In this document: positions 1 to 34,418 of the stretch, one piece after another
Numbering within the stretch: the first letter of the stretch is position 1
Layout: the number at the start of each line of letters is the position of its first letter
IMG/VR virus record: IMGVR_UViG_3300040811_000121
Span: 1 to 34,418 of that record
DNA: 34,418 nt
Origin: a virus
Strand: one strand, 5' to 3'
Made by a program: the position numbers and the translations under genes
The notes under the pieces: generated by a model
Told to the model about the DNA's origin: nothing
Database searches by the model: none
Seen by the model: the letters and a program-made list of their open reading frames with translations, nothing else

Positions 1-99
1 GCCAAACTCTAGCGCATATGTGTCTGCCGTCTTAAACTCAAATGGAATAAGCCGGGTCACGTTTGAGCTGTCTTTGACTTCCCCAAGGTATTCTGTGCC
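1..99. repeat. Terminal direct repeat, left copy (circular overlap)
   Basis: These 99 bases are identical to 34320-34418 at the other end of the window. A tail gene reads continuously across the join, which shows that the sequence closes into a circle of 34319 bp. A repeat of exactly 99 bp inside a coding region is more typical of an assembler overlap (k-mer length) than of a true phage terminal redundancy, which is an inference. The physical ends of the packaged DNA therefore remain unknown. Confidence 0.95.
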
Positions 100-252
100 C
101 GGACGGCGCGTGACACCGCCGTGTGGCTGCACAATCATGTTTGTTAAGGTAGACAGCCCCTCACGGTACTTTTCAATCGTCACGCGCCCTTCTAGGCGCG
201 GTGAGATTTCCCCTGCGGTGAATGTGCTAATCGCTGGTGCAGATCGCGCCAT
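1..252 (-). CDS. Tail nozzle / tail tubular protein B-like, N-terminal part (continues at right end)
   Basis: The ATG at 252-250 follows directly after the TAA of the tail tubular A gene (255-253). The 84 codons visible here include an N-terminus of the kind ISTFTAGEISPRLEGR, then YREGLSTLTNMIVQPHGG and RRPGTEYLG. This is the conserved start of podovirus tail stabilisation or tubular B proteins, which usually read LSPRL-GR, then N-----PHGG--RRPGT. The frame is preserved across the circular join into 32562-34418, giving a 669-residue protein. In T7, gp12 of this role forms the nozzle of the short tail below the gp11 ring. I infer the same position here from gene order: decoration, tubular A, tubular B, internal proteins. 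The start is supported by the conserved N-terminus. No frameshift is seen at the join. Confidence 0.88.
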   Translation of the reverse strand, partial: MARSAPAISTFTAGEISPRLEGRVTIEKYREGLSTLTNMIVQPHGGVTRRPGTEYLGEVKDSSNVTRLIPFEFKTADTYALEFG

Positions 253-858
253 TTAGAACCTCGCTTCAATAAACTCGCTGGCCTCTAGTCGCTGTGGCGC
301 ACCTTCGGTTCCGTCTACAAATGTTGCCTGCTTCAGTTTGCTAGCATACTCAGAAGCCATTATCTGCTTGACTGTGTTTGATCCTGTGATTGCATAGCTG
401 ACCTCAAACGCCAAAGCAGCAGCCAAAACATCAATTAGGCTGGCATCATACTCCTGCGGGTCAGTCACGCGGGCAACATATTTAATTTTGCATATACCTT
501 CGTCAGACAGCAGCTTACGGCCTTCAATCACAAACACCGGGCCGCCAGTATTGCTAAACATATTATCTTGCGGATACGACAAAGTTCCGTTGCTAAATTC
601 TAGCACGCGCAGGCAGTATGGATTGGTTGGGAGTGCATATTGGTTGGCATAACCAAATGCAGGCGCTTCGCTTTCTTTTGCCAACTCAGTTCTGCGGATT
701 AAGCAGTTCCAAGGATGCGCACGAAATACGCTATCGCGCACGCTATCATAACGCTGATTGATCAATCGCGCTGGTTTACTGTTTTCGTCAAAGCTTGAGA
801 TGTTGTTGGCTCCCAAACTGTTCAGCGCGTAGTTGGCAATATCAACCGTACTGGTCAT
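253..858 (-). CDS. Tail tubular protein A-like (adaptor ring)
   Basis: This 201-aa protein begins with ANYALNSLGANNISSFDE, then R-----YD-VRD-VFRAHPWNC. That is the signature of the T7 gp11 / tail tubular A family (A-----LG---I-S--E------------YD--R------HPWNF). The length matches the family, which is about 195-205 aa. The protein should form the ring joining the portal to the tail nozzle. Its neighbours agree: the nozzle-like gene starts immediately after its stop, and the capsid/decoration pair lies upstream, beyond a terminator-like hairpin at 872-898. The start at 858 is preceded by TGGAGATAGCTG, a reasonable Shine-Dalgarno sequence. Family assignment is by motif; the exact structure is inferred. 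Confidence 0.9.
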   Translation of the reverse strand: MTSTVDIANYALNSLGANNISSFDENSKPARLINQRYDSVRDSVFRAHPWNCLIRRTELAKESEAPAFGYANQYALPTNPYCLRVLEFSNGTLSYPQDNMFSNTGGPVFVIEGRKLLSDEGICKIKYVARVTDPQEYDASLIDVLAAALAFEVSYAITGSNTVKQIMASEYASKLKQATFVDGTEGAPQRLEASEFIEARF

Positions 859-871
859 CAGCTATCTCCAT

Positions 872-898
872 GTAAAAGAAGGGGCGGCGAACCGCCCC
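872..898 (-). terminator. Leftward terminator-like hairpin after the decoration gene
   Basis: Read leftward, a perfect 7-bp stem GGGGCGG/CCGCCCC (arms 892-898 and 881-887) is closed by a TTCG loop and followed by TTCTTTTAC. The very stable UUCG tetraloop and U-rich tail fit an intrinsic terminator or attenuator. It sits in the 47-bp gap between the capsid/decoration genes and the tail tubular A gene, the same place as terminator Tphi in T7. Partial read-through would give high capsid and lower tail expression, which is an inference. Confidence 0.8.
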
Positions 899-905
899 AC
901 CTTAT

Positions 906-1367
906 TTAGTCAACCACATACTTGATTGTCAGTTCAATAGTGCCTGTGCCAGCAGCACCGCCCATTGTTACTGTGATTGCCACGCCATCCTCGTTTGTGT
1001 CTGTCTCTGAGCCTGAGCCTAGAGCTAGAGTTGCAAGGACATCTACTTTTTGAGCAGATGTTGACGCTGCTGCTGCTTTGTATGCTGCCGCTGACGCAGA
1101 TACTGCTGTACCCGCCGCGTTTGTGTGTGCCGCATAACCTACAGACAATGTTGTTGATGCACCTAGCGCGTCATGCGCCAAAGAACCTTCCAACAAACGT
1201 GCGCCATCAGGCAAGACAAACATCTCAATAACGTCACCAGACGCTAGTGAAGATGCCTCGTATGTGCCATGAGCCACGCGGATACGACCGCCAAGCTCAT
1301 TTGCTTTGTTCATCACGGCTGGGGTTGCGCGTGAGTTTGTGCGTTGTGCTGAATATACAGTAGCCAT
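906..1367 (-). CDS. Putative head decoration protein
   Basis: This 153-aa protein is encoded directly after the major capsid gene with a good Shine-Dalgarno (AGGAGACTGACAA before ATG). The first half is globular: KANELGGRIRVAHGTYE, then EMFVLPDGARLLEGSLAHD. The middle is very rich in Ala and Ser (residues about 85-110), and the C-terminus reads as beta strands (VAITVTMGG, then GTIELTIKYVVD). Small beta-rich proteins immediately downstream of the capsid gene in podoviruses and related marine phages are usually capsid decoration or head fibre proteins. I recognise the general type but cannot name a family with confidence. The low-complexity Ala/Ser segment could be a flexible or fibre-like part. 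No catalytic motifs are visible. Confidence 0.65.
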   Translation of the reverse strand: MATVYSAQRTNSRATPAVMNKANELGGRIRVAHGTYEASSLASGDVIEMFVLPDGARLLEGSLAHDALGASTTLSVGYAAHTNAAGTAVSASAAAYKAAAASTSAQKVDVLATLALGSGSETDTNEDGVAITVTMGGAAGTGTIELTIKYVVD

Positions 1368-1382
1368 TTGTCAGTCTCCTTA

Positions 1383-2243
1383 TTATTCGCTGCACGCGAT
1401 TTCAACGACTTTGGCTTCTTCCATGCGCGTCGCACCTACTGATTGACAGTAGTAAACCTGCGTTGCGTATGACTTGTCAGCACGTTCATCAATGCGAGCT
1501 GATGGCTCTTTGCCAACCGCTAGTTTGATGCCGTCACCAGCAAACGCGATAACCTGACGGTCACCTGATCCGTCTGTACCCAGACGGTTGCTTACATGGA
1601 ATTGGAAGCCGACGAATGTGTTGATTTCACCCATCGCCAACGCCTTGACGGTGTTGTAGTCGCTTGATGTTACAGTCGTGTTGTTCAACAGATCAGAAAC
1701 CTGCTTAGGCGAAACAACGATGTGACGAGGGATAGATGGATCAACATTTCCGCTGTCCAAGATTTCCTTCGCTGACACCAACTTAGCAATAGTCAAACCA
1801 GAAGCTGCAACCGCAATTTTCTGTGCTGATGGTAGTGCTGTAGATGTCGAACCGTCTTTACCTGTGTACGCTGTACCTAGAGCAGCAGCAATGATGACAT
1901 CATCAATTGCACGGCCCATAGCGGCGGCAGCAGCACGGCTGTATGTTGATGTCGGATCAACAAGTAGACGCACTTTGTCTTGATCGTCAATCAAGTCTGC
2001 GTACTCGTAGTCAGACATAGTAACCATGCGGCGTGAGTGTGGTGTATCCACAATAGGTGTGTCCGCGTGGCGTGAAGTGCGTAGAACAGCAGCCGCTGAT
2101 CCTACTTGGTCAAAGAAAGCTTTCTCGCCATTGACAGTTTCCGTATCTACCGCTGCACGCAACAGAGAACCCATCTGCTGTGATAGCATCTGGACGTTTG
2201 AGGAAAACTGATTGACAAAAGCTGTAGTGATTTGAGTAGACAT
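1383..2243 (-). CDS. Major capsid protein (HK97-fold type)
   Basis: This 286-aa protein follows the scaffold gene and precedes the decoration gene, the standard capsid position. It opens with a segment of the form TTAFVNQFSSNVQMLSQQM and continues with DTPIVDTPHSRRMVTMSDYEY and AAAAAMGRAIDDVIIAAALG. It ends with a beta-rich region including GFQFHVSNRL and a late segment with WT-like Q-YYCQSVGATRMEE. This matches the compact capsid proteins of many marine podoviruses and siphoviruses (Phage capsid family), which are about 280-340 aa. A Shine-Dalgarno AAGGGGATGACATA precedes the ATG. A 130-nt structured leader separates it from the scaffold gene, whereas its other neighbours are almost gap-free. 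Strong expression is expected. The function is inferred from family resemblance and position. Confidence 0.88.
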   Translation of the reverse strand: MSTQITTAFVNQFSSNVQMLSQQMGSLLRAAVDTETVNGEKAFFDQVGSAAAVLRTSRHADTPIVDTPHSRRMVTMSDYEYADLIDDQDKVRLLVDPTSTYSRAAAAAMGRAIDDVIIAAALGTAYTGKDGSTSTALPSAQKIAVAASGLTIAKLVSAKEILDSGNVDPSIPRHIVVSPKQVSDLLNNTTVTSSDYNTVKALAMGEINTFVGFQFHVSNRLGTDGSGDRQVIAFAGDGIKLAVGKEPSARIDERADKSYATQVYYCQSVGATRMEEAKVVEIACSE

Positions 2244-2373
2244 TATGTCATCCCCTTACAGTTTCAGTTTACGATTTGCTGCGCTTGGTTGTCCCTCTCG
2301 GGGCCGTGCTACTGCTTAGGGCAGCTACTCCGCTTGACGCACAAGCTTGTGTCGCGGGCCTTTCGGTTATCCG
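2244..2373 (-). promoter_or_regulatory. Structured leader upstream of the capsid gene
   Basis: This 130-bp gap between scaffold stop and capsid start is unusual in an operon where most genes overlap. It holds a perfect 12-bp palindrome CACAAGCTTGTG (2340-2351). Transcribed leftward it also offers CCC/GGG closing a CGAGA loop, and CTGC/GCAG closing CCTAA. I see no clear sigma-70 promoter and no open reading frame with a ribosome site. It could be an RNA-processing site, a translational control leader or a late promoter of an unrecognised type. Confidence 0.5.
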
Positions 2374-3180
2374 CTACATGTACTCCCTAAGTCGCAGAAC
2401 CTCTGTAACATAAGTGTCATGCTCTGGATGCATCTTATCAAAATAAGGCCCATCTCGTCTAGTCATCTCTGCAATTTGCCGTGATGCCTCTTCTGGTGTC
2501 ATAATTAGCTCTGTCGGTTCACCAACCAAATTGTCTTCGCCAATCTGTTCAGCCAGCTTTGCAAACATCCGAACAACGTCAGGGTGATCGCCAAGCATCC
2601 GACCATCAGAAAGCTGAACCTCTTCAAACATCTCCATGCCTTCTTGCCCCAGCAATGTCCGCGCAGCATTCTGTGCAAGCGCCATGCGCTGCTCAAATGC
2701 CTGTCCAAACTCTTGGCGCAACTCTGTTTCAGCCTGAAACACAGCCTCTTCTGCGCGTGCCTGCTGGGCTGCTGTACTGCTGTCGCCAGCTTCTTTTAAA
2801 AACCCAACAAGGCGATCTGCTTGCCGAGGCTGCAAACCAGCCTCCCACATTGCTTGTCGCAACGCCGAAACGCTTTCATCATTCGCCCCATCGCCCAGAT
2901 CAAACTTGTAACCATCTGCGCTGTCTGGGCGACCCACATTTGCATACCATTCGTTGTACTGATCATCAGTCCAACTCTGCCCAGGCTTGGCAACCTTATC
3001 AGCACCAATCATGCGCTGGGCATTTACATAACTCTTTGCCAATGCTCCCGGGTCAGTGAACGTGCGCAAGCTTGGCTCATTGCGCAAGTCTTCTGGTAAA
3101 CTATCTAAAAAGCTAACTGGTGCCGCATCTGCCGCCACAGCTTCTTGAGACCCTACATCTGGGGTTGCCTCTTCGCTCAT
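2374..3180 (-). CDS. Capsid scaffolding protein
   Basis: This 268-aa acidic protein begins SEEATPDVGSQEAV and continues with SFLDSLPEDLRNEPSLRTF and DPGALAKSYVNAQRMIG. That LPEDLR-EPSL--F-----LAKSYV-AQ--IG pattern recurs in scaffolding proteins of marine and other Gram-negative podoviruses and siphoviruses. The centre (about residues 100-190) is a Gln/Ala/Glu-rich helical region likely to form coiled coils, as expected for an assembly scaffold removed from the mature head. The C-terminus (PYFDKMHPEHDTYVTEV) would be the capsid-interacting end by analogy. It overlaps the upstream 69-aa gene by 4 bp (ATGA) and lies directly before the capsid gene leader, the classic scaffold-capsid order. Confidence 0.85.
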   Translation of the reverse strand: MSEEATPDVGSQEAVAADAAPVSFLDSLPEDLRNEPSLRTFTDPGALAKSYVNAQRMIGADKVAKPGQSWTDDQYNEWYANVGRPDSADGYKFDLGDGANDESVSALRQAMWEAGLQPRQADRLVGFLKEAGDSSTAAQQARAEEAVFQAETELRQEFGQAFEQRMALAQNAARTLLGQEGMEMFEEVQLSDGRMLGDHPDVVRMFAKLAEQIGEDNLVGEPTELIMTPEEASRQIAEMTRRDGPYFDKMHPEHDTYVTEVLRLREYM

Positions 3181-3386
3181 ACTTTATCCTTCTCTTCGGA
3201 CAACATTCTGACGATCAGCAGCACAGCCGCGCGTTGTCCTTCATTAAATGCAGTTTCATAAGGATCGCCAGAAAACGTGGTTGCCTCAAACCCAAACCGG
3301 GTTTTAAGATCACTCAATACTTGCGCACCGTCATCTGTGTTGAACGTGCGCCTATAGGCTAATTTTAATTCTTCAACCTTCTTCAT
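3177..3386 (-). CDS. Bbp19-like small head gene
   Basis: This 69-aa protein carries the pattern AYRRTFNTDDGAQVLSDL, then a Phe-rich middle (F-FEATTFSGDPYETAFNEG) and QRAAVLLIVRML. It matches the small Bbp19-type family found next to portal or scaffold genes in podoviruses (YR--F-T--G--VL-DL then EG-R-V---I). The function is not established; it is presumed to help head assembly. ATGA overlaps with the portal gene upstream and the scaffold gene downstream show tight translational coupling. The length is typical for the family. Confidence 0.75.
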   Translation of the reverse strand: MKKVEELKLAYRRTFNTDDGAQVLSDLKTRFGFEATTFSGDPYETAFNEGQRAAVLLIVRMLSEEKDKV

Positions 3387-4975
3387 TCTTGTGTGGCCTT
3401 AATCAAAGGCGCAATATTACCGCCAGCCTCGGCTGCCAACATCTGCTCTTGCATCTGCTGCTGCGCGGCTGCCTGCTCGGCCTGCTGACGGCGCACCTCT
3501 TCTACCTCTGCCGTGCCGCGTATCACACGCGCTGGCAGGCCAGCAGTCTCAACCAAATACTGCACCATCGCATCGCCATCCAAATAATCCGTAACAGGCG
3601 CAACTTGGCTAACCTGCAACAAGATTTCAAACCCGCGCAGCATCGCCTGCAAGTCTGTCAACTTCTGAGCCTTGGCAAGTGGTGAAACATACTCTATGTC
3701 AATGTCCTGACCTTGAAGCTCCTCGGGCGGGGCTGGGAGGAGGCCCGCCCGAAGGAGCAATGCAAAGGAACGAGAAATAAGCGGTTGGAGCAATTCTGCT
3801 TGTAGTCGACCGAGGACAGGCCCAAGCAGGCGCATTTTCTCTTCATTCCTCTGCAATACTTCTGTCGCAGTCATGTTGGCCCCTTGGCCCAACAACAACT
3901 GGTCAACATAAAACGCCTGCCGAATAGCATTGCGGCGTTGCTCTTCCATATTCAAGCCCAAAGGATTGTTTGCGCCGATGTTCAGCGGCTCCAAACGATC
4001 CCTTGTGCCAGAGCGGTAAAAGTTTAATGCGCCAGGCGTTGTACGCACTGGCATCATAAATCCATCATCAGGCACCATCAATGGCGGGTCAATCTGCTTT
4101 TGCGCTGCCTTGATCGTCGTTTCAGACATCTTGTTAAGCATCTTAACATCAGGCAAGGCAGTCATGGCAGGCGAACGCCCATAAGTGCTAACGCTATCCT
4201 TGACAAATCTCGGACACATGAACGGAAACTCATCAAAGCCACCCTCTGACAGCAGCTCTCGGTTGTCAGCTAAGTAATAAACAGACGCGACAGGCTTCTG
4301 CTTTGCCAGCTTGCCTTTCGCTTCTGCCCGGGGAAAGACCGCATGAATGACTTCATGCTCTTTATACGGATCGCCTTCTAAGTCTTTCGCCACAGTCTTT
4401 GGCAATGTTGCCTGCGGGAACTGCATTGAAATCGCCCGCGCAGACAATTTAAACTTTCGATACACTGTATCAACACGACCGTCAGGGTCTTCGCTAATGC
4501 AAATCTCTGCAATGTGACGGCATGCAAACCGTAAACCATCTGGCTCGGCAGAAACATAAAACGCGCCAGTGCCAAACACCACCAAGTCATAGTACAGCTC
4601 ATGTATCTCTTGCTGAAAGTTTGACCGATTGAAATGCTGGTACATCTGATCCATGCACAGCTCCAACCACTCATTGGCAGCATCATCGCGTTGCAAGCCC
4701 GGATCACGATACCGCATTGAAAACCACGGCGTGCTTGGTGATGTCAGCATGCCATGCAGACTAGAGGCCAACAGCTCAACAGCATGAATAGCCGTGCCAT
4801 CATAAATCAGCTCAGTGCGCTTGTCGCCTTGGGTTCTCTTTTTCGTAATGTCAGCTTTGCGCGGCAGCATAAAATCTGCCAGCTCCTGCCAATGCTTTTC
4901 CCAGTTAGACCGCTGCGATTGCAACGTCTTATATCTTTTGTCCAAACGCGCAACGAGCGGATTAACCTGTACCAT
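3383..4975 (-). CDS. Portal protein (head-tail connector)
   Basis: This 530-aa protein has the hallmark start of podovirus head-to-tail connectors: RLDKRYKTLQSQRSNWEKHW, then ELADFMLPRK and an IYDGTAIHAVELLASSLHGML segment. The family shows an R-----W------Y--P motif, then D-T---A---LA--L---L. Later it contains PFMCPRFV and YGRSPAMTALPDVKMLN, the helix where the T7-like family has YGRGP. The C-terminal quarter is Gln/Ala/Glu-rich and helical (about 485-520), suggesting the crown or barrel. Twelve copies should form the DNA channel at the capsid vertex. The start is set by a TAATG overlap with the preceding small gene, and the stop overlaps the 69-aa gene. About 530 aa is typical of the T7-like connector family. 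Confidence 0.93.
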   Translation of the reverse strand: MVQVNPLVARLDKRYKTLQSQRSNWEKHWQELADFMLPRKADITKKRTQGDKRTELIYDGTAIHAVELLASSLHGMLTSPSTPWFSMRYRDPGLQRDDAANEWLELCMDQMYQHFNRSNFQQEIHELYYDLVVFGTGAFYVSAEPDGLRFACRHIAEICISEDPDGRVDTVYRKFKLSARAISMQFPQATLPKTVAKDLEGDPYKEHEVIHAVFPRAEAKGKLAKQKPVASVYYLADNRELLSEGGFDEFPFMCPRFVKDSVSTYGRSPAMTALPDVKMLNKMSETTIKAAQKQIDPPLMVPDDGFMMPVRTTPGALNFYRSGTRDRLEPLNIGANNPLGLNMEEQRRNAIRQAFYVDQLLLGQGANMTATEVLQRNEEKMRLLGPVLGRLQAELLQPLISRSFALLLRAGLLPAPPEELQGQDIDIEYVSPLAKAQKLTDLQAMLRGFEILLQVSQVAPVTDYLDGDAMVQYLVETAGLPARVIRGTAEVEEVRRQQAEQAAAQQQMQEQMLAAEAGGNIAPLIKATQE

Positions 4976-5190
4976 TACATCATCCCATAACTTGTCATTA
5001 ACGTGCGTTTAGGGCGCACCTTCTTGTCTTTCAGACCCTCTACAGCGCCACCCTGCGTCCGACCAGCCATCTTCTGCTGCGCACGCTCTAAAGGATCAAC
5101 TGTCATCTGACCAAGCTGCGCGGCTGGCTGGGCAGCGCTGCCTCCCATCAGTCCAGCAATATTTGTCAGCTTCTTTTTCTCAATTAGCAT
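4975..5190 (-). CDS. Small conserved head-region protein, unknown role
   Basis: A 71-aa protein is read from the ATG at 5190; a TTG four codons upstream at 5202 is an alternative start. The N-terminus MLIEKKKLTNIAGLMGG is followed by an Ala/Gln-rich linker. The basic C-terminus reads KDKKVRPKRTLMTSYGMM. The ATG lies 1 bp after the TGA of the 244-aa gene, and the stop is coupled to the portal ATG as TAATG. A gene between terminase and portal with this basic K-R-T-L-M tail is probably a minor head or connector-associated protein. That is positional inference; I do not recognise a family. Confidence 0.6.
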   Translation of the reverse strand: MLIEKKKLTNIAGLMGGSAAQPAAQLGQMTVDPLERAQQKMAGRTQGGAVEGLKDKKVRPKRTLMTSYGMM

Positions 5191-5191
5191 A

Positions 5192-5926
5192 TCATCGTCC
5201 AATCAATGCACGGCGGCGGCGGGTCTGGCCCTCTTCCTCGCCAGTTCCTAAAAGACCGCCCGGCTTCGTCAGGATCGTTGCTCGGCGTCCCTTCTTAATC
5301 ATCTCAATGGCTTCGTCTTCTGCCTCACCAACCGACTCTGCCTTGGCTTTTGTGTACTCAGCCTGCGCACCAGCCGCAGTGCCTGTGCCTGCTGTGCCTG
5401 TGCCGCGGTCAAATGTTTTCTGGGAGATTTCTTCAAGCTTGTCTGTTGGCTCGTCTTTTTTCTCTTCGCCGCCACCATACGCCGCTTCAAGTTCTTCTAG
5501 CCTTTGTTGATCAAGGTATGTCCAAGTATTGGAGGCAAACCCAACTAAACGATTGGGGTCTTGAGCGCGCGCCTTGCGATCTTTTAAACGCTGAATGTCG
5601 GCAAGAGCTGGATCATAGTCCTCGCGGCGACGATCATACACTGGGTTTTCTTTTAAGAAGCTTTCAACCTCAGCCTTAGTAGGGCCGAATATAGCCTGAT
5701 TTACACTCGACTCGCCCTTACCATAAAGAGGATCATTCGCAGCTCTGTCGCCAGCCGTAGCCGCCGCCGCGCTTTTTGGGCCTGTGGAAGGCGATGGCCT
5801 CGGAGCATCAATAAAGCCATCTTCATTCACAAAACCAAATTGCTGCTTCTGCTGCTGATCCTGCAAATAGCTAAGACCCCTGCCAACCAAAGAGTTCTTA
5901 AAGTAATTCTCAAAAATGCTCGCCAT
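5192..5926 (-). CDS. Unknown structural-region protein with RRATILT-GGLLG tail
   Basis: This 244-aa hydrophilic protein of unknown function lies between TerL and the portal. It is rich in Gln, Ala, Glu and Arg and has a disordered centre (GTGTAGTGTAAGAQAEYTKA). Its most distinctive part is the C-terminus, RRATILTKPGGLLG followed by RRRRALIGR. Similar RATILT---GLLG...L(I/L)G tails end small head-proximal proteins in many podoviruses, so a virion or assembly role near the portal is plausible. A Shine-Dalgarno TAGGAGATAAGT precedes the ATG. There are no transmembrane segments or enzyme motifs. Confidence 0.6.
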   Translation of the reverse strand: MASIFENYFKNSLVGRGLSYLQDQQQKQQFGFVNEDGFIDAPRPSPSTGPKSAAAATAGDRAANDPLYGKGESSVNQAIFGPTKAEVESFLKENPVYDRRREDYDPALADIQRLKDRKARAQDPNRLVGFASNTWTYLDQQRLEELEAAYGGGEEKKDEPTDKLEEISQKTFDRGTGTAGTGTAAGAQAEYTKAKAESVGEAEDEAIEMIKKGRRATILTKPGGLLGTGEEEGQTRRRRALIGR

Positions 5927-5935
5927 ACTTATCTC

Positions 5936-7213
5936 CTACGCCGCAAATGGATCATAATCCATCACCGCCTTTGCTTGAGGCGCAGCCATGCGTCCTCGAT
6001 CTTCTCGAATGCCGACTGCCAAATACCTAAAAGCATCCGCAGCGTGCGATGACCAATCATGTACAGGCGATGCCCTAAAGCTCCTAGTGCGCTCGTTATA
6101 CGCCCGGTGATACTGCCGTAAACATTCCAAGCCATGCTTGCACTTCTCTCTATCAAACCAAATACGCGGCAAAAGCATCTGTGCCGCATGTATTCCATCT
6201 TCAACTGGCAACTTAGGAACCACACGGAAATTCAATCCCAAATCCCAAGCAACCTCTCTCCTACTCTTCCCAGACCCAAGCTCCCGAACCTCAATATCAT
6301 GCGGGGCATTGTGATCCCCATACAGATACCCCTTGCTCGTTAAAATCTTGCAGTAGTGAGGCAAACCCTCACCTCGGGCTTCATAAAAGTCTATAACATG
6401 TATAGCACGCCCAATCGTTTGCGTAAACCATACTGCCGTGCTGTCGCCCACGCCCAGATCCCACCATGTGTCAACCTTGGCGCTCGGATCATACGGAACA
6501 TTCGTAATCCGACCATCCATCTGCACAGCTTCCATCTCCTTGCCATACACAGCACCCGGAACATTCGCATTCCACGAACACTCAAATTCCTGCGCATACT
6601 GATCGGCAGTCATCATAGAACGCGCAGCCGCAAGCTCCTCGTCATCCAAAATGCCTGTCTCGCTCGCCTTATACACAGCAGCCAGCCAATCTGGGTTCCC
6701 CGCAGCCTCCTCATACTTATCAAAGAAAGCATTGTGACCCTTCGGCGTACCGACAAACACGCACCACCCCTTCCGATCCGACAACGCAGGTCTGATCACT
6801 TCAGGAAACACGTTCTCTGGCATGTCAGCGACCTCATCCATGCAGCAGCCATCAAGAAAAATTCCCCTTAAACTATCGGGATTTTCCGCACCGAGAAGCG
6901 ATATTCTCGCGCCGTTTGGCAGATCACACCGCAATTCAGTCTCGTGAAACTTCACATTCGGTATCTTGCCCGCAAACTGTTTTATATAATCCCACGCTAC
7001 GTTCTTCGCCTGACGATAGGTGGGCGCCATATAGGCAAACCGGGGGTTAGGCTTTTGGCACATCAAGGCATCCCGCAAGATATGATTGATCGCCCAGACC
7101 GTTTTGCCAAAGCGGCGGTGGCAGACAACAACACCCCAACGCTTTTGCGACATCTCGTTGTGCAGCTTTAACTGCAACTCCCTCGGCTCATACGGTATCT
7201 CAATATGCGTCAA
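5936..7213 (-). CDS. terL: Terminase large subunit
   Basis: This 425-aa protein is the ATPase-nuclease motor that packages DNA into the prohead. Walker A is CHRRFGKT (residues 31-38). Walker B with catalytic Glu is in FLDGCCMDEVADM (Asp126-Glu127). The coupling motif is VGTPKG (154-159). The RNase H-like nuclease acidic residues are Asp252 in WWDLGVGDSTA and Asp386/Asp393 in HDWSSHAADAFRY. The length is normal. The frame opens at a TTG (7213-7211) overlapping the TGA of the small gene upstream. No nearby in-frame ATG precedes it, and the sequence is conserved-looking from the start (IEIPYEPRELQLKLH), so a TTG start is likely. It acts with TerS and docks on the portal. Confidence 0.95.
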   Translation of the reverse strand: MTHIEIPYEPRELQLKLHNEMSQKRWGVVVCHRRFGKTVWAINHILRDALMCQKPNPRFAYMAPTYRQAKNVAWDYIKQFAGKIPNVKFHETELRCDLPNGARISLLGAENPDSLRGIFLDGCCMDEVADMPENVFPEVIRPALSDRKGWCVFVGTPKGHNAFFDKYEEAAGNPDWLAAVYKASETGILDDEELAAARSMMTADQYAQEFECSWNANVPGAVYGKEMEAVQMDGRITNVPYDPSAKVDTWWDLGVGDSTAVWFTQTIGRAIHVIDFYEARGEGLPHYCKILTSKGYLYGDHNAPHDIEVRELGSGKSRREVAWDLGLNFRVVPKLPVEDGIHAAQMLLPRIWFDREKCKHGLECLRQYHRAYNERTRSFRASPVHDWSSHAADAFRYLAVGIREDRGRMAAPQAKAVMDYDPFAA

Positions 7214-7407
7214 TGCTCTGTGACCTCTTCCTGATCTTCGTAAATCAGTATCCCGTGTTTCTCCAAGATAGCCTCGTATACATCAATAAGCAACACTGCG
7301 CATTCAAGCTGCTTTGACATTGAAGGCGACGCTAATATGCCGTGGCGCAAGGCGCTTAGGTGGTTTAGGAGTGCATGCTGTTCGGCAGTCAGAGGCTCAG
7401 TCAACAT
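7210..7407 (-). CDS. Small protein upstream of terL, unknown
   Basis: A 65-aa protein is read from the ATG at 7407, which has a good Shine-Dalgarno (GGGAGCGGG). A longer reading from 7482 would add a Pro-rich segment translated from the GC-rich intergenic DNA and is unlikely. The sequence looks helical: LTAEQHALLNHLSALRHGIL, then MSKQLECAVLLIDVYEAILE. The stop overlaps the terL TTG start, so the two are translationally coupled. Placement between the two terminase genes suggests an accessory packaging role, but no family is recognised. Confidence 0.6.
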   Translation of the reverse strand: MLTEPLTAEQHALLNHLSALRHGILASPSMSKQLECAVLLIDVYEAILEKHGILIYEDQEEVTEH

Positions 7408-7727
7408 CCCGCTCCCATAGGTGTTATATACGCATATAGCGGCGGGCGGTTTTTCGGGGGGTGGGGGTGCCGGGTTGCGCAAAACGCATGGCTAACCGCA
7501 AAACGTATAATGTGAATTATGTTAAAACAGTTTCGACGCAAGAGAAAGCTGTTACATATCAGTAGCTTACAGGACATGTTTATAAAACATAACTTATGCA
7601 TGGCATGCAAACCACAAGATGTAGTGGTCAGCCTGCCTGATCGCCCCGGCTCCGAGGCAGTCCAGCCAGCCCGATCCGCGCGCGTAGCTGTCAACGTCAG
7701 GATGTGTCGTATACACATAATTTGGCA
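7408..7727. other. 320-bp non-coding, inverted-repeat-rich region between terS and terL
   Basis: No credible gene is seen on either strand. The region holds four short perfect inverted repeats: ATGTTT-ATA-AAACAT (7576-7590), TGCATG-G-CATGCA (7597-7609), CTGCCT/AGGCAG (7633-7638 and 7655-7660) and ATGTGT-CGTAT-ACACAT (7702-7718). A nine-base direct repeat CGCAAAACG occurs at 7478-7486 and 7497-7505. Four G tracts lie at 7444-7474. Such a gap beside terminase genes is a candidate packaging (cos/pac) site or a regulatory RNA; this is an inference. Confidence 0.45.
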
Positions 7728-8192
7728 TCAATGCTTCGTCGCCTGCTTGCTGTCTTCTTGCTCTTCATCAACCATTGCATTGACCGCGACATCACCACCA
7801 GCCCAACTGATTGTAAACGTCTGGGCTTGCGGTTGATCCTCTTTCTTGTCTCGTACACCCCACGGCATGTTGCGTGCTAGCGTCCACTTCAAGCTGTCGA
7901 TCTCAAGCCTACGCCGCTGCACCTCTGCATTGGCCAGCCTGTTATCCTCAAACGCAGGCAACGGCTCTTGTGCCAGCTTGATGATCTGGTCTGTGTGGTA
8001 CTCACTCTGCATCACGCGACCCCGACGATATATCTCGTACAGCTCTTCATCACGCAGCACAGCCTGCATCACACCTTGGTATGTCGGCATGTTGCTAGAC
8101 TTCAGTATGTCCTTGAGCGTTTCACCAATAGCCAACCTGTCTGCAATCTTGTGCATCAGGTCTGCGTCAATCTTTACAGGTTTCTTTGCCAT
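7728..8192 (-). CDS. terS: Terminase small subunit
   Basis: A 154-aa protein starts at the ATG at 8192, where GAGGGATAAC gives a clear ribosome site; an ATG 12 codons upstream lies beside the terminator and lacks one. The N-terminal half is a helix-turn-helix-like segment (DLMHKIADRLAIGETLKDIL, then MPTYQGVMQAVLRDEEL), expected to bind the packaging site. It is followed by YRRGRVMQSEYHTDQIIKLA. The C-terminal signature RRRLEIDSLKWTLARNMPWG then VRDK is typical of the small-terminase-like family in marine and proteobacterial phages. It should form an oligomeric ring that recognises phage DNA and hands it to TerL. A strong leftward terminator lies just upstream, so this gene begins the late region. 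Confidence 0.85.
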   Translation of the reverse strand: MAKKPVKIDADLMHKIADRLAIGETLKDILKSSNMPTYQGVMQAVLRDEELYEIYRRGRVMQSEYHTDQIIKLAQEPLPAFEDNRLANAEVQRRRLEIDSLKWTLARNMPWGVRDKKEDQPQAQTFTISWAGGDVAVNAMVDEEQEDSKQATKH

Positions 8193-8226
8193 GTTATCCC
8201 TCAATGTCTTTTTGCAACTGTAACAC

Positions 8227-8253
8227 AAAAAAGGCCCAGCGCAATGCTGGGCC
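8227..8253 (-). terminator. Strong leftward intrinsic terminator upstream of terS
   Basis: Leftward the sequence is GGCCCAGC-ATTGC-GCTGGGCC followed by six T residues, with arms at 8246-8253 and 8233-8240. The stem is perfect (8 bp, GC-rich) and the T tract is clean. It lies between the 197-aa gene and terS and so divides replication genes from packaging and structural genes. No convincing sigma-70 promoter is visible in the 35 bp between it and terS, which makes regulated read-through (antitermination) an attractive inference. Confidence 0.88.
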
Positions 8254-8321
8254 AGTTCAGTGAGGCAGATTGCGCAGAAGGAAATGGGTAAAGCTCTGCG
8301 CTATCAAGTGCCACCACGCTA

Positions 8322-8915
8322 TCAGAATGGAATAGGATCATCAAATGTTTTTCCTTTGATGTCGATCATTTCTGCGCCGGGGAATGATTGCTTGGCAGCT
8401 TTCTCCAGCTCACCCATCCAATGCTCCCGAAAGTAACGATACGCCAACGCAACTTCTCGCAACGTTAACAGCTCCAACTCAGGCCGCTGCTCTTTGATCG
8501 CACGCCAGCCTCTGCCGTCACGCATGATCCCGAACAGCTCGCCGTCTACCTCTACCTCCCAGACATCCGTACACGCCTTCTCAGCGCCCACACGCTCGGC
8601 TTCTGCATCCATTGCCTGCAAACCCCGCACAACAACCTCACAGCGCTTCCTGCACTCTTCTACGTCATTGTCTGCCAGAGCCGCATTCATCTTGGCAACC
8701 GCACTGCCATACTTCTGCGCCATCTTGACATCCACCAGCTCGGGCAGCCGATCCGTCCCCCACTTCCGATCCATCTCGATCACCAGCCTGTCAACCGGGG
8801 CAACTGCGTAATCACACATGATGGCATCTTTGTTCTGATTGCCATGCAATATACGATCCGACTTCTTTTGTCTTTTAGTCTGCCGAGGCTTTGCCGTCTG
8901 CTGGTTCTGTCCCAT
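8322..8915 (-). CDS. Unknown 197-aa protein of the early region
   Basis: The N-terminus is a basic, probably disordered tail (Gln/Lys/Arg-rich, residues 1-25). A mostly helical acidic/basic region follows (ELVDVKMAQKYGSAVAKMN, then NDVEECRKRCEVVVRGLQAM). The next segment, WEVEVDGELFGIMRDGRGWR, looks like beta strands. The C-terminus ends KGKTFDDPIPF, an acidic-proline-phenylalanine tip that resembles protein-interaction tails such as those of SSB proteins (DDPIPF versus E. coli DDDIPF). The ribosome site AAGGAGATTGGAAC precedes the ATG. I do not recognise a family. A role in DNA metabolism or recruitment through the SSB-like tip is an inference only. Confidence 0.75.
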   Translation of the reverse strand: MGQNQQTAKPRQTKRQKKSDRILHGNQNKDAIMCDYAVAPVDRLVIEMDRKWGTDRLPELVDVKMAQKYGSAVAKMNAALADNDVEECRKRCEVVVRGLQAMDAEAERVGAEKACTDVWEVEVDGELFGIMRDGRGWRAIKEQRPELELLTLREVALAYRYFREHWMGELEKAAKQSFPGAEMIDIKGKTFDDPIPF

Positions 8916-9057
8916 GTTCCAATCTCCTTACGATCTTTCATGTTGTTGGGTCTTCTATTTCTTCCTTGGCTTTCTATGACCTCACTTCCTCTCCTTGCGA
9001 GCGAAGCGTTAGCAAGGTGAGGAGGTGAGGATAGGCATTCAAGACAGCCAAAGCAGT

Positions 9058-9097
9058 AAAAAGCACTCCGCTGCTTGCGGAGCTTTTTCTTTTTTTT
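9058..9097. terminator. Bidirectional-type intrinsic terminator
   Basis: A 6-bp stem CTCCGC/GCGGAG (9066-9071, 9077-9082) with loop TGCTT is flanked by five A residues on the left and a 14-base T-rich run on the right (9084-9097). It can work in either direction, best rightward. For the leftward operon it would end or attenuate transcription after the primase-helicase gene. Confidence 0.65.
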
Positions 9098-9200
9098 GGT
9101 TCTTTTTTTTCTTTTTGCTCGTTAGTGGATTGACAAATCCTCCTCACCTCTGTAATTTCCGTAGGAAATTCACGTTTCAAGGTGAGGAAAATCTGATTAG

Positions 9201-9223
9201 CCGCCCAATGAGGCGGTTTTTTT
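9201..9223 (+). terminator. Rightward terminator-like hairpin
   Basis: A short stem CCGCC/GGCGG (9201-9205, 9212-9216) with loop CAATGA is followed by seven T residues. It is nested inside an outer pair TTCAAGG/CCTTGAA (9176-9182, 9227-9233). No rightward gene ends here, so it may block antisense transcription or be part of the repeat locus structure. Confidence 0.5.
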
Positions 9224-9331
9224 GTGCCTTGAAGTGAGGAAGTGCTTTTCGTTTTCATTGCATAACCCATTGATTTCATTGCATCCTCACTTCCTCACCT
9301 CAAGTGAGGACAAGGTGAGGAAGTGAGGAAA

Positions 9332-11488
9332 TTATACCTCATCCCACCTGATTTGCTCGCCAACGATAATTGCAGCCACTTCACGCCCTTGCCGACTGTC
9401 ATGCACCTCGGCTGTTTTCAGCACGTTCGTCTTGATCCACTTCTTTACGATGGCTTTGATTTTTGCTTTGTCCTTTTCCTTTTCCATGTCGAGGTTAAGC
9501 TCTTCTGCCACGGCATGGCCTACATAGTTTGCGGCTTGGACGCTCGCTCTGTACGGCGTTTGGTTGGCCTCTGCTTGTTGTACAAGTTTTTGTACGTTTC
9601 TGGCATTGTCGGCTGTCACGCCGTCAAAGAGATCAGGCAGCTTAAACTCTGTGGCGACACCTATATGTTCGCCGTTTGCTATTTCAACGCTTTGCATACG
9701 TCTGTAGACTGCCTTGTCTGATGGCGGCGCAAGGTTTGCCTTACCGTCATCTACTCTGAAGATGCCGAGCGCTTCGTGTTCATCTACACCGAGCGCCATT
9801 GCGTCCTCTGGTGTTATTCTGTTGATCACTCTGGCTGCCCGGGCTGCCCCGATGAGCGAGCCTGCACCTCTGACGCTGTCAATCGTTGCGTCATCACCGT
9901 TGCCTTTTCTGATGTGGTGTACGAGCTGGACTGAGCTGTTTGTGTCTCTTGCGAGCTTTCTGAGCATTGCCACGACAGCTTGGATGCTGCCGTTGTTGTT
10001 CTCGTTGACGAGGTGCGCACTGACAAATGGATCTAGGATGACTGCGCCAATTTTGTTTTCTTTTATCTTGCGGGTCATGGCTGCCAGCATGTCGTCGTTT
10101 GTGATGAGGCCGTCCCGGCTTTCTGCTGCCAGCGTGATCTGCATGGTATCCTCACCGTCCATGAACAGTCGGCCTTTGATGTCTTCTGGCTTGATGTTGT
10201 AATGCTGCATAGCTGCGATTGTGCGCATCTGCATTTCGCTGATCGGGTCTTCAAGGTTGATGATCCAGACGTTTGTCTGCTCTTTCACTGGCACGCCGAG
10301 CAGGTCTTTGCCTGTTGCGATTGCCAGTGCTTCTACGATTATAGCTGATGTTTTACCTATGCCCCCTGCCGAGGCTGTGACACTGATGTACTTCTTGATG
10401 TAGTCGTAGCCGTACACCCACTCCCTGCGCGGCAGCGTGAGCGCGTTGAACATATTGTAGGGTGTAGGCCATGACTGCTCGTCTTTGTCTGCCAGAGCTG
10501 TGTTCTGCTGCTCCATGCGTTCCTGCACTGGATCTGGCGGCGGTGTCCAACCTTTGTTTCTGGCACCGTCTATTGCCTTCTGCACTTCATTGCGTGTGTC
10601 GTCTACTGTGTAGCCTGCCAGGGTGAAGCCATCTGTTATGGCGTGGATCTCTTCGTCTGACAGCCCTTTGGTGACGTATGAGCCGACGAGGCGCACCATG
10701 TTTAGGTGCCAATCGTCACCTGCTAGTACATTCTGCACTGCCAATTGCCGATCCATTGCTTGCTGCCCGAGGTCTATGCTGATCGTGCTAGCTGCCTGTG
10801 CTTCTATCTTTGGGAATGCTCTCGTTAGGCGTTCCATTGGCTGCGGGTCACGATCCGTACTAAATTCTGTACGCATTGTGACGAGTTCAGGGACGTAGCC
10901 TTTGTCTTGCTTCTTTTTGTTGGGCCAAGAGACTGTGCCTGCCACGCGCATGATGCGGCTTGGGTTGATGACTGCCGGGTCTGTTTGCAGGCTGGCTGCT
11001 ATGGCTTTCTGGACATCGCGCCATGCGTCCATGTTTTGGCATGGCTCTTCCAGCTCCCAGTATGCGTGGCCTCTGGCGAAGGGTGTTGTGCCTGTCTTGA
11101 CTGACATTGTGAATTTGGGGCCAGCAAAAGACATGATGTTTTCCATTGCGCCTTTTGTGTCTGCGTCTGCGAAGCAGTAAAAGGCTGCCATGATGTCTGT
11201 GTCTTTGGCGGCTTTGCCTGCCGGGATCGGGCTGATCGGATCGACAGGGTTGATGCACATGTAGATGTTGGCCTTGGCTTTGTTCATTGCCTCGGCGTGT
11301 TCGACTGCTTGATCAATGTCTGCAAGATTAAATCTTGCTGCATTGGCTGATCCACCTTGCGATATGGATCGTATCTCTATTAACGGCTGTCCGACTTGGT
11401 TCCAATTCTTTGTAATCTGTGATATGAATTGTTTTATGATTGCGGATTGGGGAGCCATTTCCATTTTGTGTTCCATTTCCAATTTCAT
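9332..11488 (-). CDS. Primase-helicase (RepB-type primase plus RepA/RecA-like helicase)
   Basis: A 718-aa two-part replication protein. The N-terminal part has an archaeo-eukaryotic/RepB-like primase pattern: FADAD (residues 107-110 region), TGTTPFARGHAYW (132-144), then VINPSRIMRVAGTVSWPN (173-190). The C-terminal part is a RecA-fold ATPase of the RepA/AAA_25 type. Walker A is AGGIGKTS (374-381), Walker B is AVILDPF with Asp486, and VHHIRKG (523-529) and RGAGSLIGAARA (540-551) are the following conserved segments. It probably unwinds and primes phage DNA for a host polymerase, since no phage polymerase gene is present. It follows the SSB gene and a hairpin, and is followed by the GTGAGG repeat locus. 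The exact start is uncertain because several Met codons occur among the first 11 residues. Confidence 0.88.
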   Translation of the reverse strand: MKLEMEHKMEMAPQSAIIKQFISQITKNWNQVGQPLIEIRSISQGGSANAARFNLADIDQAVEHAEAMNKAKANIYMCINPVDPISPIPAGKAAKDTDIMAAFYCFADADTKGAMENIMSFAGPKFTMSVKTGTTPFARGHAYWELEEPCQNMDAWRDVQKAIAASLQTDPAVINPSRIMRVAGTVSWPNKKKQDKGYVPELVTMRTEFSTDRDPQPMERLTRAFPKIEAQAASTISIDLGQQAMDRQLAVQNVLAGDDWHLNMVRLVGSYVTKGLSDEEIHAITDGFTLAGYTVDDTRNEVQKAIDGARNKGWTPPPDPVQERMEQQNTALADKDEQSWPTPYNMFNALTLPRREWVYGYDYIKKYISVTASAGGIGKTSAIIVEALAIATGKDLLGVPVKEQTNVWIINLEDPISEMQMRTIAAMQHYNIKPEDIKGRLFMDGEDTMQITLAAESRDGLITNDDMLAAMTRKIKENKIGAVILDPFVSAHLVNENNNGSIQAVVAMLRKLARDTNSSVQLVHHIRKGNGDDATIDSVRGAGSLIGAARAARVINRITPEDAMALGVDEHEALGIFRVDDGKANLAPPSDKAVYRRMQSVEIANGEHIGVATEFKLPDLFDGVTADNARNVQKLVQQAEANQTPYRASVQAANYVGHAVAEELNLDMEKEKDKAKIKAIVKKWIKTNVLKTAEVHDSRQGREVAAIIVGEQIRWDEV

Positions 11489-11506
11489 TTTCTCCCTGTT
11501 GGACTT

Positions 11507-11536
11507 CCCCGGCGATTAATACCGCCGGGGCTTTTT
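11507..11536 (+). terminator. GC-rich hairpin between SSB and helicase genes
   Basis: A perfect 8-bp stem CCCCGGCG/CGCCGGGG (11507-11514, 11523-11530) with an 8-base loop is followed rightward by CTTTTT. As a terminator it points rightward, against the genes. On the leftward mRNA it has no U tract but would form a stable hairpin directly after the SSB stop, possibly protecting the SSB message or tuning helicase translation. Confidence 0.6.
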
Positions 11537-11538
11537 GT

Positions 11539-12153
11539 TTAGAACTCCATGTCATCGTCTGCGGCTGCTGGTGCAGGCGCGGGAGCTGGTGTTGGCTCAG
11601 TGGCAATGCCTGCCGCAGCGCCTTCCTTTAGGCAGTCGGGCTTTTCAACCCACTTAACGATTTCAAAGATGGGGTAGCAAGTCGAGCCTTTTGTGAACTT
11701 AAGCTCTTTGGCTTCCTTCATTTTGATAAGGGGCATTTGGCCTGCCGCTGGCTGCTCGGTCAGCAGGGGTGCCAAGTCTGCCAGAGCTGACCAGACGCCT
11801 GCGCCTGCCTGCTCCCACATTGCAACCTTGCCGCCGCCAATGGCGCACTTGACTGAGAAACCCTTTTTGTATTCGTCGCCCGGCTTTTGCATCATTTGGT
11901 TGACGTTGGGGTTCCACTTCCATTCAGGCGCTACGCCTGCCATGCCTTCTGATTTTTGCCAGCCTGTTTTCAAGCTGTCCAAATCAATGACAAAGCCTTT
12001 AGTTTGCGCCTCGGCATACTCATCCTTTGATGATCCTTCGCGCAAGAAGAATTGCTTGGCGCGGACTGCTCCGTCCTGCGTGCCTCTTGCTGACCATCCA
12101 AGAAATGTGTTGATGCCATCTCCACCGTTGTTGCCTAAATCAATTTGAAACAT
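11539..12153 (-). CDS. Single-stranded DNA-binding protein-like
   Basis: This 204-aa protein has aromatic and beta-rich segments (INTFLGWSARGTQDG, KQFFLREGS) and WEQAGAGVWSALADLAPLL. A Pro/Ala/Thr-rich linker (EPTPAPAPAPAAA) leads to an acidic tip DDDMEF. A disordered linker ending in several Asp and a final Phe is the hallmark of bacterial and phage SSBs that recruit partners. I cannot confirm the OB fold by eye, so the call rests on architecture and context. The gene sits in the replication cluster, downstream of the nuclease and upstream of the primase-helicase. The ribosome site AAAGGACACAAAA precedes the ATG. A stable GC hairpin follows the stop, as often seen after highly expressed genes. 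Confidence 0.7.
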   Translation of the reverse strand: MFQIDLGNNGGDGINTFLGWSARGTQDGAVRAKQFFLREGSSKDEYAEAQTKGFVIDLDSLKTGWQKSEGMAGVAPEWKWNPNVNQMMQKPGDEYKKGFSVKCAIGGGKVAMWEQAGAGVWSALADLAPLLTEQPAAGQMPLIKMKEAKELKFTKGSTCYPIFEIVKWVEKPDCLKEGAAAGIATEPTPAPAPAPAAADDDMEF

Positions 12154-12215
12154 TTTTGTGTCCTTTCACTTTGTTTCTTTGTTGACGTTGTTGTGCGCGT
12201 GACCCTGCGCTGGGA

Positions 12216-12965
12216 TCAAATGCCATACAGCTCTTCCCTGATTGCCTCTCCACCGTTCCAGTAGAAAGAGTTTGGGTTGACCGGGATGACATCTCTGATG
12301 TCTGCCGCGCTGCCTGCGCGGAGAAACTTTTCAAGCCTGCTGATCTGCTTCTTTGCTTTGGTGAGCAGCTCAGTAGGATCGCCGTCTTCCAACATGCTTG
12401 TCTTCTTTGGCGTGACGTATAGGAACTTGACGATCTGGTTGCCCCGGGCTTTCTGATAGATCGCGCGTTGGAGCTGATGTTCTGCCGACATGGTGCTTGG
12501 CATGCGGCCTGTTGTTTTTAGATCGACAACCAGACCATGCTCGGGAAACACCAAGTCAAGGTATCCAATGACAGGGATTTCATAATCATCTGTCTTAGCA
12601 GTGATACTGATTTTCTCTTGACCCTCTTCTGGAAACTCTGGTGCGCCGAGGTGTTCAAGCTCCCCGATTGCCAGCTCCATGCAGGGTTCAATCATTGCTC
12701 GTTCCTTGCTGGTCTTCTCGTCACCAATAGGAAAGAACTTGTCGAACTTTTCTAATGCCTGATCCAGTGCGCCTGCCTTGTGTAGCTTGCCTGTTAGAAA
12801 TGCCACAACTGCGTCCTCTGTGCAGATGCCACGCATTGCGGCTGCTGACATAGGTGTGCGCTTTCCGAACAGGTAGGAGGCAACCCAAACATCTGGCGCG
12901 TTTGTCCAGAGGTTGATGCTGGACGCTGACAGGTGCTTGATGTTGTGTTTTTCAAATCCGTTCAT
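12216..12965 (-). CDS. RecB/Cas4-like PD-(D/E)XK exonuclease
   Basis: A 249-aa nuclease starts at the ATG at 12965, which overlaps the TGA of the resolvase gene (ATGA). An in-frame extension upstream lies entirely within that gene and is rejected. Motifs in order: SASSINLWTNAPDVWVASYL (substrate-side helix typical of RecB-like nucleases), GICTEDAV (Glu50), GYLDLVF (Asp137), VVDLKTT (Asp148-x-Lys150) and QLQRAIYQKA (Gln and Tyr of the last motif). These match the G-E, G-x-x-D, (D/E)-x-K and Q-x-x-x-Y pattern of the PD-(D/E)XK superfamily (PDDEXK_1). The likely role is processing of DNA ends for recombination or degradation of host DNA. I see no clustered cysteines of the Cas4 iron-sulfur type. 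Confidence 0.88.
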   Translation of the reverse strand: MNGFEKHNIKHLSASSINLWTNAPDVWVASYLFGKRTPMSAAAMRGICTEDAVVAFLTGKLHKAGALDQALEKFDKFFPIGDEKTSKERAMIEPCMELAIGELEHLGAPEFPEEGQEKISITAKTDDYEIPVIGYLDLVFPEHGLVVDLKTTGRMPSTMSAEHQLQRAIYQKARGNQIVKFLYVTPKKTSMLEDGDPTELLTKAKKQISRLEKFLRAGSAADIRDVIPVNPNSFYWNGGEAIREELYGI

Positions 12966-13432
12966 AGCGCAAGCTTTCCATATAGTGCCAGCAGCGCGGC
13001 CTCTGCGCGTCCATCGTCTTTGGCGCGGCTGAACATGCTTGCCTGCTTGGGAAACCTCTGGCTTGCCAAGCTGCGTGACACGCCCTTGTCCCGGCTTAGG
13101 CCAAGAAAGGACTTCCACTTTGCTGGGGTGACGAGGTGCATTGGCACCTTGTGCGATGCGACTGCCATCTGCGTTGCACCGTATGACTGCCCGAAGCGGA
13201 ACATGCTTGACACGCCTTGCCCGCGCATGGCTGCCACCTGTTCTATGACTGCAACGTGCTGCTCGTCATCTTCGGGTTTTAGAATTTCGTGTAGCTCGTA
13301 TAGGTTTAATTCTGTTTTGCCTTTTGCGTTTTTGTACACTGGCATGTCGAAACATTGGATGTGGTTTTCTTTAGGCCAGTAGAACGCGACAGCCCCAGTG
13401 AACCCGGGGTCTATGCCAATGAATACTGTCAT
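12962..13432 (-). CDS. RuvC-like Holliday junction resolvase
   Basis: A 156-aa protein of the RNase H fold. It opens with FIGIDPGFTGAVAFY (catalytic Asp8), has AVIEQVAAM (Glu64), then QSYGATQMA, VTPAKWKSFLG, and ends KDDGRAEAALLALYG (Asp139/Asp140 region). The four acidic positions and the size match RuvC-type resolvases, which cut branched DNA. In phages these resolve replication or recombination intermediates before packaging. The ATG overlaps the stop of the 60-aa gene (ATGA) with AAGGAACCGC upstream, and the stop overlaps the nuclease start, so three early genes are coupled. Confidence 0.92.
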   Translation of the reverse strand: MTVFIGIDPGFTGAVAFYWPKENHIQCFDMPVYKNAKGKTELNLYELHEILKPEDDEQHVAVIEQVAAMRGQGVSSMFRFGQSYGATQMAVASHKVPMHLVTPAKWKSFLGLSRDKGVSRSLASQRFPKQASMFSRAKDDGRAEAALLALYGKLAL

Positions 13433-13611
13433 TGCGGTTCCTTTATTTTAATGCCGTTGACATGCAGGAAGAAAGCCAACGCCTCTTCCGTTAGGTCACG
13501 CAGCGACTGCTCGTTGCCTTGCATTTTGTTTCGGACATCCTGCAAAGCCTTCATGGCTTCTGCCAACTCAGGCTTGATCCGATGGTTCCATTGCGCTTTT
13601 CGTTCTTTCAT
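13429..13611 (-). CDS. Small putative ribbon-helix-helix regulator
   Basis: This 60-aa protein is the first gene of the long leftward unit. A short strand-like basic segment (KAQWNHRIKPELAEAM) is followed by two helices, the second SLRDLTEEALAFFLHVNGI. That layout and length fit Arc/MetJ-type ribbon-helix-helix proteins, though the match is not strong. Its promoter region carries the TGCTAGCA sites, so autoregulation through these operators is a reasonable guess. The ribosome site is weak (GGGGGCAAA before ATG). The stop overlaps the resolvase ATG. Confidence 0.6.
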   Translation of the reverse strand: MKERKAQWNHRIKPELAEAMKALQDVRNKMQGNEQSLRDLTEEALAFFLHVNGIKIKEPQ

Positions 13612-13625
13612 TTTGCCCCCAAGGT

Positions 13626-13713
13626 TGCTAGGATGTTTTAAGATATAATGCTAGCAATATTTTTATGCAATAGTTAATTTTTTGCTAGCAATCTGCTGAA
13701 AAGTTTGCTAGCA
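13626..13713. promoter_or_regulatory. Operator cluster: TGCTAGCA palindromes
   Basis: Perfect 8-bp palindromes TGCTAGCA lie at 13649-13656, 13683-13690 and 13706-13713, with a degenerate fourth, TGCTAGGA, at 13626-13633. Start-to-start spacings are 23, 34 and 23 bp, a mirror-symmetric arrangement. They fill the divergent gap between the leftward early operon and the rightward unit, so they are best explained as binding sites of a dimeric regulator controlling both. Confidence 0.75.
13642..13670 (-). promoter_or_regulatory. Leftward early promoter (sigma-70 type)
   Basis: On the leftward strand TTGCAT (13670-13665) and TATATC (13647-13642) are separated by 17 bp, an ideal sigma-70 spacing. 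One TGCTAGCA palindrome occupies the spacer, so a bound regulator would block polymerase. The promoter lies about 30 bp upstream of the first gene. The overlapping TATAAT at 13644-13649 on the opposite strand has no good -35 partner. Confidence 0.6.
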
Positions 13714-13741
13714 GATATTTATTACAAGAAAGGAAATGGCA

Positions 13742-13993
13742 ATGACAACTTACGACATAACAGCAGAGAGGTTTGTAGTGAAAACAGCAGACGAACTGAC
13801 ACATGAGATCGCTTCCGAAGAGCGGTTCATTACCAAGCAGCAGGCAAAGATGGATCGCATGCGCAGCTTGGAAACAGGCGTTAGATCAAGCACGATCAGC
13901 ACCGACTTGGCAATGTTTGAAATCTCAATCAGCAATGCCGAGGCCCGCATATCAATAATGAAAAAGCAATTGGAGAACATGAAGCATGGTTAA
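13742..13993 (+). CDS. Small coiled-coil protein, first rightward gene
   Basis: An 83-aa protein is read from the ATG at 13742, where AGGA has a better spacing than for the ATG two codons upstream at 13736. The sequence is hydrophilic and helical: TADELTHEIASEERFITKQQ at the start, then a second helix AMFEISISNAEARISIMKKQ. This suggests a two-helix coiled coil. It lies directly downstream of the operator cluster. Its last 8 bp overlap the next gene, so the two are translated together. No family is recognised; a regulatory partner of the next protein is possible but unproven. Confidence 0.65.
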   Translation: MTTYDITAERFVVKTADELTHEIASEERFITKQQAKMDRMRSLETGVRSSTISTDLAMFEISISNAEARISIMKKQLENMKHG

Positions 13994-14411
13994 TACAGTT
14001 AGTGTTGAACGGCGCAATAGCATTAACATGGATAACGTGGACATCAGCCTAGACAACTTTAGAAAGGCATTCGAGCGTGACCCCACGCAAGATGAAATAG
14101 CAATGATGATGAAACTGAAGGCGTTAAAGCAAGAGCGTCAAATCAATACAAGCAACACTGGCAACTTGATGGATCGCAGCAAGGTCAGCCAAGAGCTTGC
14201 CATTGCCCGGGCGAATAGAAAACTTCAGAACAAAGTGAAGTGTACGCCGCGTGGCATTCAGATCAACAAGATGCTGAACTACGGCCTGACTGCCGAGCAG
14301 ATCATGGATGTATTACAGCTATCAGAGGTGCAGGTCAGCGCGACTGTTGATCGGTTCAAGCTGCCTCGCCCTGTGACTGACTTGGTGTTTCACCAGAAAG
14401 TCAGGAATTAA
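13986..14411 (+). CDS. Putative helix-turn-helix DNA-binding protein
   Basis: This 141-aa basic protein has an N-terminal linker and a helical centre (RDPTQDEIAMMMKLKALKQE). Near the C-terminus is the segment MLNYGLTAEQIMDVLQLSEV followed by QVSATVDRFKLPRP. The latter reads like a helix-turn-helix (G-T--QI---L-LS---V---V), as in sigma-region-4 or recombinase-type domains. It is the best candidate for a sequence-specific regulator outside the leftward operon. It could act on the TGCTAGCA sites just upstream, though this is inference. It overlaps the preceding gene by 8 bp and is followed by a large inverted repeat at 14415-14490. Confidence 0.65.
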   Translation: MVNTVSVERRNSINMDNVDISLDNFRKAFERDPTQDEIAMMMKLKALKQERQINTSNTGNLMDRSKVSQELAIARANRKLQNKVKCTPRGIQINKMLNYGLTAEQIMDVLQLSEVQVSATVDRFKLPRPVTDLVFHQKVRN

Positions 14412-14414
14412 TCG

Positions 14415-14490
14415 TGTGGGCTGCGAAGTGTCGGGAATAGCAGAGCCTGCCAGCGTGTATACATATGTAGATACGCTGCCGCAGCCCACA
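14415..14490 (+). repeat. Large nested inverted repeat downstream of the HTH gene
   Basis: Perfect 11-bp arms TGTGGGCTGCG (14415-14425) and CGCAGCCCACA (14480-14490) enclose a second pair CAGCGT/ACGCTG (14451-14456, 14473-14478) around the palindrome TACATATGTA (14460-14469). Only 4 bp separate it from the HTH stop codon. CAAACTTTTATC follows, a weak T tract, so it could be an attenuator, an RNA element or a protein-binding site. Confidence 0.6.
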
Positions 14491-14524
14491 GCAAACTTTT
14501 ATCATACCATAAAGTGAGGACAAC

Positions 14525-14746
14525 ATGGAATTTTTTACAGCGCTCTACATTGAATATGCGATTAAGGGTAGACAGATCGAAACATTTTTGATCCTGCCCA
14601 GCAGCGAAGCCTGCCAGATCGCCATACGCGACAATGAAGATATGTACCAATATTTTTACGCTGATGGTGACGTTAATATGTGGTGCTTGGATACTGGCGT
14701 GATGGCTAAGTCGATCAGACCGAAGCTGCGTCCGAAAGATTTTTAA
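14525..14746 (+). CDS. Unknown 73-aa protein
   Basis: A small protein with a good ribosome site (GTGAGGACAAC before ATG). Alternating segments suggest a small alpha/beta fold: FFTALYIEYAIKGRQIETFL, then SSEACQIAIRDNEDMYQYFY and DGDVNMWCLDTGVMAK. It lies alone between a large inverted repeat and the HNH gene, with gaps of about 110 and 56 bp, so it may have its own control. I recognise no family. An anti-host or regulatory role is possible for a short gene in this position, but nothing shows it. Confidence 0.65.
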   Translation: MEFFTALYIEYAIKGRQIETFLILPSSEACQIAIRDNEDMYQYFYADGDVNMWCLDTGVMAKSIRPKLRPKDF

Positions 14747-14772
14747 GTGTTACATTTTTATGTTATGCTTTG

Positions 14773-14791
14773 CTTGTGTAGCCAACACAAG
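14773..14791 (+). promoter_or_regulatory. Hairpin next to the HNH gene ribosome site
   Basis: A perfect 7-bp stem CTTGTGT/ACACAAG with loop AGCCA ends exactly where the ribosome site GAGGAG (14791-14796) of the HNH gene begins. A hairpin flush against a Shine-Dalgarno sequence before a TTG start can limit or modulate translation. Confidence 0.5.
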
Positions 14792-14802
14792 AGGAGCCAC
14801 CC

Positions 14803-15156
14803 TTGCCATACAAGGACAAGGGGAAACGAGCAGAGCACAATAAAAAGTATGGCGCGGCGTGGTACAAGCGGAACCGTGAGAAAACTATTGCGCGTACAAG
14901 CCTGCGAAAGAAACAAGAAAGGCAAAAGTTTAGGGAATACAAAGCAGGCTTGTCCTGCTTTTTTTGTGGTATGCAGCACCCAGCAGTTATAGACTTCCAC
15001 CACCCAGAAACGTCCGGGGACACAAAGGTCAGCAAGTTAATACAGCAAGGGAGCTTCAAGAGAGCATATGAAGAGGCCGACAAATGCATTCCGCTTTGCG
15101 CCAACTGCCATCGCATCTATCATTGGATTGAAAGAGAGGGAGAAAAAGATGAGTGA
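14803..15156 (+). CDS. HNH endonuclease
   Basis: A 117-aa protein with a TTG start preceded by GAGGAGCCACCC. The N-terminal 45 residues are strongly basic. The nuclease part has CFFC (Cys52/Cys55), then VIDFHHPE (His66-His67) and CIPLCANCHRIYH (Cys99, Cys102, His103). This is the zinc-ribbon plus HH...CxxCH arrangement of HNH nucleases. Family members in phages act as homing endonucleases or, when next to terminase genes, in packaging. This one lies far from terminase in the short rightward module, which favours a mobile or selfish nuclease or a host-DNA-cutting role. The last 8 bp overlap the next gene. Confidence 0.85.
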   Translation: MPYKDKGKRAEHNKKYGAAWYKRNREKTIARTSLRKKQERQKFREYKAGLSCFFCGMQHPAVIDFHHPETSGDTKVSKLIQQGSFKRAYEEADKCIPLCANCHRIYHWIEREGEKDE

Positions 15157-15349
15157 TCTACCAGAGTATTTTATAATTGCCAACAAGATCGTGGAACGCG
15201 CAGAGCGCGGGCTGCCACAGGATCGTTGGATGCGTGGGGATAGTGAGCAAGAAGCCCTAGTGCGGGCTTACATTGCATTGCAAAAAGCTTGCATCAACAT
15301 GCACAACGACATCATCCAGCGCGGCACAGACGCAATGGATATTGATTAG
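15149..15349 (+). CDS. Unknown 66-aa protein, last rightward gene
   Basis: A small helical, acidic protein (DLPEYFIIANKIVERAERG, then DSEQEALVRAYIALQKACIN) starts at the ATG at 15149, behind GAGGGAGAAAAAG. A longer in-frame reading from 15068 would lie inside the HNH gene and is rejected. It overlaps the HNH gene by 8 bp. Its TAG stop overlaps the TAA stop of the convergent leftward gene, so the two units meet with no spacer. The function is unknown. Confidence 0.65.
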   Translation: MSDLPEYFIIANKIVERAERGLPQDRWMRGDSEQEALVRAYIALQKACINMHNDIIQRGTDAMDID

Positions 15350-15552
15350 GGGAACTGCTTGTCTTCTGGTTCCATCTCGCCGAGATCAGATCCAAGCTGA
15401 CGCAACATCAGTTGCAGCTCACGCCGTCTGTCATCATCCTTCTTGGACAGCCCGCCCTTTGGGATGTTGTCCATCAGCTTTTCATATTCCATCTCAAGCG
15501 CGTTGTACTTGTTCATCAACGACTTGCGTTTTTCTTTCATCATGCCCGGCAT
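15346..15552 (-). CDS. Small coiled-coil protein, last leftward gene
   Basis: A 68-aa charged helical protein (MMKEKRKSLMNKYNALEMEY, then DRRRELQLMLRQLGSDLGEM) very likely forms a coiled coil. Its ATG overlaps the TAA of the 18-aa gene (TAATG), which supports both start sites. It is the final gene of the long late unit, after a structural-type protein and tiny basic proteins. A minor virion or assembly role is possible by position only. Confidence 0.65.
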   Translation of the reverse strand: MPGMMKEKRKSLMNKYNALEMEYEKLMDNIPKGGLSKKDDDRRRELQLMLRQLGSDLGEMEPEDKQFP

Positions 15553-15608
15553 TATTTTCCGTAGCCTCCACCCATCATTGATTTCTTCTTGCCTTTTTTC
15601 TTATGCAT
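15552..15608 (-). CDS. 18-aa lysine-rich micro-protein
   Basis: The open frame encodes MHKKKGKKKSMMGGGYGK and nothing else. Its ATG lies inside the last codons of the 239-aa gene (8-bp overlap), and its TAA overlaps the ATG of the 68-aa gene (TAATG). Such double coupling is what every well-supported gene around it shows. The Lys-rich stretch followed by Ser-Met-Met is shared with two other tiny genes of this block (57 aa and 69 aa). Lys/Gly/Met-rich micro-proteins recur in marine phage structural regions, by my recollection. The function is unknown; nucleic-acid or capsid binding is a guess from charge. Confidence 0.55.
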   Translation of the reverse strand: MHKKKGKKKSMMGGGYGK

Positions 15609-16320
15609 ATTTGTCCCTCATTAGTAGTGCTTCAACAAAGATCGACAGCTCGTTTGTACCAGAAGATGACCTTGCTTCAAACTGAAAGTCTGACTTTGGC
15701 GCAACCCGAAACGGTATCTGCCGATCAAATGTCTGCATGTCAGATTGGAATGTGGAGTTAGCCACGCGCAGTATGCGCCCGCTGCTGCTGTCCACTCGGT
15801 TGCGATAGCTGATGTACTTATTCGGGTTCACTGTGCCAGAGGTCAGAGAGATACGAAAGATGTACAAAGAATGCGCAGCCGGGACAGAGAACAAGCAAGC
15901 CTGCGTTGTTCCAATTCCAGCACCAATAAAGCCATAAACAGTCCCGCTGTTTGACAGCGTGATGTCACCCACGTTGCTGCCTGCCAAGATTGTCGCATTG
16001 TTTATGCGATAGAATGAATTGGTAGTTGTGACAGGTGTAGTGCCAGTGACCGTGATGATCTCGGCAATGCTTTCGTAATCAGCATCCAAGCCAGATATGA
16101 CAATCGCCATTGTGTCGGACGCGCTGGTTGATACGACATCCATCTGCACTGCGCTGCTTGGGAAGGCGTATGTGCCAGTGCCGTTCCAAACCGTCTGAAA
16201 GGTAGTGCCGAGCGCAGGAACGTAGCCAAAGATATTCTGAGGAACCAGCTCTGGCAGCCGCTCCGACGCGATCTCCAACAGAGCGTGCGGGCTGTCTACA
16301 TCTTCGTGAAAGTATCCCAT
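15601..16320 (-). CDS. Putative virion structural protein, beta-rich
   Basis: A 239-aa protein with a long beta-strand-like, Thr/Ser/Gly-rich sequence: TFQTVWNGTGTYAFPSSAVQ, then VVSTSASDTMAIVISGLDAD, then ITVTGTTPVTTTNSFYRINN. The WNGTG-Y-FP-SA and STSASDT----I-GLDADY patterns recur in structural proteins of marine podoviruses and myoviruses, which supports a virion role. The C-terminal half (PFRVAPKSDFQFEARSSSG) looks like a surface domain. Start (TGATG) and stop overlaps place it in a chain of tiny basic genes. It may be a decoration or fibre-associated protein; no more precise family is claimed. Confidence 0.7.
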   Translation of the reverse strand: MGYFHEDVDSPHALLEIASERLPELVPQNIFGYVPALGTTFQTVWNGTGTYAFPSSAVQMDVVSTSASDTMAIVISGLDADYESIAEIITVTGTTPVTTTNSFYRINNATILAGSNVGDITLSNSGTVYGFIGAGIGTTQACLFSVPAAHSLYIFRISLTSGTVNPNKYISYRNRVDSSSGRILRVANSTFQSDMQTFDRQIPFRVAPKSDFQFEARSSSGTNELSIFVEALLMRDKYA

Positions 16321-16529
16321 CAGGCTTTCTTCTTCTTGTTCATCATTGATATGCGCTTACCTTTGCGCACAGCTTCCTCTTTGGATGACGCGCCCCAAGC
16401 CTTCAGTGATTTAAGCAGCGGCGTGTCCTTGCCGTCCTTCGTCTTTGTCGGCCCAGGCATCTTGCCCATGCGTTGCAGGAAGGCTGCCCGCCTGCCGCTG
16501 TTGCCTGTTCTTTCCGGGGGTCTACTCAT
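16320..16529 (-). CDS. Small basic protein with SMM tail (69 aa)
   Basis: A Lys/Arg-rich 69-aa protein: RTGNSGRRAAFLQRMGKMPG, then DTPLLKSLKAWGASSKEEAV, ending KGKRISMMNKKKKA. It starts 1 bp after the stop of the 57-aa gene, and its TGA overlaps the next ATG (TGATG). The Ser-Met-Met near a lysine-rich C-terminus is shared with the 57-aa and 18-aa neighbours. No family is recognised. The strong positive charge suggests DNA, RNA or acidic-protein binding, perhaps as a minor virion component. Confidence 0.65.
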   Translation of the reverse strand: MSRPPERTGNSGRRAAFLQRMGKMPGPTKTKDGKDTPLLKSLKAWGASSKEEAVRKGKRISMMNKKKKA

Positions 16530-16530
16530 G

Positions 16531-16704
16531 TCACGACCTGTTCATCATTGATTTCTTTTTCGGCTTCTTCGCTGTCTTTGCAGCAGCCTTAAAGTTTGCA
16601 GCAGTAGGTGCGCCCTTTTCTCCGGGCTTCCTCATGCGCTCACCAGAACCAGCGGCGATCCGAGCACGCTTTTTGTGAATGTTTGCATATAATCCTTCAG
16701 CCAT
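16531..16704 (-). CDS. Small basic protein with KKSMM tail (57 aa)
   Basis: A 57-aa Lys/Arg-rich protein starts at the ATG at 16704, overlapping the endolysin stop by 8 bp. It begins AEGLYANIHKKRARIAAGSG and continues ERMRKPGEKGAPTAANFKAA, then AKTAKKPKKKSMMNRS. The LYANIH-KR-RIA-GSGE-MRKPG-KGAPTA pattern is one I associate with tiny conserved proteins of marine phages, though I cannot verify it here. There are no membrane segments. It is probably a conserved late gene of unknown function, and it was recovered from the coupling of neighbouring start and stop codons. Confidence 0.72.
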   Translation of the reverse strand: MAEGLYANIHKKRARIAAGSGERMRKPGEKGAPTAANFKAAAKTAKKPKKKSMMNRS

Positions 16705-17317
16705 CTAACCACCCATGTATCTTTTGTGTTTGTTCGATCCGATCATATAGACCATGATTGCCGCCATTGATGCGACGAGTTATCTTCTCAATTGTGCCGA
16801 CATCAATGCCATTGTCGGCAATGTCCCACAGTTTGTTTTTATCAAAGTACCACATTGCTGTTTCAAATGCATACTCATTCTCAACAAGCGATGGGTCTTG
16901 CAGCACTTCAATCAGCCGCATGTCTTTGGCAAATGCTCTATAGTTGTCATGCCCGGTGAGCTGAATAAACCCACGGCCTAAAAACTTTGCGGCCTCTTCT
17001 TCTGTTTCGTTGCCCATGCGCCCGGCATACACCTTGCCTGCCAGACCTGTCGGGTTCTTGGCGTATGGCACAGCATCTTCGACTGTCGGGAAGCGCGAAG
17101 GCCAGACCGCCTGTATGCGCTCTGGCGTGCTATAGTACAAGCTTTCCTTGGTGCGCCGAAACCCCGCGCTTTCGTGCGAACACTGCCCAAGAATATGCGC
17201 AGCTCTGATCGGTGTTAGATCGTAGTGCTTTGCGATTGCCCGGGCAGTGTTGGGGCCGAATGCACCGTCAGGTGTGGCACCGCATTTTGCCTGCAAGCAT
17301 TTCATTGCTTCGCTCAT
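16697..17317 (-). CDS. Endolysin, glycoside hydrolase family 19
   Basis: A 206-aa enzyme. The N-terminus (MKCLQAKCGATPDGAFGPNT, residues 5-24) resembles the second half of a peptidoglycan-binding repeat. The catalytic domain then follows, with HILGQCSHESAGF (Glu49) and RTKESLYYS (Glu58), the two GH19 acids. GRGFIQLTGHDNY (about 133-146) is the classic GH19 lysozyme/chitinase motif, and the end is ITRRINGG. It cleaves peptidoglycan glycan strands to lyse the host after holin action. No signal peptide is seen, so release depends on a holin. Its ATG overlaps the three-helix holin stop (ATGA), and its stop overlaps the 57-aa gene. Confidence 0.93.
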   Translation of the reverse strand: MSEAMKCLQAKCGATPDGAFGPNTARAIAKHYDLTPIRAAHILGQCSHESAGFRRTKESLYYSTPERIQAVWPSRFPTVEDAVPYAKNPTGLAGKVYAGRMGNETEEEAAKFLGRGFIQLTGHDNYRAFAKDMRLIEVLQDPSLVENEYAFETAMWYFDKNKLWDIADNGIDVGTIEKITRRINGGNHGLYDRIEQTQKIHGWLDG

Positions 17318-17670
17318 TTCTTTCCTCCAAAGAATTTAGATACAGCTCTTATTCCTAGCGATGATGCTACCACGGCTCCCAACGAAACCTGATACCAATC
17401 GGGCATGTTGGCGAGTGCAGCAAATCCATCGTCTACTACCTGCCTGCCCCAATCACCACAGAACGCTAGGATCATGGGAATGCTGAACAGCAGCGTGATC
17501 CACTCGTCGCGCCAACTGTTCTGCGTAGCGCGTATCGCTTCCAAGTCCCAATCAATCTCACCTGTTAGCTGCTTCTTTTTAATCTCAGCTTCAGTCAGCT
17601 TGACCGCTGTCTTACTTTCTATGTAGGCAGTTGCAAGGCTGCCAACGCTGCCCAGTATTTGACCAATCAT
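17314..17670 (-). CDS. Holin, three-transmembrane GTA-release type
   Basis: A 118-aa membrane protein. The N-terminus has a small hydrophobic or amphipathic segment (IGQILGSVGSLATAY), a charged helix with ESKTAVKLTEAEIKKKQLTG, and the R-TQNSWRDEW motif. A membrane span follows (ITLLFSIPMILAFCGDW) and then a last one (YQVSLGAVVASSLGIRAV), ending in a basic tail (KFFGGKK). This matches the holin of 3TMs family found beside endolysins in gene transfer agents and proteobacterial phages. It is coupled by ATGA overlaps to the small holin upstream and the endolysin downstream. It should form inner-membrane lesions that release the GH19 enzyme. Confidence 0.82.
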   Translation of the reverse strand: MIGQILGSVGSLATAYIESKTAVKLTEAEIKKKQLTGEIDWDLEAIRATQNSWRDEWITLLFSIPMILAFCGDWGRQVVDDGFAALANMPDWYQVSLGAVVASSLGIRAVSKFFGGKK

Positions 17671-17879
17671 TTCTTAGCTCCCGACGAAAAACCAAAGTAT
17701 GCGCCGACAACTGCCGACAGCGATCCGTACATCATCATCAAAACTGCGCTCGCTTCGTTCATTCGAGCTGGATCAAAGATAACTGCGAATGTTGATATTA
17801 TCATCATAGCCAAACAGGCCCATGTCATTCGACGCTTATTAACTTGATAAGCTTCTTTATCAGGAATTAGCTCGTTCAT
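17667..17879 (-). CDS. Small two-helix holin-like membrane protein
   Basis: A 70-aa protein with two hydrophobic spans: RMTWACLAMMIISTFAVIF (about 17-36) and EASAVLMMMYGSLSAVVGAY (about 42-62). It has a polar N-terminus and a short basic C-terminus (GFSSGAKK). The layout fits a class II holin or an antiholin that modulates the larger holin next to it. The two genes overlap by 4 bp. It does not match a family that I can name, so holin versus antiholin is open. Confidence 0.7.
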   Translation of the reverse strand: MNELIPDKEAYQVNKRRMTWACLAMMIISTFAVIFDPARMNEASAVLMMMYGSLSAVVGAYFGFSSGAKK

Positions 17880-17958
17880 CGTAATGCTCCGCTATTCGTT
17901 TATTGCTCGTGATTATAACCACTTTTCCGTCTTTGTCCAAAACTGTATACTTTACCAC
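17860..17958 (-). CDS. Possible 32-aa micro-protein bridging two lysis genes
   Basis: A GTG at 17958 overlaps the stop of the upstream membrane protein and opens a frame VKYTVLDKDGKVVIITSNKR then IAEHYDERANS. The frame fills an otherwise empty 72-bp gap and overlaps the holin start by 20 bp. The amino acid composition looks like a real beta-beta-alpha protein rather than translated spacer. There is only a weak ribosome site (GGGAAA), so it would depend on coupling. The function is unknown. Confidence 0.4.
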   Translation of the reverse strand: MVKYTVLDKDGKVVIITSNKRIAEHYDERANS

Positions 17959-18419
17959 TTTCCCATGTAGACACCTAAGTAATAGATTGCCAGAACAGCA
18001 CCAGTGATTGCCAGCAATACGCCAGCCGCAATCTGGATTTGCTCCATTTTCTTTTCATGTGCTAACTGTGCAGCCTTCTTGGCTGCCTGCCGCTGCTTGC
18101 GGGCTTCCATCTGCCACTGCTGCCAGCGATCCCAAGTGCCGGGCGGTGCGTACAGTCGGCAGTAACTTTCTAACTCTGCACGTTTTTGACGTAGGTTTTC
18201 TAAATGCTGGAACTCTTCCCAATCTCCCTCAGAGCTGCCAGTGATCGCCGTGATCGGGCTGCTCTTCTTTTTCTGGACAGCCTCTTTTACGTCTTCTTCT
18301 GCTGATAGGAATTTGCCAACTGCGCCAATCAGCCCGGCAGTTTCCTTGCCGTTGCCGAGCGCAGTTTTTATCACGCTATAGGCCGCGTTGGCTGCGGCAA
18401 TGCTCTCCAGAATAGCCAT
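17952..18419 (-). CDS. Membrane-anchored lysis-region protein, unknown
   Basis: A protein of about 155 aa is read from the ATG at 18419, which overlaps the TAA of the 52-aa gene as TAATG. A start 11 codons upstream at 18452 lacks any ribosome site. The N-terminus (MAILESIAAANAAYSVIKTA) is helical, with an acidic region (FLSAEEDVKEAVQKKK). The middle reads FQHLENLRQKRAELESYCRL, then APPGTWDRWQQWQMEARKQR, a charged coiled-coil-like helix. It ends with one transmembrane span (IAAGVLLAITGAVLAIYYLG). A single C-terminal anchor with a long charged helix could suit a spanin-like or holin-accessory role, but no family confirms this. Confidence 0.7.
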   Translation of the reverse strand: MAILESIAAANAAYSVIKTALGNGKETAGLIGAVGKFLSAEEDVKEAVQKKKSSPITAITGSSEGDWEEFQHLENLRQKRAELESYCRLYAPPGTWDRWQQWQMEARKQRQAAKKAAQLAHEKKMEQIQIAAGVLLAITGAVLAIYYLGVYMGKW

Positions 18420-18577
18420 TACAAATTCCCATATTCTGCGCAGCCAATCCATGCAGGCTGCAATACAAGATAAGTATACTCTATTTCTGGGGATTTATAA
18501 ATGCACAGCGCCATCGGCATTGCACCGCTGGAAGTGTTGACCCACACATAAACAATGTGGATCAGCACAAATAACAT
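18419..18577 (-). CDS. 52-aa small protein with hydrophobic N-terminus
   Basis: The ATG at 18577 overlaps the TGA of the XhlA-like gene (TGATG), and the TAA overlaps the next ATG (TAATG), so the frame is coupled on both sides. It starts MLFVLIHIVYVWVNTSSGAM, a hydrophobic segment likely to be a signal or membrane anchor. A short soluble part follows (IYKSPEIEYTYLVLQPAWIG). The frame fills what would otherwise be a 124-bp gap. Tiny exported or anchored proteins in lysis cassettes can be spanin subunits, but there is no convincing lipobox here. The function is unknown. Confidence 0.55.
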   Translation of the reverse strand: MLFVLIHIVYVWVNTSSGAMPMALCIYKSPEIEYTYLVLQPAWIGCAEYGNL

Positions 18578-18771
18578 CAGCCCATCTTCATTAAGACCGC
18601 AACAAGCATCGCAATGATCGTACCCGCTGCACCAATCAACAGACTTTCAATCCGCTTGATCCGCGTAAAGACTTCTTTGAACTGTATTCTGACTTCGGTC
18701 TTAACCTCAATCACTTCCTTTTCCAGTCCGTCAATGCGCTCATGCGCGGATGCAACAGTACGTTTGTCCAT
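18577..18771 (-). CDS. XhlA/hemolysin-like small membrane protein
   Basis: A 64-aa protein with an N-terminal amphipathic coiled coil (SAHERIDGLEKEVIEVKTEV, then RIQFKEVFTRIKRIESL) and a single C-terminal membrane span (IGAAGTIIAMLVAVLM). This is the architecture of the XhlA (hemolysin XhlA) family, which assists holins in some phages. The ribosome site GAGGAACGAG precedes the ATG. It opens the lysis block: XhlA-like, small exported protein, anchored protein, two holins, endolysin. Confidence 0.75.
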   Translation of the reverse strand: MDKRTVASAHERIDGLEKEVIEVKTEVRIQFKEVFTRIKRIESLLIGAAGTIIAMLVAVLMKMG

Positions 18772-18781
18772 CTCGTTCCTC

Positions 18782-19291
18782 TTACGGTGCTACAGGCCAA
18801 TCGGCATCATCTAGGTTAGGCCACGCATCTAAGTCTGATAGATCACGCAGCTCTTGGCGGTATGTCGCCCAAGCAGTCTTGGCTTCATTGGTCAATGGGC
18901 TGTCATTCATCTGCGTCCAATCGCTGTCAGCTAATAGCTGGTTGCGTGTGGCACGATGACCCTCGGCAGTCTTGGCATCTAGCCCTGCCTGATATGCCGC
19001 CTCATGCTCTGCCTTGGTTGTCGTAACGCCATCTTCTGTAGTGTCTTGGAACATGTCACGAGCAACGTAGTTCTCCACCCAGTTACCATTGGCATCTTGG
19101 ACAACACCATCACGCACTGACACCTGATAGTCGCCTACTGTAGCCGCTGGGCTGCGTAGCACTGGGTCAAGGTCTAGTGCGTCTAAAGTTGCCGCTTTCC
19201 ATACACGAGGTAGGGACATGTTGGGGTTAGCTGCCCTGATCTGCCCTTGCGTCATTACAACGCCAGTAGTTCTATTACGATATTCGCCCAT
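18782..19291 (-). CDS. Tail assembly chaperone-like / fibre-associated protein
   Basis: A 169-aa protein. The C-terminal region RNQLLADSDWTQMNDSPLTN, then AKTAWATYRQELRDLSDL and AWPNL---DWP, is the R--LL--SDWTQ--D-----K--W--YRQ-LRD------WP signature of the phage tail assembly chaperone domain that ends many fibre-associated proteins. The N-terminal half (YRNRTTGVVMTQGQIRAANP) resembles small fibre-chaperone partners. It lies immediately downstream of the large fibre-like gene, the expected place for a fibre assembly factor. The start has AAGGATCAAATAAC upstream. Confidence 0.72.
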   Translation of the reverse strand: MGEYRNRTTGVVMTQGQIRAANPNMSLPRVWKAATLDALDLDPVLRSPAATVGDYQVSVRDGVVQDANGNWVENYVARDMFQDTTEDGVTTTKAEHEAAYQAGLDAKTAEGHRATRNQLLADSDWTQMNDSPLTNEAKTAWATYRQELRDLSDLDAWPNLDDADWPVAP

Positions 19292-19322
19292 GTTATTTGA
19301 TCCTTATACTATGGGGTTGAGC

Positions 19323-21263
19323 CTATGACACGGCATAGAAAATATAGCTTGCGCTTGATACGTTGATGTTTGTCGCTGAAACCTGATTGACTGCAAAGCC
19401 TGATGATACAGGGTCAATACTATCATCTGTTGTAACTTCAGCAGCCGTTGTGTTTAGCGATAAGTGCGGATCATTGGCGGCAACAATACCACGTTCTGTG
19501 TCCCAGATATACCAATCGCCCGTGCTGTCTGTGCGCTTGATTAGCACAAAACGTGCGCCACTAGAGAAGCCGCAGTTAATCGTTTGCGTGGAACCATTCC
19601 CAGTATAACTCCCCACCTTGGATACACCATCAAGTGAGGCGAATAGGTAGGCTATGTAGGTTGATCCTGAACCGTTTACAGCTGACCCGTGAAAAAGAGT
19701 AAAGTCAGTAGCTGTTGGCGCAGTGTCATACCAAAGTAACCCATCTGCCGCAGGGCCTGTGTTATCTAAATAGAGATAATCTGTTTCGGGTGCATTATCT
19801 CCATCAACATTTAAGCCACTATGGTACACATACCAGTTGTTAGATACATCACGCTGCTTCACCCACATCATCTCAGGCGCAACACCAAGGTTATGGCTTA
19901 CAGTACGCCCTGCTGTTCCGTTCCCCGTGTAAGCAACGACATCCATGAAGGAAGGGGCACGTTTCCACATCCAAGCAAACTGAGATGAAAAGTTTGCAAC
20001 AGACGGATAATCCAAACCAGTCATACTATCCCAAGAAAAACCATCCGTGCTTTCAGCGTTGGTTGTGTTCGCTTGCAACTCTTTATCTGTCAATCGTGTA
20101 TGGACAATACTATTAGACCCCGTTGGAAACTTTCTTATAGCAAAATCTACTGGGAACCCAGAAACAAACGCATCATTCGCTGTTGACGACATGTTTGTGC
20201 CGTAAGTTGCATCAAACACATCAGTCGCACTCTCAGGCACCGCCATTGGGCCACGGCGTATGGCTATGTAGATGTAGTTGTTGCCTGATGTATTAACACC
20301 GCCAGCAGTTGTGTCTATTTTAAAACCAGTAGGTGTTAGCTGCAATGAACTTAAAGAGGTTTCAGCGTCAGACACATTTGGAAACAAACCTGCATCATTT
20401 GCACCAGTAACAATACCACGCATGTTATCGTGTATGCGCCAGTATTGACCAGCATCTGCATCTTTAATAAGCAACCACTGAGGCTCAAACCCTAAGTCAA
20501 TCTCAGGGCCATCAGTAGAGCCATTACCAGTATAACTCCCACACTTGATAATGTCCTGATCCCCTGTAGGGCCGAACTCACCGTCACCATCATTGTGGGC
20601 GAATAGGTAGGCGACGAAGGTTTCACCAGATGCGTTAACATTGCTTTGAGTCCCTAAAGTAAACTGTGTATTTGTTGGGGTTGTATTGTTCCAAAAACCA
20701 CTATTAATATTTGCCCCTGCTGTAGTATTAAGCTGCAAGTATTTAGTGTTTCCAACACCACTATGATAAACCCCCCAGTTTTTTGCTATGCTAGTGCATT
20801 TTACAATAATACACGCTGGAACTGCCCCAAGGTTATGACTAATATTCTGAACAGAACCTGTTCCAGTATAAGTCACCACATCAAAGAACTTAGGGGCTTT
20901 GCGGAATGTCCAAGAGGCGTGGTTGTCACCACTTCTGTTTATAAACGCTGACGTTCCCATGGAAAACCCATTAGAATTAAAAGCAGTAAGCGTTTCGCTA
21001 TTTGAGTACTCAGGATTTGTGGTATCAGATTGCAAACGTTTGTAAACGCCACGCTCTGTGTCGTACAGCTGATGCTCTAAAGTAAAACTTCTATTCTTAA
21101 CCCAAACCAAACCACCTTCGCCACTTAGGTCAATATCGTTGGTTATCGTTTGTGCAGAGCCTGTACCAGTATACAAATAAGTGCTGAACACATCCTCAAC
21201 ATTCAGGGCTTCACCACTAGCAGCACCCGCAGCGGCTTGTAATAACTTCTTTTTAGTTGCCAT
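19323..21263 (-). CDS. Large repetitive tail-fibre / receptor-binding type protein
   Basis: A 646-aa beta-rich protein built from repeated units. YTGTGSAQTITNDI, YTGTGSVQNISHNLG, YTGNGSTDGPEIDLG, YTGNGTAGRTVSHNLG and YTGNGSTQTINCGFS mark at least five copies. Each is followed by V/L-IK----W---D--RG or YHSG segments and an intervening FVAYLFA/YIAYLFA strand. This layout is common in marine phage fibre or adsorption proteins (DUF7483-like), suggesting an adhesin. The gene follows the T7-type tail fibre and a smaller fibre-linked protein. It is the likeliest place for host-range change. The ribosome site TAAGGAGTAATAACTG is strong. Exact target unknown. Confidence 0.72.
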   Translation of the reverse strand: MATKKKLLQAAAGAASGEALNVEDVFSTYLYTGTGSAQTITNDIDLSGEGGLVWVKNRSFTLEHQLYDTERGVYKRLQSDTTNPEYSNSETLTAFNSNGFSMGTSAFINRSGDNHASWTFRKAPKFFDVVTYTGTGSVQNISHNLGAVPACIIVKCTSIAKNWGVYHSGVGNTKYLQLNTTAGANINSGFWNNTTPTNTQFTLGTQSNVNASGETFVAYLFAHNDGDGEFGPTGDQDIIKCGSYTGNGSTDGPEIDLGFEPQWLLIKDADAGQYWRIHDNMRGIVTGANDAGLFPNVSDAETSLSSLQLTPTGFKIDTTAGGVNTSGNNYIYIAIRRGPMAVPESATDVFDATYGTNMSSTANDAFVSGFPVDFAIRKFPTGSNSIVHTRLTDKELQANTTNAESTDGFSWDSMTGLDYPSVANFSSQFAWMWKRAPSFMDVVAYTGNGTAGRTVSHNLGVAPEMMWVKQRDVSNNWYVYHSGLNVDGDNAPETDYLYLDNTGPAADGLLWYDTAPTATDFTLFHGSAVNGSGSTYIAYLFASLDGVSKVGSYTGNGSTQTINCGFSSGARFVLIKRTDSTGDWYIWDTERGIVAANDPHLSLNTTAAEVTTDDSIDPVSSGFAVNQVSATNINVSSASYIFYAVS

Positions 21264-21276
21264 CAGTTATTACTCC

Positions 21277-21828
21277 TTAACCTAGTGCTTGACCCGCAGT
21301 AAATCCGTACCAGTTAGTACCACCATCACGAGTAGTGAATACAAAGACATCCTTTGCCGATGCAGTAGCTGTCAGCGTAGGTGCTGTAGCCGCTGGCCAA
21401 TCAACAGATGTAGGCCAAGTAACAGTAAAGCCACTTGCTGATGCATCCTGAATGATTTCAATGCTAAAGCTATACGCAGTGCCGCTGGCTGGTGGGTTAG
21501 AGAACGTGAACGTGGTGTTCTCTGTCAGTGTGTGGCTGAATGCGTTACCTGCCTCACAGTCCACCGTAGTGGCGTTTGTAGTGGATGTAACCGCTGCATA
21601 GGTTTCGTTGTAGCTGTCAACGATTAACTCACCAGTGATGTCCACATCGCCAGTGTAAGTGCCGCTAAATACTTCGCTTGCTTTTGCAAGAGGAATGCCA
21701 CCAGCGGTTGAGCCATCGTGAACCACGATTGTATTCTTGTCTGTGTCGACAGTAACCTCTTTGGCAGCACCAGTGAATGTTGAGTGCTGTGATGTTGTAC
21801 CGCCGCGTAATCTAATAGATGTTGCCAT
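21277..21828 (-). CDS. Fibre-associated protein with Mtd-like N-terminal domain
   Basis: A 183-aa protein. The N-terminus IRLRGGTTSQHSTFTGAAKE then VTVDTDKNTIVVHDGSTAGG is the common (R-G-T--QH--F-G---EVTVDT---T-VVHDG-T-GG) hub domain seen at the start of phage receptor or head-fibre proteins (Mtd-like N-terminus). The C-terminal part (ENTTFTFSNPPASGTAYSFS then FTVTWPTSVDWPAATAPTLT) is a beta domain typical of fibre tips or hyaluronidase-like fibre proteins. It lies between the two large fibre genes and probably joins the adsorption apparatus. Confidence 0.75.
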   Translation of the reverse strand: MATSIRLRGGTTSQHSTFTGAAKEVTVDTDKNTIVVHDGSTAGGIPLAKASEVFSGTYTGDVDITGELIVDSYNETYAAVTSTTNATTVDCEAGNAFSHTLTENTTFTFSNPPASGTAYSFSIEIIQDASASGFTVTWPTSVDWPAATAPTLTATASAKDVFVFTTRDGGTNWYGFTAGQALG

Positions 21829-21838
21829 GTTTCAGTCC

Positions 21839-23881
21839 TTACACGATTGAGCCGCCATCAATGATGCCGCCAGTTATGTTTACGTTGTTGGCATTCTGAG
21901 ATGCCATGGTTCCACTGTCTGTGATGTCAGACAATGTATGAGTATGCGACAATGCAGCATAGTCTGCATCATGGTTGTGTACCGCAGCCGCAAAGTCTCC
22001 AGTATTAGATGTCGCCGCAGTTCCCAAGCCTAAGTTTGTTCTAGCTGTTGCCGCGCTTTGCAAGTCAGACAAGTTGCTTGCTTGAGAAAGAAAACCAGAG
22101 CCAGCAGTAACACCTGCTTCCCAAGCAGTGCCATTGTAAATCTTGAGAGTTGTTGACGATGTATTGTAGAACAAATCGCCAGTATCAAGGCTTGTTGTTG
22201 GTTCAGTTGTGCCAACTCGATACCGATCTGAAAAGTTATTAATACCAGAGACATTTGAGGCAACTGTTGAAACAGCAGAGCTAATCCCCGCCACAGTCGA
22301 CACATCACTTGCCACACCTGCCACAGTGGGAATGCTGCCACTGACACCTGCAACGCTTGTGACATTGGCACTTATACCTGCCACTGTTGTGACATTGCTT
22401 GAGATGCCAGCAACCGTTGTAATGCTTGCAGATATGGGTGCAAGAGTTGAGATGTTAGACACCTGACCAGCAACGGATGTAATGTCACTAAGATTGTTGT
22501 AAACAGTAACTATAAATCCGTCAGGCGATCCTGATGTTCCACTTGTTGCATCTGCAACAGAGCCAAAGTCATATTCAGTTCCAGCAATAAAACTGCCAGA
22601 CGTTAAGTCATTAGCAACAGTTTCAATCTCAGAGATTGCCTCATTAAGGTCATTTGCAACTGTCTGAACTTCTGTGATCTTTGCGCTTACCGCAGCAAGC
22701 TCAGTATCAACATTTGCCACCGCTGTAATGTCTGATGTTAAGCCAGCCAATGTTGTAACGTTTGCTGATATACCAGCGACAGATGTTACATCGCTAGAAA
22801 TACCCGCCACTGTCGTAACATTCGCAGAAATGCCAGATACTGTGTCAATGTTTGTTTGCTCGGCAGATGTCGGTGTTGTGCGGTTCCAAGCTGTGCCGCC
22901 TAGATCGTACACCTTCATTACATTGTTCGTTGTGTCAAAGTATAGAGCGCCATCAATCAGCGCATCGCCATCATTGTCTACTGTAGGATCTGTCGCTTTA
23001 GCGCCAAGGTAGCGATCATCAAAGCTGTCGTAGCTTGCTGCCGCTGCTGCCTCAGATGCCGCTGCATTTGTTTCTGATGCCGCCGCCGCAGTCTCGCTGG
23101 CTGCTGCCGCAGTTTCGCTTGCAGCTGCCGCTGTTTCACTTGCCGCCGCTGCCGTTTCACTTGCTGCTGCCGCAGTTTCTGATGCCGCCGCCGCGCTTGC
23201 GCTAGAAGCCGCCGCCGCTGCATTAACGATTAAATCCCACTTAGCAATATCTGCATTGCCACTCAAGGGCGTTGCGCCACTAGATGTATGCGCTGTGTTT
23301 GCTAGGTAAATATTATCGTTGCTGCTATCTTTAACTAAGTCACGTTGATTGTAAGATACGCCAGCAGCCCAATTCCCGCGATAAACACCAAGCTCAGATG
23401 TGATGCTAACATCGCCAGAACTGTCAAACGCAAACACCTTGTTTGCCCGATCTGATGCAGAGATTGTAAACTCAGAGCCAGTAATTGTATTTGTGCGCGA
23501 TGCTTTGATTGCACGGCTTAATTCTTCTTCGTGCTTCTGCGTCATAAAGACGACTTTATCCAACGCTTCTTCTAGCGACTGCGCTGGAAATGGATCGTTA
23601 GGAACAAGATCAAGCCCCTGAGTAAGCGGCTGCTCACGCAAGATCACAACAGTTTCTGTAGCAGTTGGAGCTGTCAAAAATGTAACGTTGCCACCGCCAG
23701 CATCGCCAACCCCGCTCACTGTGTAGTGCGTTGTGATTGTCTGAACTGTCTCAGTGCCATCGCTTGCGCGTAGGATGACAGTCAAATCACTTTCGTCAAA
23801 GACTTTGAACGTGTACGCAAAAACTGTGAGCGTTCCGTTGCCGCTGTAGCTTACTCTGTTCGTGCTGCTAGATACTGTCAT
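21839..23881 (-). CDS. Tail fibre protein, T7 gp17-like N-terminus
   Basis: A 680-aa protein. Residues 1-125 (SSSTNRVSYSGNGTLTVFAY, DLTVIL, FLTAPTATETVVILREQPLT) match the T7 tail-fibre N-terminal domain that attaches to the tail. An Ala-rich heptad repeat (ASETAAA, about six copies, residues 220-275) suits a trimeric coiled coil. Two copies of a DRY-G------P----------GALYF--T----KVY---W domain and long runs of VAGIS-NVT repeats follow. The C-terminus has HNHDADYAALSHTHT and ends NVNITGGIIDGGSIV, like HxH metal-stabilised fibre ends. It mediates host recognition. The ATG overlaps the upstream stop (ATGA). Confidence 0.9.
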   Translation of the reverse strand: MTVSSSTNRVSYSGNGTLTVFAYTFKVFDESDLTVILRASDGTETVQTITTHYTVSGVGDAGGGNVTFLTAPTATETVVILREQPLTQGLDLVPNDPFPAQSLEEALDKVVFMTQKHEEELSRAIKASRTNTITGSEFTISASDRANKVFAFDSSGDVSITSELGVYRGNWAAGVSYNQRDLVKDSSNDNIYLANTAHTSSGATPLSGNADIAKWDLIVNAAAAASSASAAAASETAAAASETAAAASETAAAASETAAAASETAAAASETNAAASEAAAAASYDSFDDRYLGAKATDPTVDNDGDALIDGALYFDTTNNVMKVYDLGGTAWNRTTPTSAEQTNIDTVSGISANVTTVAGISSDVTSVAGISANVTTLAGLTSDITAVANVDTELAAVSAKITEVQTVANDLNEAISEIETVANDLTSGSFIAGTEYDFGSVADATSGTSGSPDGFIVTVYNNLSDITSVAGQVSNISTLAPISASITTVAGISSNVTTVAGISANVTSVAGVSGSIPTVAGVASDVSTVAGISSAVSTVASNVSGINNFSDRYRVGTTEPTTSLDTGDLFYNTSSTTLKIYNGTAWEAGVTAGSGFLSQASNLSDLQSAATARTNLGLGTAATSNTGDFAAAVHNHDADYAALSHTHTLSDITDSGTMASQNANNVNITGGIIDGGSIV
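23038..23225 (-). repeat. 21-bp coding repeat in the tail fibre (ASETAAA heptads)
   Basis: Six or more tandem copies of a seven-residue unit are encoded with varied synonymous codons. This argues for long-term maintenance rather than a recent expansion. The period of seven fits a coiled-coil shaft. Copy-number change would alter fibre length without breaking the frame. Confidence 0.8.
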
Positions 23882-26800
23882 CTTCTACCTTCTTCCTTGA
23901 GGCGCTGGACTTGTTCATATGCTGTACGCATATTCGCATATTCAGGCAATTCAAGCAACGCCCTGAAGCCTTCGTCTATAAACTTGCTGTTGATGCTACG
24001 CAGTAACGAAACACGCTCTTTGTCAGTCAGCGCTTGATATGACAAAGAAGATGTCACTGCCTCTAGTGTTTGACGGAATGTTAAATTCCCGTAACCGCTG
24101 CGATAAACGCTGATTTCGTTTTTAGCCATATTGACCAAATCAGACTGCATGCCGTAGCTCAACTTGATCGTTCCCATTCTTTCAGGGTTGGTCAAAGGCC
24201 AAACATTGGTCATTGCCTGCAAGCGGATCAGCTCTTTCTCGTAGCTCTCTAGCTCTTCGCCTTTCTTTAGGCGCAAGCCTGATAGGTTGCTAAACAGCGC
24301 AGCTCCCGGGCGGGCAGCAAAACTAAATTCATCTGCCCCGCGTGCTACGCCAAGCGTGTCGTAAACGATTGCGTTGCGATCCCGCTCATCGCGAAAAAAG
24401 CTGTCTTTGGACTGCATCGCATCCATTTCAGCAAAGAACTCTGCAAGCATTCTGCCGCCACCGCTTTTAGGCGTTCCGACAATTGCGTAGTTCTTTGATC
24501 CATCAGCCTTGGCATACTTGAACTGCGTAACGCCGTCCTCATCAACGTATGTCTCTTCCAAGTCTTCCATTGTGTAATACTGGATGTCCTCACGCGGGCG
24601 CACGCCTGTCGGGTCTGCCAGACGTTGGAACATTCGTTGCAACGAACTCAGCGGGTTTGGCAGGCCAGTTGGTGTTGCGCTTTCTGCGTAGCTTCTTGCA
24701 AGCTTGGCTGCGTCAAAGCCATCCATAAACGCAACGACATCCGCAACACCTTGCAACATTGGCAGCTCTTTATAATACTCTGCTGTCGCAAGCGCGGCTG
24801 CATGGATGTAATTCTGCTGCAACTCTGGATCGTTTGTTTTGTTGGCGCGTTGTACTGTGTCTGCTGTGATTGCAAGAATGCCGCCGACAGGCTCAAAGCC
24901 TGCATAGCTAACATAAAGCAGCGGGCCGTTTGGAACACCAAACGCATCATACAGCGGCATACCTTCTGGGAAGCCTTCGCCCTTTAGGACAAAGCTGTAT
25001 GGCTGCCAGCCGGGCGGCAAAGCCTCGCGCGTCTTTTGATCGCTGGGCATCCCGCCTGTTAGCCTGCCTTCCATTGCATACTGGCTTGTCTTGTAAATAA
25101 CAGCACCACCAAGCGTTAAACGCCCCGCTGCCAATTGCTGTGCGCGTGGGCCGTTCTTGCCGAGTAGGTCAATAGATGTTTTGCTGAATGGCGTGTATTC
25201 CATTGTGCGCAGTAGAGCATTTGTTGGCGCTGTTATAAATGGCATGATGAAGCGGCCTATCAATGTGCGCTGGAACATGCCTGCCACTTTGCCAAACATC
25301 CCCAAGTCTGACTGCAACGTGTCAAACCGTGCCTTAAAATCTAGGTCATCTGCAATCGCCCGAGGATCAAGCAGCAACATGCCTGCCTCATCCAATGCCT
25401 CTTGATTGCTCATGCCTTGGCGCAGTGAATGCTGATAACGCTTGTTGACCGCTGTGTAGAACTCACCGCGCTGGGAGATTGTCTTTGTAAATTCGTCGGC
25501 AGATAGCAGAAGTCTAAACGGAATGCGGATGCGCTTGCCAAGCTCATCAAGTGATTTCGCAAAGAAACTGTTGCTCTGGCCTGATGTCGCCGCATACTGC
25601 TCAACATCTAGTTTACTTGCGCCTGACGGCATCTCAGTGCGCCATGCAATTGATGCAGCTTTCATCGCATCGCCAAACGCATCTGACCAGCCCTTTAGGC
25701 GCAACAGCGCGTCTTCCATATACACTTGGTCTTCGCTGATTGGGTAGCGCATACCGAGCTGCTTCCGCGCTCCGCGCACTACGCTGCCATACATGCCTGC
25801 GAATACTTCTGTTGGCAACTGGAACAGCATAAAGGATAGTTGACCTATGGCACTTTTTGATTGCGTGGCAGGTGATGACAACAAGCCTGCCAAGTACGCC
25901 TCATGCACCATCTGCTTTGTCTTGGCGTACCAGCCGCCATTTGCAAAGTCGTTAATACCTTTTAGGCCGTTCTCTTTGCCAGCCTTTAACAAGCGATCTG
26001 CCATTGCATCTGTTACGCCGTCAGCTCCGCTTTCTGCCAACAACCGTTGCGCTTCTTCAGCATAGCGCGTTGCATCTAGCTCACCGCTGACTTGGATCTG
26101 GAATGATTGCAATGCCCGAGCAGCTTCTGTCTGCGCACCCTTTAGCTGCAATTGAATGCCGCTGTGGATCGCAAGCTGCCTGCGAAACTTTAGGCGCACA
26201 GATGCATCTGCCTGCCCGCTCTTGATTTGCTTTGCTAATTCTTCAAGCTTAGTTGCACTACGCACCAACAATTCGCGTCCAGCAACAAACTCTGCCGCAG
26301 TCAGTGCGCCATCGCCAATCTGGCGTTGCAGCAACCTACCCTTAAACCCAATCTCATCTAGCAGCAGTTGCTGCGCATCAAAGACTGTTTTGTCGTTTGG
26401 AATGTTACCACGCTTGCGTGCAACTGTTTCATCTTCGTAAACATCACCAATCGCCGTGATGACTGCCTTTACGTCATCTTGGCTGTCAATGTAGTCAAAG
26501 TTGAAATCGCCGCCATCTTGCAGCGACTTAATGTTTTGATCTTTTGTGCTGATGCGCGTTAAAACTTCGTCTGCAACCTCTTCAGCAGCCACGCCTGTCT
26601 CTGGCTTGAAGCCCTGCTTCTCAGCTCTCAGTGCCGCCTTGGCTTGCTCGTTGACATCAATTGCGTTTGCTTCTGCCTCTGCGGCCTCGTCAGCCAAGGC
26701 AGATTGTGCATCAACCAAAGTGTCGGCGGGCGCTTCCTCACCAATCGCCGGGGCTTTTAAACCACGCTCTTCAAATGTCTGCACGCCTTCTGGGCTGAGT

Positions 26801-27096
26801 ATCTGTGGTGCCAACTCGCGCTTTGTGGCTGCTTCAGAATATAGCTCTGGCGCTTCCATTAGGCCGCGCTCTTGTGGCGTTGGAACGCGAGGGGCTGTGC
26901 CAACTACGCCTGACGGCGGGGTTGGCTTGGAAACCCTTGGCTCTAGCTTGCCCAGCAAGCTGAATAGATCACCAACACCAGCAACTTGGATACCTTCCTG
27001 CTCTGGCCCTTTGGCAAACTCAGTAGGTGCGCCTGCAATGTCGGCACGCTGCCGGGCTTCTTGGTCTTCTGCTAGCTGGGTTGGATCGATTGCCAC
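23878..27096 (-). CDS. Large internal virion (ejection) protein, LPD38-like
   Basis: A 1072-aa protein starts at GTG (27096), with AAAAGGCTTAAACA upstream; no better ATG is near. The N-terminal 150 residues are acidic, Ala/Glu/Pro-rich and probably disordered. The centre is long helical. The segment AYLAGLLSSPATQSKSAIGQ then LSFMLFQLPTEVFAGMYGSV and, later, RTLIGRFIMPFITAPTNALL is the pattern of large polyvalent protein-associated domain 38. Such domains occur in giant phage proteins thought to be injected. I see no lytic transglycosylase signature. It lies after the other internal protein genes and before the tail fibre, so an ejected protein is likely. Confidence 0.7.
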   Translation of the reverse strand: MAIDPTQLAEDQEARQRADIAGAPTEFAKGPEQEGIQVAGVGDLFSLLGKLEPRVSKPTPPSGVVGTAPRVPTPQERGLMEAPELYSEAATKRELAPQILSPEGVQTFEERGLKAPAIGEEAPADTLVDAQSALADEAAEAEANAIDVNEQAKAALRAEKQGFKPETGVAAEEVADEVLTRISTKDQNIKSLQDGGDFNFDYIDSQDDVKAVITAIGDVYEDETVARKRGNIPNDKTVFDAQQLLLDEIGFKGRLLQRQIGDGALTAAEFVAGRELLVRSATKLEELAKQIKSGQADASVRLKFRRQLAIHSGIQLQLKGAQTEAARALQSFQIQVSGELDATRYAEEAQRLLAESGADGVTDAMADRLLKAGKENGLKGINDFANGGWYAKTKQMVHEAYLAGLLSSPATQSKSAIGQLSFMLFQLPTEVFAGMYGSVVRGARKQLGMRYPISEDQVYMEDALLRLKGWSDAFGDAMKAASIAWRTEMPSGASKLDVEQYAATSGQSNSFFAKSLDELGKRIRIPFRLLLSADEFTKTISQRGEFYTAVNKRYQHSLRQGMSNQEALDEAGMLLLDPRAIADDLDFKARFDTLQSDLGMFGKVAGMFQRTLIGRFIMPFITAPTNALLRTMEYTPFSKTSIDLLGKNGPRAQQLAAGRLTLGGAVIYKTSQYAMEGRLTGGMPSDQKTREALPPGWQPYSFVLKGEGFPEGMPLYDAFGVPNGPLLYVSYAGFEPVGGILAITADTVQRANKTNDPELQQNYIHAAALATAEYYKELPMLQGVADVVAFMDGFDAAKLARSYAESATPTGLPNPLSSLQRMFQRLADPTGVRPREDIQYYTMEDLEETYVDEDGVTQFKYAKADGSKNYAIVGTPKSGGGRMLAEFFAEMDAMQSKDSFFRDERDRNAIVYDTLGVARGADEFSFAARPGAALFSNLSGLRLKKGEELESYEKELIRLQAMTNVWPLTNPERMGTIKLSYGMQSDLVNMAKNEISVYRSGYGNLTFRQTLEAVTSSLSYQALTDKERVSLLRSINSKFIDEGFRALLELPEYANMRTAYEQVQRLKEEGRR

Positions 27097-27108
27097 TGTT
27101 TAAGCCTT

Positions 27109-27273
27109 TTACGTTTGTTCTGTTATTTTAGTCATGCCAACAACATATTTCTGCTGCGCTGGCTGGCCTGATTGTTCCGCCGCAATTTGGTCTTTAAGCC
27201 ATTGGATTTCTGGCGCGTTCTCACCATACTTTTCCTGCAACCTACTCAGCCGTCTTTCCAAGGACTGTGTCAT
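27109..27273 (-). CDS. Overlooked 54-aa helical protein between internal virion genes
   Basis: The ATG at 27273 has a strong ribosome site (AAAGGGGAGACT) and lies inside the end of the 1000-aa gene (32-bp overlap). The protein reads TQSLERRLSRLQEKYGENAP, then EIQWLKDQIAAEQSGQPAQQ and KYVVGMTKITEQT. It is a charged amphipathic helix, possibly coiled coil. The frame fills the 145-bp gap before the next large gene and stops 13 bp upstream of that gene's GTG. The composition is clearly protein-like. The function is unknown; a virion-assembly or ejection accessory role fits the location. Confidence 0.65.
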   Translation of the reverse strand: MTQSLERRLSRLQEKYGENAPEIQWLKDQIAAEQSGQPAQQKYVVGMTKITEQT

Positions 27274-30244
27274 AGTCTCCCCTTTCAATCACTTCTGTCT
27301 CATTGTGTGTGACAATTGCTGTCGCAATGTCGCTGTTTTCCTTTTGTATATCAATGACGATGTCGTCAAACATGTCTTCGATCTCGTCAATTTTAGCAGC
27401 TTTTTCCTCTGGTGTCATCGCCTTCCATGCATCCGCGCCAACATCAAACTCTGGGATGTACTGGAACCGCAGGCCAGTAATGCCTGCAACGGCCTCTTCG
27501 TTTTGCAATGCTTGCCGCCCAGGCATGTCTTGAACTCGCGCATCTGTTACGAATGTAAACCCGTCAACGCCATACTCTGTAAGCTTGTCAGATAAGTCTC
27601 TAGCAAAGTCAGCAGACTGCCGCGTTCTAAAATATATTTCTACACCTGGGCGCGTGTCTGGTGTTCTTTCTGGCACAATTTTAGATATAAATGCAGCATC
27701 CTGATCCGCATCCTTAGCCACCTCCACCATTCTAGTTTTTACGCCAGTTGGGTCAAAGTTTTCGCGTACAACAAATTCTGCGTTAAATGCGCGTTCATCT
27801 TCCTGCATAAATCGTCCATAGGTGTTGTTGACTTGATACATCACAACGCTTGGATCGTCTTTAGCTGGTTGACCTAATCGCTCTGCGGTTTCTGCTTGCG
27901 CTACGTTTGTAGGTCTTTGATTTGGACGTTCAACGCTAATACCTAGAACATATCTAGCAAGCGGCGCAAACGAACCGTCTAGCTCTTCTTGCGCTTCTTG
28001 CTTCGCAAGCTCGTCAGCCTGACGCGCTTGATCTTCACGCTCTTGCATTCTGGCTGCGTATTCTTCGTCAGTTTCTCCAGCCTTTTGCTTCAACGGCTTT
28101 GGCGGCGTAAACTTTTTGTTTAGCTTTTCTCTTAGCTGCTTAACGCGCGGCTGATCCGCTGCGCCTGCCAAAGATGCCTCAAAGTCTAATGAACCGCCTT
28201 CGCCCGCTTTGCTTGTCCAGCCTTTCTTTGTCCATATTTCTTTTTCTAGGAACCACAGCACAGCTTGTAGATCGTCTGCGCCCATGTCACCGATTGATGG
28301 CTCTACCGACTTAATTATACCTTGTTTGTTAATTTCGTCGGCAGCAGCTTGAATTACGCGCTGACCAAATCCAAACTCAGATCCGACCTTTGGCTCTTGC
28401 AGTGTACTGCCTGCCAAATGCTGCCCAGCAACGCCCTTTTCAACAGGCGGCGGCAGGCGCTTTTGACCAGACATACGGCGCAAGAACCGAGCTGCCCAAA
28501 CATCAACTGTCGCTGCGTTGGTGTAACCAATCAGGTTGCCTGTAAAGTTTGGTGTCTTGGGCGATCCTTTCGCCGTTCTAAACATATCAAGCAACGCTCT
28601 TGTTGAGCTTGGGCTGTTTGCGTTAAATAGCTGACCGCTTGCCTTAGTAATAAGCTTAAACGGATTGTTAGGGTCTTTGTGCAGTTGACCAAGTTTTACT
28701 GGGTTTGCTTCGCCTTTTGCCAACATCTCTTCGTACATGGCAATTTCTTGGTCAAACTCGCCGCGTGTAAATCGGCGCATAATCTCAATAGCGTTATCCC
28801 AGTTTTGCGTTACGCCTGTTTGAGCTGATGTTGTTCCAAGCAAATCGGCAAATACATCACCTAAACCGCCAAACTCTTGGCGCATTCTGGAACGCATAGA
28901 TCGATACCAGTTTGCTTCATTAATGATTGCCTTAGCCGCTGGATCTCCAGCCGCTGCTCTTGCTGCAAGAGATTTGATTTCTTCAATTGTCTTTTCAGCA
29001 ATTGTTTGCTCCCACTGTGCAGGATCAATACCTTCCGGCGGAATGTGAAAATTATATGGCACTTCTTTGTAAGTTACCTCAATCTTGCCATCTTTCTTTT
29101 GCTTAACATTTGCAACTTCCATACCTTCTTGCAGCCAGCCTGCATCTGATGGGTAGTTGTTTTTCTGAACTGCAATTTGCGCTTCAGCTTCAGTTGCAAT
29201 TTCTGGTGTGGGCAGATTGGCTGCAATTTTTTCTTTTTCTGGTGGTTGCAGCAACTTAGCAGTCATTGCCAGCACGCGATCAGATATTGGCCCCACTGGG
29301 TTGCTATAGAGCGTCATACCTTCTGCATCAATTCGACCTTGCGCCTCTTCGCCCATACGAACAAGTGCTGGCTCCATTGCCTTAGCGCCACGCTTCAGCA
29401 GCTTGCCAAACGCATAGCCAACGCCTGTGGCCTCGGCAACGCCAGCCGCCATGATTGCCATGCCGATTGCACGCCCGCCCATTGTGCCGCCTTCGCCGCG
29501 TTGCTGTTGGAACATCCGATAGCCCTCTTGGATGTCCATAGTCCCAGCGGTTAGGAAATCACCAACGCCAACCTCAAAGCCTGCCGCGCCTGTTCCAAAC
29601 AGCGCATTAGAATAAACTTCTGCATTGCGGAGCAGCTCGTTTTCCCGAGCCTTTATGGTGCGCTCAATCTCAGCCTCGCCCATGCCTTGCTCTCTTAGCT
29701 CTTCCGTTAGCCCCATCCCAGCTAAGTTAAAGAAATAGTCAGTAACTATGCGGGAGCCTTCGTCACGCAACGTAGGATCGGCAGTAATGATTGGTTGGCC
29801 TGATGCTATGATGTCAGCCACTTCCTGCTCTGAGAGAGGCTCTGTGCGGCTCTCAGACATGGCTGGCTGCGCATCTAGGCCAGAAGCGCTGATCTGCTCA
29901 TCAGTGTACCCAGCAGCCCGCAGATCGTCCAAGGTGTACGACCCTTGGATCTCCTGCAATCTCTTTGCTTCTTCGGCTGCCGCCTGCGCAGGCGCTACAT
30001 CTGACGCGCCGGGCATTGCTGGCTGCGCTGGCGCTTCTGCCATAACCTCTGGCTCTTCTTCGCCGATCTTAACGTAACCGCCGCTAGGCATGGATGTCAG
30101 GATGTCATTCATGCCGCTTTCAGGATTGAACACGCTTTTCTTGTCTTTAATGATTGCAGGATCAAACCCAGCATCATTCATCTCTTGCGCATCGTAATAC
30201 TTGCTGACTTCAAAGTCTGTGTTGTCGTTTAATAAATCAGCCAT
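27242..30244 (-). CDS. Internal virion protein (gp16-position ejection protein)
   Basis: A 1000-aa protein that occupies the place of T7 gp16 in the order nozzle, gp14-like, gp15-like, gp16-like. The N-terminus (FEVSKYYDAQEMNDAGFDPA, then LDDLRAAGYTDEQISASGLD) holds short EF-hand-free acidic helices. A central region with ANWYRSMRSRMRQEFGGLGD and TQNWDNAIEIMRRFTRGEFD is a recurring domain of large phage proteins. A late segment (NAEFVVRENFDPTGVKTRMV, then GVEIYFRTRQSADFARDLSD) is a mixed alpha/beta domain. No transglycosylase motif is seen, so it may not digest peptidoglycan. A TAATG overlap links it to the preceding gene. Confidence 0.68.
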   Translation of the reverse strand: MADLLNDNTDFEVSKYYDAQEMNDAGFDPAIIKDKKSVFNPESGMNDILTSMPSGGYVKIGEEEPEVMAEAPAQPAMPGASDVAPAQAAAEEAKRLQEIQGSYTLDDLRAAGYTDEQISASGLDAQPAMSESRTEPLSEQEVADIIASGQPIITADPTLRDEGSRIVTDYFFNLAGMGLTEELREQGMGEAEIERTIKARENELLRNAEVYSNALFGTGAAGFEVGVGDFLTAGTMDIQEGYRMFQQQRGEGGTMGGRAIGMAIMAAGVAEATGVGYAFGKLLKRGAKAMEPALVRMGEEAQGRIDAEGMTLYSNPVGPISDRVLAMTAKLLQPPEKEKIAANLPTPEIATEAEAQIAVQKNNYPSDAGWLQEGMEVANVKQKKDGKIEVTYKEVPYNFHIPPEGIDPAQWEQTIAEKTIEEIKSLAARAAAGDPAAKAIINEANWYRSMRSRMRQEFGGLGDVFADLLGTTSAQTGVTQNWDNAIEIMRRFTRGEFDQEIAMYEEMLAKGEANPVKLGQLHKDPNNPFKLITKASGQLFNANSPSSTRALLDMFRTAKGSPKTPNFTGNLIGYTNAATVDVWAARFLRRMSGQKRLPPPVEKGVAGQHLAGSTLQEPKVGSEFGFGQRVIQAAADEINKQGIIKSVEPSIGDMGADDLQAVLWFLEKEIWTKKGWTSKAGEGGSLDFEASLAGAADQPRVKQLREKLNKKFTPPKPLKQKAGETDEEYAARMQEREDQARQADELAKQEAQEELDGSFAPLARYVLGISVERPNQRPTNVAQAETAERLGQPAKDDPSVVMYQVNNTYGRFMQEDERAFNAEFVVRENFDPTGVKTRMVEVAKDADQDAAFISKIVPERTPDTRPGVEIYFRTRQSADFARDLSDKLTEYGVDGFTFVTDARVQDMPGRQALQNEEAVAGITGLRFQYIPEFDVGADAWKAMTPEEKAAKIDEIEDMFDDIVIDIQKENSDIATAIVTHNETEVIERGDYDTVLGKTAE

Positions 30245-32004
30245 TAGTACAATCCTGTGTTTGCGTACTTAGCTTTGATATTCGCTTTCATTACCGCGTA
30301 TGCATTTTTTTTAGTTTTCTGCGATGGCTCGCTTAAGCCACTGTACCATGCATTAATTGATCCAATTGGATCGGCAGGGTCAATGGACAACCCTGCATGA
30401 TCTTCTGAGTACTTAGCAATGTCTTGTTCATACTCTTCACGCAATGCTTCGGCGTATATTGATTGGAACTGCTCTACCTGCTGCAACGCAAACGCTCTAA
30501 TTTCTGAGCGTGTCATTGGGTTGCCTTCTGCTTCTCTGCGCATGTACTCATCAAGCAGCTCGGCATCAGCTGCGTTAAATGCTGTCTTGGATGCCTGCGC
30601 CAGCTTGGGGTTGTCAGTCTTAGCATCTTCCTCGTTGTACTTAAATCTGCGCTTGATTAACCGAGTGCCTTCAGCAAGAGCTTCGTCACCCTCGGTGAAT
30701 ATCTTCATTGTCAGCTCACGGTTTTGAGCTGCCGTAATTCTAGATGAATTTGCGTTTAGCTCAGTAACTGTCAGCTCACCAGCTTCTGCCAAGCCTCCCA
30801 GCCTGCTGTAAACGGTTTCGCTTCCCTTGCCTGCCGGGGCAAACTTAACTTCACCAGTAATATCAAGCTCTGCACGCAAAGCTTCCTGCTGCGTCTTATC
30901 CATCCAAAACTGATCGTTTAGTGCATTCTCAATAAAGTTTTTAGCCTCAAGGCCAGATATTGCTTGGCCTCCATAGGCTTCTGTAAATGTCGCAAAGTCA
31001 GATGGCGAAAGTATTTTTTGCATCGTTGACGCTGGAACTTCCTCACCAATATTAACAGACAGCGCAAAGTTGTACGCCCTCGTGTTGCGCTGGTTTTGCG
31101 TTTCAATGACTTCATCATCAATCTTTTCTTGCACGTTAAAGAACGCAGCCGCGCTTTTTAACGTATTGCCAAGAATGGCTGTCGCTTCATCTGGCGGCAA
31201 AGTTTGCAGCATGTTCAAAACGTGATTAGGAATTTCGCCGCTAATGTTCATCTCTGCCGCTGTAATCTCACCAGCCCGGACTTTGTCTAACTGATCGTAA
31301 ACATCCAGCAACTGCATGGCACGATCCAGATCACGGCCCGCGTAGGCAGGCACAACATTCTTGGCAGCCTTCAGCAAAACCCGCTCACTCACGTTGCCCA
31401 TAATATTAGGATTAACACCACCAGTTGCCACAGCCTGATCGTGTATGCTTTGCAGCCCAGCTTGTGACAAAATCAAATCATCAGACGTATAATCAAGATA
31501 CGGATTGGATAGCGTATTGACCTGCTGATCCTCTAGTGCCTTCAGCGCAGCCTGCCTGCGCTTCTCAATCTTAATATCAACAACTTCTTTCAAGCGGAAC
31601 TTGATTGGTATTTCCATCTGACGGAAGCTGTTTTCAAAATCAGATAGCGCATATTTATTCTTGCCAACCTTGGCACGCATCTCATTGTAAACGCCTTCAA
31701 CGCCCTGCTCATACTTCATCTCGCCATCAAAGATGTTGCCGATGTCGTTGCTCTTCTCTAGAGTATCCGACAATTCCATCAAGGCTTCTTTGGCAGAAAA
31801 GATTGCTTCGTTCTTCTGCGTTTCAACGAGCATCTTGTAGCGCACGTTGTTGTACTCAGCAGCCTGCTTTGCAATCTCAGTTACAACGCCGCCTTCTGCT
31901 AACGCCTTTTGAATAAAAGGCTGCGCACTTTTTCTAGCCGTAATACGCGCCCCAGGGGCTTCTGACGTTGGGCGCATTTTTGATGTATATACTGGTATTC
32001 TCAT
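30244..32004 (-). CDS. Internal virion protein (gp15-position ejection protein)
   Basis: A 586-aa protein that is almost entirely helical and Ala/Glu/Gln/Lys-rich. It carries an N-terminal basic end (MRIPVYTSKMRPTSEAPGAR) and long charged helices (AKEALMELSDTLEKSNDIGN, KRRQAALKALEDQQVNTLSN). It starts at a TGATG overlap with the gp14-like gene and ends at a TAATG overlap with the 1000-aa gene. Size, helicity and order match the C-type internal core protein of T7-like phages, which forms part of the trans-envelope channel during genome ejection. Sequence-family proof is weak. Confidence 0.72.
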   Translation of the reverse strand: MRIPVYTSKMRPTSEAPGARITARKSAQPFIQKALAEGGVVTEIAKQAAEYNNVRYKMLVETQKNEAIFSAKEALMELSDTLEKSNDIGNIFDGEMKYEQGVEGVYNEMRAKVGKNKYALSDFENSFRQMEIPIKFRLKEVVDIKIEKRRQAALKALEDQQVNTLSNPYLDYTSDDLILSQAGLQSIHDQAVATGGVNPNIMGNVSERVLLKAAKNVVPAYAGRDLDRAMQLLDVYDQLDKVRAGEITAAEMNISGEIPNHVLNMLQTLPPDEATAILGNTLKSAAAFFNVQEKIDDEVIETQNQRNTRAYNFALSVNIGEEVPASTMQKILSPSDFATFTEAYGGQAISGLEAKNFIENALNDQFWMDKTQQEALRAELDITGEVKFAPAGKGSETVYSRLGGLAEAGELTVTELNANSSRITAAQNRELTMKIFTEGDEALAEGTRLIKRRFKYNEEDAKTDNPKLAQASKTAFNAADAELLDEYMRREAEGNPMTRSEIRAFALQQVEQFQSIYAEALREEYEQDIAKYSEDHAGLSIDPADPIGSINAWYSGLSEPSQKTKKNAYAVMKANIKAKYANTGLY

Positions 32005-32552
32005 CAGTCAAACAAGCCTCTTTCATACCCAGCAGTCGCAGCTCTACCAAAGCTTGAAATCAAGCTCTGCGTGCCTTGCGCCCTCAGTGTGGCAGCTTGC
32101 GCACCGCCTTCCATGCGTGACAACTCTGCGCTCAACCGCGCATTCTCTTGTGCATCATTGATCTGCATGTTGGTGACAGAGTTGTTAAAATCTGCAACAG
32201 CTTGGTCATACTCAAACTCGCGTGCGTTTTGGCGAAGGACAGTCATGGGCGTGCCATGCGAAATGTCTATGCCAGCCGCGCTGTAATTTGCAACGACTGT
32301 GCCTTGTGTTTGAGCAAACCGAAAACGATCAACGCGCTCTTGCAGAACTGCGTTGCGGTTGATGATTTCACGCTGTTTTTCAAGTAAATCAATGTCGCGC
32401 TCAATCAATTCAGCGTTAAACTCGCCAACTGCCCGCGCTGCTGCGGCTGCTCTGTCAGACGCTGCTTTTTCTGACGCACCGCCTGCAATGTCAAAAAAGA
32501 GGTCTGCGACAAACTCGTCTGGATTAAAGAGCGCTTTTACTATGTCTACCAT
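32004..32552 (-). CDS. Internal virion protein B-like (gp14 position)
   Basis: A 182-aa protein of helical, Ala-rich composition. The segment QTQGTVVANYSAAGIDISHG then TPMTVLRQNAREFEYDQAVA is a signature I recognise from internal virion protein B of podoviruses (VA--AASGID-S-G-----L---A---E-DA----N). It follows the nozzle gene by 9 bp, with GAGGTGATTAG as ribosome site. In T7 the equivalent forms the outer-membrane channel after ejection. The short length and N-terminal acidic start (FNPDEFVADLFFDIAGG) are consistent. Confidence 0.82.
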   Translation of the reverse strand: MVDIVKALFNPDEFVADLFFDIAGGASEKAASDRAAAAARAVGEFNAELIERDIDLLEKQREIINRNAVLQERVDRFRFAQTQGTVVANYSAAGIDISHGTPMTVLRQNAREFEYDQAVADFNNSVTNMQINDAQENARLSAELSRMEGGAQAATLRAQGTQSLISSFGRAATAGYERGLFD

Positions 32553-32561
32553 CTAATCACC

Positions 32562-34418
32562 TCACAAATCAAATGTGTTCATGCGTGGGTACAACGCCAG
32601 AACAGTCATTGGTAGTGGCTGTGATTGCCGCACATAGATGCGATCACCGTCAGTGAAACCGCCCGCAAACTCGATTTCTTTGTCTCCTGTGAATAATGGC
32701 ACAGCTTCGTCCATATTCATAGAGCTGTCACGGAAAAATATCCTATCGGCATTTGCGCTGTCTGTTCCAACTTCTGCGCCAACAGTTTCGTGAAAGCGGA
32801 TCGTAATATCGTGAATGCGCTTTGGCTTGCCCTGAGATGTGCCGTCAGACGATCCAGCTTCTAACCGCAAGGTTTGCATTTCGCTTGTGTAACCAAAGCC
32901 CACAGCTCCGCTTGTTGCGCTAAAGTCTAGGTTTATGCCACCGCCAGAAACAGTTTTGTCGGCATGGGTTGCGCCATTCGCAAGCACCGACATCGTTTCG
33001 CCTTCTAGGTGGTACAAGCCAGACAGGCTTGTTGTGGCTGACCCTGCGTAAACCAAGCCGCTGTCAACAAAGAACGCGGCAGTCGTGTCGCTACCAAAGT
33101 CAAACGTCTTCATTACTTCAACGTATCTCTTTGTAGCACCATTAATAGTACGCTTCACAATCATGTACAGCTCGTCTTCGCCGCTGTCTGTCGGCAGCGT
33201 AATGATGCTTTCTACAACAGCCTGACCACCATTAAACGCACCACCAATCACATGCTTGTGCCACGCAACAATTTCTTCTTCCCGGCGATACGTCAGGCCA
33301 AGCAGCGTGCCGTCAGTTCGACGCGCCCAGATAATGCTTTCTGGCTCCTGCTGAAAAGCAAACTCTTGAATGCCGCCTTCAGTTAGATGTTCAGCTAAAA
33401 CCGTGATGTCAGGCGCAGCGTAGCCAGCCACATCAACCTCACCGATGTAACGAAACTCTCGAACCTTACGCGCCCCGCGTTGGGCAAACAAAGTAACGTC
33501 AGCAACCTGCACAACCTCGCTGTCAATGCAGCCATAGTTGGAGTACTTGCGGATCACAGTTGACGTAGGTGTGACAGGCCCGCCGTTTGTTGTCGTTAGG
33601 ACATATTCACCGCCAGATGTACCAATGTTCAAAATCCGCGTTGCTGACAAATAGCGGATCGCGTTCACTTTGTTTGACGCAATTGTATAGATCAACGCAT
33701 TGTCATCAGCAGTGCCTGTCGTAAAGTTTAGATAGTCAGCACTTTTAGAAAACCACAAAGTCTGAGGATTGTTGTTTGTGGCACCAAATACCAACCGCTG
33801 TTCAAAAAACGAGACAACAGAGGGATAGTTGTCTGTACCTGTTAAGGCAGGAGACGGCGTGCCAACAATAGTAGCTGTGCTAATCGTCCAAGCATTGTGA
33901 TCTGTTCGTGTCAACGTCCGTATGGCATGGCTTGGATGCACGAGGTACATCGTGTCGGCAGATTGCGCAAAACGAACATCGTTGATCTGCGCAGATGTGT
34001 AGGGCGTGGTGATTTGATATAGCTTATCAACTGTAATCCCCGAACCGCCGTAAGCTGTGTAGGCTGTCGTATCAATATCGTTGCCAAACAAGTCTTGCAG
34101 CGTAAATGTGTTTGTTGTCACATTCGCAACAAGATAGTTGCGCTCAACAAGCTCTGTCATGTCGCCGCTGGTATTGTAGAGATAAACCTCATCACCATTG
34201 GACATGCCATGAGATGCAGCAGTCAAAACGCCAGGGCTTGCTTGCGTCACAGCCGTAACTGTCTTTTCGCTGTCTTCCAACACCTGCAAGCCGTTACGAA
34301 AGACGCGCATATACTGATCGCCAAACTCTAGCGCATATGTGTCTGCCGTCTTAAACTCAAATGGAATAAGCCGGGTCACGTTTGAGCTGTCTTTGACTTC
34401 CCCAAGGTATTCTGTGCC
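32562..34418 (-). CDS. Tail nozzle / tail tubular protein B-like, main part (start is at 252 across the circular join)
   Basis: This is the remainder of the 669-aa nozzle protein whose N-terminus lies at 1-252. Within the window the frame is open to the right edge, so the Met codon at 34379 is internal. The visible part is beta-rich: LIPFEFKTADTYALEFGDQY, then YLVHPSHAIRTLTRTDHNAW, PSVVSFFEQRLVFGATNNNP and QTLWFSKSADYLNFTTGTAD. The segment order (Y-L-F, H-----L-R---W, P--V-F-EQRL-FG----P---W-S) is the conserved core of this podovirus tail protein family. It forms the tail tube below the gp11-like ring and should bind the fibres. The stop at 32562 lies 9 bp before the gp14-like start. Confidence 0.9.
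   Translation of the reverse strand, partial: GTEYLGEVKDSSNVTRLIPFEFKTADTYALEFGDQYMRVFRNGLQVLEDSEKTVTAVTQASPGVLTAASHGMSNGDEVYLYNTSGDMTELVERNYLVANVTTNTFTLQDLFGNDIDTTAYTAYGGSGITVDKLYQITTPYTSAQINDVRFAQSADTMYLVHPSHAIRTLTRTDHNAWTISTATIVGTPSPALTGTDNYPSVVSFFEQRLVFGATNNNPQTLWFSKSADYLNFTTGTADDNALIYTIASNKVNAIRYLSATRILNIGTSGGEYVLTTTNGGPVTPTSTVIRKYSNYGCIDSEVVQVADVTLFAQRGARKVREFRYIGEVDVAGYAAPDITVLAEHLTEGGIQEFAFQQEPESIIWARRTDGTLLGLTYRREEEIVAWHKHVIGGAFNGGQAVVESIITLPTDSGEDELYMIVKRTINGATKRYVEVMKTFDFGSDTTAAFFVDSGLVYAGSATTSLSGLYHLEGETMSVLANGATHADKTVSGGGINLDFSATSGAVGFGYTSEMQTLRLEAGSSDGTSQGKPKRIHDITIRFHETVGAEVGTDSANADRIFFRDSSMNMDEAVPLFTGDKEIEFAGGFTDGDRIYVRQSQPLPMTVLALYPRMNTFDL
34320..34418. repeat. Terminal direct repeat, right copy (circular overlap)
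   Basis: Identical over 99 bases to positions 1-99. Together with the open reading frame that crosses it, this shows a circular or circularly permuted molecule. No separate repeat is visible beyond this overlap. Confidence 0.95.

Follow-up and report, generated by a model that had tools for sequence, protein, structure and literature searches.

How a phage that seemingly has no DNA polymerase of its own starts copying its genome is the question raised by a compact group of repeats in the virus record IMGVR_UViG_3300040811_000121, the whole of which (34,418 nucleotides) was analyzed here and is called the window below. Comparison of the two ends of the window uncovered a 99-bp end repeat, which closes it into a 34319-bp circle, the size originally given, and the record is of the circular type. 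The window belongs to a podophage; its portal protein is closest to those of pelagiphages, and a 197-aa protein encoded beside the repeats is closest to proteins of Roseobacter phages. A comparison of 30 of the larger ORFs with PHROGs revealed no separate DNA polymerase, in line with what had been read from the sequence beforehand.

The repeats lie between two genes on the minus strand, one coding for a primase-helicase of 718 aa (9332-11488), the proposed initiator, and the other for the 197-aa protein (8322-8915), for which PHROGs, Pfam and NCBIfam gave no family match. No gene with family support is present in the gap between them, as anticipated by the original prediction, which saw no solid gene in the repeat locus. 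Between 8980 and 9328 there are 11 copies of GTGAGG/CCTCAC, found at 9017, 9025, 9182, 9234, 9304, 9315 and 9323 in the plus orientation and at 8980, 9142, 9285 and 9293 in the minus orientation; our recount thus agrees with the earlier estimate of about eleven in 350 bp. Chance had been expected to supply fewer than one such hexamer, and in the rest of the window 350-bp stretches indeed contain 0.15 copies on average and 2 at most. Array words make up a perfect 17-bp inverted repeat with a 12-nt loop (9284-9300/9313-9329), immediately past the primase-helicase stop, and the far end of the array forms a 19-bp near-perfect inverted repeat (8980-8998/9012-9030; 17/19 pairs). A third inverted-repeat pair lies at 9134-9149/9180-9195, and two terminator-like hairpins lie inside the array, one scored on both strands (9065-9083) and one on the plus strand (9199-9218); the original prediction likewise listed three inverted repeats and two terminator-like hairpins. 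The palindrome AATTTCCGTAGGAAATT (9154-9170) is retained in a relative (L082) whose array has the same long form as that of the window, with hairpins and an AATTTCC palindrome, yet is built from the word CTGTGG.

Scans of viral contigs yielded approximately 200 loci, 176 of which were examined for an array. In about 170 of these 176 loci, all from related marine phages, a similar array follows the primase-helicase gene; in one distant relative (L120) an array is absent at this position. The proposal of a plasmid-like origin was to be given up if relatives lacked the repeats here; as they carry them, it therefore survives. The words of near relatives are GTGAGG (type A), GTGTGG (B) and CTGTGG (C), and those of farther relatives include TTTGTAG, TTTATAC, TTTAGGACA, TTTCACAT, TTTCATACA, TTTTACACT and TTTCTACA, as well as TGCGACG, CGTACCA, TATACCA, CGTAACA, GGAGGA, ATAGGAAA, CCGGACAT and CGGGACAT. 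Among relatives the layout is constant and the word is swapped throughout the array. Thus, the short-form A, B and C arrays keep a constant register of copies with the word altered at every site. Likewise, arrays like those of the CRP phages share, across many words, a layout of two copies in one direction, a spacer of about 47 bp, three to four copies in the opposite direction, two copies back, a small hairpin and two copies forward (<< 47 bp >>>> << hairpin >>), in steps of 9-12 bp. Each of 15 genomes contains a single dense array, and the second-densest 300 bp for the same word elsewhere in the genome holds 1-4 copies. In four loci the word finder chose the GC-rich run CCCCCC, which we set aside as a feature separate from the array word. 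Among cultured phages, the Rhodoferax phage P26218 has an array of 10 copies with a GTAGCA core past its RepA gene. The repeat words that follow RepA-type helicase genes in two distant cultured phages are TTGTAGCAG in this phage (L217; repeats at 2663-3171) and GACTGGCGC in the Microcystis phage Mae-Yong1326-1 (L215; repeats at 4156-4694). We found no published account of this array in the open-licence literature.

The helicase core of the primase-helicase (residues 343-530; 9899-10462, minus strand) is a RecA-type domain matching PF13481 AAA_25 in Pfam with an E-value of 1.7e-33, and the assignment of the primase part is supported by a PHROG match (phrog_906, primase type) and motifs rather than by Pfam. 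The C-terminus, closest to the array, is predicted to form a winged-helix domain (residues ~620-718; 9335-9631, minus strand). Residues 575-718 are predicted to adopt a helix-helix-helix-strand-strand arrangement, with an only moderate pLDDT of 77-87 in the core. Alignment of the domain model with VIA-align recovered the winged helices of RecQ1 (Z 8.2) and of the FtsK gamma domain (6.0), which supports the fold and falls short of proof since, by the tool's own note, a Z near 8 can reflect a common arrangement. Foldseek by itself gave weak winged-helix matches only, and a sequence profile search of the domain against the PDB returned nothing useful and no related solved structure. The full-length AlphaFold model of the enzyme, with a mean pLDDT of 49, was unusable and was discarded. 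A search for copies in hosts and prophages gave one distant match, with 26% identity, in a deltaproteobacterial MAG.

The change of word among relatives raises the question of which neighboring protein, if any, changes along with it. We mapped the word type of 64 loci, as a three-state label assigned by the commonest word, on FastTree trees of 99-residue windows and counted parsimony changes. Trees of residues 1-540 of the primase-helicase mostly require 11-15 word changes and those of windows at residues 481-619, just before the domain, 8-10, as against 3-4 for trees of residues 561-718, which cover the winged-helix part. Trees of the 197-aa protein, which is kept beyond the array in many relatives, require 10-11 changes; as this protein adjoins the opposite flank of the array, physical closeness is not the explanation, and the protein, being uncoupled from the word, served as the linkage control. 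No other part of a flanking protein that was tested varies in step with the word. Although residues 1-13 of the 197-aa protein showed high mutual information as well, we disregarded this signal, since in relatives the codons concerned read through the repeat DNA itself. The best single predictor of the array word is residue 700, at the tip of the wing, which is Q in 13/13 A loci, K or A in B loci and S, A or H in C loci. The arrays of three loci (L060, L062 and L063) mix words, so the correspondence is not strict for the first base. The pairing of enzyme and array also persists across an intervening stretch of another gene, about 0.5-0.75 kb long. Such an additional gene separates the enzyme gene from the array in L005, L009, L010, L011, L017, L021 and L030; judged from translation alone it is HNH-like in L005 and L009 and PAPS-reductase-like in L010, L011, L017 and L030.

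A similar picture emerges from close pairs of phages. In CRP-like pairs with 80-90% helicase identity, the mean identity of the winged helix is 67% where the word is the same and 50% where the words differ. CRP-823 and CRP-821, with the words TTTGTAG and TTTATAC, respectively, are 95-99% identical over residues 1-600 and then drop to 79 and 70%. Conversely, CRP-823 shares 75-89% identity with CRP-811 over residues 1-400 and 98-100% over the remainder, and the arrays of these two phages are nearly identical. In both pairs the start of the 197-aa protein is 86-98% identical. These reciprocal swaps show that domain and array move as one cassette. The phages concerned, CRP-823, 821, 811 and 831 (L122-L125), are cultured Roseobacter phages among which winged helix and array were exchanged reciprocally, and CRP-821 and CRP-823 have a common host strain, FZCC0197. 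The strong co-variation suggests that the C-terminal domain may set origin specificity; as read from sequences, it points to a partnership of domain and word and leaves aside which process that partnership would serve.

One process that could be considered is that of a structured regulatory RNA encoded by the locus, the alternative named in the original prediction. The strand does fold far better than its shuffles (z -9.4), and stem arms in relatives alter on both sides together. However, the DNA strand folds equally well (z -8.2), as would any DNA inverted repeat, and because such repeats give the same signal we did not accept a case built on folding. Furthermore, copy orientation is unequal (8 versus 3 in L004), so many copies cannot pair with another and yet change their word too, which disfavors a structured RNA and is left unexplained by it. 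Neither Rfam nor tRNA searches gave a match, and structure alone does not account for the tie to the winged helix of the protein. We therefore give the RNA reading a very small chance.

The gene neighborhood brings in another candidate process, namely packaging, with the array acting as a pac site bound by the nearby-encoded small terminase. Past the 197-aa gene lie the genes for the small and large terminase subunits (TerS and TerL), within about 3.5 kb of the array, and pac sites are often near terS. In the 38 loci with TerS, however, its trees require 5 word changes, compared to 3 for the winged helix and 6 each for the 197-aa protein and the helicase, which does not set TerS clearly apart from a linked neighbor. 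Arrays of the same type also occur in genomes with no detectable homolog of the window TerL (G003, G008, G013, CRP-811, 821 and 823), some of which may be fragmentary records where this search may miss TerL. As the arrays persist in such genomes, we consider a packaging site very improbable.

A replication origin could make use of a host factor at the array. The site AATCAATGGGTTA (9263-9275, minus strand), inside the array, is the sole exact match in the window to the pattern WATCAANNNNTTR, the IHF consensus. Exact matches to this pattern occur in 21 of the 176 loci, compared to 1.6% of shuffles and 0/488 coding stretches; in relatives they fall mostly within the spacer of about 47 bp, with the NNNN part variable. 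In 4 of these 21 loci the word finder had picked a G+C run rather than the array, and the short A, B and C arrays contain no exact match. A second intergenic stretch about 1.2 kb past the primase-helicase gene in L172, L179, L180 and L198 combines a long C-rich run with a TATCAATGGGTTA or TATCAATAGGTTA element, likewise of the IHF consensus.

Computation directly shows a dense array whose position and layout are conserved, a word that changes together with the winged helix, and an IHF-consensus site. On these grounds we regard the array with good confidence as an iteron-type replication origin recognized by the phage's own primase-helicase. The earlier suggestion that the neighboring primase-helicase serves a plasmid-like origin thus gains support from the word tracking the winged helix and from the IHF-consensus site within the array. 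Binding, use of IHF, melting and initiation at the array would proceed as follows: the C-terminal winged helix would bind the repeated word, host IHF would probably bend the spacer in long-form arrays, several enzyme copies might assemble on the repeats, which are spaced at about a helical turn, and the helicase and primase portions of the enzyme would then open the DNA and prime it for host polymerase. We also computed cumulative GC skew, which had been suggested as a check. In the window its slope alters near 9.3 kb without the sign switch expected of a bidirectional origin, and in 15 genomes the curve runs in one direction round the circle, like most genes, and allows no origin call; as nearly all genes point one way, this test is uninformative.

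Several known systems bear comparison with the proposed origin. As in iteron-type origins, many copies of a short word adjoin the gene of the putative initiator, and the repeat spacing of about a helical turn and the IHF-consensus site in long forms are like those of iteron plasmid origins that use Rep and IHF. Plasmid iterons are usually direct repeats, often accompanied by DnaA boxes, which are common in such origins and not universal; here, in contrast, the copies are in both orientations and the array contains no DnaA box, TTWTNCACA occurring only at 6669 and 32688 in the window. The helicase of the alpha protein of satellite phage P4 is of the SF3 type, unlike the AAA_25 core here. P4 alpha combines primase, helicase and a winged helix binding origin repeats in a single protein (PMC4234260), and here a winged helix is predicted at the C-terminus, with no sequence match to a solved structure. 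ORF904 of the plasmid pRN1 is likewise a primase-helicase-winged-helix protein, with an origin directly past its gene that varies in sequence and keeps its structure (PMC4234260); that origin is one large stem-loop served by an SF3 helicase, whereas the present one would consist of many copies of a short word. In SaPI and SCCmec elements, the C-terminal domains of the initiator helicases act on iterons located immediately downstream of the genes for these helicases (PMC7581432). Short repeats directly downstream of an initiator helicase gene, as in SaPI Rep/ori and in SCCmec Cch2 with its AAGTG direct repeats, are also seen in the window and in about 170 loci. However, SaPI and SCCmec are satellites or cassettes with helicase cores other than RecA-type, as opposed to the AAA_25 core with a putative primase of a podophage, and the words here are far more diverse than their repeats. 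Because of its AAA_25 core, the window protein stands outside the families of SaPI/SCCmec, P4 alpha and pRN1 ORF904, and by analogy the best reading is a mode like that of SaPI Rep/ori or P4 alpha/ori placed on a RecA-type helicase.

The exchange of domain and word as a module has a parallel in the PLE satellites of Vibrio cholerae, in which the DNA-binding part of RepA and the origin repeats are exchanged together and selection by an origin-directed nuclease has been suggested (PMC8263062). PLE RepA is a RepA_N protein without a predicted helicase or primase (PMC7145576). Nuclease pressure of this type may offer a reason for the diversity of words here; unlike in PLE, no stand-alone winged-helix relative of the kind expected of an origin-directed nuclease was present among the collected loci. 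It is conceivable, though we hold this only tentatively, that the pair of winged helix and word serves as a fast-changing password, exchanged as a cassette between phages of the same host. If so, exchange would allow escape from origin interference by co-infecting relatives, satellites and origin-directed nucleases, and word types would behave as plasmid incompatibility groups in virulent phages. For CRP-821 and CRP-823, which infect the same host, this cassette is the biggest difference within the replication gene, so that both specificity and interference are directly testable with them. More generally, these results point to where DNA copying may start in a widespread marine phage group whose members seemingly have no DNA polymerase of their own, and the many matched pairs of winged helix and word provide a natural data set on how such a domain chooses its DNA.

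Since iterons can double as operators, the winged helix of the primase-helicase might alternatively use the array to regulate transcription of the downstream late genes. The array does lie where the replication module meets the structural one, and terminators occur within it. Nevertheless, a search of 8700-9500 revealed no sigma-70-like promoter, and the downstream gene varies between clades whereas the array stays with the primase-helicase. In addition, a separate GCTAGC group at 13650-13712, in a divergent region, looks more operator-like, and we accord an operator role for the array a small chance. The GCTAGC group comprises three palindromes, the divergent region that contains them being at about 13.4-13.7 kb of the window, and in G004, G005, G006 and G009 seven copies of CTAGCA are found in a single stretch, apart from the candidate origin array.
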